A stretch of 64,000 nucleotides of DNA from positions 29,006 to 93,005 of the forward strand of contig CABYCL010000001.1 of NCBI GenBank assembly GCA_902517505.1, written 5' to 3'. A program made the position numbers and the translations under genes. The notes under the pieces were generated by a model. The model had not been told where the DNA came from and ran no database searches. It worked only from the letters and a program-made list of their open reading frames with translations. The stretch comes from an uncultured SAR86 cluster bacterium. Its GTDB lineage: Bacteria > Pseudomonadota > Gammaproteobacteria > Magnimaribacterales > D2472. Position 1 is the stretch's first letter; each line of letters begins with the position of its first letter. Below, one piece after another: positions 1-64,000 of this stretch.

Positions 1-1
1 T

Positions 2-466
2 AGGGCAATGCCTAATACATCTTCAAAACATGGCCTTGGAATTACTGCTGTATTCAATTCAAGTTTTACAAAAAATAATCTTAAAAAAGTACTTATTTTT
101 TTGAATAAAGTAGGTATCGTCATAACAGTTGATAAAGAATCAAATATAGATACTTTTACAGGAATAATTGGCAGTGGTCCTGCCTACTTCTTTCACCTTC
201 TTAAATCATATGAAAGAAAACTTTTAACCATATCTAATGGTGATAAAAAAATGGTAAATGAAGTCATGTCTAATTTAATGAAAGGGGTTGGAATGTCTAT
301 TGAAAAGAATACCAATCTAGATAATTTAATTACAGCTGTTGCATCAAAAAAAGGAACAACTGAAGCGGGTTTAAAATACTTTAAATCAAATAAGCTAGGT
401 AATATTTTTGAGAAAGGTCTAAATACTGCTATTAAAAGATCAAAGGAAATTTCAAATGAGTTCTAA
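2..466 (+). CDS. proC: Pyrroline-5-carboxylate reductase, C-terminal part (truncated by window edge)
   Basis: RAMPNTSSKHGLG... and GSGPAYFF / KGTTEAGL motifs typical of ProC; frame open to the left edge. Confidence 0.9.
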   Translation, partial: RAMPNTSSKHGLGITAVFNSSFTKNNLKKVLIFLNKVGIVITVDKESNIDTFTGIIGSGPAYFFHLLKSYERKLLTISNGDKKMVNEVMSNLMKGVGMSIEKNTNLDNLITAVASKKGTTEAGLKYFKSNKLGNIFEKGLNTAIKRSKEISNEF

Positions 467-980
467 TATAGAGATACTAGGCTTAATATTCAATATACTA
501 AATTATGCATTTGTATTTTTGTTAATCTTTAACCTTCTAAAGGTTAATTACTTCAATCCAATAGTATCTACATTTGTTAAAGTATATAAACCAATATCAA
601 AGGTTTTTGGAATTTTTCCAATACAAGCTATCAATATTCTTGTTATTGCCATCGTTCTAAAGCTTTTATCATTAATCATATACTTCGGGAGTCAGTATGA
701 GACTTTAAATCTTTTTGGTGTTGCCATAATACAAACTTTGATGGTTACATTAAGAATTATTTTCTTTGCCGTTATTGGTGGTGTAATTTTAAGTTGGGTA
801 TCGCCTGAGAAATCTAACGCGTTTCTAGAGTTAGTAGAAGAAATTTCTCATAAATGTTTAGCGCCAATAAGAAAATATATACCCTCAGCTGGTGGATTAG
901 ATTTTTCTCCTTTATTTGTTTTAATATTATTAAATCTACTTGAATCCTTCTTATCAGATATTCTTAAATCAATAGTATGA
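456..980 (+). CDS. YggT family membrane protein
   Basis: Two hydrophobic YggT repeats, SWVSP motif, directly downstream of proC as is common. Confidence 0.85.
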   Translation: MSSNIEILGLIFNILNYAFVFLLIFNLLKVNYFNPIVSTFVKVYKPISKVFGIFPIQAINILVIAIVLKLLSLIIYFGSQYETLNLFGVAIIQTLMVTLRIIFFAVIGGVILSWVSPEKSNAFLELVEEISHKCLAPIRKYIPSAGGLDFSPLFVLILLNLLESFLSDILKSIV

Positions 981-2062
981 AGATAAAAACTGAACAAATA
1001 CATTTTTCTGAAGGATTGTCTTTAGAATCTGGTGAAAAGTTAGATTCATTTGATTTAATAATTGAGTCCTATGGTGAACTTAATGAATCAAAATCAAATG
1101 CAATTCTCTTATGTCATGCGTTTTCAGGAAATCATCATGCAGCTGGAGAAGATGAAGAATTAGGTATTGGATGGTGGGATCAAATAGTTGGTCCAAATAA
1201 AGCAATAGATACAGAAAAATATTATGTGGTTTGCTGCAATAATTTAGGTGGATGTGCTGGTTCCTCTGGCCCCACAACAATAAACGCAGCAACAAATAAA
1301 GTCTTTGGTAAAGATTTTCCTTTGGTTACTGTTGATGATTGGGTAAATTCTCAAAAAATGCTTATGGATAAATTAGATATACCTTACTGGCATTTAGTTG
1401 CTGGGGGCAGCTTGGGAGGAATGCAAGCCTTGCAATGGTCTATTGCTTATCCAGATAACATAAAAAAAGCTGGAATTTTTGCTGCAGCGGCAAAATCTAG
1501 CACACAAAATATTGCTATGAATGAAGTTGCTCGAGAATCAATAAGGAAAGATAAAAATTTTCATAATGGAGATTATTATGATCATAATGTTACACCAAAA
1601 AATGGGATAAAAACTGCTCGTATGCTTGGACATATAACTTATTTATCAGAAGAACTAATGGATTCAAGGTTTGGAAGAAAATTTCAAGATGAAGCTTCAA
1701 AAGTTGATCAGGATGTTGATTTTGAAGTTGAGAATTACTTGCAATATAAAGGCGAGAAATTTTCAGAATTTTTTGATGCCAATTCCTATATCCTTATGAC
1801 AAAAGCTATGGATGGATACGATGCTGGCAAAGATAGAAATTTAGAAGAAGCGATGGAAAATATAAAAGCTGAATTGCTAATAGTTGGATTTTATTCTGAT
1901 TGGCTTTATCCAGCAGAAAGAGGCAAAGAAATACAAATTGCAGGCATGAATAATAATATCAAATCATCCTTTGTTGTCTTTGATGGCGAGCATGGTCATG
2001 ATAGTTTCTTGTTTCACTCCACAGAATATTCAAATGTAATTAAAAAATTTATTGAATCATAA
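977..2062 (+). CDS. metX: Homoserine O-acyltransferase (MetX family alpha/beta hydrolase)
   Basis: CHAFSGNHHAAG, NNLGGCAGSSGP, GGSLGGMQALQW motifs; followed by metW. Confidence 0.93.
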   Translation: MKIKTEQIHFSEGLSLESGEKLDSFDLIIESYGELNESKSNAILLCHAFSGNHHAAGEDEELGIGWWDQIVGPNKAIDTEKYYVVCCNNLGGCAGSSGPTTINAATNKVFGKDFPLVTVDDWVNSQKMLMDKLDIPYWHLVAGGSLGGMQALQWSIAYPDNIKKAGIFAAAAKSSTQNIAMNEVARESIRKDKNFHNGDYYDHNVTPKNGIKTARMLGHITYLSEELMDSRFGRKFQDEASKVDQDVDFEVENYLQYKGEKFSEFFDANSYILMTKAMDGYDAGKDRNLEEAMENIKAELLIVGFYSDWLYPAERGKEIQIAGMNNNIKSSFVVFDGEHGHDSFLFHSTEYSNVIKKFIES

Positions 2063-2652
2063 TGGCTACAAAACTTTCAAAAATTATTAATCATTGGGTA
2101 CCTGAAAATAGCAAAGTTATTGACTTTGGTTGTGGGGATGGCTCTTTGCTAAAAGAATTAATCGAGACCAAAAATATTCTTGGGTATGGTATAGAAATAA
2201 ATAATCTAAAGATCGAAAAATGCATTGAAAAAGGTGTGCCTGTTATAAAACAAGATATCGATGAAGGCATGAATGAATTTAAATCTTCAAATTTTGATTT
2301 ATCTATTATGGCAAGGTCAATTCAATGTCTGAAAAATCCAAACTTAGCATTAAACAGAATGCTTGAACTTTCAAGAAGATGCGTTGTAACTCTTCCCAAT
2401 CTTGGTTATTGGAGATGCAGAATTAATCTTGCATCTGGAAAGATGCCTGTAACGCCTGAACTTCCATCAAGTTGGTATGAAACAGAGAATATTCATCTAT
2501 GTACGATCAAAGATTTTGAAGATCTTTGTAAAAAAGAAAATATCGAAATTAAAGATAAAGTCTTCTTAAACAAAGATGGTAGTCGTGGAGGGCTTGCTTC
2601 AATTAAACCAAATTTATTGGCGGTTGAAGGAGTATATTTGCTTGAAAAGTAA
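2062..2652 (+). CDS. metW: MetW methyltransferase-like protein
   Basis: VIDFGCGDGSLL SAM motif; metX-metW adjacency. Confidence 0.92.
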   Translation: MATKLSKIINHWVPENSKVIDFGCGDGSLLKELIETKNILGYGIEINNLKIEKCIEKGVPVIKQDIDEGMNEFKSSNFDLSIMARSIQCLKNPNLALNRMLELSRRCVVTLPNLGYWRCRINLASGKMPVTPELPSSWYETENIHLCTIKDFEDLCKKENIEIKDKVFLNKDGSRGGLASIKPNLLAVEGVYLLEK

Positions 2653-3241
2653 TGATGAAATTCTTATTGCTACATCTAATAAGGGTAAAGTAAAAGAGTT
2701 TAAGAAATTATTTCAAAATCATAATATATTTTCATTAACTGATCTAAATATCACTGACGCTATAGAGGATGGCAGTTCTTTTCTTGAGAATGCGCTCATA
2801 AAAGCTAAGCATGGTGCTAAAGAATCAAAAAAATATTCCATAGCAGATGATTCTGGACTTGTTGTTCCTGGTCTTGATTTTGAACCTGGTATCTTTTCAG
2901 CAAGATATGCCGGTGAGAATGCGACTGATAAAGAAAATAGAGATAAAGTAATAAAGAAACTAAATGAAAAAAATGTAAAAAACCTTGATGCTTACTATAT
3001 TTGTGTTCTAGTTGGAGTGAGAGATGAGAATGATTCTATTCCCATAATCGCTCAAGGTAAAATTCATGGGAAAATTTCTGTGGAAAGCTCGGGCGAAGGT
3101 GGGTTTGGATATGACAAGATCTTTTATCCGAACGATTATTCATGTTCTATGGCATCAATAGAACAAGATGTAAAAAATAAAATAAGCCATAGAGCCATTG
3201 CTACTTCAAAGTTTATAGAGATATTTAATAATCAACTATGA
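2642..3241 (+). CDS. rdgB: XTP/dITP pyrophosphatase; TTG start inferred
   Basis: ILIATSNKGKVKEF, ADDSGL, GEGGFGYDKIFYP, SHRAIA motifs; ORF track start at 2576 overlaps metW too far. Confidence 0.9.
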   Translation: MKSNDEILIATSNKGKVKEFKKLFQNHNIFSLTDLNITDAIEDGSSFLENALIKAKHGAKESKKYSIADDSGLVVPGLDFEPGIFSARYAGENATDKENRDKVIKKLNEKNVKNLDAYYICVLVGVRDENDSIPIIAQGKIHGKISVESSGEGGFGYDKIFYPNDYSCSMASIEQDVKNKISHRAIATSKFIEIFNNQL

Positions 3242-3883
3242 AGATCTCTCATAGTTAAATTTAAAAACTCTTCTTCCTTCAAACTCCCCTCTTTGTTCAA
3301 ATTTTGTAAGGTTATTCTTTTCTAAATATATTTTTTCAGACTTGATAAATAAGCCCTCTGATTCTAATAAATTCTTAATACTTTCAGCATAATTTTCCCA
3401 ATCGGTTGAAATGTATAAATTTCCACTCTCTTTAATGAAGCCATGAATCATATTTAAAAAATCTTTATTAATTAGTCTTCTTTTGTGATGTCTGTCTTTT
3501 GGCCAAGGATCTGGACAAATAATCTTTACTGAATCAAATGTCTTTGTAGGATCTGCATCAAGAAGCAATCGAATATCATCTGAAAATATTCTTATATTTT
3601 TTATATCATTTTCCTTAATCTTTGAAACAAGCATTCCTATGCCTGACTTATAAACCTCAGAACCTATAAATAAAATTTCAGGATTTTTTATGGCTTGTTG
3701 AACCAAGTGTCCAGCGTTTCCAAATCCTATTTCTAAGCAACATTCATTGAAATTTTTTAACTCGTATTGGACTTCATTGATTGTGTGTACTGAAAAGTCA
3801 GGTAAGTATTTTAAGCTTTGTTCTTGTTTCTTAGTGATTCTGCCTCTTCTTTTTACAAAAGATGGAAGAAATTTTAACCGCAT
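3236..3883 (-). CDS. trmB: tRNA (guanine-N7)-methyltransferase
   Basis: LEIGFGNAGHL, CPDPWPKDRHHKRRL motifs. Confidence 0.93.
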   Translation of the reverse strand: MRLKFLPSFVKRRGRITKKQEQSLKYLPDFSVHTINEVQYELKNFNECCLEIGFGNAGHLVQQAIKNPEILFIGSEVYKSGIGMLVSKIKENDIKNIRIFSDDIRLLLDADPTKTFDSVKIICPDPWPKDRHHKRRLINKDFLNMIHGFIKESGNLYISTDWENYAESIKNLLESEGLFIKSEKIYLEKNNLTKFEQRGEFEGRRVFKFNYERSS

Positions 3884-3898
3884 TTTTTAACGATAGAT

Positions 3899-4759
3899 TT
3901 ATGCAAAATCTACCATTAATGATTTTAATTTTTTAAGAGCACTATTTTCTATTTGTCTTATTCTCTCAGCAGAAACTTCATATTCGTCTGCTAGATCGTG
4001 AAGCGTTGCTTTCTTATCAGATAAATATCTTCTTTGCAGGATGTCTTTGCTTCTGTCATCAAGCATTTTTAATGCAGCAATAAGCTCCTGTTTATTTACT
4101 TGATCAGCTTGTTCGGAAGCAACAATAACTTCTGGGTCATATCTTTTATCTTCCAAGTACTGAGCTGGTGCCATAATTTCATCATCATCTCCAGTTGAAG
4201 TTGGAGCATCAAAAGAAGAATCATTTGAAGACAGTCTGTTCTCCATATGAAGAACATCTTTAACTTCTACATTTAAATCTTTTGCAATTTTTTCAGCTTC
4301 TTCCTTTGTAAGCCAATCTAAAGATTTCTTTTTACTTCTCAAATTAAAAAAGAGTTTTCTTTGAGCTTTAGTGGTCGCTATCTTTACTTGTCTCCAATTT
4401 CTAAGAATATATTCATGAATCTCTGCTTTAATCCAATGAACAGCAAATGAAACTAATTTTACGCCTCTATGAGGATCATATTTGTCTACAGCTTTCATGA
4501 GCCCAACATTTCCCTCTTGAACAATATCGCCTAGTGGTAATCCATAGCCTTGATAAGATCTTGCAATATGAACAACAAATCTCAGATGATGAATAACTAA
4601 TTGTCTTGCAGCATCAAGGTCATCTTCTTCATAAAGCTTTAATGCAAGCTCTTGCTCCTCTTCTTTTGTAAGAATAGGTATTGAATGAACAGATGAAAGA
4701 TACGATTCTATATCCTTACCTGGACTATTAAGTTGTGAAGGTTGTAACTGTGTGCCCAT
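3899..4759 (-). CDS. rpoH: RNA polymerase sigma-32 factor
   Basis: HLRFVVHIARSYQGYGLPLGDIVQEGNVGLMKAVDKYDP; C-terminal HTH. Confidence 0.95.
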   Translation of the reverse strand: MGTQLQPSQLNSPGKDIESYLSSVHSIPILTKEEEQELALKLYEEDDLDAARQLVIHHLRFVVHIARSYQGYGLPLGDIVQEGNVGLMKAVDKYDPHRGVKLVSFAVHWIKAEIHEYILRNWRQVKIATTKAQRKLFFNLRSKKKSLDWLTKEEAEKIAKDLNVEVKDVLHMENRLSSNDSSFDAPTSTGDDDEIMAPAQYLEDKRYDPEVIVASEQADQVNKQELIAALKMLDDRSKDILQRRYLSDKKATLHDLADEYEVSAERIRQIENSALKKLKSLMVDFA

Positions 4760-4813
4760 AATATAAAATTTAATTATAATACATTATATCAATTTATTAT
4801 GATTAATTAGAAA

Positions 4814-5626
4814 TTATACCAATTTTTTAAAAAAATCTCCTAAAAGTGGTAAAAAATCATCTTTTATTGAATTATTTCTAAATGCAATGAAGTATGGATT
4901 AAGTATGGATGTCTGTTTTGCATAATCTAATTCACTGTAATCCTCAATCTTAATAACACTTCCGCCATAACTTGATAGAACTGCTTGTGCTGCTGCTATA
5001 TCCCATTCAGAAGTTGGGCCAAATCTTGGATAAATATCAGCCTCATTATCAGCCAGACTACATAATTTCAATGAACTACCCTTTTCAATAATCTCATAGT
5101 CAATATTATTACCACTTAGATATTCAAGAAACGCTTTATCATTATCACTTTTATGACTTTTGCTCGTAACTATTCTGGGTTTTTCAACAGATTTAGAATC
5201 ATATTCATTATTATCAAAAATAGAGCCATGCCAAATTTTTCCAGTCACTGGTTCACCGACAATTCCAAATACCGCTTTCTTGTCGTTAATCAATGCGATA
5301 TTCACTGTAAATTCATCTGTTTTATTTATAAATTCTTTTGTTCCATCTAAAGGATCAATTAGCCAGTATGTTTCGTCTAAACTTTTTATTTGATCTTCAT
5401 TGAAGGTTTCCTCTGAGATAATTGAAATATCATTTGATATTTTTTTTAATGAGTCCAAAATTATTTCATTAGATTTTTTATCCGCTTTTGTTAAGGGTGA
5501 ACCATCTGATTTTTCTTCTTGACCAAAGCTATCAGAATTATAAATCTGCATAATTTCGTTTGAAGCAGAATTGATACATTCTTCTAGAGTGTCTAAATGA
5601 TTATCAAAAAAAGTTTTATTTATCAT
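4814..5626 (-). CDS. cysQ: 3'(2'),5'-bisphosphate nucleotidase (inositol monophosphatase family)
   Basis: DPLDGTKEF and SEWDIAAAQAVL motifs; internal Met start MINKTFF preferred. Confidence 0.85.
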   Translation of the reverse strand: MINKTFFDNHLDTLEECINSASNEIMQIYNSDSFGQEEKSDGSPLTKADKKSNEIILDSLKKISNDISIISEETFNEDQIKSLDETYWLIDPLDGTKEFINKTDEFTVNIALINDKKAVFGIVGEPVTGKIWHGSIFDNNEYDSKSVEKPRIVTSKSHKSDNDKAFLEYLSGNNIDYEIIEKGSSLKLCSLADNEADIYPRFGPTSEWDIAAAQAVLSSYGGSVIKIEDYSELDYAKQTSILNPYFIAFRNNSIKDDFLPLLGDFFKKLV

Positions 5627-5630
5627 TTTT

Positions 5631-6758
5631 TCAAATATCACAAGTTTGGTTCTCAAGATTTATATAATCGATTGCTTCTAGCATTTTATAATGAATATCT
5701 GTGTTATCCATCAGCCCTTGAAATAATTCTGCTCCGGGCCCATAGGCTTGCACTCCTACAGGAATAGAAGTATGTCTACCTGTGCCCCATTGAATAATAA
5801 CTTTATCACCGTCTTGCTTAAGAATTTGCAAGCCTCCAGTTTCGTGATCTGATGTTACTATCAATAATGTATTGCTATTTTTATTTACAAATTTAATCAA
5901 ATCTTTAATTGTTAAATCAAAATCTCTAAACTCTTCTACCATTTTATTTGCGTCATTATCGTGTCCAGCCCAATCTATTTGACTTCCCTCAGTCATCAAA
6001 AAAAAGCCATTACACTGGTTGTTCAAATGCTGTAATGCAAAGCTTGTCATTTGTCTCTGAGTTGGTTTTTGATTTGATCGTTCAATACCATCATCATCAA
6101 AAAGGCCAATAAGCTTTTTAGAATAATCAAAATTTAATTGCAAAGATTCTTTTGCTGTTAGCAAATGATGAGTATCATTAATTTTATTCAAATCAAATAA
6201 TTCTTTACCTCCTCCCAGCGCAATATCGATTGGAGAATTAATAAGTTGATTGGCAATATTCTTATATTCATACCTGCTGTCAGTATGAGCATATAAAGCT
6301 GCCGGCGTTGCATGAGTTACTGAAGATGTGGCAACTATGCCTGAGGCATAACCCTTTTTATGAAGCATTTCTACAATGGTCTCTAATACTTCCTTATCTG
6401 GATCTAATGACAAATATCTATTTTTTGTTTTATGTCCGGTTGACCAACTTGTTGCTGCAGCAGCTGAGTCTGTATATGCATTATTATGAGAATGGGTTAA
6501 AGAGGTGCCATGATATGGCATTTGATCAATGAAAAGTCTATGGTCTAAGCCACCAATAGCAATTCTAGATAAAGTTATTTGATTAGGTCCAACTCCATCT
6601 CCAATAGCAAGAATTATATTTTTAGCTTTTAAATTATCAGAAAAATTCTTTATTTCAATAACTTCTGTTTCTTTTTTGCCAATTGAAATCGATTCAGTCT
6701 TCTTAGATGTATCACATGATGAGATTACTAAGATTACTATAAGAAAAATATATTTCAT
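5631..6758 (-). CDS. Alkaline phosphatase, lipoprotein
   Basis: IGDGVGPNQ, TDSAAAATSWSTGHKT, SDHETGG motifs; lipobox ISSC. Confidence 0.92.
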   Translation of the reverse strand: MKYIFLIVILVISSCDTSKKTESISIGKKETEVIEIKNFSDNLKAKNIILAIGDGVGPNQITLSRIAIGGLDHRLFIDQMPYHGTSLTHSHNNAYTDSAAAATSWSTGHKTKNRYLSLDPDKEVLETIVEMLHKKGYASGIVATSSVTHATPAALYAHTDSRYEYKNIANQLINSPIDIALGGGKELFDLNKINDTHHLLTAKESLQLNFDYSKKLIGLFDDDGIERSNQKPTQRQMTSFALQHLNNQCNGFFLMTEGSQIDWAGHDNDANKMVEEFRDFDLTIKDLIKFVNKNSNTLLIVTSDHETGGLQILKQDGDKVIIQWGTGRHTSIPVGVQAYGPGAELFQGLMDNTDIHYKMLEAIDYINLENQTCDI

Positions 6759-6764
6759 TAAATT

Positions 6765-7601
6765 TTAATCGAGTGCTTTTAATCTTTGATTTACTCTATC
6801 GCTCTGCTCAGGAAAACAACTCCAGCAATGCTCATATAAAGCTTCTTCCCACTCACCATACATAGGATTAATTAGCATATACCATTTTTCTCCCCACATG
6901 CTTGCATATATATCTATGAGTGCCTTTCTACTATCTATACTTGTTGCAGTCTCCTCCATAGGTATAAAGTCATCTAGTTGGTCTCCAAAAATTTGAATAA
7001 CTCGAAAATCTTTCTTTATTAAATCTCTGCGACTTGTTTTATCAGAAGCCCAACCTTTTTCATTCTTCATAAGCAGTACATCTCTATCATTATCTAAAGG
7101 TAGTCCTAAAGCTTTAATATTATTCCTAGTATATTCTTCTAAATCATGAGTTCTGTTTGTAACATAGAAAATTTTGACGCCTTTAGAATCTGCATAACTA
7201 AGATATTCTTTTACGCCAGGAAGTGCGCCTGCAGATTCTTCATAAACCCATTCTTTCCAACCAACTGGATAATTTGTTCCATTTTTAATACTTCTTACTT
7301 GGTGCTCTGAATTATCAAGAACAGTTTCATCAATATCTAAAATGACTGCAGGTGGTAAACTTTGATAACCATTCTTTTGATTTAATAGAGCAGTCCAAGA
7401 TTTGTCTGCTAATGCCTTATCAATATTCCTTTGAGCAGATGCATAGGCTTGAAAAGTATTCGCCTTGTATTCAGCAGATGTTCTTTTAAATAAGACTGCA
7501 AGAAGTGATTGTTTTTGATAAGAGTTATCAATTTCACTTGCAAAAGGTGCATGATTGAAAAAAATTATGCAGTATAAAAAAATGTGTCTTAGTGATTTCA
7601 T
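6765..7601 (-). CDS. HAD family acid phosphatase / e(P4)-like 5'-nucleotidase
   Basis: VILDIDETVLDNS, YVTNRTHD, FGDQLDDF motifs; signal peptide. Confidence 0.88.
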   Translation of the reverse strand: MKSLRHIFLYCIIFFNHAPFASEIDNSYQKQSLLAVLFKRTSAEYKANTFQAYASAQRNIDKALADKSWTALLNQKNGYQSLPPAVILDIDETVLDNSEHQVRSIKNGTNYPVGWKEWVYEESAGALPGVKEYLSYADSKGVKIFYVTNRTHDLEEYTRNNIKALGLPLDNDRDVLLMKNEKGWASDKTSRRDLIKKDFRVIQIFGDQLDDFIPMEETATSIDSRKALIDIYASMWGEKWYMLINPMYGEWEEALYEHCWSCFPEQSDRVNQRLKALD

Positions 7602-7652
7602 GGTTCAAGAGCATTATAATGCTTAATTAAATTAAGTTACAAAAGCATATTT

Positions 7653-7811
7653 ATGGATAACAAAATTATAGAGAATTTAGAAAAATTAAAAAAAATGTTG
7701 GTTCTTCTGAGTGAAGATAGAAAAGTAGTATTATCTCACCATAAAACGTTTGAACATGTTGAAAAAATGAGATCAATCGTCAATGAATCAATAGATATAG
7801 CGAGGGAATAA
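7653..7811 (+). CDS. Small hypothetical protein, 52 aa (not in ORF track)
   Basis: MDNKIIENLEKLKKMLVLLSEDRKVVLSHHKTFEHVEKMRSIVNESIDIARE*; TAATG overlap with the next CDS. Confidence 0.55.
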   Translation: MDNKIIENLEKLKKMLVLLSEDRKVVLSHHKTFEHVEKMRSIVNESIDIARE

Positions 7812-8677
7812 TGGCTGACAAAAAATATAAATGTTTTGATATAAGTGTTTCAGATCATGTAGCAAATTTAGTTTTATCTCGACCAGATGAATTAAATACA
7901 ATGTCTAGAGACTTTTGGGTTGAGCTCGGAGATGTTTGTGAAGAAATAAATAGAAATTCAGAGATTAGAGTAGTTGTTATGTCTTCAACTGGTAAACATT
8001 TTTGTGCAGGAATGGATTTAAGCGCTTTCTCTAATGGTGTAGATAATATCCCAGATGATAAAAAGCCAGATAATTCAAGAATTGGTGAGGCTGTTTATAG
8101 AGTGGCAAAAGAACTTCAGGGATATATAAGTTCTTTAGAAAAAATTAGAGTGCCTGTCATTGCGGCAATTCAAGGTGGATGCGTTGGTGGAGCTGTGGAT
8201 TTAGTTACTGCATGCGATATTAGAATGGCCTCTAATGATGCATTTTTCTGTATTCAAGAAATAAATATTGGTATGGCAGCTGATGTGGGAACTCTTCAAA
8301 GACTACCTAAACTTATTCCAGATTCTAAAATGCGTGAGATGGCATATACAGGCAGAAGGATGTATGCAGAAGAAGCTAAGGATGCTGGTTTAGTAAGTGA
8401 TGTCTTTGAATCACAAGAAAAACTTCTTGAGGGAGCAAATAAAATAGCAAATGAAATTGCTTCAAAGTCTCCAGTTGCAATATATGGACTCAAAGCAGTT
8501 ATGAACTATTCAAGAGATCATAATGTAAATGATAGTTTGGAATATAACGCATTGTGGAGTGGAGCGATGCTAAGTCAAAAAGATATGACTGAAGCCATGA
8601 CAGCTAATATGGAAAAAAGAGAAGCATCATTTGATAAATTAGTTGATGTAAAGAAATTTAACGAATCAGATTCTTAG
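7811..8677 (+). CDS. Enoyl-CoA hydratase/isomerase family (crotonase)
   Basis: HFCAGMDL, AAIQGGCVGGAVDL motifs. Confidence 0.9.
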   Translation: MADKKYKCFDISVSDHVANLVLSRPDELNTMSRDFWVELGDVCEEINRNSEIRVVVMSSTGKHFCAGMDLSAFSNGVDNIPDDKKPDNSRIGEAVYRVAKELQGYISSLEKIRVPVIAAIQGGCVGGAVDLVTACDIRMASNDAFFCIQEINIGMAADVGTLQRLPKLIPDSKMREMAYTGRRMYAEEAKDAGLVSDVFESQEKLLEGANKIANEIASKSPVAIYGLKAVMNYSRDHNVNDSLEYNALWSGAMLSQKDMTEAMTANMEKREASFDKLVDVKKFNESDS

Positions 8678-9444
8678 GGTTTTCTTAAGAAGACAGGCAC
8701 GGTCGCTGTGGATTCAGCTTTAGAATATTTATAACCGTCTAAATTAAAACTAGATAGTGCTTCAAAATCAGTTACTTTGTTTTGAATAATCCATCTTGCC
8801 ATTAAACCTCTTGCTTTTTTTGCATAGAAGCTAATGATTTTATATTTACCATTCTTATAATCTTTGAATGTTGGAGTAACTATATTTACTTCTTCAGGTA
8901 ATTTTCCTAAAACTGTAAAGTATTCTTTAGAAGCTAAATTAATTAAAAGATCAGACTTTTGATTTGTTAATTCCTCTAATACATTTTTTTGTACTTTATT
9001 ACCCCAAAATTCATACAGATTCTTTCCTTGTGAAGTTTCTAACTTAGTTCCCATTTCTAATCTATATGGCTTCATTACATCTAATGGTCTTAAAATTCCG
9101 TATAACCCAGATAAGATTCTTATATGTTTTTGAGCAAACTTCATTTCAGATTTACTTAAATCTTCTGCTTGAAGTCCTTGATAAACGTCACCTTTAAAAA
9201 CTAACATTGATGGCTTTGAATCAGCAGAAACTTTTTTAGATGGTGACCATGATTGATATCTATCATAGTTAAGGGTTGCAAGTTTATCACTAAGCCCCAT
9301 AAGTGATGCAATATCCTTGGGTTCTTTCTCTTTTAATTCACCAATTAGTTTTGATGACTGATTTAAAAATGCAGGCACAGAATATTCATTTGATGCATCA
9401 AATTCGTAATCAAGTGTTTTTGCTGGAGAAAGTACTATAATCAT
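8674..9444 (-). CDS. yaaA: Peroxide stress protein YaaA (DUF328)
   Basis: MIIVLSPAKTLDYE, LSGLYGILRPLDVMKPYRLEMGT, SFYAKKARGLMARW. Confidence 0.93.
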   Translation of the reverse strand: MIIVLSPAKTLDYEFDASNEYSVPAFLNQSSKLIGELKEKEPKDIASLMGLSDKLATLNYDRYQSWSPSKKVSADSKPSMLVFKGDVYQGLQAEDLSKSEMKFAQKHIRILSGLYGILRPLDVMKPYRLEMGTKLETSQGKNLYEFWGNKVQKNVLEELTNQKSDLLINLASKEYFTVLGKLPEEVNIVTPTFKDYKNGKYKIISFYAKKARGLMARWIIQNKVTDFEALSSFNLDGYKYSKAESTATVPVFLRKP

Positions 9445-9482
9445 TGCTGTATTCTAACGAATATCATGAGGCTTATTCAATA

Positions 9483-9953
9483 ATGTATATAGAAAAAATG
9501 ATAAATTCTTTTGGAAAATTCATATCATTGATGATTCCTATCATGACAATATTAATGATAGTGATAATAGTGGCTAGATATTTCTTTGGTATTGGTTTAA
9601 CTGGCCTCCAAGAGTTGGTGCTTTATATGCATGCTTTAATTTTTCTTGGTTGTGCCGGTTACGTTCATTACAGGGATGAGCACGTTAGGGTAGATATTTT
9701 TTATAGAGAATCCTCAGATTTATATAAAAGAAATATTAATTATTTCTTAAGTCTAGTTTTTCTAATTCCAGTTTGTTTTGTTATCGGTTACTACTCGATA
9801 GAATTAATTGAGATGTCTTGGAAGATAAAAGAGGTTTCAACAGAGGCAGGTGGTTTAAATTATGTGTACCTTCAAAAAACACTAATTATTCTTTTTCCAA
9901 TGACCCTACTTTTGACTTATTTGTATCAACTAATGGGTGGCAAATGGAAATAA
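9483..9953 (+). CDS. TRAP transporter small permease (DctQ)
   Basis: Four TM segments, DctQ-like LTGLQELVLYMHALIFLGCAGYVHYRDEHVRVD. Confidence 0.88.
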   Translation: MYIEKMINSFGKFISLMIPIMTILMIVIIVARYFFGIGLTGLQELVLYMHALIFLGCAGYVHYRDEHVRVDIFYRESSDLYKRNINYFLSLVFLIPVCFVIGYYSIELIEMSWKIKEVSTEAGGLNYVYLQKTLIILFPMTLLLTYLYQLMGGKWK

Positions 9954-11281
9954 TACCTCTTCTGCTTATTATATTAATCTGTACAGCATTGTTAGTAGGA
10001 TATCCTGTAGCTTTTACTCTGGCCGGAGTATCAATTTTATTTGCATTAATTTGTGTTCCTTTTGGAATATTTGATCCTACTATTTTTAAAAGCATCCCTA
10101 TTAGAATCTTTGGAATTATGAATAATGTGACACTTCTAGCAGTCCCATTATTTATTTTTATGGGAACTATTCTTGAAAGATCTGGAATTGCAGCAAAGAT
10201 GCTTGAAAATATGGCAGCAGCCTTCAGAAATACTAAAGGCGGTCTTTCAATATCAATTATTATAGTTGGAGCCCTGCTTGCAGCAAGCACCGGAATTGTT
10301 GGAGCAACAGTTGTAACAATGGGTCTAATGTCTTTGCCAATTTTAATTAATCAAGGATATGAAAAAAGCTTTTCTACTGGATTGGTGGCTTCGACAGGAA
10401 CCTTAGGGCAAATTATACCTCCATCGATTGCTCTGGTTTTGCTTGGAGATGTTATGTCCAATGCTTATCAAAGAGCTCAAAATGATATGGGTATATTTTC
10501 ACAACAAACTGTAACTGTAGGAGATCTTTTTATTGGTGCTATTGTTCCTGGAATAATGATATGCATTGGATATCTTATATATACAATTTATAAAAATAAT
10601 AACAATAAAAACATAAAGGCTAATTCAAATGGATTATCTATTGAGAAGATTGAATTATTTAAAACTCTTGTTCTTCCAATAATTTTAATTTTTCTCGTAC
10701 TTGGATCAATATTTGCAGGTATTGCAACACCAACAGAGGCAGCAGCTATTGGAGCTTTTGGTGCCTTAGTAATTGCATTAATAAATAGAAAAATAAATTT
10801 CAATTTTTTAAAGGAAACTTCAGAAAAAACTGCTGTTGTATCAACTATGATTTTTACTATTCTTATAGGAGCTTCAATTTTTTCGTTAATCTTTAGAGGA
10901 GTCGGTGGGGATGAGTTAATAAATCTTATTTTTAACTCGCTTCCTGGTGGTTCATATACTGCCCTTATCTTTGTCTTGCTAGTAATATTTTTTTTAGGGT
11001 TCATCTTAGACTTTATAGAGATTTGTTATGTAATAGTTCCTTTAATTGCACCGCCTCTTTTGATGATGGGCTTTGATCCAGTTTGGTTGGCTATACTTTT
11101 TGCTATTAACTTACAAACCTCATTTTTAACACCGCCATTTGGGTTCTCATTGTTTTATTTGAGAGGAGTTGCAGATGAAAGTATTCAAACTTCAGAAATC
11201 TATAGTGGCGTAATACCTTTTATCATAATTCAGCTATTAATACTTTTAATAGTAATAATTTTTCCTATTTTAGTTTTATAA
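9944..11281 (+). CDS. TRAP transporter large permease (DctM)
   Basis: GVATPTEAAAIGAFGAL-type and IGAIVPG motifs; start at MEIIPLLL preferred over 9818. Confidence 0.92.
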   Translation: MEIIPLLLIILICTALLVGYPVAFTLAGVSILFALICVPFGIFDPTIFKSIPIRIFGIMNNVTLLAVPLFIFMGTILERSGIAAKMLENMAAAFRNTKGGLSISIIIVGALLAASTGIVGATVVTMGLMSLPILINQGYEKSFSTGLVASTGTLGQIIPPSIALVLLGDVMSNAYQRAQNDMGIFSQQTVTVGDLFIGAIVPGIMICIGYLIYTIYKNNNNKNIKANSNGLSIEKIELFKTLVLPIILIFLVLGSIFAGIATPTEAAAIGAFGALVIALINRKINFNFLKETSEKTAVVSTMIFTILIGASIFSLIFRGVGGDELINLIFNSLPGGSYTALIFVLLVIFFLGFILDFIEICYVIVPLIAPPLLMMGFDPVWLAILFAINLQTSFLTPPFGFSLFYLRGVADESIQTSEIYSGVIPFIIIQLLILLIVIIFPILVL

Positions 11282-11361
11282 ATTTAAGCAATTTTCCAAA
11301 ATTCTAGCGTGGTTTTATTAATATTGCTTTCCAAACATAGTTCCACCTCAGATTGATAGAA

Positions 11362-12327
11362 TTATCCTAAACCAGCATTATTTTTTTCAAGTGCCCTCTC
11401 AGCTCTGTAGCTAGAACGAACCATGGGACCTGAAACAACTTCAAGAAATCCTTTTTGTAATCCAATCTTTCTGTATTTCTCAAATTCCTCCGGAGTTACC
11501 CATCTTTCTATTGGATGGTGATTCCTTGTTGGTCTTAAATATTGCCCAATAGTTAATATATCGACCTTGTTTTCTATAAGATCATCCATTGTCTGTTCTA
11601 TTTCATCATCTGTCTCACCAAGACCAAGAATAATACTTGTTTTGGTAAGTACTGATGGATTAATGCGTTTTGATTCTGAAAGAACATCTAGTGTTTGTTG
11701 ATAACCTGCTCTGATATCTCTAACTTGGTGCGTAAGTCTCTTAACTGTTTCAATATTTTGGGCAAAAACTTCTAGTCCACAATTTACTAAAGTATCGATA
11801 GATGAAGATAAACCTTTAAAATCTGGAGTTAAGGCTTCTACTGCAGTATTTGGATTTAATTCTTTAATTAATTTTACAGTATCAGCAAAATGTTGAGCTC
11901 CACCATCAGGAAGATCATCTCTATTAACAGAAGTAAGCACAACATATTTTAATTTCATTATCTGAACTGCTTTTGCAGTATTCATTGGTTCATCTTTATC
12001 TAACCATCCATTTGGGTTGCCAGTATCAACAGAACAAAACTTACACGCTCTTGTACAAACAGATCCCATCAACATAAAAGTCGCTGTTCCTGCAGACCAA
12101 CATTCACTTATATTTGGGCAATGTGCCTCCTCGCAAACTGTATAAAGCTGCTTGGTTTGAACCTGTTCTTTTACTTTATGAAAGTTTGGATTAAATTCAG
12201 CTTTTACTTTGAGCCAGCTAGGTTTCTTAGGTGTTGGAATATCAGCATACTTGTTAAATTTTTGACCGTTTTTGATAGCCTTGATGCCATCTCTATTGGT
12301 TATCTTTGTTGTAGTAATTATTTCCAT
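11362..12327 (-). CDS. lipA: Lipoyl synthase
   Basis: [28 protein letters not shown] radical SAM motifs. Confidence 0.96.
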
Positions 12328-12329
12328 TA

Positions 12330-12932
12330 TTAAAAAATATTTCTTAGTAAATCTATTACTAATTTCTCTAATTGTAATTTAGATATATCTTTATTTAAAT
12401 CTTTTATCTGTGTGACCTCAAGTCCTTCATAGCCACATGGATTTATTTGTTTGAATGGTGATAAGTCCATATCAAAATTTATACTAATGCCATGGTAGGT
12501 TTTTCCTTTTGAAATTCTTAAACCAATAGAGGCAATTTTCTTTTTATCTACATACACTCCTGGCGCACCCTCAACAAAATTACAATTAATTGAAACTTGT
12601 TTAAGCAAATCTTTTACAAAATTTTGAATGGTTAAAACCAATTTCTTTGGGCTAAAGTCTAATTTTTTTATATCAAGTAAGAAATATATAACTAGTTGAC
12701 CAGGCCCATGATAGGTTACCTCTCCTCCTCTATCTGATTGAACAACTGGAATCTCTTTTGCATTTAAGATGTGACTTCTGTCTGCTGCTGTTCCTAGGGT
12801 GAATATAGGCGGGTGTTCAAGCAACCAAATTTCATTAGTGAAATTCTCACTTTGTATATGAGATTTCATTAAATCTAATGTTTCATGGTAATTAACAACA
12901 CCAAAAGATTTGAAAGTTAAGTCTTCAAGCAC
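12330..12932 (-). CDS. lipB: Octanoyltransferase
   Basis: [29 protein letters not shown] motifs. Confidence 0.95.
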
Positions 12933-14017
12933 TATTTGTTTCTTGATTCAATGAATGCATCTTCAGAGATTTGATGATAGGCGGATACATTATTCTTAAA
13001 TTTTAGATATGAATCATATACCTTCTCAATAGATTCATCTTCTTTAGCTAAATCATCGAGAATCTTATTAGAAATCTTTCTAAATTCTTCTATTACATCA
13101 TCTGGCAATCTTCTTAGTTCTACACCATGCACTTCTACTAACTCAGTTAATGCTTGATTGTTTTTTGCTAAGTATTCATCAAGCATATCTTGATTGACTG
13201 CTTTGGAAGCAGTTTCAATAATAACTTGAAGGTGTTTTGGTAAAGAATTCCAAGCATCCATATTAATCAATAGTTCTAACATTGGGCCAGGCTCATGCCA
13301 TCCTGGATAATAATAATATTTTGCAGCTTGATGAAAGCCAAAGGTAAGGTCATTATAAGGCCCAACCCACTCCGTTGCGTCAATAACACCTGTTTGAAGT
13401 GCTGTGAAAAGTTCTCCACCAGGAAGTGTAACCGGAATGCCTCCAGCTTCTTTTAGAACCTCTCCGCCTATTCCAGGTATTCTCATTTTGAGTCCTTTTA
13501 TGTCTTCGAGAGAATTAATTTCTTTATTAAACCAACCAAACATTTGGGTCCCTGTATTTCCTGCAGGAATTGGATAAATATTAAAGGGAGCATATATTTC
13601 TCTCCATAATTCTAGGCCTCCACCCCTATTGACCCATGCATTAATTTCATCAGCTGTTAACCCAAATGGAACACTAGTAAAAAATTGAGCTGCGGGAACT
13701 TTGCCCTTCCAAAAATATCCTCCACTGTGTCCCATCTGATGAGATCCGCTAGATACAGCATCAAATACACCAAATGCGGGAACTTGCTCTTCTGCACCAT
13801 AAACAGTGATCTTCATTTGTCCATCACTCATCTCTTCAACTAAATCTGCAATTCTTTCAGGAGCCATTCCTAGACCAGGATAGTTTTTAGGCCAAGATGT
13901 AACTAAGCGCCAATTGAATGTTTCTTCTATATCAGTTGATGTCTCTATTGTGCTGTCCATATCATTTGAACAACCAGCTATTAAAATTATTAGAGGCAAT
14001 AAAATAAATTTCTTCAT
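12932..14017 (-). CDS. TRAP transporter substrate-binding lipoprotein (DctP family)
   Basis: Lipobox IAGCS, WRLVTSWPKNYPGLG, MRIPGIGGEVLKEAGG, AATEWVGPYND-type motifs; internal start MKKFILLP. Confidence 0.9.
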   Translation of the reverse strand: MKKFILLPLIILIAGCSNDMDSTIETSTDIEETFNWRLVTSWPKNYPGLGMAPERIADLVEEMSDGQMKITVYGAEEQVPAFGVFDAVSSGSHQMGHSGGYFWKGKVPAAQFFTSVPFGLTADEINAWVNRGGGLELWREIYAPFNIYPIPAGNTGTQMFGWFNKEINSLEDIKGLKMRIPGIGGEVLKEAGGIPVTLPGGELFTALQTGVIDATEWVGPYNDLTFGFHQAAKYYYYPGWHEPGPMLELLINMDAWNSLPKHLQVIIETASKAVNQDMLDEYLAKNNQALTELVEVHGVELRRLPDDVIEEFRKISNKILDDLAKEDESIEKVYDSYLKFKNNVSAYHQISEDAFIESRNK

Positions 14018-16191
14018 TATAATTTTTCCAGATTTGCGTATGCCATCACCAACCATTTTGTTCCTGAATTATCAAAGTTTACTTGAACCCTTGCAGACTC
14101 CCCTGAACCTTCATAATTTAAAACAATGCCTTCTCCAAATTTTTTATGCTGGACTTTTTGGCCAAGTGCTATTCCAATCTCCTCCTCAAATTCGATTTTT
14201 GTATCTCTAAAGTCCTTTCTATTATAAGGAATATTGGTTTGTGCTCTAGGTCTTATTTCATTTATAAGGTCTTTAGGTATTTCCCTTAAAAATCTTGAGG
14301 GCGGGTTAAAAGTGTCTGTCCCATGGAGTCTTCTTGATTCTGCATGAGTTATGTATAGCTTTTCCATAGCTCTTGTTACTGCAACATAACAAAGCCTTCT
14401 TTCTTCTTCTAATTGTGAAGCGCTCTCCATTGATCTCCCATGAGGAAATAAGCTTTCTTCAAGACCTGTGATAAGAACCAATTTAAATTCTAATCCCTTA
14501 GCTGAATGCATTGTCATTAGCTGTGCTGCATCATCATGCTCTGAGGCCTGCCTATCTCCTGAGTCTAAGGAAATAATATCTAAGTAATTTTCAGCTATCT
14601 CAAAATTAGTTTTATCTTCTTTAATACTTTGTTCAAAGTTCTTAGTTGCGGTTATTAACTCTTCTAAGTTTTCTGTTCTAGTCTTACCCTTTTCACCTGG
14701 TTCTTTAGCATGATATGCATATAACCCTGATTCCTTAATAATTAATTCCATTAGTTCTGATAAAAGATTTTCTTCAATAAATGATTTGCATCCGGCAATA
14801 AATTCTAAATAGTCTCTTAGCCCAGCACCACCTCTTCCGGATATTGATCCCTCGTCTATTAATTTTGCTGATGCTTTAATATACGAAATATTATATTGCT
14901 TGGCTGTATATCTTATTTTTGCAAGGGTTTTTTCTCCTGCTCCTCTGGTAGGATTAGAGATTGACCTTTCAAAAGATGGATTATCATTATTATTAAAAAT
15001 AACTCTCAAATAAGCTATAGCATTCTTAATTTCCAATCTTTCATAAAAGCGAAGGCCTCCATATATTCTATAAGGGATACTAACCCTCAATAATGCCTCT
15101 TCTATTGCTCTTGATTGTGCATTTGATCTGTAAAGAACTGCTGTTTCTTGGTATGCACCTCCGCCATTCATCCATTCATTTAGAACATCAGCAACAAATC
15201 TAGCTTCATCTTGTTCGTTATATGCCTGGTATAAAACTATCTGCTCACCTTCTTTCTTTTCTGTCCAAAGATTTTTACCAAGCCTATCTTTGTTATTGTC
15301 TATGAGAGCATTTGCAGCATTAAGGATAATATCTGTTGATCTGTAGTTTTGTTCCAGCCTTACTACTTCTGTAGCCTTAAAGTCTTCAGTAAATGAATTA
15401 ACATGCTCAACTTTTGCTCCTCTCCATCCATATATTGACTGATCATCATCTCCAACCGCAGTAATGTTAGTTTTATCAGAGGTTATTTCTTGAAGCCATT
15501 TATACTGAATAGTATTTGTATCTTGAAACTCGTCTATTAATATAGATTGAAACCTCGTTTGGAAAAAAGTTTTTACAGAAGGTGAAGTTTTAATTGTTTC
15601 ATAAGATTTTAGAAGAAGTTCTCCAAAATCTACTAAGTGATCTCTTTGGCATACCTCCTGATACTCTTTATATATTTTGCTAACCGTTTCAGTATAAAAA
15701 TCGCCTTTATCATCAATATCTTTAAATCTTAAGCCATCATCTTTCCATGTATTTATTTGCCATTGTGTTTGTCTGGATGGCCATGTTGATTCATCTAAAT
15801 TCAACTCTTTGGAAATCCTTTTGATTATTCTTAGTTGGTCATCCGAGTCTATGATGGTGAATCCACTAGATAAACCAGCCTCTTTATAAAATCTTTTTAG
15901 CAATTTATGAGACAGTCCATGAAAAGTTCCAACCCATGAATCCAAAATAGGAGCTTTTAATAAAGATTCAATTCTAGAACGCATTTCGTTTGCAGCCTTA
16001 TTAGTAAAAGTTACAGCCATAACTGAGGATGGGCTTCTTCCAAGAGCTTCCACTTCCCAAGCAATTTTATGAACTAGAACTCTTGTTTTTCCAGAACCTG
16101 CTCCAGCTAAAACTAGAAGATGCTGCTTTTCAGAAGTAACAGCCTTTCTTTGTTCTTCGTTTAAATTATCTAAAATATGAGATACATCCAT
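14017..16191 (-). CDS. uvrD: DNA helicase II (UvrD/PcrA)
   Basis: LAGAGSGKTRVL, VGDDDQSIYGWRGA, QNYRST, MTMHSAKGLEF motifs. Confidence 0.94.
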   Translation of the reverse strand: MDVSHILDNLNEEQRKAVTSEKQHLLVLAGAGSGKTRVLVHKIAWEVEALGRSPSSVMAVTFTNKAANEMRSRIESLLKAPILDSWVGTFHGLSHKLLKRFYKEAGLSSGFTIIDSDDQLRIIKRISKELNLDESTWPSRQTQWQINTWKDDGLRFKDIDDKGDFYTETVSKIYKEYQEVCQRDHLVDFGELLLKSYETIKTSPSVKTFFQTRFQSILIDEFQDTNTIQYKWLQEITSDKTNITAVGDDDQSIYGWRGAKVEHVNSFTEDFKATEVVRLEQNYRSTDIILNAANALIDNNKDRLGKNLWTEKKEGEQIVLYQAYNEQDEARFVADVLNEWMNGGGAYQETAVLYRSNAQSRAIEEALLRVSIPYRIYGGLRFYERLEIKNAIAYLRVIFNNNDNPSFERSISNPTRGAGEKTLAKIRYTAKQYNISYIKASAKLIDEGSISGRGGAGLRDYLEFIAGCKSFIEENLLSELMELIIKESGLYAYHAKEPGEKGKTRTENLEELITATKNFEQSIKEDKTNFEIAENYLDIISLDSGDRQASEHDDAAQLMTMHSAKGLEFKLVLITGLEESLFPHGRSMESASQLEEERRLCYVAVTRAMEKLYITHAESRRLHGTDTFNPPSRFLREIPKDLINEIRPRAQTNIPYNRKDFRDTKIEFEEEIGIALGQKVQHKKFGEGIVLNYEGSGESARVQVNFDNSGTKWLVMAYANLEKL

Positions 16192-16233
16192 TTAGGGATT
16201 CATTTTTTTGTTTAAGTTAGATATTCTAACCTT

Positions 16234-17079
16234 ATGTCGACAAAATTATTGAGACAAATTAAAAATTCACTTCCTGATTTAAGAAAATCTGAAAAAACTG
16301 TTGGGGAGTTCATCTTAAAAGATCCAAAGTCAGTTATTACAATGAAAACTGCTGAAGCATCTGAGGCTATGGGTATAAGTGAACCGACTTTGATAAGATT
16401 TTGTAAAGCAATTGGATTTTCAGGCTTTCAGGAACTAAAAATAAATCTTTCTCAACAGCTCGCTGCTGACGATTATTTCGTTATGTATGAAATAAATGAA
16501 GATGACTCAATTCACGAACTTTGTGAAAAAGTCTTTGATACAACTATTAGTGAAATTTTGAATGTTCGTTCTCAAATTGATCAAGCAGTCCTTGAAAATG
16601 CAATTGAATTATTGGTTAATGCAGAAAGAGTAGAATTTTATGCGTTTGGAGGTTCTGCTCCCGTTGCAATGGATGGGCAACACAAATTTTTTAGACTTAA
16701 AATTCCTTCATCTTATATATCTGATCCACATCTTCAATTTATGTCAGCTAACTCACTAGAGAAAAATGATGTAGTTGTTGCTATTTCACAGTCGGGAACT
16801 ACTTCTGCATTAATAGATAGTGTAAAAATTGTTCGTAAAAATGGAGTTAAAGTTATTGGAATAATGCCAGGAGATACGCCGCTAGCAAATATCTGTGATT
16901 TTCCATTAACAATTAACGTAGGGATAAATAACAGAATATCTAAGCCTTTAACTTCAAGAATTGCCTATACAGCAATCATTGATGTCCTAACAATGGGAGT
17001 TGCTCAGTTAAAACCAGAAGCACAAGATCATCTATACAATATCGCTGATAGTCAGAGATCGTTAAAAGTGGACAATTAA
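16234..17079 (+). CDS. MurR/RpiR-family regulator with SIS domain (HexR-like)
   Basis: EPTLIRFCKAIGFSGFQELK HTH; SQSGTT SIS motif. Confidence 0.85.
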   Translation: MSTKLLRQIKNSLPDLRKSEKTVGEFILKDPKSVITMKTAEASEAMGISEPTLIRFCKAIGFSGFQELKINLSQQLAADDYFVMYEINEDDSIHELCEKVFDTTISEILNVRSQIDQAVLENAIELLVNAERVEFYAFGGSAPVAMDGQHKFFRLKIPSSYISDPHLQFMSANSLEKNDVVVAISQSGTTSALIDSVKIVRKNGVKVIGIMPGDTPLANICDFPLTINVGINNRISKPLTSRIAYTAIIDVLTMGVAQLKPEAQDHLYNIADSQRSLKVDN

Positions 17080-17124
17080 AGGCGCTATGAATGATAAAAT
17101 TTAAATATTAATTCCGGAGAAAAA

Positions 17125-17541
17125 ATGAGTGAAGAAATCAAGAAATTTTTTACAACCTATACCGACTTTGTAACTAAAGTAACTAGTGATCCAAGTATTA
17201 ATTTAGAGGACCTTAAAAAAAGTTTTGAAGAAATTGAAAAAAATTCAGATATAAAAACACCTCGGCTTCTTACTGCGGCACTGGGTCTTGGAAGTGAAAC
17301 TGGTGAATTTGTAGAAATCGTAAAAAAAATGTTTTTACAAGGAAAGCCTCCCTCAGAAGACAATATATTTCATATGAAAAGAGAACTTGGAGATATCATG
17401 TGGTACTGGGTTACAGCATGTGCTGCTCTAAACCTAGATCCATATGAAGTAATAAGTGAGAATCAAGAAAAGCTAGCTGCTAGGTATGGAGAAAAATTTG
17501 AAGTTGGAAGAAGTGAGGTTAGAAAAGAAGGAGATTTATAA
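17125..17541 (+). CDS. MazG-like nucleotide pyrophosphohydrolase domain protein
   Basis: GLGSETGEFVEIVKK, RELGDIMWY. Confidence 0.8.
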   Translation: MSEEIKKFFTTYTDFVTKVTSDPSINLEDLKKSFEEIEKNSDIKTPRLLTAALGLGSETGEFVEIVKKMFLQGKPPSEDNIFHMKRELGDIMWYWVTACAALNLDPYEVISENQEKLAARYGEKFEVGRSEVRKEGDL

Positions 17542-17551
17542 TTAAATAAAT

Positions 17552-17914
17552 ATGTTAATCCTGCTATCAACTTTATATTTCATTTATGGTTTTATTCTTT
17601 TTTATACTTACCTAAAAGGATACAGCCTATTAAGGTATCTTCTAAAGAGAAAAAATATCAATGTGCAATTGTCGATAGAACTTATCTTTATTATTCTTTG
17701 TTCGTTAATTGTTTTTACATCTCAACCACTAAACTGGGCAGTTACTGTAATAATGATAATTCATATTTTTGGCGTTATTTGGATTATTACAAACCCAGAC
17801 AATTACTATGCTATGGCTGAAGATTCTTCCATCGATATAGACTCAATGGAAGTAGCTACGTCAATGATTGTCATTGGGATGGGAGTTTTCGTTTATTTCT
17901 CAAGAATAATTTAA
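17552..17914 (+). CDS. Hypothetical membrane protein
   Basis: Four predicted TM segments, intact ORF. Confidence 0.65.
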   Translation: MLILLSTLYFIYGFILFYTYLKGYSLLRYLLKRKNINVQLSIELIFIILCSLIVFTSQPLNWAVTVIMIIHIFGVIWIITNPDNYYAMAEDSSIDIDSMEVATSMIVIGMGVFVYFSRII

Positions 17915-18783
17915 ATAATTTCTTTTAATCTCTTATATAGGCTTGATGTATCCCACCTTCCCCCTCCAGCTTCTTGAATATCTTTGTAGTATTCGTTAAC
18001 AATTTTTGTTACATCTAAGTTAATGTTTGAGCCTTTGGCTTTATTAATAACTATATCTAAGTCTTTTCTCATTAAATCAACTGCAAAACCATGATTAAAT
18101 TCATCGTTTATCATTGTTTCCCACCTGTTTTCCATCTGCCATGATTGGGCAGCACCCTTAGAAATGACTTCAATAACTTCATCCGTTTTTAATCCAACTT
18201 TATCTGAAAAATTCATTGCCTCAGCAAGGCCTTGTAATAAGCCTGCTATACATATTTGATTAACCATTTTAGTTAACTGTCCTGCCCCACTTGAGCCCAT
18301 TAATTTTATAAACTTTGAATAGAGCTTAATAATATCTTTTATTTCTTTAAATGCTTTTTCATTACCTCCTGCCATAATTGAGAGCTGTCCTGATTTTGCA
18401 CCAGCCTCTCCACCTGATATAGGAGCGTCTATAAAATCTACTTCTTTTACATTTAGTAATTTATTTAATTCTAATGGAAGCTCTGAAGAGGTTGTTGTAT
18501 GGTCAATTACTATCATTCCAGGATTTATATGTTCAAGAATTCCATCTTTCCCACAAATAATATTTCTGACATCATTATCCTTTCCTACACAGAGAATTAA
18601 AACATCAGACCTATAAGTAATGTCTTTAAGTGAACTGCTTATATTGCCTTTATATTTCTTTACCCAGTCTTCAGACTTTTCAATTGAGCGATTAAATACT
18701 GAAACTTGATATTTCTTTGACAGATGTCCGGCCATAGGAAATCCCATTACGCCTAATCCAATAAAGCCAATGGCTTTGTTCAT
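17911..18783 (-). CDS. NAD-dependent beta-hydroxyacid dehydrogenase (3-hydroxyisobutyrate dehydrogenase family)
   Basis: IGFIGLGVMGFPMAGHL, DAPISGGEAGAKSG, GSSGAGQLTKMVNQ. Confidence 0.9.
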   Translation of the reverse strand: MNKAIGFIGLGVMGFPMAGHLSKKYQVSVFNRSIEKSEDWVKKYKGNISSSLKDITYRSDVLILCVGKDNDVRNIICGKDGILEHINPGMIVIDHTTTSSELPLELNKLLNVKEVDFIDAPISGGEAGAKSGQLSIMAGGNEKAFKEIKDIIKLYSKFIKLMGSSGAGQLTKMVNQICIAGLLQGLAEAMNFSDKVGLKTDEVIEVISKGAAQSWQMENRWETMINDEFNHGFAVDLMRKDLDIVINKAKGSNINLDVTKIVNEYYKDIQEAGGGRWDTSSLYKRLKEII

Positions 18784-18947
18784 ACGATAAAATCTTCTCT
18801 ATCTTTCTTAGCTGTTCTTTTGACACCGTCTTTTGTTTGATACTCAGATGTAATTCCTTTTGTGCCTTCAACATTTTTTAACAACAACATATATATTGCA
18901 GACATTACAATCCACATTATTGGAACTAATATTATGATCTCAAACAT
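18780..18947 (-). CDS. Small hypothetical membrane protein, 55 aa (not in ORF track)
   Basis: MFEIIILVPIMWIVMSAIYMLLLKNVEGTKGITSEYQTKDGVKRTAKKDREDFIV*; ATGA overlap with the downstream gene. Confidence 0.6.
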   Translation of the reverse strand: MFEIIILVPIMWIVMSAIYMLLLKNVEGTKGITSEYQTKDGVKRTAKKDREDFIV

Positions 18948-18958
18948 TTTTGTTAAGT

Positions 18959-19933
18959 TTAATTATCAATTTTAGTTTTAAATTCGCTATAAGCTTCTTC
19001 GTATTCGGATTTAATTCTTCCGACAAGATCGGCTACTGAAGGAGAATCTTTTATTCCACCTATGCCCTGACCAGATCCCCATATATCTTTCCATGCTTTT
19101 GAGTCTGTATTACCGCCTGAGCCAAAATTCATTGAAGATTTGTCAGCATCTGGAAGATCGTCTGGGTCTAAACCAGCATTTTTTATGGAGGGTTTTAGAT
19201 AGTTTCCTAAAACACCAGTAAACAATGAAGAATATACAATATCTTGAGCAGCACTTTCCTCTAACATTTTCTTATATTCAGGTTCAGCATTTGCTTCTTC
19301 AGTAGCAATAAATCTTGTTCCTAAATATGCAAAGTCAGCTCCTAATGCGATTGCAGATGCAACAGAGTGCCCATCACCAATTGATCCTGAAAGTATTACG
19401 GTTCCATCAAACCATTGTTTTACTTCTCTTACTAATGCAAATGGTGACAAAGTTCCAGCATGTCCGCCAGCACCTGCACAAACCAATATTAGACCATCAA
19501 CACCCTGCTCAGCTGCTTTTTGAGCGTGTCTTACACTAATAACATCGTGAAAAACTAATCCTCCATAACTATGAGCGGCTTCAACAACTTCAGAAGGCGG
19601 TCTTAATGAAGTAATAATTATTGGGACTTCATGCTTTACGCAGATTTCCATATCTTGCATTAATCTATCGTTTGAACCATGGCAGATTTGATTTACTGCA
19701 AATGGAGCCACCTTAGCTTCAGGATTTTGTTCTTGGAATTCTGCTAACTCTGTCTTAATTCTTATAATCCATTCCTCTAAGACATGTTGTGGTCTAGCAT
19801 TTAAAGCTGGGAAAGAGCCTATAATTCCTGCCTTACACTGAGCAATTACAAGATCTGGCCCCGAAACCAGGAAAAGAGGTGCGCCAATTACGGGCATAGA
19901 AATGTTATCTTTAATATGTTTTGGTATTGCCAA
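18959..19933 (-). CDS. Nitronate monooxygenase family protein
   Basis: MPVIGAPLFLVSGP, CAGAGGHAG, GADFAYLGTRFIAT. Confidence 0.9.
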   Translation of the reverse strand: MAIPKHIKDNISMPVIGAPLFLVSGPDLVIAQCKAGIIGSFPALNARPQHVLEEWIIRIKTELAEFQEQNPEAKVAPFAVNQICHGSNDRLMQDMEICVKHEVPIIITSLRPPSEVVEAAHSYGGLVFHDVISVRHAQKAAEQGVDGLILVCAGAGGHAGTLSPFALVREVKQWFDGTVILSGSIGDGHSVASAIALGADFAYLGTRFIATEEANAEPEYKKMLEESAAQDIVYSSLFTGVLGNYLKPSIKNAGLDPDDLPDADKSSMNFGSGGNTDSKAWKDIWGSGQGIGGIKDSPSVADLVGRIKSEYEEAYSEFKTKIDN

Positions 19934-19961
19934 TTTTATAACTCCTTTTAATTTTTATTAC

Positions 19962-21278
19962 TTATTTAAATTTGTCTGGATAATCATCAACCAGATGAAC
20001 AAAAGCCCTCAAACCTTCGTCTAATGCAGAGTCATCAACATAAAAATATGGCGAATGATTTCCAGCAACATCTGTTCTTTCACCAAAATTGGTTGAATCA
20101 AGCCCTACGCCTGGCTTATTTACGCCCAGCCAAAAATAAAACCCTGGAATTTCTTTTGAAAAATATGAAAAGTCTTCAGCTCCAGTGACTGGGATATTAG
20201 ATTCAACAAACCTTCCAGGAGATGCTTTCATTAGAGATTCTTTCATTGCTTCAACTAGTTTTGGATCATTATATGTTTCAGGATAGAAACCTCCAACGTC
20301 AAACTCAACACTTATCTTAGTTCCTGTTCCTAATGCAACTCCTTTTGCAACTTGCTCAATTTCAGAATAAATTTCTTTTCTTAATTCTGGATCAAATGTT
20401 CTTATAGTCCCCATAATTTCAGCATCTTCCGGGATGATATTATTTCTTGTACCTGCTTTAACCATCCCAACTGAAATAACAGCAGGATTATTTATTATAT
20501 TTATTCGTCTGCTTACAATTGTATTTAAAGATTGGATTAGTTCTGCTGTTGCCATAACTGGGTCTATCCCAGCCCATGGTGTTGAACCGTGAGTTTGCGT
20601 TCCTTTAATCTTGATTCTATATGCCGAGGCTGCAGCAAGTGCAGGTCCAGACTTGACTACCAAAACCCCATTTGGAATATTTGTCACATGCAAACCAAAA
20701 ATAACTTCAGGTTGATATCGATCAAAAATTCCCTCTTCTAGCATCATTATAGCTCCGCCACCCTCATCCTCAGGCGGACCTTCTTCGGCTGGTTGAAAGA
20801 TAAACATAACTTTACCTTTAAGCTGTGATTTATTTTTAGCTAAATACTCAGCAACTCCCATTAATATGGCCACATGCGCATCATGCCCACACGCATGCAT
20901 TACCCCAACATCATTGCCGAGATATGTTGTTCTAACTTTTGAAGCAAATGGAAGTCCTGTCTTTTCTTCAACTGGAAGCGCATCCATATCTGCTCTTAAA
21001 GCAATGGTTGGTCCGGGCAAATCACCTTCAAGCATTCCCACCAAACCTGTATAAGCAATTTTTGTTTCAACTTGCATCCCAAGTGATCTGAGATGTTCTT
21101 CAATTTTCTTTGAGGTTCTAAATTCTCTATTTCCTAACTCAGGATGTTCGTGAATATCGTGTCTCCACTCAATTACTTTCTCCATTAAAGAATCTAAATT
21201 ATTGTTAAGATTTGAAGTTAAGTCAGCTTTAAGGTTAACTGATGAAAGTAAAAAAACATAAAATAATATTCTTTTCAT
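19962..21278 (-). CDS. M20 family amidohydrolase/peptidase with signal peptide
   Basis: RADMDALPVEE, MHACGHDAHVAILMG, FIFQPAEEGP. Confidence 0.92.
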   Translation of the reverse strand: MKRILFYVFLLSSVNLKADLTSNLNNNLDSLMEKVIEWRHDIHEHPELGNREFRTSKKIEEHLRSLGMQVETKIAYTGLVGMLEGDLPGPTIALRADMDALPVEEKTGLPFASKVRTTYLGNDVGVMHACGHDAHVAILMGVAEYLAKNKSQLKGKVMFIFQPAEEGPPEDEGGGAIMMLEEGIFDRYQPEVIFGLHVTNIPNGVLVVKSGPALAAASAYRIKIKGTQTHGSTPWAGIDPVMATAELIQSLNTIVSRRINIINNPAVISVGMVKAGTRNNIIPEDAEIMGTIRTFDPELRKEIYSEIEQVAKGVALGTGTKISVEFDVGGFYPETYNDPKLVEAMKESLMKASPGRFVESNIPVTGAEDFSYFSKEIPGFYFWLGVNKPGVGLDSTNFGERTDVAGNHSPYFYVDDSALDEGLRAFVHLVDDYPDKFK

Positions 21279-21327
21279 ATTGAGATTATAAATATAAATC
21301 TATTTTTATAAAGGGTAGTTTGTATTG

Positions 21328-22197
21328 TTATGAATTACCCATAGCATCTAATATTTCAAGAAGTAGATTAATGATATCTAGGTATAAAATAAAAGCCATT
21401 TCAACCGCTGTGTTCCAATCATTTATTGCATAAAAGTCTGCCTGTATTTTTATGTAGTTAAAATCGTATATTAAAAATAAAGAAAATAGTATTGAGCCAA
21501 AAATTGCAACTATTCTGGTTGTATTTCTACTGAATTCCATAAAAAACCTTACAAAGTTAAATATTAATAATCCAAACAGCGAAAACATAAGCATTGCTCC
21601 AAAGAGCGGATCTTCAGAGAAAGAGTAAAAGTCACTGTATCCAATAAATCCTGTCAAAATAGTTACTACCAAGACAATTTTTAGAGCAGTAAATCCATCA
21701 TTTTCGTCCATTTCAAGCATTATTAGTCCAAGAAGAGGACCAAATAAAATGCTTGTTGCAGAAAATATACTTAAAAGAATCCATGTATTAATACCGCTAT
21801 TAAGAGTGACAAATGCCGCTGTAAGAAATAAAGTGATACACCATGTTATGAATAATGCAAAAATCCTACCATCTTCTTCTGGTGAGTGCCTATATCCATC
21901 CTTCATGAATGCTATTACTTCGTCTTGATCTTTTGCAGCTACAAATTCTGTCGTATCTTTATCTATAACCTTTGCCATCTTCTTGGGAAAAGTGTCTTTT
22001 TGTTTTAGATATGGAATTAAATCTAATTTTCTTTTCATATTTACAGAGCCTTTAAAAGACAGTCCCATAAACGTTGAATTTTTTTCATATGCCTCTCTAG
22101 CCATTCTCAAAGAAAAAAAGCATCCAGCTAGCACAATAGCCAATTGTGATGAGAGAACTATGATGGTTTTAAACAATAAAGACGTTTCAATAAACAT
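21328..22197 (-). CDS. Bax inhibitor-1 (BI-1/YccA)-like multi-TM protein
   Basis: Seven TM pattern and C-terminal LYLDIINLLLEIL motif. Confidence 0.65.
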   Translation of the reverse strand: MFIETSLLFKTIIVLSSQLAIVLAGCFFSLRMAREAYEKNSTFMGLSFKGSVNMKRKLDLIPYLKQKDTFPKKMAKVIDKDTTEFVAAKDQDEVIAFMKDGYRHSPEEDGRIFALFITWCITLFLTAAFVTLNSGINTWILLSIFSATSILFGPLLGLIMLEMDENDGFTALKIVLVVTILTGFIGYSDFYSFSEDPLFGAMLMFSLFGLLIFNFVRFFMEFSRNTTRIVAIFGSILFSLFLIYDFNYIKIQADFYAINDWNTAVEMAFILYLDIINLLLEILDAMGNS

Positions 22198-22249
22198 TGA
22201 ATTAACCTTAGCATAGTGATTTAAATTATGTTCATTTTTTACATATAGA

Positions 22250-22762
22250 TTATGAATAATCTTTCATAAAATATGCAACCGAATGGTCAGCAAATGAATG
22301 TTCACCAACTTTATAAAACCCAAAATTCTCATGAAAATAGATTGAAGCTTGATTTAAAGGAACAGTATTCACTTCACAGCATAAAGGAATTTTCTTATCT
22401 TCAGCTATAACACTTATTAGACTATATAAGTTTCTTCCAATTCCTTTTCTTCTAAACTCTTCTTTTACTGCAATTCGATCTATGTATAAAAATTTAGATT
22501 GATTTTTAGAAAAAAAATTATAATTTTTTGAGTTATATTCTGACCCCTCTCTAAAGCAAATCATAAATCCAATAATATTGCCGTCACAAGAAATATAAAA
22601 ATTATTTGAGCTGAGTTTAATTAATTGCTTAAGGTACTCAACAGAAGAAAGGCTTCCAACCTCAGGAGTATGTTCTTGATTAAACTTATATATTTCATTA
22701 AAAAAACTATTGGGTATTTGGGATGGAAACTCTGAAACCTTAAATTTAGAATTTAAGCTCAT
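22250..22762 (-). CDS. GNAT family N-acetyltransferase
   Basis: IDRIAVKEEFRRKGIGRNLYSL. Confidence 0.85.
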   Translation of the reverse strand: MSLNSKFKVSEFPSQIPNSFFNEIYKFNQEHTPEVGSLSSVEYLKQLIKLSSNNFYISCDGNIIGFMICFREGSEYNSKNYNFFSKNQSKFLYIDRIAVKEEFRRKGIGRNLYSLISVIAEDKKIPLCCEVNTVPLNQASIYFHENFGFYKVGEHSFADHSVAYFMKDYS

Positions 22763-22774
22763 CTATTTCTGTTT

Positions 22775-23467
22775 CTATGAATTGGAATGCAAATCAACTA
22801 TGGCTTGATTAATCTTCTTTAGAGGTTCGGCAATAAATAATTCTTTTGTCATAGTATAACTAGGGTGTCCCATTGTGGCCAAGTCTTTGGCTTTTTCATT
22901 TACAGTTTTTGCTAGGTCATCAGGTGAAACAATTTCATCAAGAAGCCCGGCCTCTAAGGCTTTATCAATACTATACATTTCAGCACCAAGAATAGCTCTA
23001 TACTTATGAGATTGGGCCACTCTAAATTTAATCAATTCTAATATAGGATCTGGAATTACCATATTGGTTCTCATCTCATTGGCTCCAATCATAAAATCAC
23101 CCTTAACGCCTACCCTATAATCACAACAGCACAATAAAAAAGTTCCCAAAGCAATTCCATGTCCTGAGCACGCAGCAATTACAGGCCTTGGAAATGAAAA
23201 AATTCTTGCTAGCAATTTAAAAGCAGCCGTGGACATTTCTATGATTTTATCTGCATCACCGCTTTGAATAGTTTTTAAGTCCAATCCAGCTGAAAACATT
23301 CCTTCTTTGCCAGTAATTATTAAGCAGCCTTCCTCTGTCGCCACTTCATCTAAGCATTGATTAATATCTTGCGACATCTTTGAAGAAAAAACGTTTGCTT
23401 TTCCGTCATCAAGTGTAATTGTTGATATATTTCCGTCTTTATTAAGGGTTGCTAATTTTTCTGCCAT
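22775..23467 (-). CDS. Enoyl-CoA hydratase/isomerase family protein
   Basis: FSAGLDLKTI, AACSGHGIALGTFLLCCCDYRVG. Confidence 0.88.
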   Translation of the reverse strand: MAEKLATLNKDGNISTITLDDGKANVFSSKMSQDINQCLDEVATEEGCLIITGKEGMFSAGLDLKTIQSGDADKIIEMSTAAFKLLARIFSFPRPVIAACSGHGIALGTFLLCCCDYRVGVKGDFMIGANEMRTNMVIPDPILELIKFRVAQSHKYRAILGAEMYSIDKALEAGLLDEIVSPDDLAKTVNEKAKDLATMGHPSYTMTKELFIAEPLKKINQAIVDLHSNS

Positions 23468-23499
23468 AATATATTAATAATTTAAAAAGAAATTCTAAC

Positions 23500-25326
23500 A
23501 TGATTAAAAAAATTCTTAAGCACACTCAAAGATTAGTATTAATTGCTTTAGGCATAGCATCTTTATATTTAATAAATTTATTTTTTATGAAGCCTTTCTC
23601 AATTGATCATTATTTAGGCAAAGAGCTGGTATTCGATTTAACCGGGTCTCCAGAAGAGCTTACATATTTTGGGGTTTTAGACAGCTTTAATTGGTTAACT
23701 AGGCACAATTCTAAGTTGTCCATTCCACAAGATGATGATATTGAGAATGAGATTAAACATATAGAAAAAGTTATCAAAACTCTATATAAATTCGATGATT
23801 CAAGACTATCAGATATACAAAAAAATACTAAAAAAATAGCAATATTTGATTATGAAAACCAATTAAAGGAACTCCAATATTTCCCTTATTTGGATTATCC
23901 CCTGAATCAAATTGGTGGCATTCATCTAAATTTGATTGAATTTATGAATAGCGTTCATCCAATAAGATCAAAGTCTGAAGCTAATGACTTTATAAAACGA
24001 ACAGATTTAGTAAAAGAGGTTTATCAAGGAACCTTAAATCATTTAGAAGATCAAGCTGAAAATGGAATCTACCCACCAGAATTTGTTTATGGTCACGTAA
24101 TAAGTCAACTGGATGAATTTATAAACGTTTCAATTAGTGAGCATCCTTTATACAAACAATTTATGTTAAAAATTGAGGAATTAAACTTAAGCAATGATGA
24201 GTTTGATTATCTAGAAGCAGAAATAAAAAGATCAATAAATGATAGTGTCACTCCAGGATTTAAGCTTCTTAGAAATTTTATGGCAAGCACTCAAAAAAAT
24301 GCTAATAAGAATCATGGGATATGGTCTCAACCAGGTGGAGAAGAATACTATAAATTAAAAATTAGAACCTTTACTACTTCAGATTACTCACCAGAAGAAA
24401 TACATCAAATGGGTTTAAATGAAGTAGAAAGAATTTCTTCAAGAATGAGAGAGATTCTTACTTCACTTGGTTATGACGAAAATAAAAGTGTTGGTGAATT
24501 AATGAATGAATTAAATGAGAATTCAGATTTTCTTTATGCAGATACTCCAAATAGAAAAGAAATTGTGGTTAATGATTATATGGAGATGGTTAATGAAGCT
24601 ATAAGAGTTATGGCTAACTATTTTCATACGATGCCAAAATCTGAAGTCATAGTTAAGGCTGTACCAGAATATTCGGAACAAAATGCAGCTGGAGGATATT
24701 ATCAATCTCCTGCTCTTGATGGAAGTAGGCCTGGAGTATTTTATGCAAATTTATATGATATAAAACAAACTCCAACTTATAGCATGAGAACATTGGCATA
24801 TCATGAGGCTACACCAGGCCATCATCATCAAATAGCTCATTCATTAGAAAACGAAGAATTAACCTTATACAGAAGATTTGGTTATTTCACATCGGCCTTT
24901 GCAGAAGGATGGGCCTTATATTCTGAAATACTTGCTCTCGAAGTTGGCTTAGCAGAAAATCCATATGATGAGCTTGGAATTTTACAGAGCGAATTATTTC
25001 GTGCTAACAGATTGGTTGTTGACACGGGTATGCACTATAAAAGATGGACTAGAGAAGAAGCAATGGACTATATGAAGTCTGTTACTGGCATGTCTGATAC
25101 TGAAGTAAGGGTTGAAATTGAAAGATATATTGTTTGGCCTGGACAAGCTCTTAGTTACAAGGTTGGAATGATAAAAATTCTTGCGCTTAGAGAAAGAGCA
25201 ATGAAGGAACTAGGGGATAAATTTAATATTAAAGACTTCCATTCTGCAGTATTAGATCATGGAAATCCTCCTCTATTTATCGTTGAAGAAATGGTAGATA
25301 AAATGATAAAGGAAAATCTTAATTAA
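23500..25326 (+). CDS. DUF885 family putative metallopeptidase
   Basis: YHEATPGHHHQIAHS, AFAEGWALYSE, GQALSYKVG. Confidence 0.88.
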   Translation: MIKKILKHTQRLVLIALGIASLYLINLFFMKPFSIDHYLGKELVFDLTGSPEELTYFGVLDSFNWLTRHNSKLSIPQDDDIENEIKHIEKVIKTLYKFDDSRLSDIQKNTKKIAIFDYENQLKELQYFPYLDYPLNQIGGIHLNLIEFMNSVHPIRSKSEANDFIKRTDLVKEVYQGTLNHLEDQAENGIYPPEFVYGHVISQLDEFINVSISEHPLYKQFMLKIEELNLSNDEFDYLEAEIKRSINDSVTPGFKLLRNFMASTQKNANKNHGIWSQPGGEEYYKLKIRTFTTSDYSPEEIHQMGLNEVERISSRMREILTSLGYDENKSVGELMNELNENSDFLYADTPNRKEIVVNDYMEMVNEAIRVMANYFHTMPKSEVIVKAVPEYSEQNAAGGYYQSPALDGSRPGVFYANLYDIKQTPTYSMRTLAYHEATPGHHHQIAHSLENEELTLYRRFGYFTSAFAEGWALYSEILALEVGLAENPYDELGILQSELFRANRLVVDTGMHYKRWTREEAMDYMKSVTGMSDTEVRVEIERYIVWPGQALSYKVGMIKILALRERAMKELGDKFNIKDFHSAVLDHGNPPLFIVEEMVDKMIKENLN

Positions 25327-25925
25327 TATTTATCAGGGTGTTTGGGAGTGAAAACACTATAGTAATCTTTTAGATACCTAATATCTTTCTCGTTATTGCC
25401 TGAAGGAGCAAAAGCCTTACCAAGGAGTATCTCTTTTTTAGCAAAATCTAAAGAAGCTAGAATAATTTTAGAATTTAATTCTTTCGAAATTCGTAAAAAC
25501 CCTGTCTTCCATTCTTTAACCTTTGATCTAGTTCCTTCTGGTGACATCGCAATTAGGGATCCATCGATTTCTTTTATCTGATTTATAGCATCTTGAATAA
25601 TGCCTCCTGGCTTTGATCTATCAACAGGAATGCCTCCCATGTAACGCAGAAAAGCACCTAGGCCATATTTAAAAACGGTGTGTTTTCCAATGAAAGTAAT
25701 CTTTGCATCTAATCCAGCTACAGTAGCAACTCCAAGAATTCCATCCCAATTAGAAGTATGTGGTGCGACAATAACAACAAGTTTTTGTCCACTTAATTCC
25801 TCAGATATTTTCCCACACACTTTCCAGCCAAAAAATGAAAGCACAGTCCTACCAAGCCATTGAAGAGCTTTTGGTCTATGTGCTCGAAAACTTAGAGGAA
25901 TCTGTTTGTTTGATACGCTCTTCAT
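25323..25925 (-). CDS. 1-acyl-sn-glycerol-3-phosphate acyltransferase-like (PlsC domain)
   Basis: APHTSNWDG, MGGIPVDRS, SPEGTRSK. Confidence 0.87.
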   Translation of the reverse strand: MKSVSNKQIPLSFRAHRPKALQWLGRTVLSFFGWKVCGKISEELSGQKLVVIVAPHTSNWDGILGVATVAGLDAKITFIGKHTVFKYGLGAFLRYMGGIPVDRSKPGGIIQDAINQIKEIDGSLIAMSPEGTRSKVKEWKTGFLRISKELNSKIILASLDFAKKEILLGKAFAPSGNNEKDIRYLKDYYSVFTPKHPDKY

Positions 25926-25927
25926 GA

Positions 25928-26623
25928 CTACAAATTATTTTTACTCAACTTATCCTTTATAAAGTAAGGCAAATATATTGAATAACAGACTATGACTGCA
26001 AGTATGTATATGTCTATCATATGGAAAGGTGCCTCTCTCATAAACCCTGTAACATTAAGTCCAGGTGGTTTTTCAATCACATACCAGTAGTTTGCTGGAG
26101 CGCCAAGCAAATAATTTACTGGATACATTAAAAATAATAATATTGATAAAACAAATAATACTCTATGAACATCCTTTAATTCAGGTCTTAGATTATCAAT
26201 AATCATCGCATAAGTAACACCAAGCAATATCATCGAATGCCCAATCATATGTCGAACATAATCAATATGTGGAAAATTATATAGGACATCTGGAGTTAAT
26301 ATCGCCATTCCTGCTCCTGAAATACCAGCAAAAAAGGCAAACAAAAAGAATTCTCTCCTTTGAGTTAATAGGTAAATAATAATTGAGGCAGAAGAGAAAT
26401 CACAAAGATGCAATGGCAAACCTAATTTCCACTCTTGCATATAGCCCTCTCTATATAAATCCATTCCCTGATTAACTAATATGAGAGATATAATTATAAA
26501 TATAAGAATCTTTTTTGAAGAGCTTGTTTTGTCAACAAAGACCCTTGGTAAATAAATTATGATCGCAATACACAATATTGCAAAAAATATATGGGATGGA
26601 CTTAAGATATTAAAATCAGTCAT
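25928..26623 (-). CDS. YwaF/TIGR02206-type membrane protein
   Basis: LPLHLCDFSS, MIGHSMILLG, multiple TM. Confidence 0.7.
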   Translation of the reverse strand: MTDFNILSPSHIFFAILCIAIIIYLPRVFVDKTSSSKKILIFIIISLILVNQGMDLYREGYMQEWKLGLPLHLCDFSSASIIIYLLTQRREFFLFAFFAGISGAGMAILTPDVLYNFPHIDYVRHMIGHSMILLGVTYAMIIDNLRPELKDVHRVLFVLSILLFLMYPVNYLLGAPANYWYVIEKPPGLNVTGFMREAPFHMIDIYILAVIVCYSIYLPYFIKDKLSKNNL

Positions 26624-26633
26624 TTTTTACAAT

Positions 26634-27644
26634 CTATGAATAAACTTTTCCAAAGTCATTATCAAGAAAATTATCCCAAGATAAAGATTCTTGCTTTGTA
26701 AAACCTTTGCTATGTATTTTTCCATCTAAGTACATTTTTAAAACACTGCAAACACCAGATGCCGTGGTTATTTGTATAGCACTAAATTTTTCATCTCCAT
26801 AGATTTTTCTTAAATATGTTTTCTCTTGAAGAACTCCATCAATAAATCCAATAACTTTTACAAAAAATATTATTACGTCATTCTTTGTCCTTGGAACTTC
26901 TTTATCAAATAATTTTTCAAGGACATCTTTATTCTTTTTAAGGTGTAAATCATTAAATAAAAACTTCATGTGATTTAAATGCCCTGGGTATCTTATAGTC
27001 TTGTAAGAAAGATTCTGAACCTCATTTTCATAAGTCTCACACATTGTTGCGCATCCTCCACTGGTATTAAAAGCTTCAAAGCTTTCTCCTTCGATAACGA
27101 TTTTCTCCGCTCCTTCTAATGGCATTAATTTAATAGACTTTCCTTCATAAATTGCATCTGCCTCATTACAATATTCATTTATTAAACCATTTGTTGACCA
27201 ACTTAAATAATAACTCATCTCATTTGTTGTGAATCTTGGTAATGCCCCAACTCTCATTAATACCTCATTTACACTATCAAATTGTTCCATCATGCCTGCT
27301 GCACAAATATTGATAGCACCTGGTGCAAGTCCACATTGTGGCATTAAAATATTTTCTGACTTGAGCGACCTTATGAACTCAGTTGTTTCAACATCTTCTG
27401 TTAAATCAAAATATCCTATGCCCTCTTCGGCGGACACGCTAGCAATGTTTTTATTTACCGCGAATGGGCCAGCTGATATTACTGCATCAGCCCCTTTAAG
27501 AAAATCATTAACTTGAGAAATGTCATTTGCATCAAATCCGTCCTCTATATCACCTTGTCTAATATCATAATCATCTTTTAAAAGTTGTTTTAAAGCCCAG
27601 CCAATATTCCCGCTTCCAACGATTGCTATCTTAGCTTTCATCAA
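26634..27644 (-). CDS. Saccharopine/lysine dehydrogenase-like oxidoreductase
   Basis: IVGSGNIGWALKQLL Rossmann motif, CGLAPGAINI; paired with an ALDH7-like gene. Confidence 0.75.
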   Translation of the reverse strand: MMKAKIAIVGSGNIGWALKQLLKDDYDIRQGDIEDGFDANDISQVNDFLKGADAVISAGPFAVNKNIASVSAEEGIGYFDLTEDVETTEFIRSLKSENILMPQCGLAPGAINICAAGMMEQFDSVNEVLMRVGALPRFTTNEMSYYLSWSTNGLINEYCNEADAIYEGKSIKLMPLEGAEKIVIEGESFEAFNTSGGCATMCETYENEVQNLSYKTIRYPGHLNHMKFLFNDLHLKKNKDVLEKLFDKEVPRTKNDVIIFFVKVIGFIDGVLQEKTYLRKIYGDEKFSAIQITTASGVCSVLKMYLDGKIHSKGFTKQESLSWDNFLDNDFGKVYS

Positions 27645-29004
27645 ATTCTACTCCTTGTGCCAGAGGCAGCTCTTCACCATAGTTAACTGTCGCTGTTACT
27701 CTTCTCATATAATTCTTCCAAGCATCTGAACCAGATTCTCTTCCGCCACCAGTATCCTTCTCTCCTCCAAAAGCACCACCAATTTCAGCCCCACTTGTAC
27801 CAATATTTACATTTGCAATGCCGCAATCACTTCCAGACTCACTTAAGAATAATTCAGATTCTCTAATATCATTTGTAAATATAGAACTGCTTAATCCCTG
27901 TTTCACATTATTTTGCATATGAATGGCATCTTTTATATCTTCGTAACTCTTTACATATAAAATTGGTGCAAAAGTTTCAGAAAGCATTTCTTCTTCTATT
28001 TCTTTAACTAATACCAGTGCAGGTTTAACATAGTATTCATTTGGATCTTCAATTTCTATTCTATCGCCACCAATAACTGATACATTTTTATTTTTTAATG
28101 AATTGAGAGTTTTTTGCATTGTTTTAAAGCTATCTTCTGAAATTAGGGGTCCTATCTGAGAAGAATCTTTTGAAGGACAACCTATATTTAATTCATCAAA
28201 ACATTGCTTAAGTCTACTAACACAATCATCATAAATATCTTTATGAACAAATAGCCTTCTTAATGATGTACACCTTTGGCCTGTTGTTCCACATGCAGAA
28301 AATGCAATTCCTTTAATCGTTAAATCAAGATCTGCGGAAGGGCATACAATAGCAGCATTATTACCGCCCAACTCTAGCAAAAGTTTGCCAAGTCTTGCTG
28401 AAACAATCGGAGCTAACTCCTTTCCCATTTGTGTGCTTCCAGTAGCAGAAATTAAGTTAATTCTTGCATCCTTGCATATAGAAACTGCTTCTTCATTTCC
28501 TCCCTCTAATATCTGAATTAAATCAGAAAATTCTCCACTCACTTTATCCCATGCTTCTTTAATGCCTTTTGCGCATTCATTTGAATGAGGGCTTGGTTTC
28601 CATATAATACTATTTCCACATACTGCAGCTAAGCAAAAATTCCAAGCAAATACTGCCATTGGGAAATTAAAAGCAGTAATACATCCAACCACACCCAAAG
28701 GATGCCATAGTTCCTGTAATCTATGATTTGGTCTTTCACTTGGCATTGTCAAACCATATAGCTGTCTGCTTAGGCCAACTGCAAAATCACACATATCAAT
28801 AGCTTCTTGCACTTCACCAAGTGATTCTGTTTTTATTTTCCTAGCTTCTTTGGTGATAGTTTCTGCTAATTCTTTTTTCTTTTGTCTTAGTTCTTCTCCA
28901 AATAACCTAATATATTCACCTCTTTGAGGGGCTGGAACTTGTTTCCATTTATTTGAAATATCTTGTGAATCTTTGATTATCTCATCGAAGTTTTTCTTGG
29001 TCAT
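27631..29004 (-). CDS. Aldehyde dehydrogenase, probable alpha-aminoadipic semialdehyde dehydrogenase (ALDH7-like)
   Basis: FNFPMAVFAWN, ELGGNNAAIV, GQRCTSLRRLFVH. Confidence 0.85.
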   Translation of the reverse strand: MTKKNFDEIIKDSQDISNKWKQVPAPQRGEYIRLFGEELRQKKKELAETITKEARKIKTESLGEVQEAIDMCDFAVGLSRQLYGLTMPSERPNHRLQELWHPLGVVGCITAFNFPMAVFAWNFCLAAVCGNSIIWKPSPHSNECAKGIKEAWDKVSGEFSDLIQILEGGNEEAVSICKDARINLISATGSTQMGKELAPIVSARLGKLLLELGGNNAAIVCPSADLDLTIKGIAFSACGTTGQRCTSLRRLFVHKDIYDDCVSRLKQCFDELNIGCPSKDSSQIGPLISEDSFKTMQKTLNSLKNKNVSVIGGDRIEIEDPNEYYVKPALVLVKEIEEEMLSETFAPILYVKSYEDIKDAIHMQNNVKQGLSSSIFTNDIRESELFLSESGSDCGIANVNIGTSGAEIGGAFGGEKDTGGGRESGSDAWKNYMRRVTATVNYGEELPLAQGVEFDES

Positions 29005-29060
29005 CGAAATTCATGGCAATTTTGATTTGCTTCCCCCCAGTAAAATATATTTTACTATAG

Positions 29061-29843
29061 TTAAGCTTTTAGGTATTCCAATAAAGTATTTATTTTGTCT
29101 GTGCCGCCAAAATATATTGCCTCATCTTCATCAAATGATTTTATGCTTCTTATCAATCCTTTTTGAATTTCTGGATAGTTAAAAATTTTATTTAAAGGCT
29201 CGAATAAGACGTTTATTGTAAAAAGAGAGTAATCTTCATGGAATCTGCATAAAGTTTCCTTTTCTGATCTTATAAACCAGGTTGAAGGATCTGACATTAA
29301 AAGCTTTTCTTCTTCTAAATGAAATCTTTTTGTATCGCCATGAATTAACCAGTTCTGTCTTGCAAAAGGTTTCATTAAGGGTGATTGTCTTATAAAAGTC
29401 GAAATCCTATCCCCTATTTTTTCTTCAAGAGTTGTAACTGGATCGTGGATTTCTTTTAAAGGCTTTCCAATCTTTGTTCTTACATCCCAGTAACTAGGCG
29501 AACAAATGCTTGCTGCTAAAAGCCTTTGTTCTCCATGTGATTCTATTAAACATAAGTCATCCTGAATATTTAGGCTCATTTCTGCAATTAAATCTGGATA
29601 ATTTGTACCTTGTATCTCAAAGATCTTTGCTAAGCATTTTTGAGCCTCAGTTGAATCTGTTGTTGCAGCAACAACCTGATTATATTTTGATTTAAATAAG
29701 CCTAGTTTATGTTTTAATAAATCCTTACCTATAGCTCTATCGAGCCATTTATCTATTTCAATAGGTTTTAGTCCTAGTCGATATTTTCTATCACCATTAC
29801 CCCATGGTGGATTTTGCCAAAAGTAATTATTTATAGCTCCCAT
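29061..29843 (-). CDS. DUF3445 (heme-dependent oxidative N-demethylase family)
   Basis: RLGLKPIEIDKWL, PVTTLEEKIGDRISTFI, RQNWLIHGD, RSEKETLCRF. Confidence 0.8.
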   Translation of the reverse strand: MGAINNYFWQNPPWGNGDRKYRLGLKPIEIDKWLDRAIGKDLLKHKLGLFKSKYNQVVAATTDSTEAQKCLAKIFEIQGTNYPDLIAEMSLNIQDDLCLIESHGEQRLLAASICSPSYWDVRTKIGKPLKEIHDPVTTLEEKIGDRISTFIRQSPLMKPFARQNWLIHGDTKRFHLEEEKLLMSDPSTWFIRSEKETLCRFHEDYSLFTINVLFEPLNKIFNYPEIQKGLIRSIKSFDEDEAIYFGGTDKINTLLEYLKA

Positions 29844-29873
29844 TCAAGTATGAACAATTTGTATTTAAAAGAA

Positions 29874-30179
29874 TTAAAATATCTTATGCTTGCCTTGGAG
29901 AATCTCTAAGTACATTTTGTAATCACCTATAAAACTATAAAAAGGATATGTAAATGTAGCAGGTTTATTCTTCTCAATAAAAAAATGTCCTATCCAGGCA
30001 AATCCATATCCAGATAAAAGAGCATAAAGAATAAATAAAATATTAAATGATAAGAAAAACTTAATTAAGAAAAATATGCTTATGCTGGTACCAATAAAAT
30101 GCGTAAGCTTAGTATATTTATTGTCATGCTCTGATATGTAGTAAGGATAAAACTCATTAAAACTATTATATTTTTTCAT
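29874..30179 (-). CDS. DUF962/Mpo1-like membrane protein
   Basis: F.EFYPYYISEH.......HFIGT, GYGFAWIGHFFIEKNKPATFTYPFYSFIGD. Confidence 0.85.
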   Translation of the reverse strand: MKKYNSFNEFYPYYISEHDNKYTKLTHFIGTSISIFFLIKFFLSFNILFILYALLSGYGFAWIGHFFIEKNKPATFTYPFYSFIGDYKMYLEILQGKHKIF

Positions 30180-30181
30180 CT

Positions 30182-30793
30182 TTACTTTGGCGCCGACTCA
30201 GGTTGGTAATCGTAGTAACCTTCAAGTGGAATCATTAAATGTACGAAAGGAGTTCCTTTCATCATTACGTAAGGAGCTCCAGTTGTAAAATCTGTCGATA
30301 CTCCTTCAAGTGATGCAGGATCTTTTGGCATTAACATTAAATGAGAGCCTGAATATATCCAATCTTCTGGATCAGTGTTTTCTTTATCGCCTTCAGAATA
30401 AGGTCTGAAGTTATCAACGCCTGTATCACCGTGGATCATCCAAATCCATCCATCGTTTGGTATTTCTGGCTTTGATTGACTGATATATGCATCTGCCCAA
30501 GCAACTGCATTTGCATCTGCACATGCTGGAGCTGCCTCATTTGCAGTTTTAAATCCCATTTTGGGCATTGCTATAAATGGAAGACAGGTCCATCCGTTTG
30601 TACCCTCTCTTAGAATATCTCCGCTAGCACTTACAACAGTTGCAAAGTCCCCAATAAAATCAGGTGCAGAAGAAGTATATGTTTCTATCTCCCATTCAGC
30701 AGAGTTACCGTGCATCTTTCCACCCTCATGATGACCAGCAGAAATATTAATTACAAATAAAAAAGCTATAAAGCCTAATAGTTTAGAATTCAT
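30182..30793 (-). CDS. Secreted hypothetical protein
   Basis: Signal peptide and intact ORF; family not recognised. Confidence 0.6.
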   Translation of the reverse strand: MNSKLLGFIAFLFVINISAGHHEGGKMHGNSAEWEIETYTSSAPDFIGDFATVVSASGDILREGTNGWTCLPFIAMPKMGFKTANEAAPACADANAVAWADAYISQSKPEIPNDGWIWMIHGDTGVDNFRPYSEGDKENTDPEDWIYSGSHLMLMPKDPASLEGVSTDFTTGAPYVMMKGTPFVHLMIPLEGYYDYQPESAPK

Positions 30794-30856
30794 TTTTTTT
30801 TCCTCTAAAAATCGTTTAACTAATTCTAAAAAAGAATTTGAATGAATACAAATATA

Positions 30857-32062
30857 TTAATTAAATGTATTTTGAATATGTTTAGTAATACTCCTAAACA
30901 TTGCTATATGAGCAGCTTTTGAATATTCTTTTTCAGACCTAAATCTATGGTTAGAAGATGTTTTTGCAATTACAACATTTGATACTGGATCAACATAAAT
31001 AAACTGATTAAATATTCCGTGAGCTGTGTAGTCAGTTAGTGGATCTCCTGGAATCCACCACTGATAGCCATACCCCCATTCACTTGAAGAGAGATCTCCA
31101 GCATTTGGCATCAAATGAGGTGCATCTGGTGTATGAGATTTAAGAACCCATGATTTAGGAACAATTTGTTCGCCATCCCAGCTGCCTTCATTTAAATATA
31201 ATTGTCCGAATTTAGAAAAGTCCCTTAATGTAGCGTTTAGGCCTCCAAGTGCCATATCTGTACCAGTTTTATCAGCTATATAATAAGCATCACTTTCTGT
31301 TCCGATCTTGCTCCAAATTCTTTTATATAAATATTCTCTTAAGGGCATATCGGTAACTGATTCAAGAATCATTCCCAATACTTGAGTATCAAGACTTACA
31401 TAATGATTATAGGTTCCTTGTTTTTTTCCATTTTTAAGGGTTTTTGCAAAATCTCTAAATGAGGATCCTTTTGCTGTAGCTCTAGCAAATCTATTTATAT
31501 CTGAATTTGGATCTGCATAATCCTCATTGAATTCTATACCAGATGACATTTGAAGAAGATTTTTAATCTTAACATCCTCATATCCAGTTCCTTCAAAGTC
31601 ATCCAGATATATAGAGACACTATCATCAATGCTTTTTATTAATCCTTCCTCGATAGCTATTCCAAATAGTGCTGACAAATATGATTTTGAAACAGAAAAA
31701 GCAATGTGTTTGCTATCTTTTGTATTGCCGTTCCAATATTTCTCGAATAACATTTTTCCATCATGCAAAATTATGAGCCCATCAGTATGAAAATGGTCAA
31801 GTCCCTCTATCAAATTTAATTGTTCTCCTTCAAACTCATAAGAATTTGGTAATTCAAAATCTTCTTTTTCAAATACAAAAGTTTTTTCAGATGCTGATAT
31901 TGGATTAGAGGTGTCAAAAACTTTATTAATACTTATAAAATTTTTTGCAATTGATTTTTCGTTATATAGAGTTGCTAGCTTATAAAGTTTATAAATATTA
32001 GGACTATACATAACAATTGCCAAAACAAGTATTGCTAAAATAACAATTAAAAATTTACTCAT
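30857..32062 (-). CDS. Serine hydrolase (beta-lactamase/class C-like)
   Basis: FSVSKSYLSALFG (SxxK), YNHYVS, N-terminal TM anchor. Confidence 0.9.
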   Translation of the reverse strand: MSKFLIVILAILVLAIVMYSPNIYKLYKLATLYNEKSIAKNFISINKVFDTSNPISASEKTFVFEKEDFELPNSYEFEGEQLNLIEGLDHFHTDGLIILHDGKMLFEKYWNGNTKDSKHIAFSVSKSYLSALFGIAIEEGLIKSIDDSVSIYLDDFEGTGYEDVKIKNLLQMSSGIEFNEDYADPNSDINRFARATAKGSSFRDFAKTLKNGKKQGTYNHYVSLDTQVLGMILESVTDMPLREYLYKRIWSKIGTESDAYYIADKTGTDMALGGLNATLRDFSKFGQLYLNEGSWDGEQIVPKSWVLKSHTPDAPHLMPNAGDLSSSEWGYGYQWWIPGDPLTDYTAHGIFNQFIYVDPVSNVVIAKTSSNHRFRSEKEYSKAAHIAMFRSITKHIQNTFN

Positions 32063-32079
32063 TAAAAATGTTTCCCCCA

Positions 32080-32439
32080 CTAAATCCATTGATCATTTGG
32101 CGCTGTTAATTCATCAACTTTATCGCCAGTATTTAGAACCCCCCTAGGCTCAACCAACATTATACTTGCTTCTTCTTCAGAATATGGTCTATGCCTTACT
32201 CCTTTAGGAACTACTATCATTTCACCTTCATTTAACTCGATTAATTCGGTTTCAAATTCAATAAACATCTTGCCCTTTATTACAATAAATACTTCATCTG
32301 TATCATTGTGCTGATGCCATATAAAATCATTTTGAATCTTTACAAGTTTAAATTGATAGTCATTTAGCTCTGCAATAACTTTTGGGGACCATTGATCTGA
32401 AAATTTTTTAAATTTATTTTTGAAATTAATTTTTTTCAT
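32080..32439 (-). CDS. Cupin domain protein
   Basis: WHQHNDTDEVFIVIKGKM, GEMIVVPKGVRHRP. Confidence 0.9.
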   Translation of the reverse strand: MKKINFKNKFKKFSDQWSPKVIAELNDYQFKLVKIQNDFIWHQHNDTDEVFIVIKGKMFIEFETELIELNEGEMIVVPKGVRHRPYSEEEASIMLVEPRGVLNTGDKVDELTAPNDQWI

Positions 32440-32935
32440 ATAGTTGAATTACCTCCTCAAGTTCAGCTGACTTTGTGCCATCATCATTAAAGCTGACCAT
32501 TAGAGGCTTCCATTCTTCATGACCGCAAAGTCTCATCAAACACCCTTCTACCTTTAAGTTTCCATTTTCTAACAGATATAAACTAGATTTAAAAGATCTT
32601 CCTCGACCTGGATCATATATTTTTCCACCAGATAATTCTTTTGCTCCACTGGTATAGGAAAAATTATCTATCAAATTAATTCCTATTAAACTTCTTTCTC
32701 TCATTGATTTATCTTTATTATTTTTATCAAGGATTGATTCTGGATCTATTCCGTTTTCAACAAATATATGTTCGATTACCGCGCATAATGACTTTTCACA
32801 TTCCTTAACATGAACTATGGATTGAGAGGTTAGCCAATATCCAGTCATTGGAAAGTCTTTATTGCTAGCGTTAATAGAGACACATAAACCAGCAACTGCT
32901 AATAAGTAAAATATCTTGATAGTGGTCTTATTCAT
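32426..32935 (-). CDS. DUF2147-like secreted protein
   Basis: GYWLTSQSIVHVKECEKSLCAVI, GKIYDPGRGRSFKSSLYLLENGNLKVEGCL. Confidence 0.72.
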   Translation of the reverse strand: MNKTTIKIFYLLAVAGLCVSINASNKDFPMTGYWLTSQSIVHVKECEKSLCAVIEHIFVENGIDPESILDKNNKDKSMRERSLIGINLIDNFSYTSGAKELSGGKIYDPGRGRSFKSSLYLLENGNLKVEGCLMRLCGHEEWKPLMVSFNDDGTKSAELEEVIQLYEKN

Positions 32936-33485
32936 TTTTTATATTATTAAATATATTAACGATTTTACTCTCTAGTTTATTTTTTGATAAACATATTCTA
33001 TAAGGATTGTCGTCATATACTGGGTTTCCAACAAGCAATTCTTTAGGGCTATTTGTTCTAAATCTCCAACGTGTACCTGTTTCCTTTGATGTAAAGATGT
33101 ATTCAATGGGCTTGTTTGTAATTAAATAATTACCTTCATTAAATATATTTTCAAACTGGATGGTTATATCTAATTTAGACCCAAATATTCTATCAATGTA
33201 TTCAACATAGACCTCATTGTTCATATAGCCGCAATCTATAAGACTTGAGATAGTCTTATCTTCAAGGTTAATAACTATTTCTTTATTTAGATCAACTTCA
33301 ATATTTAAAATGTTTGAAAGTTTTTTTATGATCCTGTCTAGCTCTTGCTTTGAAAAACTATTGGAATTAAATTGATTGTTAAAATCCGCAGGAACGTTAG
33401 GTCCTTTATAAATATTGTTTGATTCTTGAACTTCACATGAAGAAATTATGAAAATAATTGCTACTATTGCAAATATCTTGGGCAT
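32928..33485 (-). CDS. Hypothetical lipoprotein
   Basis: Lipobox IISSCE; intact ORF. Confidence 0.55.
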   Translation of the reverse strand: MPKIFAIVAIIFIISSCEVQESNNIYKGPNVPADFNNQFNSNSFSKQELDRIIKKLSNILNIEVDLNKEIVINLEDKTISSLIDCGYMNNEVYVEYIDRIFGSKLDITIQFENIFNEGNYLITNKPIEYIFTSKETGTRWRFRTNSPKELLVGNPVYDDNPYRICLSKNKLESKIVNIFNNIKNE

Positions 33486-33498
33486 GAACGGATTTATA

Positions 33499-34536
33499 TT
33501 AGTCTTCCATTAAAAGAATCCAATCTCTTACCATTTCAACTGCTTCTGTATGAGTAAGAGCTCGTCCGGATTCTGGCATCATCACACCAGGATCCATTGA
33601 AATCATGCGATGCAATAAAATCGATTCTTCTGGTTCTCCAGGAACAATAGAATATTTTAAGCCTCCACTTCCTCTTCCGGTTGCAACCGGTTTTTTAAAT
33701 ACTCCTAAATTTATGTTTCTCGTTTCATTCAAATGAAGATATAGTCCTGTCGAATTTGCATTGCCGGTCGGGGAGTGACAGTGTCCACAGTTTATATCTA
33801 GGTATGATCTTACTCTGTCATTAATATCTTTACTTTCATCTGTCCAATCTACTGGTGAAACTAGGTCTAACGGATATTCATCAATAATTTGTCTGTTCAT
33901 CCAATATGTAAGTTGATTAAAGGTGTCTTCTTTGAAAGCAAAGTCTTTGTTTATATTTCTTGCTTTTGGTCCTATGGGGCTAATTTTATCGTCTGCATCA
34001 TGGCATTCCTTACATTGATTGACATTAGGTACTCTATATCTAACATCTCTTTCTTCACCCATAAAGTCCGTCCAGGAAACGTTAATAGTTTTTCCAGCAA
34101 TTTTTTTAAATGCCTCATTCTGTTCTTTGTTCCATGCATAAGAAACCGCTTCCCACCCTTGATCCTTTTTTAAGAGAAGTCTTGTTTCTAAAAGATTTTT
34201 TCCTAACTCTGGATTTCTTTCATCAATTGGATAGTAAAAAGTTTTTATTAAAGCAGAGCCTGTTGGAAAATTAAAAACCCAGTCTTCTTGATACTTTGCT
34301 TTTTTTTCATTTGGAACATATACCCATCTTTGTTTATACGAATAATCTGAGAATAAAGTGGAAATTAATTCATAAGGTATAACTTTGTCGTGAGGGACTT
34401 GTGCAGAGGCATCCTTAAAAAATCTAAAATCTGAAAGCTTATCTGGAAATTCTTGAGATAAAATTAATTCTTCATCTACACTATAAATATAAGTGCATAT
34501 GAAAAGCACAAAAAAGTGTTTAAGTATTTTTTTCAT
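33499..34536 (-). CDS. TIGR03806-type secreted protein with c-type-heme-like CxxCH motifs
   Basis: CKECHDADD and CGHCHSPTG motifs; partner of the beta-helix gene. Confidence 0.75.
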   Translation of the reverse strand: MKKILKHFFVLFICTYIYSVDEELILSQEFPDKLSDFRFFKDASAQVPHDKVIPYELISTLFSDYSYKQRWVYVPNEKKAKYQEDWVFNFPTGSALIKTFYYPIDERNPELGKNLLETRLLLKKDQGWEAVSYAWNKEQNEAFKKIAGKTINVSWTDFMGEERDVRYRVPNVNQCKECHDADDKISPIGPKARNINKDFAFKEDTFNQLTYWMNRQIIDEYPLDLVSPVDWTDESKDINDRVRSYLDINCGHCHSPTGNANSTGLYLHLNETRNINLGVFKKPVATGRGSGGLKYSIVPGEPEESILLHRMISMDPGVMMPESGRALTHTEAVEMVRDWILLMED

Positions 34537-34538
34537 TA

Positions 34539-35747
34539 CTACTTAATGCCATCAATAGTTATTGACTCTAGAGGATTGATAATGCCTTGAAAATCTTCTT
34601 TTTCTATCTTAATTGGATTAGAAAATCCAAGCATATACTTAATAGGGCTAATTGTAAGAAAGTTTACTTGGCTATCTTCTGAAATAATTAACTTTTCGTT
34701 ATCTGGTTGGCCAAATAACATTTGAGATAACGGAACAACCCCATCCCAAAATATATCAGGCATTTTTCCGCTGCTTATTTCAAAAAGAGCTTTGGCCAAC
34801 TCTCCAGTTTCAATGTCTGGATCAAAACCACTTGGGCCATAAGTATTATTATGAACCTGAATTCTTTTTGGATGTGGGTAGTAGTTAGGATCATCAGTTT
34901 CGTCTGAGTAAGAAACTATTGAAAGATTTACAGTTCCATTGCCACTCATTAAGTTATTGAAAACTTCTACATCTGAGTTGGCCATAATAATAATGCCTGT
35001 TCCTCTTGGAACCTCCCCAACAATGTTTCCTTCTGGAGCAAAATTATCTGTGTCATTGTTAATAGATTTATTATCAAAAACCCTTATGTGATGTCCTCCT
35101 TGTTGCGGAAGGTCTGGTAAGTCAAAAATAAGTATGCCTCCAGTATTATGTGAAGCCAAATTATTATAGACATCTGCATAGTAAGAGTTCTCAATTTCAA
35201 TGCCAGCTACGTTATATTGAGCAATGCTATTTCTTACAATAATATTCTTAGACTGTCCTACGTATATTCCGGCATCAGATGCTCCAATAGCCACACAACC
35301 ATCAATCAAAACATCCTCAGATTCGACTGGATAAAAACCATAAGCCCCATTGCTGCTCTTAGGCCCGCCTGTCCATTCTGTTCTTAAATTAATCATGTTG
35401 ATGCCTTTCGTACCGATGACTTTTAAAGCATCTCCTTTAGCATCTAAAATTGCAAAATCTTTTAAAGTTACTTTATCTGAAGTTACTAATAGTCCTTGTG
35501 CGCCTGACTTTTGATCTTTAAAGTCTAAAATAGTTTTATCCATTCCTTCGCCAGTAATGATTACATTATCAACATCTAATGAAAGGCCATCTTCAAATGA
35601 ATAATAACCTGATTTAATAACAAGAGTATCTCCTTCAGACATTAGTATCATTGCCTCTTGAAGTCTTTCTTGTGAGTCATCTCCTGGGCTAATCACAATT
35701 TCTTTGGAATAAGAAAATGTTGAAAAAGCAAGACATGCTATGAACAA
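34539..35747 (-). CDS. Parallel beta-helix repeat protein (TIGR03805-like)
   Basis: Repeated right-handed helix rungs (VIITGEGMDKTILDF, NIIVRNSIAQYNVAGIEIENSYYADVYNN). Confidence 0.8.
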   Translation of the reverse strand: MFIACLAFSTFSYSKEIVISPGDDSQERLQEAMILMSEGDTLVIKSGYYSFEDGLSLDVDNVIITGEGMDKTILDFKDQKSGAQGLLVTSDKVTLKDFAILDAKGDALKVIGTKGINMINLRTEWTGGPKSSNGAYGFYPVESEDVLIDGCVAIGASDAGIYVGQSKNIIVRNSIAQYNVAGIEIENSYYADVYNNLASHNTGGILIFDLPDLPQQGGHHIRVFDNKSINNDTDNFAPEGNIVGEVPRGTGIIIMANSDVEVFNNLMSGNGTVNLSIVSYSDETDDPNYYPHPKRIQVHNNTYGPSGFDPDIETGELAKALFEISSGKMPDIFWDGVVPLSQMLFGQPDNEKLIISEDSQVNFLTISPIKYMLGFSNPIKIEKEDFQGIINPLESITIDGIK

Positions 35748-35862
35748 GCTTGATCCTAGCAGAGATAAATTTGTATTAATCTTAAAAAAAATTTTTTTCT
35801 CCTGGGTTAAATAACATAATTATTGTATTAGAAATGTGCAATAAGAAAAAGCTATGCTTGCT

Positions 35863-36318
35863 TTAAGGCAAAATCTCTATATTTATTTTATCTGAAACAA
35901 TTGGATTTTGTCCTAAAGGCATTATTGGCATGTGTTCATAATCTCCAATTACAAGCTGAAGAGTATATTTGCCGGAAGGTAGTGAGAGAACTGCCTCTGT
36001 CTGCCCTCCACCAAAATGCAAAACGTTTCTTTCAAATGGAATTGGTATATTTTTATTATCATCAACATCATATGAATCATTAATTACTAAATGATGGTGT
36101 CCGCTAATATGACAATCTTTGATATTTTCTACCTCTATTCCTGCGGGACTGATAATAATATTTTTAGTTCCAAACTCAACTTTGAACTCTTTATCACTCG
36201 ATTGAAAACCATCCATTGGACTTAGAAAAAACAACTCAATATCATCACAGCTTTTATCGACACTCTCAAGGGACATCACTAAGGGAGATAAAAATAATAT
36301 AAATAAAACTTTCTTCAT
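35863..36318 (-). CDS. DUF4399-like secreted protein
   Basis: GHHHLVIN, HFGGGQTEAVLSLPSGKYTLQLVIGDYEHMPI. Confidence 0.8.
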   Translation of the reverse strand: MKKVLFILFLSPLVMSLESVDKSCDDIELFFLSPMDGFQSSDKEFKVEFGTKNIIISPAGIEVENIKDCHISGHHHLVINDSYDVDDNKNIPIPFERNVLHFGGGQTEAVLSLPSGKYTLQLVIGDYEHMPIMPLGQNPIVSDKINIEILP

Positions 36319-36320
36319 GA

Positions 36321-37154
36321 TTAATTCTTTGTTTTTGGTGGTCCAAACAGGAAATATAATACTTCATTTACATTAGAAGCATTTCTAATATTTCTATATA
36401 TATCCTGCCATCCCATAAAAGTTATTTTTGTTGGGTTATAGGTGTTTACATTATTGACCAAGCCATATTTCACCGGTTCTATTTCTGGTTCAAAAGTTCC
36501 AAACATTCTGTCCCATATGATTAGTAAGTTTCCATAATTTTTATCTATATACTGGCTGTTTGATCCATGATGAACTCTGTGATGAGATGGAGTGTTAAAA
36601 ATCCATTCTAAAGGGCCAAGTTTCCCAACAATTTGAGTATGTCCAACTATGCCCCATAAAGTGCTTATTACTCCTGCGACTGCTATTATTGTTGGGTCAA
36701 AACCTATAAGAGGCATCATCATAAAAAAAGGAATTTTAGAAACAGGCCCGAACCAGGCTTGTCTAAATGACACAGCAAAATTCATTTCCTCACTTGAGTG
36801 GTGACTCATGTGAATAGCCCATAAAAAATTAACTCTATGAGAAATACGATGATATATATAAAAAACAAAATCTATCATTACAAAAGTTAATATCCATAAT
36901 GCCCAAATTGGCATTAGTTCAGATAAATTAATCAACTTAAATTGAAAAAGATAAAAATGCAGCGCTAGGGTTGCTCCCTTTAAAGCAAAGACCATTAAAA
37001 CATTTCCTGTTAACAGTCCTACTGTGCAGAGAGTATCATCTTTTTTATAAAGATTTTTATTATAAGCACTAGAGAATAAAGCCTCAAAGAGAATCATCGC
37101 CAATACTATTGGGGCGCCTATTGCGTATATTTCTGTGATTGATAAGTCTGTCAT
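36321..37154 (-). CDS. Sterol desaturase / fatty acid hydroxylase family
   Basis: YHRISHRVNFLWAIHMSHHSSEEMN, HRVHHGSN His motifs. Confidence 0.9.
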   Translation of the reverse strand: MTDLSITEIYAIGAPIVLAMILFEALFSSAYNKNLYKKDDTLCTVGLLTGNVLMVFALKGATLALHFYLFQFKLINLSELMPIWALWILTFVMIDFVFYIYHRISHRVNFLWAIHMSHHSSEEMNFAVSFRQAWFGPVSKIPFFMMMPLIGFDPTIIAVAGVISTLWGIVGHTQIVGKLGPLEWIFNTPSHHRVHHGSNSQYIDKNYGNLLIIWDRMFGTFEPEIEPVKYGLVNNVNTYNPTKITFMGWQDIYRNIRNASNVNEVLYFLFGPPKTKN

Positions 37155-37169
37155 AGTTTAAGTTATATT

Positions 37170-37535
37170 CTAATTAAAATTCTTCTCAGCTTCTATTAAA
37201 ATCTTTTTTGGTAAACTAAATGCCTCTCTTGTTATATTCCATTTATTTAAAACAGCATCGATATTAAATTTGTCATATAGATGAGGGAATTTTCCTGCCC
37301 TGTCATTTGAATTAGATCTCTCATATATTATTTTATCTTTTATTTTTTCTTCGTCGACTTGTAATAGAATTAATTTTTTAGAATCCTTAAAGTATAGTTC
37401 AAGCGTTAAAGGAAGTTGCTTAGATGTTGAAAAATGAATAAATCCATCTTCTTTATCTAGAGCTGTTTCGATATAACCAATCGTAAAGGCTTGGTTCCAT
37501 TCATCTTCCGTCAAAATTTTATAAATGTCATTCAT
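37170..37535 (-). CDS. DUF952 family protein
   Basis: IYKILTEDEWNQA, DGFIHFSTSKQLP, FPHLYDKFNIDAV. Confidence 0.85.
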   Translation of the reverse strand: MNDIYKILTEDEWNQAFTIGYIETALDKEDGFIHFSTSKQLPLTLELYFKDSKKLILLQVDEEKIKDKIIYERSNSNDRAGKFPHLYDKFNIDAVLNKWNITREAFSLPKKILIEAEKNFN

Positions 37536-37603
37536 CACATATCTTTGAAAGAATGTATTATGTCTATAATTAGGCATACTAATCAAATTTTGGGGGATCA
37601 AAT

Positions 37604-38029
37604 ATGTTTGATGTTTATAATTCATCGCTGCTGGGTATATGGTTGATATTAGCTACGATTATTATTCAAGCTATGGTTGCGGTTAGGGTTCATCGAAGGC
37701 AAAGTGGTGGATATAGTCCTGGGGTGATTAAATCAGAACTTGGACAATCATCGATAGTTTTTAGGGCTCATAGAACTTACCAAAATTCTTTAGAAAACAT
37801 TATTCCTTTACTTGGTATGGCAATTATTGCAATGCTATCAGGCTATGGTGCTTTTAAGCTTTCAATCATCATATGGACATATGCTATAAGTAGGATTATT
37901 CATATGATTTTGTATTACAAAATTGCTACTAACAAGAATCCAAGTCCAAGAAGTATTTTTTGGGCAATTGGTTTTTTGGCTAGTTTTTATTTACTGATTG
38001 ATTTGGGAATATTCTTATTAATTAACTAA
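37604..38029 (+). CDS. MAPEG family membrane protein
   Basis: FRAHRTYQNSLENIIPLL. Confidence 0.82.
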   Translation: MFDVYNSSLLGIWLILATIIIQAMVAVRVHRRQSGGYSPGVIKSELGQSSIVFRAHRTYQNSLENIIPLLGMAIIAMLSGYGAFKLSIIIWTYAISRIIHMILYYKIATNKNPSPRSIFWAIGFLASFYLLIDLGIFLLIN

Positions 38030-38475
38030 AAAGATTTTAATAAAGTCTTTATACCAGCCATAATACTTGGATTGCCTTCAAAACATTTAATAGAAGTATC
38101 TGGTCTATTCCAATCATTAGCGGATTTTGTAAAAAAATTTGAGTCTATTGTTACCCAGCTTGAATCATCTAAAGTTCCAGCCTTTACATAAACTATATGT
38201 GGTATCTCTTTTGCATAGCTTAATACCCCTGAACCACAATTATCACAGAAGCCCCTCCTTACAGTTGAGCCAGAAGAACCTTTACTTTCAAAATATTTAA
38301 GATCGCCTTTTATATCAATATATTTCCTTGCGATGAATAATATTGTTGCTTTGCCAGAGCCGGTTGCTCTTTGGCAATCTTTGCAGTGACAATGATGTCC
38401 TGAGATAACTTTATCTTGATTCAAAGAGTAAGAAATTTTCCCGCACTGGCATTTGCCAGTCGCTTTATTGTTCAT
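38026..38475 (-). CDS. GFA family (glutathione-dependent formaldehyde-activating-like) protein
   Basis: GKCQCGKISY, HHCHCKDCQRATGSG, FCDNCGSGV. Confidence 0.88.
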   Translation of the reverse strand: MNNKATGKCQCGKISYSLNQDKVISGHHCHCKDCQRATGSGKATILFIARKYIDIKGDLKYFESKGSSGSTVRRGFCDNCGSGVLSYAKEIPHIVYVKAGTLDDSSWVTIDSNFFTKSANDWNRPDTSIKCFEGNPSIMAGIKTLLKSF

Positions 38476-38497
38476 AAATTTATTCTACAGTAAACTC

Positions 38498-39457
38498 ATG
38501 TCTAAGATGTTTTATTCAAGAAAAATACTTTGTTTGTTCTTATTCTTTAGTTTTGCAAAAGCAGAACTTTCAACAGGCTTTATTGAAAAGGCATATATTT
38601 CTAATGGCAATAATGAAAGAGTTATTCAAATATATTATCCTGCAAGCAAAAAAATTAATGCTGAAACTAAATTTATTATTATAAATGATGGTGAAGAGCT
38701 GTTCTCAGAAGAAGACTCATGGCATGGAGGAGCTTGGAATATAGACAATAGTTTTCTTGAGCTAAAAAAACAAGGCATTGAATTAAACCTTGTTGTAATT
38801 GCAATTCATAGTGCTAAAAGATTTAAAGGAAAAATTATTGATGAAACAAGACGGTACTCAGAATATTTTCCAAAACAAGCAATAGAATTCTTTGATAAAG
38901 GTTTTAAGAAAAGCACATATTCTTTTTTAATAGATAAAGAGTCATTAAATTACCCAGAATTTCTAGTAAATGAAGTTATTCCCTTCATAGAAGGAAAGTT
39001 TGATGTAAAGCTAAGTAGCTCTAATTTGGGTGTTATTGGTGCAAGTATGGGTGGATTGTCTGCAATAAATACTGTCTTAGAATATCCAGAATATTTTGGT
39101 TTTGCTGGATGTATATCAACTCACTGGGTTGGAATAAAGCCAACTGAATATATATCTCTTCCTTTTAGTAAAGATCCATTTATAACTGGAGATGAGGATA
39201 CTGCCGAAGCGATAAAAAAATATATAGCTAGTAAAATTGATAATCTTAATGATAAAAGAATTTACTTTGACCACGGAACAGTTGGACTTGATTCTCTTTA
39301 TGGGAATCCTCAAACAGAAATTAACGAATTATTTAAAATTAATGGTATTGAGTTTCAGAGCAAAGTCTTTGAAGGCCATGATCATGGAACAAACTTTTTT
39401 GGAGAAAGGTTTGGTCCTATGATTCTTTACTTACTTTATAGCAAGGAGAGCGCATAG
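38498..39457 (+). CDS. Secreted alpha/beta hydrolase, esterase-like
   Basis: GVIGASMGGLSAI nucleophile elbow; start MSKMFYSRK preferred. Confidence 0.8.
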   Translation: MSKMFYSRKILCLFLFFSFAKAELSTGFIEKAYISNGNNERVIQIYYPASKKINAETKFIIINDGEELFSEEDSWHGGAWNIDNSFLELKKQGIELNLVVIAIHSAKRFKGKIIDETRRYSEYFPKQAIEFFDKGFKKSTYSFLIDKESLNYPEFLVNEVIPFIEGKFDVKLSSSNLGVIGASMGGLSAINTVLEYPEYFGFAGCISTHWVGIKPTEYISLPFSKDPFITGDEDTAEAIKKYIASKIDNLNDKRIYFDHGTVGLDSLYGNPQTEINELFKINGIEFQSKVFEGHDHGTNFFGERFGPMILYLLYSKESA

Positions 39458-39823
39458 TTTATGCCCAGTTGGATCTCTTAAATATGCTAAATACATTTTA
39501 AACTTACCATAGTCTCTGATACCAGGCGCTTCTTCAATAGAAGTTCCGCCATTTTCAATCCCAGCTTTGTGCCAGGCATCTCCTTGTTCAATGCTCTCTA
39601 CATTGAATCCAATTGTTCCTCCGTTTGCTACTGTTGCTGGATTGCCATCTATTGGTTCTGAAATAGCAAAACTAGTATCTTTAAAGTTATAGAAATACCT
39701 TTTCTCTCCGGTTCGACTTGGATACATTCGCCCAGGGCGGGCTCCAAGCACATCAAATAACTCATCATAAAACTTTCTAGATTCTTCTATATCGTTTGTT
39801 CCTAACATTACATGACTAAACAT
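39431..39823 (-). CDS. VOC/glyoxalase family protein
   Basis: FSHVMLGTNDIEESRKFYDELF, YLRDPTGHKLCAL. Confidence 0.88.
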   Translation of the reverse strand: MFSHVMLGTNDIEESRKFYDELFDVLGARPGRMYPSRTGEKRYFYNFKDTSFAISEPIDGNPATVANGGTIGFNVESIEQGDAWHKAGIENGGTSIEEAPGIRDYGKFKMYLAYLRDPTGHKLCALLAIK

Positions 39824-39846
39824 TATTTATTCTCACATTCATAATC

Positions 39847-40761
39847 TTATATTAATAAATCAATTATGAGGTATGCAACTACTGATGCAAAAATCCATAA
39901 AATAAGCGCTATTGAAAGGGTCTTGATTTCTATTCCTTTCATTGATTCATAGTTGATTTGTGTTCCAATGCAGAAAAGTGCAGCTATCAAAAATATCTTA
40001 CTTATTGACTCTAATAGCGACAATGTGTTTTGAGCTAGATTTAGATAAGACCCTAGCAAAAGAGCTATAACAAAAATGAAAATAAAAATTGGGAATTTTA
40101 TTTTTGAGTTGCTTTTATCTTTATAAAGCAATCCAATTAATAATATCAGTGGTATCAACCATATGGTTCTTCCTAGCTTTAGTGTCGTCGCAATTTCAAT
40201 GGTGCTTCCGCCATAGGCCATTGCAGCACCAAGAACAGAGCTTGTGTCATGAATTGCCATTGCAACCCATGCTCCAAAAGCCTCATTAGTCATCCCTATA
40301 ATATTTCCAACAACAGGAAATATTCCAATAGATATAGCATTAAAAATAAACACCATCCCAAAAGCAACCAATAAGTCTTTTGGTTTCGCTTTTATTAGTG
40401 GTGCGATTGCTGCCATTGCGGTTGCGCCGCATATAGCTGTTCCTGAGGCAATCAATAATCCTAAGCTTTTATCAACTTTAAGGAGGTTGGCTAAAAATAT
40501 TCCAACTATAAAAATTGTAATTACAAAAATTGAGATATAAGGGAAATATTTGGCAGTAACCTCTAAAGCATTGGATGCTGACATTGTAAGGCCAATAATA
40601 ATAATTCCAATTTGTAAGAAATTAGTCCCAAGTGATTGATTTATTTGGTTGCTTGGAAATTTAAAAATTATAACTAAGGCCGACCCAAGCAGTAACGCCA
40701 ACAAAGGAGATCCTATCAATATTGCTGTAAACGCTAACAAGACTCCTATAAATAATGTCAC
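39847..40761 (-). CDS. UPF0324/YeiH family putative sulfate exporter
   Basis: SGTAICGATAMAAIAPLI, AIHDTSSVLGAAMAYG. Confidence 0.88.
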   Translation of the reverse strand: MTLFIGVLLAFTAILIGSPLLALLLGSALVIIFKFPSNQINQSLGTNFLQIGIIIIGLTMSASNALEVTAKYFPYISIFVITIFIVGIFLANLLKVDKSLGLLIASGTAICGATAMAAIAPLIKAKPKDLLVAFGMVFIFNAISIGIFPVVGNIIGMTNEAFGAWVAMAIHDTSSVLGAAMAYGGSTIEIATTLKLGRTIWLIPLILLIGLLYKDKSNSKIKFPIFIFIFVIALLLGSYLNLAQNTLSLLESISKIFLIAALFCIGTQINYESMKGIEIKTLSIALILWIFASVVAYLIIDLLI

Positions 40762-41600
40762 TTTTTGTGCTCAATTAATAATGTTGGGACATTATGTATA
40801 TGAGATTTAATTGTTGTAACTAAAGTGTTTTCTTTTAAACCTTTTTTAATCGGTGTTAAATCGATGCCTTGATCAGAAAGTCTTTTATGAGCCTCTTCAA
40901 TTGAATCAACTTCCCATGCTAAGCCCCATAAGGTATCTAATGAGTCTTTCTCATTTTTTTCTTCGATAACCTCTATGGTTGTTTCGTTTAATCTAAAAAA
41001 TAGTATTCTTCTTCCCCAATGTTCAATTACCTTATCCAATGCCAACCGAATATTAAAAACATCTTTGTAAATGCTAATAAAACCGTCTGCATCATTTGTG
41101 TTAATAACAACATGGTCTAATTTATTTAAAACAGCTTTTGAATATTTATCTACTGCTGGGAGCTCTCCATTGGTATGTTCGATAATGAAAGAAAAAAGCC
41201 CTCGTGTTAATTCATGCGGAAGTAATAGGTTTTTCCAATTTCTAATTTGATTTGTCTTGCCATCAATACCCTCTCCATCAGATATTTCAGAAATTGAATA
41301 CCCCATCTCTTTTAACTGGCTAGAGCACAGATTAATATCTTTAGTTCCAAAAACTATTCCAATTAATCCTTCTCCTTTTTCTTTTATCATATTTTTAACT
41401 AGTTCTGCGCCAAGGCCTTTTCCTTTGGCGGCCAAAAGTTCAAAATATGTATTTTTAAAATTGAATATTACATTAGAAGTTCCCAGTGCTTTGTGTTCAC
41501 CTTTCCATACAGACTCTATTCCAAATACTTTAGTATAGTTTGCCTCTGCTTCCTTTAAATCATTAACAGCAACTATTAGGTGGTCTAATCTTGAAAACAT
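40758..41600 (-). CDS. VOC-superfamily protein (glyoxalase-like domain, two halves)
   Basis: LDHLIVAVNDLKEAEANYTKVFG and LDHVVINTNDADGFISIYKDVF. Confidence 0.8.
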   Translation of the reverse strand: MFSRLDHLIVAVNDLKEAEANYTKVFGIESVWKGEHKALGTSNVIFNFKNTYFELLAAKGKGLGAELVKNMIKEKGEGLIGIVFGTKDINLCSSQLKEMGYSISEISDGEGIDGKTNQIRNWKNLLLPHELTRGLFSFIIEHTNGELPAVDKYSKAVLNKLDHVVINTNDADGFISIYKDVFNIRLALDKVIEHWGRRILFFRLNETTIEVIEEKNEKDSLDTLWGLAWEVDSIEEAHKRLSDQGIDLTPIKKGLKENTLVTTIKSHIHNVPTLLIEHKK

Positions 41601-41602
41601 AT

Positions 41603-42466
41603 TTAATTTTTTTTAAATTTAAAAAGACTTCTAATAAATGGCAATATCCATATTATCTTTAAGAAATGATTTGGAAATAGTCTGCTGGTAATATCATAAA
41701 AATGGGCATCAAAACCAATAAGGATTCTATTATTCTTCTTTTTTATATTTTTTAGAATAACTTTTGCAGCTTTTTCAGGACTAGTTGGTGCATTGTCTTT
41801 GAAAGCTACTATTGCCTCTTCTTTTGTAGGCGCTTGACCAAAAAAGGTTTCAGGCTGAAAGCTTTTAAACCTTGAAGAATGATATATATTTGTCCCTATA
41901 TGTCCTGGAAAAACACAATAAGCCTCAACAGGAGAGTCTGACACTTTTAATTCAAGCGATAGAGATTCAGTGAAGGCTTTCACTCCAAACTTACCGACGT
42001 TATAAATCGATTGTCTTGGGACACTAAACAAGCCAAAAATTGATGACACATTAACAATTGCTGCTTCAGGTCTTTTTTCTAAATGGGGAAGAAAAGTTGT
42101 GGTCATCTTAATAACAGAGTGTAAAAGAATGTCTAGTCCCCAATCCCAATCTTCCTGGTCAACTTCATCTATAGTTCCAACTACTGAGACACCAGCATTA
42201 TTAAATACCATATCTATTTGCTTGTGAGCCTCTAAAACTTCAATAGGCAAAGACTCTATTTTTTCTCTATCTCTTATATCAAATGCGTGCGTGGATACTG
42301 AAATATTTTTCTTTCTAGCAAGCTGTTTTGTTTCTTGAAGTGATTCCGCATTCCAGTCAACCAGTGCTAGGCTGCAACCCAAATCAGCCAACTCCAAGGC
42401 AAGTGCTCTTCCTATTCCAGAGGCAGCACCAGTAATTAGGGCAACTTTATTCTCAAAGTTTTTCAT
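41603..42466 (-). CDS. Short-chain dehydrogenase/reductase
   Basis: ALITGAASGIGRALA, NNAGVSVVG, YNVGKFGVKA. Confidence 0.92.
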   Translation of the reverse strand: MKNFENKVALITGAASGIGRALALELADLGCSLALVDWNAESLQETKQLARKKNISVSTHAFDIRDREKIESLPIEVLEAHKQIDMVFNNAGVSVVGTIDEVDQEDWDWGLDILLHSVIKMTTTFLPHLEKRPEAAIVNVSSIFGLFSVPRQSIYNVGKFGVKAFTESLSLELKVSDSPVEAYCVFPGHIGTNIYHSSRFKSFQPETFFGQAPTKEEAIVAFKDNAPTSPEKAAKVILKNIKKKNNRILIGFDAHFYDITSRLFPNHFLKIIWILPFIRSLFKFKKN

Positions 42467-42783
42467 GGTTTAAATATGTTCACAATTGTTACACCTATGA
42501 CAATAAAGAAAAGACCTAAAATTATTTGCCAATTTAGAGTTTGCTTATAAAAAATATAGCTCAAAATTGCTATTGAAAATATTCCTACCCCCGACCAAGA
42601 GGCATAGACAATTGATAAAGGTAGCTTTTGAGAAACAATTGCCAAAAAATAAAAAGATATTGCATATGAAATTAATAAAACAATTGTGGGAAAAATTTTT
42701 GTAAAGTTTTGTGATGCTGGCAAAAGCATTGTTCCAAGAATCTCAAAAAATATTGCAGTAAACAGCATTACATAAACATTCAT
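42463..42783 (-). CDS. SMR family small multidrug resistance transporter
   Basis: Four TM; EILGTMLLPAS, YASWSGVGI. Confidence 0.9.
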   Translation of the reverse strand: MNVYVMLFTAIFFEILGTMLLPASQNFTKIFPTIVLLISYAISFYFLAIVSQKLPLSIVYASWSGVGIFSIAILSYIFYKQTLNWQIILGLFFIVIGVTIVNIFKP

Positions 42784-43145
42784 ATTTTTTTTATGCTTTC
42801 TTCAAAATTTATCCCATCAAAATGAATTACCTCTATTACCTCAGGAGGATCTTCAACACATCTTAGGTTTATACTAAACATTTCGGGATGAGATCTGGGT
42901 TGATAAAAAGACTTAATTCCACATTTTTTGCAAAAATAATGTTTTGCCGACCCGCTTTCAAAATTATATTCTGAAATTAATTCTTTTCCTGAGATTAGCT
43001 CAAACAAATCATGTTTTACAAAAAGGTGTTGATAGTTAAGCATGTCACAAATTGAACAATTACAATTCCATATTTGAACTAATTCATCAGATTTAAATTT
43101 AAATTTAACTCCCCCACAGTGACAGCTTCCAGTATATTCCTTCAT
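42780..43145 (-). CDS. GFA family protein
   Basis: GSCHCGGVKFKF, NCNCSICDM, FCKKCGIKSFY. Confidence 0.88.
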   Translation of the reverse strand: MKEYTGSCHCGGVKFKFKSDELVQIWNCNCSICDMLNYQHLFVKHDLFELISGKELISEYNFESGSAKHYFCKKCGIKSFYQPRSHPEMFSINLRCVEDPPEVIEVIHFDGINFEESIKKI

Positions 43146-43151
43146 TAAAAC

Positions 43152-43322
43152 TTATAATAAATATCCTGTAGCTACAAACATCCAAAAAGCCATCATTCCT
43201 ATGGTTAAAAATAAAAATATTTGTGCTTGTTTGACCTTATTCATTTGATATAAGGATATACAAAAAATTGTTCCAATAAATCCAATTGTTAATGCTACAA
43301 ATAAATGGGCTTGATACGACAT
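43152..43322 (-). CDS. Small membrane protein
   Basis: Two TM segments; start at MSYQAHLF preferred. Confidence 0.5.
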   Translation of the reverse strand: MSYQAHLFVALTIGFIGTIFCISLYQMNKVKQAQIFLFLTIGMMAFWMFVATGYLL

Positions 43323-43326
43323 AATA

Positions 43327-43773
43327 TTAAATCCACATTCTTGTTTTGCTCTTGTATTTTTGAAAATCTTCACCAAATAATTTTTCCATTACAGCCTCTT
43401 CTGGAATAATCTGAAATCTTGTTATGTAAATAGCAAAAAGCAAAGTAAAAAAAATTCCTCCTATAAGATTGAATTTAAATGATATTGAAAGAAGAATTAA
43501 TGCCATCCCTAAATACATTGGGTTTCTTGAATATTTAAAAGTTCCTGATTGAACCAATGAGGTTGCCTTATCAATATTAATTGGATTAATTGTGGTTTGG
43601 TGAGCTTTAAATGATCTTACTGCAGATATAAGAATAAACGGTCCCGATATTATCAGCAGCATGCTGATAATATTAAATATTGCATTGCTAAGATCAGGGA
43701 ATATAGATCTAGAAAAATAGATTGCTAATCCAAAAACTAAAGTAACTATAGGCGGCGGTATTTTATTATTCAT
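43327..43773 (-). CDS. Isoprenylcysteine carboxyl methyltransferase-like (ICMT/PEMT) membrane protein
   Basis: SGTFKYSRNPMYLGMAL, PEEAVMEKLFGEDFQKYKSKTRMWI. Confidence 0.85.
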   Translation of the reverse strand: MNNKIPPPIVTLVFGLAIYFSRSIFPDLSNAIFNIISMLLIISGPFILISAVRSFKAHQTTINPINIDKATSLVQSGTFKYSRNPMYLGMALILLSISFKFNLIGGIFFTLLFAIYITRFQIIPEEAVMEKLFGEDFQKYKSKTRMWI

Positions 43774-43858
43774 GAACCAATTAAATCATATTTTTTTGTT
43801 ACCTTAAATATATTCATTATTGTGATTATAATAATGTTGAGGGCTATAGGAGGTCGAA

Positions 43859-44797
43859 ATGCGTAATTCAATTTTTTGTATTTTATTTATTTCTTTTTTT
43901 GCAATCTCAGATGATGGGTGCGAAATTTCTAAATGGGGCGAAGATGACGAGATTGGGTCTGCAAATTTAATATCAAATGAAAATACATTAGAAGCAATAA
44001 AGCTTGTTAAAAAAGGAATGTCACATGGTCTTGGTATTGTTATCGAACCCGGTATGCCAGCTTTTCCACCAAGGTATACAGAGCTTCAGGTTGTTCAACC
44101 CAATCAACATTTTGGAAGAGATACAACAGCAGATTTTGGATATGACATTACCTATAACGACGATATTCTCCAGATGTGGATTGGAACAGGTCCTCAGCTT
44201 GATGGCTTGGGACATATAGGTGACGATGATATCTTTTATAACTGTCAAAAAGGTGCTGACTTTTCTTTTATAACTGGATTGACAAAATTTGGTATTGAGA
44301 AAGTACCTCCACTTGTAGGTAGAGGTATTGTTATCAATATGGCGAAATATTATGGAATTGATTCAATGGAGGGTGGTCAAGGAATTACAAGAGAAGATAT
44401 TAAGAATGCAGCTAAACAACAAAATATTAAATTTGAAGAAGGAGATATCATTCTTTTTCATACAGGTTGGACAGATGCATACTTAAAAAGCTCTCCTGAG
44501 TTGTGGGGAAGCACAATACCTGGAATTACAAATGATGCAGCTGTTTATTTGGCATCATTAAGTCCAATGGCTATTGGAGCGGATACCTGGGGCTTGGGTG
44601 CAGTTCCTCCAATTGAAGGTGATTTAGTCTATTACGATCACGTTACCCTGATTAAAGAAAATGGTATTTATATTTTAGAGACAATGAATACAGGCAAGCT
44701 CGCTGAAGATAACGTTACAGAGTTTTTATTTGTTTTAGGCCAACCAAAACTTAAAGGAGCTGTTCAAATGATCATTAACCCAGTTGCTCTTTGGTAG
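43859..44797 (+). CDS. Cyclase family protein (kynurenine formamidase-like), secreted
   Basis: GTGPQLDGLGHIGDDD, GDIILFHTGWTD; strong SD ggagg upstream. Confidence 0.87.
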   Translation: MRNSIFCILFISFFAISDDGCEISKWGEDDEIGSANLISNENTLEAIKLVKKGMSHGLGIVIEPGMPAFPPRYTELQVVQPNQHFGRDTTADFGYDITYNDDILQMWIGTGPQLDGLGHIGDDDIFYNCQKGADFSFITGLTKFGIEKVPPLVGRGIVINMAKYYGIDSMEGGQGITREDIKNAAKQQNIKFEEGDIILFHTGWTDAYLKSSPELWGSTIPGITNDAAVYLASLSPMAIGADTWGLGAVPPIEGDLVYYDHVTLIKENGIYILETMNTGKLAEDNVTEFLFVLGQPKLKGAVQMIINPVALW

Positions 44798-44829
44798 AGC
44801 TTATTTAAATTTATGGATATAAAATTTTA

Positions 44830-44877
44830 CTATTTAGAGCAGCAAGAACACTCGCAGCAATCACAACAATCACACAT
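44830..44877 (-). CDS. Putative Cys-rich microprotein MCDCCDCCECSCCSK (15 aa; not in ORF track)
   Basis: Direct translation; 8 Cys of 15; TATAAT lies 6 nt upstream of the ATG. Confidence 0.45.
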   Translation of the reverse strand: MCDCCDCCECSCCSK

Positions 44878-44921
44878 AAATTTATTATACCTTATTTCCT
44901 TTTAAATTTTTTTTGGATTTT

Positions 44922-45572
44922 CTAGTTAATCTGGTTTCCATTAAAGTCATACTCCTCAATCACTCTAACTAGAGCTCCATTTTGATATTCTATTTTTGAT
45001 TTTAATTGTCCGTTTTGATGATATGCCTCGGTGATACCATGCAATTCTGCATCATTGTTATATATTTCCTTTGATGCTATTTGGCCATTATCATAATATG
45101 AAAATTCTGCAAGACTAACAGTGACACCATTTTTAACATTTTCTGTCCAGGTTATTTGACCATATTCATAGCCAATCCATTCGCCCTCATCTACACCATT
45201 AACTCTATTTCCTTCCATTGATAAAAAGCCTTCCATGAACTCAACATATTTTCCGTGCTCTAGTCCATTTTTATATCCAGTCTTATATGAAAATAAGGTG
45301 CCACAGCCCTCATATCCTTCAAAAGGCCCATGAAGAAGCCCCCTTTTATATGATCCTGCCTCTATTGCACAAAACCCATATTCATCTTCATAAGTTACGA
45401 ATCTTCCAGAAAATGGAGTATTAGTATTTACCTGATATTTCAAACCCTGTCTTTCAACAAGAGATGATGAATTTATAGATTGATCCGCATATTTGATATA
45501 TAACGCCTCGTTAGCTTCTATATTTAGAGTAAAAAAAGCAATTAAAAATATGTTTCTTAAGGCTATATTCAT
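44922..45572 (-). CDS. Secreted MORN/YwqK-like repeat protein
   Basis: Repeated YxNGQxxSKxxYxNG and YxxGxxHGPFExY units. Confidence 0.75.
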   Translation of the reverse strand: MNIALRNIFLIAFFTLNIEANEALYIKYADQSINSSSLVERQGLKYQVNTNTPFSGRFVTYEDEYGFCAIEAGSYKRGLLHGPFEGYEGCGTLFSYKTGYKNGLEHGKYVEFMEGFLSMEGNRVNGVDEGEWIGYEYGQITWTENVKNGVTVSLAEFSYYDNGQIASKEIYNNDAELHGITEAYHQNGQLKSKIEYQNGALVRVIEEYDFNGNQIN

Positions 45573-45640
45573 ATTTTCCTCATACGATTTAATAAAAGTT
45601 ATTTTTATTCTAACGCAATCTTAGGGCGGTTTTAAAATTT

Positions 45641-46051
45641 TTATGACTCTTTATTTGGATTCCATATAACCAAGTTTTTGGTTTTCAGCCTATTTACTAC
45701 TAGCTTGTATCTTGATTGCTCTTCTTTCCATTCCTTTAACCAATTCGCGCCATCTCTCTCTGCATCAACAAATATCGCGTTTGTGAATGCAAGTGGTAAC
45801 AATACTCCAATATGTATAATGATGCTTGCAACGGTATTATATCCAAACCATCCAAGATAGTTTGCTGCCAAGAATCCAAAGAATGCACTCCATATTGTGA
45901 ATAACACTAACATAAAGTAAGTTTGTAAACTCGGGTCAGGTATATACTTAAGCGGGTTATATCTGACATCCATTACTCTTCTCCAACCACTTACGAATTT
46001 CAATACGCTTCTTCTAAAGAGGCTAGGTTTTTTTATATTTGGTTCAATCAT
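45641..46051 (-). CDS. Hypothetical membrane protein
   Basis: Intact ORF with TM segments. Confidence 0.6.
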   Translation of the reverse strand: MIEPNIKKPSLFRRSVLKFVSGWRRVMDVRYNPLKYIPDPSLQTYFMLVLFTIWSAFFGFLAANYLGWFGYNTVASIIIHIGVLLPLAFTNAIFVDAERDGANWLKEWKEEQSRYKLVVNRLKTKNLVIWNPNKES

Positions 46052-46148
46052 CTGTTCTCCTATTGAATCTTATAAACTCTTTAATTACATGCATACCAAC
46101 AGCAATCCATGTCACTGCAACTAAGCTCCAAAATAATATCTCAATCAT
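46044..46148 (-). CDS. Small membrane protein, 34 aa (not in ORF track)
   Basis: MIEILFWSLVAVTWIAVGMHVIKEFIRFNRRTDD*; overlaps the start of the next CDS (ATGATTGA). Confidence 0.5.
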   Translation of the reverse strand: MIEILFWSLVAVTWIAVGMHVIKEFIRFNRRTDD

Positions 46149-46199
46149 ATGAATTTACAATCTTGATGTACAAAAAATTATACAATGATTTATACCAGC

Positions 46200-46445
46200 T
46201 TATAATAGGTTTCTTCTAAGAAAAAACCAGCCAATCAACCATGCGACAATAAATAATGATGGCAAAATTATTATTGAAAAAATGTCACTCATAGGCAAAA
46301 AAATGGATGCGGCATATGGACCAAGAATACAAAAAGGCGATAAACCATTGTAATGGTTTAGCCTAGGATGCTTCTTAAGAATCATTTTATCATTATCAAG
46401 ATAGACTTTGACCTGGTACCCAAAAATTTTTATATTGTTAATCAT
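46200..46445 (-). CDS. Hypothetical membrane protein
   Basis: Intact ORF, TM segments. Confidence 0.45.
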   Translation of the reverse strand: MINNIKIFGYQVKVYLDNDKMILKKHPRLNHYNGLSPFCILGPYAASIFLPMSDIFSIIILPSLFIVAWLIGWFFLRRNLL

Positions 46446-46472
46446 ATTAAAATTTTGTCATGCCATCTTTTT

Positions 46473-47159
46473 TCATCGTCTTAATAGTATAACAATCCAA
46501 CGACCAAGGTTTAAAATGTCGGCCAACGCAGCCGCCACATAAGTGAGAGCTGCTGCCTTCAGAATACGACTAGCGGCTTTTTCGTCCGACTGCGATACGT
46601 AATTCCCTTCCCTTAATATAGGGAGGGCTTTAGAAAAACTTGCATCAAATTCAATTGGCAGAGTCACTGCATGAACCATCATGCGAGCGATAAAACCAGA
46701 TAGCCCTAGGAAAAGCAATAAAGAAAATGGCATTGGATGCCGAGTAATAATGCCTATCACAGGTGATAAATAGATAATGGCAACGCTCCAACGGGCCACC
46801 TTATCAACAACAGGAGCCATCTTTGTTCTAGTAGCCAAACGTTTATCACCTTGCTGATCTTGAATCGCATGCCCAACCTCATGAGCCGCAATAGCGATTG
46901 CCGTTAACGATTTAGATTCATAGTGTTCTCGCAAAAGCCTAACTTTTTTTTCAATTGGATCATAATGATCTCCTAGCTCAGTTACTTCGACCTTCACATC
47001 TTTTAATGAAAATCTCTCAATCAAATGCTTTGCGAGCTCTCCCCCAGTACCTGGCATTTCAGTTTTTTCGGATGAATATCTCCTCATAACAAACTTCACC
47101 CACAAAGATGGTCCAAATATCAATACCAGAACTATGAGCGTACCCACCGCTAAAACCAT
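46473..47159 (-). CDS. Neutral zinc metallopeptidase (YugP-like)
   Basis: AIAAHEVGHAIQDQ zinc motif; locally higher GC than the neighbours. Confidence 0.88.
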   Translation of the reverse strand: MVLAVGTLIVLVLIFGPSLWVKFVMRRYSSEKTEMPGTGGELAKHLIERFSLKDVKVEVTELGDHYDPIEKKVRLLREHYESKSLTAIAIAAHEVGHAIQDQQGDKRLATRTKMAPVVDKVARWSVAIIYLSPVIGIITRHPMPFSLLLFLGLSGFIARMMVHAVTLPIEFDASFSKALPILREGNYVSQSDEKAASRILKAAALTYVAAALADILNLGRWIVILLRR

Positions 47160-47306
47160 ATTTTATTCTCCTAAAAATTATTCAGGTTTTGAATAACAAA
47201 TCATTGTATAATTTTTTAATAAATCAAGATTATAAATTCCTTATCTAGAAGAATTCAAGTAATAAAAAATGAGCTTAAAGTTAAATAAAATCTAATAATA
47301 AATATT

Positions 47307-48479
47307 ATGGGCATAAAAATTTCTATAGTTGGAATGGGCTACGTTGGTTGCGGAAATGCTCTAATGCTTGCAAGAGATAATGAAGTTTCAATTGTTGATA
47401 TTGATAATGAGAAAGTTAAAAATTTTAATAATAAGAAATTGCCTATTCAAGATAATTTTGCACAAGATTTTTTTGAGTCTGAAAATTTAAATTTATCTGC
47501 AACTTGTGATTTATTTGAATCAATTGTCGATGCTTCATATATCATCCTCTCGCTTCCTACAAACTTTGATGAAGAAACTAAAAAATTCGATACTTCTATA
47601 ATAGAAAAAGTAATAGCTGATATATTGCATAAAAATTCAAAAGCATTAATTATCATAAAATCAACAGTTAATATTGGCTTTACAAAGTCTTTAAGAAAAA
47701 AGTTTGAAACTACGAGAATTATTTTTAGCCCTGAATTTTTAAGGGAGGGTCATGCTCTTGAAGATAATCTTTATCCTTCCAGAGTTATAGTTGGTGGATT
47801 AAGTGCTGATGCTAAATTATTCGGAAATATTCTAATTAATTCTTCGGAAGATAAGAAAGTGCCATTATTATTCATGGAGTCCACTGAGGCGGAATCAGTA
47901 AAGTTGTTTTCAAATACATATTTAGCAATGCGTGTAGCATACTTTAATGAGCTTGATGGGTTTTGCATGGATAACAACATTAATCCAAGCGATGTCATTA
48001 CAGGGGTTTCTTTAGATAAAAGAATTGGAAATTTTTATAATAATCCTTCGTTTGGCTTTGGTGGATATTGTCTTCCAAAAGACTCAAAACAGCTTTTGAA
48101 TCAATTTACAAATGCCCCTCATAACATTATCCATGCTATTCAAGATTCAAATAAAGCAAGATCAGAATTTCTAATTAATAAAATTATAAATTTCCAGCCA
48201 AAAATAGTTGGAATTTATAGACTTGCAATGAAACAAGGAGCAGATAATTCTAGAGAATCGTCAATTTTTAGTATTATAGAAGGTCTTGTTTCTAAAAATA
48301 TTAAAGTAGTGGTATTTGATGCGTCTATTCAGGAATCAGATTTTGATATAGAATTTATTGATAATTTCTCCAATTTTGCCGAAATGTCAGATTTAATTAT
48401 TGTTAATAGAATGGATGATATGATTAAGCCTTACGCTAATAAAGTTTTCTCTAGAGATGTTTTTTCTTCAGATGAATAA
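47307..48479 (+). CDS. UDP-glucose 6-dehydrogenase family
   Basis: VGMGYVGCGNALML, FSPEFLREGHAL, GFGGYCLPKDSKQL. Confidence 0.92.
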   Translation: MGIKISIVGMGYVGCGNALMLARDNEVSIVDIDNEKVKNFNNKKLPIQDNFAQDFFESENLNLSATCDLFESIVDASYIILSLPTNFDEETKKFDTSIIEKVIADILHKNSKALIIIKSTVNIGFTKSLRKKFETTRIIFSPEFLREGHALEDNLYPSRVIVGGLSADAKLFGNILINSSEDKKVPLLFMESTEAESVKLFSNTYLAMRVAYFNELDGFCMDNNINPSDVITGVSLDKRIGNFYNNPSFGFGGYCLPKDSKQLLNQFTNAPHNIIHAIQDSNKARSEFLINKIINFQPKIVGIYRLAMKQGADNSRESSIFSIIEGLVSKNIKVVVFDASIQESDFDIEFIDNFSNFAEMSDLIIVNRMDDMIKPYANKVFSRDVFSSDE

Positions 48480-48494
48480 ACTATATATATTGCA

Positions 48495-49430
48495 ATGAAT
48501 ATTTTGATTACAGGTGGAGCTGGCTTTGTAGGCATAAATTTAGTAAAGACATTGATAGATGAAGGACATAGTGTTATATGTCTAGATAATTTTCATAGCG
48601 GAAGAAAAGAAAATTTTTCCTTCATTCAAGAAACATCAAATTTTAAGAGCATTACACACGACATAAGAAAACCTCTAGATATTTCTGAAAATATTGATCA
48701 AATTTATCATCTTGCATGTCCAGCATCTCCAAAGTTTTATCAAGCTGATCCTATTTATACTACAGAGACATGCGTACTTGGCTCTCTAAATGTTTTAAAT
48801 TTTGCGATTAAGAAAAACGCAAGTGTGCTTTTTACATCCACCAGTGAGGTCTATGGTGATCCAGAAGTACACCCTCAACCAGAATCATATCGCGGATCGG
48901 TTAATTCCACTGGGATAAGAGCCTGTTATGACGAAGGTAAAAGATGTGCCGAAAGTTTATTTTATGATTTTCATCGTATTTATAATTTGGATGTAAAAGT
49001 TGCTAGATTGTTTAATACATATGGTCCAATGATGAGACCAGATGATGGAAGAGTTATTTCAAATTTTATTTGCCAAAGTATCTTAAATAAGCCTATTACT
49101 ATTTATGGAGATGGTCTCCAAACTCGAAGTTTTTGTCATGTAAATGATTTAATCCTTGGCTTAAAGAATCTTATGAATTGTAATGAAGAAATCTCTCATC
49201 CTATAAATTTGGGCAATCCAGATGAATTTACCTTATTGGAATTAGTTGACCTAATAGAGAAATTAATTAATACAAAGCTGAAGCTTAAATTTTTACCACT
49301 CCCTTTAGATGATCCCAAAATGAGAAAGCCAGATATATCTATGGCTAAGAAAATTCTTGGATGGGAGCCAAAAATTTTGCTAGAGAAGGGACTAAAAGAT
49401 ACTTATAATTATTTTCAATCAGAATTATAG
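48495..49430 (+). CDS. UDP-glucuronate decarboxylase-like NAD-dependent epimerase/dehydratase
   Basis: ITGGAGFVGINLV, STSEVYGDPEVHPQPE, RACYDEGKR, FNTYGPMMRPDDGRV. Confidence 0.92.
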   Translation: MNILITGGAGFVGINLVKTLIDEGHSVICLDNFHSGRKENFSFIQETSNFKSITHDIRKPLDISENIDQIYHLACPASPKFYQADPIYTTETCVLGSLNVLNFAIKKNASVLFTSTSEVYGDPEVHPQPESYRGSVNSTGIRACYDEGKRCAESLFYDFHRIYNLDVKVARLFNTYGPMMRPDDGRVISNFICQSILNKPITIYGDGLQTRSFCHVNDLILGLKNLMNCNEEISHPINLGNPDEFTLLELVDLIEKLINTKLKLKFLPLPLDDPKMRKPDISMAKKILGWEPKILLEKGLKDTYNYFQSEL

Positions 49431-49436
49431 AATTAA

Positions 49437-50399
49437 TTAAATACTTTTTGAGCTTATAACTTTTTTAATAAATTCAGCATAAGAGATATTTTCTGTAGAG
49501 TTATTCTTTACTACACCAGTAAGCAATAAAGTCATGAGAGTAAGGGTTCCGGTTTGAAGGAATACAAGAACAAAGACACCTAATGCAATTGAGAACCACC
49601 CTGGAGTTGCTACTCCATAAAATTTAAGCATTATTGCTGTCACACCGCCCAAAATAGATAAAAAAGCTATGAAGGCACAAAAAATACCTACCCTAACCAA
49701 TACTTCTTCAGAAAAAATCATTAATGCTTTAAAACCATGCAGGGCAAAGGCAACAAAATTCATTTTTGATCTTCCATAGTATCTTTCACTTCTATCAATG
49801 GAGCATTCCCCGATCCTAAGTTTTGATGATAGAAGAGACGCAGCAAAATGGGTCCATATTTCTGGCATTTTGACAATCCTTTGAAGGCTTCTAGGTTTTA
49901 AAGCAACAAAATTGCCAAAAGCAATTGTTCTTCCAGTTAATGTTTTGAATATAAATTTATAAATTCTATAAAATATTTGAAAATACATTACTTCTGATCT
50001 ATTTTTTCTTTTACCCACAGCGATATCAATATCTTCGTTATCCAAAACTTCTAATAAATTCTTTACTGTGGTTGGATTATCCTCGCCATCAGAGTCCATC
50101 ACAATTATTTTTTCACAAAAATTTATTTTATTTGCAACATAATTCAGCCCAACAGCAATTGCTGCCTGATGGCCAATATTTTTAGTTAATCGCAAAATCA
50201 CACCGTTGGTATTATTGTCATCTAACAACTTAATATTAACTGGTTCGTTTACAGAGCCATCATCAACAGCAACAATATATAGCTTATCTCTAAAAATTTT
50301 TTGTAATTCCAAGATCAGCTTTTTTGCTGATTTTGTATCTTCATATATTGGTGTAACTATGACTAATTTTCTTTCCATTTGAATATTTATTATAAGCAA
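49437..50399 (-). CDS. Family 2 glycosyltransferase (GtrB/DPM-like) with TM tail
   Basis: VAVDDGS, VMDSDGED, TM C-terminus. Confidence 0.87.
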   Translation of the reverse strand: MLIINIQMERKLVIVTPIYEDTKSAKKLILELQKIFRDKLYIVAVDDGSVNEPVNIKLLDDNNTNGVILRLTKNIGHQAAIAVGLNYVANKINFCEKIIVMDSDGEDNPTTVKNLLEVLDNEDIDIAVGKRKNRSEVMYFQIFYRIYKFIFKTLTGRTIAFGNFVALKPRSLQRIVKMPEIWTHFAASLLSSKLRIGECSIDRSERYYGRSKMNFVAFALHGFKALMIFSEEVLVRVGIFCAFIAFLSILGGVTAIMLKFYGVATPGWFSIALGVFVLVFLQTGTLTLMTLLLTGVVKNNSTENISYAEFIKKVISSKSI

Positions 50400-50489
50400 A
50401 TTTAATGGATTACCTAATTTTATAGTAAACTGTGATCTACATTTATTAAAACTTAACTGAAATTAAAAAGCCTTCATCATTAACCAGGA

Positions 50490-50894
50490 ATGAAAAAAAA
50501 ATTTTCTGTAGATGAAACATATAAATTCATCATCAATGGCTTATTTGCGACTTTAGTGCATTTTTTAGTTTTGCTCATATTAATAAGCTTTAGCCCATTA
50601 AATTACGGATTTTCAAATTTTATTGGGTATATATTTAGTATAACTTCCTCTTTTTTAGGCAATAAATTCTTTGTATTCAAAGATTCAAATAATAAGCATG
50701 CTTTTACCCAAGTAATAAAATTTATTTTTTTATATATATTTCTTGCCATAAATAGTGGCTTCGCTTTATATATATGGACTGATATAAATAAATATAATTT
50801 TGTTATAGGCTTTTTGGGTATTACAGCTTTGAATACTATCATAAGCTTTTTGGTGAATAAATTTTTAATATATAATCCAACACATGAAAAATAA
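50490..50894 (+). CDS. GtrA-like membrane protein
   Basis: Four TM; FSITSSFLGNKFFVF and LNTIISFLVNKFLIY. Confidence 0.85.
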   Translation: MKKKFSVDETYKFIINGLFATLVHFLVLLILISFSPLNYGFSNFIGYIFSITSSFLGNKFFVFKDSNNKHAFTQVIKFIFLYIFLAINSGFALYIWTDINKYNFVIGFLGITALNTIISFLVNKFLIYNPTHEK

Positions 50895-51492
50895 ATTTCT
50901 ATTACTTACATTTTCAATATTTCTATATTTATTTATTTTCATATGTATCTATCTCATTCATATAAATTTTTTTAAAGTAGGCGTTATATTCTATTCATCA
51001 TTGATTGATTCAGTAATAGCACTTATTATCTTTTTCGGTTTATATAATTCGATTAATTTTTTTAAACATATTACAAATTTTGAATCAAGCCTGATCATTT
51101 TATTGTTACTTTTTATTGGCTATTCTTTTTCAATAAGCCTTCCTACTGTCATAGATAGGTCGCTTTCTTTTTATTTCCTTGAAAAAATTCGACAGCACGA
51201 TGGAGCTATTAAAAAGACAGCAATGAAGCAAATGTTCATTGATGATTATATGGATGAATATAAGCTCGTAGAAATGAGATTAACAGAACAACTTAAATCT
51301 GGAACTATTGAGTTAAAAGGCAACTGTATTGTATTAACAAAAAGAGGCTATTTAGTCACAACATTTAGTGATTTTTTCAGGAAGAATTTCTTAGCCAACA
51401 AAAGATTAATTTTAGATAGTTACTCTGATCAATTAACAGATCCATTAAAAGACAGCGAGATTAACAATGAATACCTTTGTAAAAAAGAGTAG
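50884..51492 (+). CDS. Hypothetical membrane protein
   Basis: Four TM then soluble tail; sits inside the glycan cluster. Confidence 0.55.
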   Translation: MKNKFLLLTFSIFLYLFIFICIYLIHINFFKVGVIFYSSLIDSVIALIIFFGLYNSINFFKHITNFESSLIILLLLFIGYSFSISLPTVIDRSLSFYFLEKIRQHDGAIKKTAMKQMFIDDYMDEYKLVEMRLTEQLKSGTIELKGNCIVLTKRGYLVTTFSDFFRKNFLANKRLILDSYSDQLTDPLKDSEINNEYLCKKE

Positions 51493-51506
51493 TATAAAGA
51501 TTCAAT

Positions 51507-52787
51507 ATGTTTAATATCCGTGTTTCAGAAAGATCTCAAATTATATTAATATTTTGTATAGCATTTATATTTAGGTATTTATTTTCTTTATTCTCTGGTA
51601 TTGGTAATTTTGAAATCCCTGACATTGTTAGGTATATGGCTCAAAGTGATAGTATTCTTGAAGGTAGCTTTAACCTTGAAGAAAAACTCTTCATTACTGC
51701 CCCCTTATTTCCCTATATTTTAGCTTTCTTTAAGTTTGTATTCGGAGCTAGTTATATTTCTGCTTTAGAAATATTTCAAATTACTTTAAGCTCAATTTCC
51801 GTAGTAATGCTAATGCAAACAGCTTATGTAATTTTTAAAGATCAAAGAATAAGACTTTTAGTTGGTATAGCAATGTCTATTTATCCAGTCACGCTTTATT
51901 ATGTCCATCAGTTCTCTCAAGAATCAATCTTTCAGTCACTTTTTATAATCAGTATCTATTATTACTCTGTTTTTTTTACAAAAGAACAAATTAAAGATTT
52001 GATATTATTTTCAGTCTTTTTTGCATTAGCCTTGCTTACAAAATCAATAATATTGTTAATGTTTCCATTTTTAATGATTTCATTATTATTTAAATTTCAA
52101 ATTACTAGAAAAAAAATTTTTCAAATATGTTGCTCAATATCAATAATTCTTTTGATGACGGCACCATATGGAATATATAACAAAGTAGTAAATAACACTT
52201 ACGTCATTGCATCTAGCGGTCAAGGCGGACTTTTCTTAACTGGCCATAATGACGATTTTTACACAAATGTTGTTAATCCTCCGCCCAAGGATTCATCTGA
52301 ATATAAGAGACTCCGGAACATGGATTTCAAAATTTTTGAAGAATTAGAATCTCAAATTGCTAATAAAGAACATAAAATTAAACAAGCCACCTACCTTAAT
52401 GCAGGGATTGAATGGAGCCTCCAAAATCCTGATAAATTCTTTCATCTTTTATGGGTAAATATAAGAAATTTTCTTCAACCAGGTTTTAACATTTTTCATC
52501 ATCCCTTTAACCTCTGGCTATTAACTTTTTTAATGAGCGCTCCGGTCTATGTTTTAGCTTATATCGAAATAATTAGAAGACTTCTTATAGCTCCTCGCGA
52601 TCATTTGGCAATTGCTTCAATATTTCTTGGAATGATTTCTGTAGCAATTATCTTCTATCATCAAAGCAGGTTCAGAGCAATTACAGTTGAGCCATTTTAT
52701 TTGATATATGCATGTTCTTGTTTTATATATATACTTCAAACTAAGTTAAAACTGCTCAAAAAAACAGAACCTTCAAGCCATCATTAG
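51507..52787 (+). CDS. Polytopic GT39/PMT-like glycosyltransferase
   Basis: Multi-TM; Arg/Asp pattern in the first periplasmic loop; cluster context. Confidence 0.65.
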   Translation: MFNIRVSERSQIILIFCIAFIFRYLFSLFSGIGNFEIPDIVRYMAQSDSILEGSFNLEEKLFITAPLFPYILAFFKFVFGASYISALEIFQITLSSISVVMLMQTAYVIFKDQRIRLLVGIAMSIYPVTLYYVHQFSQESIFQSLFIISIYYYSVFFTKEQIKDLILFSVFFALALLTKSIILLMFPFLMISLLFKFQITRKKIFQICCSISIILLMTAPYGIYNKVVNNTYVIASSGQGGLFLTGHNDDFYTNVVNPPPKDSSEYKRLRNMDFKIFEELESQIANKEHKIKQATYLNAGIEWSLQNPDKFFHLLWVNIRNFLQPGFNIFHHPFNLWLLTFLMSAPVYVLAYIEIIRRLLIAPRDHLAIASIFLGMISVAIIFYHQSRFRAITVEPFYLIYACSCFIYILQTKLKLLKKTEPSSHH

Positions 52788-52806
52788 CCTGGTGAGCGAA
52801 TTTTCA

Positions 52807-52872
52807 TTAATTAGTTTGATAAAGTCTTTTGGTAATTTTTTCTTTAAGATTGCTTTTTTCAAGACTATTCAT
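52807..52872 (-). CDS. Possible 21-aa peptide MNSLEKSNLKEKITKRLYQTN at the distal end of the array
   Basis: ATG immediately follows the AAACAGTGATTT arm of site H; may be a remnant. Confidence 0.25.
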   Translation of the reverse strand: MNSLEKSNLKEKITKRLYQTN

Positions 52873-52891
52873 AAATCACTGTTTCCTTCAT

Positions 52892-52906
52892 CTCCACCGT
52901 CACTGA
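52892..52906 (-). repeat. glmS 3'-end-like copy H (TCA GTG ACG GTG GAG; stop not retained)
   Basis: Encodes SVTVE in minus-strand frame; flanked by arm taaatcactgttt 52872-52884. Confidence 0.85.
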
Positions 52907-52932
52907 TTGGTTTTAAACTTTGATTTAATTCT

Positions 52933-53376
52933 TTATTTTCCAGTTGAAATATTTATTGGAATTATAGCGATCTTTAATTTCCAATAATCTCCTCTTTTTA
53001 TTAAAGTTAAATTTGTATCTGTAGATATAAGTTCAACATCTTGGTTGTTAAATCTAGTGAAGTTAGTTTTATATATTGCAAAATCTTCTTGTGAAACTAT
53101 TGGATCTATCGAATTGATTTTTGAATATGCCCAACCTTCTTTTTTTAAGTTTTCATAATTAACAATTTCACTGTAACTTTTTGCAACTACTATTTCATCA
53201 CCAACAAAATAAGTAATTGGTAAATCCCATAGTTCATTAATTTTATTTATATCCATCTCATTGAAATGATAGAAAAAATCTTCGATCACTTTCTCTGGGT
53301 TGTTGTTTGCGTCTTTTGCAAATAACAAAGAAGAAAATAAAAATAAAGTTAATAAAATATTTCTAATATAAATCAC
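52933..53376 (-). CDS. Secreted NTF2/SnoaL-like protein (cassette 7)
   Basis: Signal peptide; VIEDFFYHFNEMDINKINELWDLPITYFVG pattern. Confidence 0.65.
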   Translation of the reverse strand: MIYIRNILLTLFLFSSLLFAKDANNNPEKVIEDFFYHFNEMDINKINELWDLPITYFVGDEIVVAKSYSEIVNYENLKKEGWAYSKINSIDPIVSQEDFAIYKTNFTRFNNQDVELISTDTNLTLIKRGDYWKLKIAIIPINISTGK

Positions 53377-53385
53377 TGTTTTCTT

Positions 53386-53403
53386 CTATTCCACAGTAAC
53401 GGA
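53386..53403 (-). repeat. glmS 3'-end-like copy G (TCC GTT ACT GTG GAA TAG)
   Basis: Encodes SVTVE*; also forms the 3' end of ORF 53386-54483. Confidence 0.93.
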
Positions 53404-54483
53404 GTAGCCATAACCAGATTCTCTTTTTTCAATATGTTCATCAATTGTGGTTTCTATCTTATCAATTGCATCTAAATTGCCGTTCTTATAATCATCTGCT
53501 AATCCAAACAATCGTGCGAATAAAATATTACCGTCGACATCTGAATTAACTTTAATTTTTTTTGATTTTTCTGTCTTTTCTCCCCAAACTACTCTTACTT
53601 TTTTCCAAAAGTCTGAAGTTTCATCCCAATAGGTATATCCTGCCGACCAATCGAAGTTTTCTATTCTTTGATATCTTGCTAAACCAATTTCTTTTGCAAT
53701 AACTTTGTTGTCTAGTGTTGCTTTATTGTTGTTTTGTTCATGAACCCATCCATTCGGGGTAATTGTGTGTATATTTGTTCCAATAACAATATCGTAATCA
53801 TCTCTTATGGTCGCCTCCCTTCTTGGAAGAGGTCTTTTTGTTTCATTACTTGTCCATGATGATGAGTTTGAAAAATGTTTCCATTCCCCAAAACCCTCGT
53901 ATCTTGGTGAATCATCAACTTGATAAACCGTTTGTGACCAAGTTCCCTTTCTATCACTGTAGGATAGATTTTTTCTTTCCCATGTATTTTCTCCAACAAA
54001 CTCATTAATTGAATTATCTTGGTATTTCCAATCTTGTCTCCAGTGTTTAACAACAATAGGATCTGAGGTCGTCCCATCATCTTGTTCAAAGAACATGACC
54101 ATTATGTGTTGCAGACTTATGAAATCCTTTTCATCTTCAACCGCGATTACAAATTCTGTTCCCCATGACTGATAAGGTTTTGGCGGTATATAGTCCTTAG
54201 TGAAACCCATTGTCTCCATGAAATCAAAATTAATTTTATGTTCGCCTTGCATTGCAAGAATTGCTAACCTATCTTTTTCAAATTTGGTCAATTCATCATT
54301 TTGTATTTCCTTCCATAAAGGGTTGGGAGTTTTATCTAAGTCAACATCTGGACCTGAGGAAGTTCCTCCTCTTGGTGTCATCAAGTCTGGATTATCTAAT
54401 TGGGTCCATCCAAATACATAATTGCTATCAGAACTTAAAATTAGTTGACTAAAGAAAATTGCTATAAAGAAAAATATTCTCAT
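53386..54483 (-). CDS. DUF6607-like secreted protein (cassette 6); C-terminus is SVTVE
   Basis: Signal peptide; KHWRQDWKYQD, RKGTWSQTVYQVDDSPRYEGFGEW, RREATIRDDYD; family from memory. Confidence 0.65.
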   Translation of the reverse strand: MRIFFFIAIFFSQLILSSDSNYVFGWTQLDNPDLMTPRGGTSSGPDVDLDKTPNPLWKEIQNDELTKFEKDRLAILAMQGEHKINFDFMETMGFTKDYIPPKPYQSWGTEFVIAVEDEKDFISLQHIMVMFFEQDDGTTSDPIVVKHWRQDWKYQDNSINEFVGENTWERKNLSYSDRKGTWSQTVYQVDDSPRYEGFGEWKHFSNSSSWTSNETKRPLPRREATIRDDYDIVIGTNIHTITPNGWVHEQNNNKATLDNKVIAKEIGLARYQRIENFDWSAGYTYWDETSDFWKKVRVVWGEKTEKSKKIKVNSDVDGNILFARLFGLADDYKNGNLDAIDKIETTIDEHIEKRESGYGYSVTVE

Positions 54484-54489
54484 TGGAAG

Positions 54490-54507
54490 CTATTCTACAG
54501 TGACTGA
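54490..54507 (-). repeat. glmS 3'-end-like copy F (TCA GTC ACT GTA GAA TAG)
   Basis: Encodes SVTVE*. Confidence 0.93.
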
Positions 54508-54515
54508 CTTGAACA

Positions 54516-54927
54516 AAACAGTGATTTATATATCTAGCAGTGGATTTCTTCCCCATTTATTTTCATCTTCTTTTGCTGGAAGCATTACTAAAATTAAAAT
54601 TACGAATATCCCAATAATTGTGATGTAGGATAGTTGCCACCATCCAGAAATGCCTCTGTCTTGCAATCTTCTTGATGTGACTGACACGCTAGGAATAAAA
54701 GTTATGATTTGAAATAGTGCTGAAAATGGTCCATAACCAATTTCTTCATTAAATATTCCTAAAAACACTTCTACAAATCCTAATACGAATGCAATTAGAG
54801 ACACTGAAAGAACAAAATACCAATACTCGCTTCTGCATGCTCTTCCATGAAAATTTTTCCAATTAGTAAAAACTGAAATAAATGATTCTTTAATATTCAT
54901 AATTATCTTCTCTGTAAATCACTGTTT
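54516..54927. repeat. Cassette 5 bounded by perfect 13-bp inverted repeats AAACAGTGATTTA / TAAATCACTGTTT
   Basis: Arms at 54516-54528 and 54915-54927 read directly. Confidence 0.9.
54526..54900 (-). CDS. DUF805 family membrane protein (cassette 5)
   Basis: F.NWKNFHGRACRSEYWYFVLS, SVTSRRLQDRGISGWWQL. Confidence 0.88.
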   Translation of the reverse strand: MNIKESFISVFTNWKNFHGRACRSEYWYFVLSVSLIAFVLGFVEVFLGIFNEEIGYGPFSALFQIITFIPSVSVTSRRLQDRGISGWWQLSYITIIGIFVILILVMLPAKEDENKWGRNPLLDI

Positions 54928-54931
54928 AAAA

Positions 54932-54949
54932 TTACTCCACCGTAACAGA
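54932..54949 (-). repeat. glmS 3'-end-like copy E (TCT GTT ACG GTG GAG TAA)
   Basis: Encodes SVTVE*; terminates a mini-ORF MNNEKPCYDNSVTVE*. Confidence 0.93.
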
Positions 54950-54983
54950 GTTGTCGTAGCAAGGTTTCTCATTGTTCATTGTT

Positions 54984-55274
54984 TTATTCAACGGTTTCTA
55001 CTATATCAACTATCCAGATAGTTCTATCCACACCGTCATTATACTTACGCATTTTTCTTACCTCTACTTGTTCTTCGTGTTTAGTGCAGAACTTAGTAAT
55101 TCTTTCGCCATTTTTTAAGTTAAAAATATCTAGATAATCGTCATCACTAAAATGATATATCTTGAAATCGTGACTTATAATTTTTCCTCCAGTTATTCCT
55201 AATGCAGTGCTAGCACATCCTGTAGTTAAGAAAACAATTAAAGATAAAAAGATTGTTTTTTTAAAGAATTTCAT
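54984..55274 (-). CDS. Small lipoprotein (cassette 4)
   Basis: Lipobox TTGCAS; C-terminus VETVE. Confidence 0.6.
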   Translation of the reverse strand: MKFFKKTIFLSLIVFLTTGCASTALGITGGKIISHDFKIYHFSDDDYLDIFNLKNGERITKFCTKHEEQVEVRKMRKYNDGVDRTIWIVDIVETVE

Positions 55275-55296
55275 CTTAACAAATCACTGTTTAAGA

Positions 55297-55314
55297 TTAC
55301 TCCACCGTTACTGA
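55297..55314 (-). repeat. glmS 3'-end-like copy D (TCA GTA ACG GTG GAG TAA)
   Basis: Encodes SVTVE*; ends mini-ORF MTKILFSVQIHSVTVE*. Confidence 0.93.
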
Positions 55315-55318
55315 GTGT

Positions 55319-55519
55319 ATTTGAACAGAGAATAATATTTTTGTCATTTTTGAACTTTTTATGAAACGTTTTATAAAACTTAATATATTTTTCTTCCATT
55401 AAAAACTATCCAATCATAAGAAGCATAAATATCAATCCAAGGTTAAAACCTATCAATGTCCAAAAGAGTGCTTTTCTATCAAAATTTATTTTTTTACTCA
55501 TTTAATTATCTGTTCAAAT
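55319..55519. repeat. Cassette 3 bounded by 11-bp inverted repeats ATTTGAACAGA / TCTGTTCAAAT
   Basis: Arms at 55319-55329 and 55509-55519 read directly; shortest unit (~0.2 kb). Confidence 0.85.
55406..55501 (-). CDS. 31-aa single-TM microprotein MSKKINFDRKALFWTLIGFNLGLIFMLLMIG (cassette 3; not in ORF track)
   Basis: Direct translation; basic N-terminus plus one TM helix; only ORF of note in the cassette. Confidence 0.5.
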   Translation of the reverse strand: MSKKINFDRKALFWTLIGFNLGLIFMLLMIG

Positions 55520-55537
55520 CTACTCGACAGTAACGGA
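55520..55537 (-). repeat. glmS 3'-end-like copy C (TCC GTT ACT GTC GAG TAG)
   Basis: Encodes SVTVE* despite the most nucleotide differences from glmS. Confidence 0.88.
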
Positions 55538-55620
55538 CTAAGTTTAGTCGGTCTTTTATTCTCCACTATTTCTGTGATGTTTGAAAGGTCTGAAATTTGC
55601 TTGTATAGAGTATACATAAT

Positions 55621-56001
55621 TTAACTTGAGTCCTTTATGAATTCTGCTTTTGTTACCCCAATAGACCTCTTCCAATGCTGGGTTCCGCCCCACAGAAAAC
55701 CTTTTATCTTAATTTTAGTTCTCTTTTTAAGAAGATTATTAAGATCGTTTAGTTGGTCATCATTAAGTATGACGTGAATTTGATCGGTATTTATTGGTCC
55801 AACTCCATCATCAAAGCAGGTTTCTTCATCTAAATGAAAAATATAATATGTTATTTCCTCGCCATGATCCCAAAACATAGTACCTCTAACTTCGAATAGT
55901 TCTCCATTTAAAGGTGAGGAACTCATATTTTGGTGGGTTACACAGTTGTCTGCAAAAAGTGGTATGTTAAAAATCAAAATTAAGAAAAGTAATTTATTCA
56001 T
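55621..56001 (-). CDS. Secreted DUF4431-like protein (cassette 2)
   Basis: Signal peptide; LNGELFEVRGTMFWDHGEEITYYIFHLDEETCFDD pattern. Confidence 0.5.
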   Translation of the reverse strand: MNKLLFLILIFNIPLFADNCVTHQNMSSSPLNGELFEVRGTMFWDHGEEITYYIFHLDEETCFDDGVGPINTDQIHVILNDDQLNDLNNLLKKRTKIKIKGFLWGGTQHWKRSIGVTKAEFIKDSS

Positions 56002-56312
56002 TTTTTATCACAATTAAAATTATGAAGTCCTGCTGATGTAGAAAGTTTTTCGCCATCCTCATACCAAGCAAATGAAGTCTCACCGTTTGTAAAGAGGGTC
56101 ATTCCATATGATGTTGTTAAATGTGGATGAAGGTAGATTTTATTTCCTGAATTACCTATTTCAATAGAAATAGATGTTCTATCTGCGCTTACTGTTGCAT
56201 CAATACTTCCACCACAAGTATATTTGATTTCTTTCTCTGCCTTGCTACAAGAAAGTACGATAAAAAATACAAATATTAAAGGTAAATTCTTTAACTTAAT
56301 TATTTTTTTCAT
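55998..56312 (-). CDS. Small lipoprotein, possibly MliC-like (cassette 2)
   Basis: Lipobox VLSCS; YTCGG...FAWYEDGEKL...NFNC layout. Confidence 0.5.
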   Translation of the reverse strand: MKKIIKLKNLPLIFVFFIVLSCSKAEKEIKYTCGGSIDATVSADRTSISIEIGNSGNKIYLHPHLTTSYGMTLFTNGETSFAWYEDGEKLSTSAGLHNFNCDKK

Positions 56313-56465
56313 TCTTAAATTCTGCCATAACTCCCTATAAATGTCTTATGAATACACATAAGAGACCGCAACAAGTCATGGCAACACCTTGTGACTTCCG
56401 CTAACACGAAAAAATAGGTGGAATTTTTAGTATAGTTTTTAACCGGATATATTTTTAGCGATTTT

Positions 56466-56492
56466 TAAACCCCCCGCAGAATGCGGGATTAA
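56466..56492 (-). terminator. Hairpin CCCGCA-TTC-TGCGGG followed by a short T run (minus strand)
   Basis: AATCCCGCATTCTGCGGGGGGTTTAAAAA on the minus strand, after the first post-glmS cassette. Confidence 0.55.
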
Positions 56493-56511
56493 AATGAAAG
56501 ACGGGTTAAAC

Positions 56512-56529
56512 TTACTCCACCGTGACTGA
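56512..56529 (-). repeat. glmS 3'-end-like copy B (TCA GTC ACG GTG GAG TAA)
   Basis: Identical to the glmS end at all but two wobble positions; preceded by AAG (Lys), giving KSVTVE*. Confidence 0.95.
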
Positions 56530-56536
56530 CTTGAAC

Positions 56537-57078
56537 AAAACAGAGAATAAGATTCTCAATTATCTTCAACCCGTTCAAAAACAACAGAACATCCCCGGTA
56601 CCACTCACCTGATTGTCGATTATTTCCTAGATTGCAAAACATATTAATATCATGACCTCCTTTAGTATTGTTGTCACTGATAAAAAAGAATGGTCTTATA
56701 TCTTTGCTTCTTTGAACTATGTCCTTTGATTCAACAATACCTGAACATACTTTTCCTTGTGATTCAATGTAAGACCCTATCTTATCTGACCACTCTACAC
56801 CAGGGTCTAACCAAATTTGTTTCATTACACTATCTGTGTCTAATTTAACTCTATAGTCTTCATATGATTTATGAGTTCTTACCAAAATCGCCTTGAAGCA
56901 GGCATCCCCTTTTACTTTTCCAGTATTTCTGAAGTCACAAGAGGCAATCCCTCGCCCGTTAAGGGTACAATCATTTTCAATATTAGGTTCTCCACAACTG
57001 GTAAGAAATAGGGTTAATAAAAAGGTAAGATATATCTTATATTTTCTTTTCATAACTTCTCCTTCAATTCTCTGTTTT
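56537..57078. repeat. Cassette 1 bounded by perfect 12-bp inverted repeats AAAACAGAGAAT / ATTCTCTGTTTT
   Basis: Arms at 56537-56548 and 57067-57078 read directly. Confidence 0.9.
56556..57053 (-). CDS. Hypothetical lipoprotein (cassette 1)
   Basis: Lipobox FLTSCG; AAGGAGAAG ribosome-binding site upstream. Confidence 0.6.
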   Translation of the reverse strand: MKRKYKIYLTFLLTLFLTSCGEPNIENDCTLNGRGIASCDFRNTGKVKGDACFKAILVRTHKSYEDYRVKLDTDSVMKQIWLDPGVEWSDKIGSYIESQGKVCSGIVESKDIVQRSKDIRPFFFISDNNTKGGHDINMFCNLGNNRQSGEWYRGCSVVFERVEDN

Positions 57079-57081
57079 ATT

Positions 57082-57099
57082 CTATTCCACCGTGACTGA
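57082..57099 (-). repeat. glmS native 3' end, copy A (TCA GTC ACG GTG GAA TAG); attTn7-type region
   Basis: Reference copy of the SVTVE* repeat family. Confidence 0.95.
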
Positions 57100-58908
57100 T
57101 TTCGCTAAGTTTCTTGGTTGATCAATATCAGTTCCTCTTAACAAAGCAACTTCATATGAAAGTATCTGAAGAGGAATAGTATAAATAATTGGCGTGAGAA
57201 TAAAATCACATTTTGGCATATTGATTAGTTTTCCTGATTGTAAATCCATTGTTATTGATGGATCAGCAAACACATAAATGGTTCCACCTCTTGCTTTAAC
57301 TTCCTCTAAATTAGAAACAAGCTTTTCTGCGATTTCACTCTCTGGCGCTAATGCAATTACTGGCATTTCCTCATCAATTAATGCTAATGGTCCATGTTTT
57401 AACTCGCCTGCGGGGTATGCTTCAGCATGAATATATGAAATTTCTTTTAATTTTAAGGCTCCTTCTTTTGCGATCGGATAAAAAATCCCTCTACCCAAGA
57501 ATAATGCATTGTCTTTGTTAGCTATTTCTGGAGCAATTTCTATAATGGTATCTTTTAATTTTAGAGTTTCTTCAACCGTATCTGGCAAAGATCTTAAGGC
57601 TGTAATAACTCTTGTTCTTAATTTCGGATTTATTTTTCTACTTTTTGCTAAAGATAAGGCTAATAGCATTAAGGCCGCAAGTTGCGTTGTAAAAGCCTTT
57701 GTTGATGCAACTCCAATTTCTGGACCAGCATTTGTAAAAATTGAATAGTCAGATTCTCTTGCAAGTGAGCTCGTTGGGACATTGCATATGCATAAAGTTG
57801 AAAGATAGTTTTTTTCTTTTGCATATCTTAGTGCAGCTAAGGTATCAGCGGTTTCTCCAGATTGAGAAATTGTTACTAATAAGGAATCTTCATCAACATG
57901 TGGGTTTCTATATCTGTATTCTGAGGCATAATCAGTTTGTGTTGGTAATCCTGAAATCGATGAAAACCAATTAGCGCCTACTCTTCCAGCATGCAAGCTA
58001 GTTCCACAAGCAACAATTTGTATTCTCTTAACTTTTTCAAATAATTCAGATGATCCAAGTCCAAATATATTATCCAAAACATCTTCTCCGCCAACTCTTC
58101 CATCAATGGTATTCAAGATAGCGTCTGGTTGCTCATAAATTTCTTTTTCCATGAAATGTTTATAGTCACCCTTTGAAGTTGATTGGCTAGAAATATCAAT
58201 CTGTGTAACTTCTCTTTGAACCTCTTTCTTTTCTGCGTCATAAATCGTATAGCTTTCAGAAGAGAGCTCAGCAACATCTCCATCCTCAAGAAAAATAAAT
58301 TCATTAGTTAATTGTCCAATTGCTAATGGATCTGAGGCTGCCAAAAATTCATCAACTCCCACTCCTATTAAAAGAGGAGACTTGCTTCTTGCTATCGTTA
58401 CATTTGTATCATCTTCTTTGTCTATTGCTGCAATTGCATATGCCCCTTCAATTTTTTCTTTTGTTAGGTACATTGAATCAAGCATTGAATTCCCTTTGTT
58501 AAGAAAATATTCAAGCATATGTGCAATGAGTTCAGAATCAGTTTGTGATGAGAACGTATAGCCTTCTTTTTTAAGAAATTCTTTTAAATCTAAATAATTC
58601 TCAATAATTCCGTTATGAACTATGTATACCCTTTCATTAGACTTATGTGGGTGAGCATTTTCTTCAGAAGGCTCTCCATGTGTTGCCCATCTGGTGTGAG
58701 CAATGCCTAGTTTGCTTTTTGGTTTTTCAGTAATCATCTTTTCTTCTAGCAAATTAACTTTTCCTAGAGTTCTTAAATGAGCAATCTTGTCAATTTGATG
58801 GAGGGCTATTCCTGCAGAATCATAGCCTCGATATTCCATTTTGTGCAAGCCTTGGACTAACAGTTTTCCTACATTACGGTTTGAAGCAGCCGCTATTATT
58901 CCACACAT
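57082..58908 (-). CDS. glmS: Glutamine-fructose-6-phosphate aminotransferase (isomerizing)
   Basis: MCGIIAAASNRNV N-terminus, two SIS domains, C-terminus LAKSVTVE. Confidence 0.98.
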   Translation of the reverse strand: MCGIIAAASNRNVGKLLVQGLHKMEYRGYDSAGIALHQIDKIAHLRTLGKVNLLEEKMITEKPKSKLGIAHTRWATHGEPSEENAHPHKSNERVYIVHNGIIENYLDLKEFLKKEGYTFSSQTDSELIAHMLEYFLNKGNSMLDSMYLTKEKIEGAYAIAAIDKEDDTNVTIARSKSPLLIGVGVDEFLAASDPLAIGQLTNEFIFLEDGDVAELSSESYTIYDAEKKEVQREVTQIDISSQSTSKGDYKHFMEKEIYEQPDAILNTIDGRVGGEDVLDNIFGLGSSELFEKVKRIQIVACGTSLHAGRVGANWFSSISGLPTQTDYASEYRYRNPHVDEDSLLVTISQSGETADTLAALRYAKEKNYLSTLCICNVPTSSLARESDYSIFTNAGPEIGVASTKAFTTQLAALMLLALSLAKSRKINPKLRTRVITALRSLPDTVEETLKLKDTIIEIAPEIANKDNALFLGRGIFYPIAKEGALKLKEISYIHAEAYPAGELKHGPLALIDEEMPVIALAPESEIAEKLVSNLEEVKARGGTIYVFADPSITMDLQSGKLINMPKCDFILTPIIYTIPLQILSYEVALLRGTDIDQPRNLAKSVTVE

Positions 58909-58911
58909 ATA

Positions 58912-60267
58912 CTAGTCCTTCTTTTTAGACCAATTCTCTTTATTATCTTGTTTTGATCTTCCAACTCCAAGAGCATTATCTGGCACATCTTTTGTTATCA
59001 CAGAGCCTGCTGCAACGTATGCATTTGATCCTATTGTAACTGGAGCAACTAAAGAAGAATTTGTTCCTATAAAACTATTGTCTCCTATTTTGGTTTTATG
59101 TTTATCTTTACCATCATAATTACAAGTAATTGTGCCTGCACCAATATTTGATTCTGCTCCAATCTCAGCATCTCCTAAATAAGCAAAATGATTAGCTTTA
59201 GAATCCTTACCGATTTTTGTTTTTTTGGTTTCAACAAAATTACCAATCCTTGCCGCATCGTCTATATGACTTCCCTCTCTAAGTCTTGCATATGGTCCAA
59301 TTGAGCAGTTTTTACCTACTTTAGAGGATACGAGGTGTGAAAAAGCTTCTATAGAGGTGTTATCGCCAATCTCTACATCTTTTAAAATTGTATTAGGTCC
59401 AATAGAAACATTATTTCCAAGAGTTATATTTCCATCAAGTATTACATTTATATCAATTTCGCAGTCTTTTCCAACAGAAACTTCTCCCCTGATATCGATT
59501 CTAGAGGGATCAGAAATTGTTACCCCCATATTCATTAAATCTTCCGCTTTCATTTTTCTATATATGCTTTCTAACTCTGATAACTCTTTTTTAGTATTTG
59601 CGCCTTTAACTTCCTCATTTGGCACAATACATGTATTAATTTTAAACCCTTTCTTGCAAATTATAGAGACTATATCAGTTAAGTAAAACTCGCTCGCTGC
59701 ATTTTTATTATTAACATCATTAATGGCCTCTGCTAGAAGCTTTTTATTACAACAAAGAATCCCTGTAAAAATCTCTGTTATTTTCTTTTCATTTTCTGAA
59801 GCATCTTTTTCTTCAACTATTGCCTGAGCTGAGCCCGATAAGTCTTTTTTAACTCGGCCATAACCAAAAGGATCTTCTAACACGGTGGTTAATATAGTTA
59901 GGCTGTCTTCAGTCAAAGATAATAAGTTTTTGAGAGTTGATTCCTTGATTAATGGTACATCACCGTATAAAACTAAAACTTTAGAGCCGTCTGAAATAGA
60001 ATCAAATGATGATTTAACAGCATCAGCAGTTCCGATTGGTTTTTTTTGTTCGCTAATGTGCAAGATTCCGTTAAAGTTTTCTGTTTCTTTGATTATTGAT
60101 TCTTTTTCATATCCTACAACAAAAGTAGTTTCATCAGTGATGTCAACAACAGTTTCATAAATCCTTTTAAGCATTGAGTAGCCGCCAATAGTTTGAAGAG
60201 ATTTTGCTTTATTTGAAATCATCCTAGAGCCCTCTCCGGCAGCTAGAATTACAGTATGAATCTTCAC
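58912..60267 (-). CDS. glmU: Bifunctional UDP-N-acetylglucosamine pyrophosphorylase / glucosamine-1-P acetyltransferase
   Basis: VILAAGEGSRM, LbH hexapeptide repeats, AYLGDAEIGAESNIGAGTITCNYDG. Confidence 0.97.
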   Translation of the reverse strand: MKIHTVILAAGEGSRMISNKAKSLQTIGGYSMLKRIYETVVDITDETTFVVGYEKESIIKETENFNGILHISEQKKPIGTADAVKSSFDSISDGSKVLVLYGDVPLIKESTLKNLLSLTEDSLTILTTVLEDPFGYGRVKKDLSGSAQAIVEEKDASENEKKITEIFTGILCCNKKLLAEAINDVNNKNAASEFYLTDIVSIICKKGFKINTCIVPNEEVKGANTKKELSELESIYRKMKAEDLMNMGVTISDPSRIDIRGEVSVGKDCEIDINVILDGNITLGNNVSIGPNTILKDVEIGDNTSIEAFSHLVSSKVGKNCSIGPYARLREGSHIDDAARIGNFVETKKTKIGKDSKANHFAYLGDAEIGAESNIGAGTITCNYDGKDKHKTKIGDNSFIGTNSSLVAPVTIGSNAYVAAGSVITKDVPDNALGVGRSKQDNKENWSKKKD

Positions 60268-60289
60268 AATATAAGGTTAAATATATACC

Positions 60290-60703
60290 TTACTGTTTTT
60301 TACGAAGTTTTTGAATAGTTTTAAGTCTGGCAACTGCCTCAGCTAATTGCGCTGAAGCTTTTGCATAGTCAAGCGTTGCATCTTTATTTGCCAATTCTTG
60401 CTCTGCTATTTCTTTCGCTTTTATAGCCTCAGACTCATCTAAGCTATCAGCCCTCTCTGCGGTATCAGATAACACTGTTACCAGGTCTGGCTGTACCTCT
60501 AAAAAACCTCCAGAGCAAAAAAAGGCTTCTTCTTCAGAGCCGTTTTGAACTCTAACAGGCCCTGGCGCTAAACCAGTTAAAAGAGGAGTATGTCCTGGAG
60601 CTATACCAAGCTCACCTAAGGTGCCTGTTGCAAAAACCATAGTAGCTTCACCTGAATATATTTCTTCACTTGATGACACTATATTTATTTTGATTGTATT
60701 CAT
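60290..60703 (-). CDS. atpC: F1 ATP synthase epsilon subunit
   Basis: GELGIAPGHTPLLTGL; operon order. Confidence 0.95.
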   Translation of the reverse strand: MNTIKINIVSSSEEIYSGEATMVFATGTLGELGIAPGHTPLLTGLAPGPVRVQNGSEEEAFFCSGGFLEVQPDLVTVLSDTAERADSLDESEAIKAKEIAEQELANKDATLDYAKASAQLAEAVARLKTIQKLRKKQ

Positions 60704-60705
60704 TT

Positions 60706-62977
<2,272 letters not shown>

Positions 62978-62983
62978 TATTTA

Positions 62984-64000
62984 TTAAAAAGTCTGTGTCT
63001 TTTTGAAGTCTTCAACAAGAGATGTGAATTGACTCTCAATATCATCATTCCAGTCACCTGTTGAGTTTATTTGTTTTTCCAATTCACTTTTTTCTGCAGA
63101 TAAATAACCATGAAGGGCTTCTTCAAAATCTAAAATCTTATCAACTTCAACATCTGCCATATAACCTCTGTCAGCAGCAAACAAACTTAATGCTTGTTGT
63201 GCAACACTCATTGGAGCATATTGCTTTTGCTTTAATAGCTCAGTAAAGGCTTTACCATTGGCAAGTTGTTGTTTTGTTGCATCATCTAAATCAGAAGCAA
63301 ATTGAGAAAAAGCTGCCAGCTCACGATATTGAGCTAATGCTGTTCTTACACCACCAGCCAGTTTTTTCATTATTTTTGTTTGTGCTGATCCGCCTACCCT
63401 TGAAACTGAGAGTCCTGGGTTGATAGCTGGTCTTACTCCTGAATTAAATAATTCAGTCTCTAAATATATTTGTCCGTCTGTGATTGAGATTACATTGGTT
63501 GGAACAAAAGCTGAAACATCGCCTGCAAGGGTTTCAATAATTGGCAGGGCTGTTAATGAGCCTGTTTTACCCTTAACTTTTCCGCCTGTGACTTGCTCAA
63601 CATAGTCAGCATTTACTCTTGCTGCTCTCTCGAGCAATCTTGAGTGAAGATAAAAAACATCTCCAGGATATGCCTCTCTACCTGGAGGCCTTTTTAATAA
63701 TAATGATACCTGTCTATAAGCAACCGCTTGTTTTGAAAGGTCATCATAAACAATTAATGCATCCTCTCCTTTGTCTCTAAAATATTCTCCCATTGTGCAT
63801 CCTGCATATGCTGAAAGATATTGCATTGGTGCAGGATCAGCAGCTGTCGCTGATACAACAATCGTATGCTCCATCGCCCCATACTCTTCTAATTTTCTGA
63901 CAACATTTGCAACTGTTGACTGTTTTTGACCGATAGCAACATAAATACATTTAATGCCAGTTCCTTTTTGGTTAATAATTGCATCAATTGCAACAGCTGT
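62984..64000 (-). CDS. atpA: F1 ATP synthase alpha subunit (truncated by window edge)
   Basis: [13 protein letters not shown] through [18 protein letters not shown]; frame open to the window end. Confidence 0.97.

Follow-up and report, generated by a model that had tools for sequence, protein, structure and literature searches.

Downstream of glmS in an uncultured SAR86 bacterium, compact genes stand in tandem, each separated from the next by a copy of the codons that end glmS itself, which raises the question of how this array was assembled and what moves its parts. SAR86 bacteria are among the most abundant uncultured bacteria of the surface ocean, with streamlined genomes of ~1.1–1.5 Mb and few obvious mobile elements. 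Here we analyse the array within a 64,000-nucleotide stretch of DNA (the window), which belongs to a 1.06-Mb assembly that is 83% complete, together with the corresponding region of its relatives. The results suggest that the array works much like an integron, but that its builder was probably a different enzyme class, the large serine recombinases (LSRs).

All features of the window array lie on the minus strand. The glmS ORF (57082..58908) ends in AAA TCA GTC ACG GTG GAA TAG, encoding KSVTVE*, and these last codons are the predicted attB and cassette entry point. Seven tandem cassettes follow, and the window contains seven copies of a core site, ANTCNGTNACNGTNGARTA, each on the minus strand, where 0.00 are expected. 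Site S0 (AGTCACGGTGGAATA; 57083..57097) forms the junction between glmS and cassette 1, with the predicted crossover dinucleotide AC at 57093-57092. Further core-site matches lie at S1 (56513..56527), S2 (55521..55535), S3 (55298..55312), S4 (54933..54947), S5 (54491..54505) and S6 (53387..53401), and the array ends at an eighth, distal and degenerate site, S7 (AGTGACGGTGGAGAT; 52890..52904).

Cassette 1 (56523..57092) encodes a 165-residue protein with a lipoprotein-like N terminus (56556-57053), placed between a 5′ arm (57065-57082) and a 3′ arm (56533-56550) that match as inverted repeats at 15 of 18 positions in a fixed 18-bp comparison. Cassette 2 (55531..56522), with ORFs at 55998-56312 and 55621-56001, has arms at 56495-56512 and 55541-55558 (14/18), and its arm type, CGGTCTTTC, is that of the recombinase element in genome G031 described below. 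Cassettes of the CGGTCTTTC/ACCCAAC type have a longer imperfect inverted end that includes CCGCATTCTGCGGGGG (L049, L053, L056, L064 and window positions 56444-56512). Cassette 3, only 223 bp long (55308..55530; arms 55503-55520 and 55318-55335, 15/18), has as its sole product a 31-residue membrane-like peptide, MSKKINFDRKALFWTLIGFNLGLIFMLLMIG (55406-55501). Cassette 4 (54943..55307) encodes 96 residues (54984-55274) and has a 5′ arm at 55280-55297, whereas its 3′ end carries no matching arm (8/18). Cassette 5 (54501..54942) encodes a DUF805 membrane protein (54526-54900) between arms at 54915-54932 and 54511-54528 (13/18; inner arm 11/11). Cassette 6 (53397..54500) is without matching arms (4/18), and its DUF6607 ORF (53386-54483) runs through the next site, so that it ends in an SVTVE* of its own. 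Genes in L056, L058, L064, L072, L074, L118 and L123 likewise read in frame through the next site, which copies SVTVE, the GlmS C terminus, onto unrelated proteins. Cassette 7 (52900..53396; arms 53369-53386 and 52910-52927, 12/18) encodes a weakly matching NTF2-like protein (52933-53376).

An earlier note on this DNA had reported cassette-specific inverted arms, and re-reading the coordinates bore out the perfect pairs in cassettes 5 (AAACAGTGATTTA, 54516-54528; TAAATCACTGTTT, 54915-54927), 1 (AAAACAGAGAAT, 56537-56548; ATTCTCTGTTTT, 57067-57078) and 3 (ATTTGAACAGA, 55319-55329; TCTGTTCAAAT, 55509-55519), as well as the imperfect pairs in cassettes 2 (14/17 matches) and 7 (11/13). Five of the seven window cassettes thus have matching inverted arms (12–15 of 18 bp), compared with a mean of 5.1 matches at random positions of the same region (P(≥11) = 0.0045; P(≥13) = 0.00025). 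In cassettes 4 and 6, which the earlier note had left out, the 18-bp comparison found no matching arms. The claim that arm sequences differ between cassettes needs to be divided: an arm does pair with its partner in one cassette and not with the arms of others, but those of cassettes 1, 3, 5 and 7 are variants of one family, AACAGWGAWTT, rather than unrelated. The concern that such arms might also surround non-cassette genes throughout the genome fell away, as AACAGTGATTTA is mostly confined to the array, with four of its five genome-wide copies inside it.

The array is not peculiar to this genome. A strict version of the site is found in 131 of 200 relatives, usually in several copies on one strand. 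We scanned the glmS end and ~12 kb downstream in 100 genomes (1.12 Mb) with a weight matrix, and of the sites obtained 395 lay on the glmS strand and 3 opposite to it; a rare inverted site within an array, with arms on both sides, lies at position 595, minus strand, of L042 (G004). Merging neighbouring sites gave 292 intervals with a median of 620 bp. Ninety-seven arrays begin at glmS, each with 0–10 cassettes, and SVTVE* is kept in all 97 whose first site is glmS. The cargo comprises 450 ORFs, 385 of them in the glmS sense (385:65), which fall into 265 gene families, 200 of these singletons; its domains include restriction-modification enzymes, HNH nucleases, DUF805 and small membrane proteins.

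Single-gene cassettes of such diversity in one orientation are what would be expected if a single recombinase (a tyrosine enzyme of the IntI or Xer type, or another) read a folded single strand through the pairing of its arms alone, as happens with attC. The predicted circular junctions do fold well (z −3.1 to −7.1), and the arms covary, as described below. The core, however, contains no GTTRRRY, and no Xer-type or other tyrosine recombinase was found in the 100 arrays; where genomes have PF00589 matches, nearly all have just two. From these recombinase counts we rejected a dedicated tyrosine integrase as a driver, and we consider the folded-strand explanation unlikely on further grounds that come from the position of the crossover and the sequence of the arms.

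The crossover was mapped with pairs of sites that share an upstream cassette and have different downstream ones, and with the reverse pairs, at an identity of at least 94%. At position 3, identity was 0.78 among upstream-sharing pairs versus 0.29 among downstream-sharing pairs; at position 6 it was 0.29 versus 0.56, and at position 12 the downstream-sharing pairs reached 0.91 versus 0.49. In one family with nine neighbours, several sites read CAATC CGTC|AC and then continue as GGTG, TGTG, GGTG, TGTC, AGTG and so on. Because the site switches from following the upstream partner to following the downstream one across positions 3–6, the exchange falls in the dinucleotide AC. These alignments show that the units are bounded at AC (positions 4-5) in AGTN-AC-NGTNGARTA, such that sequence through AGTN is retained by the upstream partner, whereas sequence from NGTN onward arrives with the downstream cassette. 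With the exchange in AC, each cassette supplies the last GlmS codons and the stop. AC is also the exact dyad centre of the arms, and the two ends of each cassette are matching halves of a single recombination site that has AC as its axis of symmetry. The earlier proposal that the paired ends define the mobile unit is accordingly right as to the pairing of the arms and wrong as to the boundary, which is the AC inside the core and not the arms, so that each cassette carries half a core at either end. A crossover at the dyad centre would fall in the hairpin loop of a folded strand, which adds to the case against an attC-like reaction.

The mapping also bears on three other explanations. The first takes the arms as transcription or RNA features, such as processing stems or regulator sites, and it has in its favour that they immediately precede start codons and immediately follow stop codons. 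It is already contradicted by the mapping, in which one cassette with the same arms adjoins various neighbours and the switch at AC is clean, and by the passage of cassettes between families; we regard it as hardly credible. The second invokes a tyrosine integrase, including a hijacked host XerC/XerD, acting on double-stranded sites with a 6–8-bp overlap around AC. Inverted core elements flanking a central spacer would suit such an enzyme, as would the behaviour of positions 6 and 9, which follow the downstream cassette less closely (0.56 and 0.51) than expected of a strict 2-bp crossover and could have been partly reshuffled in a heteroduplex overlap. These two positions never follow the upstream cassette, and the only explanation that we offer for their looseness is that extra mutation may occur at degenerate positions. 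Since the partner switch is confined to positions 4-5, upstream-sharing pairs show only baseline identity at position 6, which would fall inside a common overlap, and the arrays hold no integrase gene in genomes with Xer-type copy numbers only, a tyrosine integrase is distinctly unlikely.

The third explanation is a family of site-specific DDE transposons that would have terminal inverted repeats, duplicate a 2-bp AC target and choose the glmS end as Tn7 does. Terminal inverted repeats are indeed present, and Tn7 uses the conserved glmS end as a safe harbour (attTn7). A transposon, however, would have no need of element ends that carry the target core on either side and restore GlmS, as these do; no transposase occurs among the 25 most frequent of 79 Pfam families (113 cassette proteins), and LSR genes abut the site in two array elements. 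Such a transposon family is very improbable.

The arms themselves point to recognition of sequence. Across the family-wide sample, the two arms of a cassette match at 11.0 of 18 positions, compared with 7.03 ± 0.15 after shuffling of partners and 7.0 where the arms compared flank one site but belong to different cassettes. Arm-matched cassettes number 143 among 249 unique ones, against 33 expected (maximum 44). Single linkage yields ~25 arm types, the largest cluster of which holds 80 of the 143 arm-matched cassettes; a stricter match to the commonest type, AACAGTGATTT, retains 64 cassettes with 67 gene families. Counted from the central dinucleotide, the excess of matching is zero at half-site positions 1–10, reaches 0.43 at position 12 and 0.31–0.51 at positions 15–26, and is clear to position 28 and gone by 31. 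Covariation in homologous cassettes, which the earlier note had put forward as a check, was seen in a cassette for a 42-residue microprotein, in which both arms change together from L262 (AGTGATTTA/TAAATCACT) to G063 (GGTGCATTA/TAATGCACC) and G077 (GTGCGTTA/TAACGCAC). Pairing alone would not require arms to be re-used sequence types, nor matching to end at about position 28. Re-used types, together with covariation that ends at the length of an attP half-site, point to sequence recognition by a dimer. The LI integrase recognizes a 25-bp half-site on attP, with its ZD motif at 16–24, and the span of arm covariation (12 and 15–28) lies close to that motif, a comparison of position only with one published attP structure (PMC3783163).

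Decay along the array is consistent with entry at one end. Arm matching falls with rank from glmS (rho −0.24, p 7e-5), as does the quality of the sites (rho −0.16, p 0.007), which is what would be expected if cassettes enter beside glmS and old ones are trapped.

Comparison between genomes shows that cassettes move between species. Homologous cassettes are on average 94.2% identical, versus 71.2% for the preceding 250 bp of glmS (ungapped), and 47 cassette pairs cross families, with up to 99.5% identity. Within the window, cassettes 4 and 6 have counterparts in G010 (99.7% and 98.0% identical) and cassette 7 has one in G004 (98.9%). The window genome and G002 have glmS genes that are 95% identical and zero cassettes in common. 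A scan of GTDB genomes with the commonest arm plus core matched mostly SAR86, and also detected cassettes at the glmS end in one SAR202 (Chloroflexota) record, a Xanthomonadales MAG, two Pseudomonadales MAGs and a SAR92 record. At the SAR202 locus, glmS is divergent (LAKTVTVE) and the neighbours differ as well. Individual non-SAR86 records could possibly reflect misbinning of MAGs, yet in each the cassette is joined to a divergent glmS. Four of these records have in common a 195-bp cassette family. It encodes the 42-residue membrane microprotein mentioned above, MEGLAVMGFVFGMVGVVALVRLEKLTKTLKEKGILEEDYKEE and relatives (L233, L242, L248, L262 and L037 (G007 775-972)), and occupies the glmS end in records from SAR202, Xanthomonadales, Pseudomonadales and SAR86.

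Which enzyme might act on these sites? Serine recombinase domains were found in 7 of 204 genomes of the order, two of them within glmS arrays, and none in the window genome (83% complete). In G031, a 6-kb unit directly after glmS, with arms AGTTTAGTCGGTCTTTC, encodes a 551-residue LSR with Resolvase, Recombinase and Zn-ribbon domains, whose stop codon lies 27 bp from the site; the unit also encodes a Rep-like protein (REP_ORF2/G2P match). In G092, the array contig opens with the C-terminal portion of another LSR (31% identical to the first), whose end lies ~40 bp short of a site with arm type TTTGCAGAATT, unlike that in G031; the N-terminal 406 residues of this LSR are on another contig, and the link between the two contigs is our reconstruction. 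The Zn-ribbon matches of both array LSRs are below the Pfam cut-off, and the best PDB matches of the LSRs are SPbeta YokA and the TP901-1 integrase. The C-termini of both are homologous to that of a third relative, an internally deleted remnant in G206, from a different gammaproteobacterial family, that abuts a degenerate site. The right arm at this remnant was rejected as an arm type of its own, as it belongs to a downstream restriction-modification unit, and we count G206 only as a related LSR beside a remnant site.

Other candidates were set aside. The LSRs of G030 and G037 (525 and 519 residues; L197 8636-10213, L198 322-1881) have no flanking glmS-type sites. The two are 52% identical, lie away from glmS and represent a second type, with a GGIEPPTSC-like string at the C terminus and a conserved neighbour of ~166 residues. 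Solitary Recombinase-domain (PF07508) proteins in ~13 arrays are small HTH proteins without a catalytic domain. Several have restriction-modification cassettes next to them; the proteins recur in the glmS-proximal cassette or terminally in 5-kb restriction-modification cassettes (L049 11569-11970 in array orientation, L122, L086, L050, L066, L081, L085, L087, L112, L116, L119 and L133), and are perhaps controllers. No LSR for the commonest arm type was found, and site-pattern and LSR searches for carriers in IMG/VR returned only chance sites (palindromic arm match 2–8/18) or distant LSRs without sites.

Taken together, the data make it likely, in our judgement, that the cassettes are non-autonomous and are moved in trans by LSRs that share glmS as attB. 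In favour of the LSRs, the G031 and G092 genes each abut the site with a different arm type. Against them, serine recombinase domains are scarce, two contigs each hold a part of the G092 gene, and ~25 arm types on one attB are, to our knowledge, unusual for LSRs. An excised cassette would be a circle with an attP of ~50–56 bp, which the LSR would join to the glmS attB through a 2-bp crossover. In each half-site, the catalytic and recombinase domains would contact the conserved inner ~10 bp, which would match attB, and the outer arm, at positions ~16–26, would be the motif of the zinc-ribbon domain. If that outer motif differs between recombinases, this would account for arms that are alike in one cassette and unlike in different ones. 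The majority of cassettes would be passengers without a recombinase, moved by the LSR of a visiting element; new ones would enter beside glmS, and older ones, flanked by P-type halves of other types, could no longer leave and would decay distally.

The earlier suggestion that a circularised cassette would place the SVTVE core at the centre of an attP-like dyad agrees with this LSR mechanism. Its alternative of an attC-style single-strand fold is not the reading that we prefer: the junctions fold as any inverted repeat would, so that folding is compatible with the data yet not discriminating. It is conceivable, though fairly unlikely, that one recombinase reads the pairing of the arms, on a folded strand or at a matched dimer site, and not their sequence; any gene with matched arms and half an SVTVE core could then become a cassette, in a second, independently evolved capture system of the integron type gated by the glmS end, which is universally conserved.

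The glmS hotspot is a concrete route of gene flow in SAR86, including for restriction-modification and other defence genes, with cassettes shared at 94–99% identity across families. If the LSR mechanism is true, the array would be a miniature serine-recombinase analogue of the integron, with one coding-end attB for many attP types, and its natural series of matched attP arms would make recombinase specificity directly testable. A literature search, with most subscription papers and preprints outside its scope, found no earlier description of glmS cassette arrays.

Among known systems, SCCmec and the related ECC elements are nearest in mechanism, and integrons are nearest in organisation. As proposed for the glmS arrays, SCCmec/ECC elements (Ccr LSRs, rlmH 3′ end) combine an LSR with an attB where a conserved housekeeping gene ends; they have att sites of about 50 bp with imperfect inverted repeats and, in composite elements, extra att copies, and some ECC elements carry a rolling-circle rep gene (PMC6222049), to which the Rep-like gene of the G031 element can be compared. 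By contrast, the target here is glmS and not rlmH, the units are 0.2–6 kb (against 21–78 kb for ECC), mostly one gene without a recombinase and up to 10 per array, ~25 arm types meet one attB, and the hosts are SAR86 and other marine bacteria. Phage-type LSR sites (A118/LI, TP901-1 and SPbeta YokA) share the 25-bp half-sites, the crossover at a central dinucleotide and recognizable Resolvase, Recombinase and Zn-ribbon domains, and differ in that the cassettes here are passengers without a recombinase and form arrays. Tn7 has in common the conserved glmS end as a safe harbour, but its chemistry differs from that proposed here, and so does its position, as insertion here takes place inside the terminal codons, which are restored. 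Integrons (IntI, attI and attC) likewise consist of tandem, compact single-gene cassettes, mostly in one orientation and with very diverse cargo, that enter at one end and decay distally; here, however, there is no IntI, the coding end of glmS stands in place of attI, the crossover lies at the dyad centre, and in place of attC boxes the core is NANTC NGTNACNGTN GARTA.
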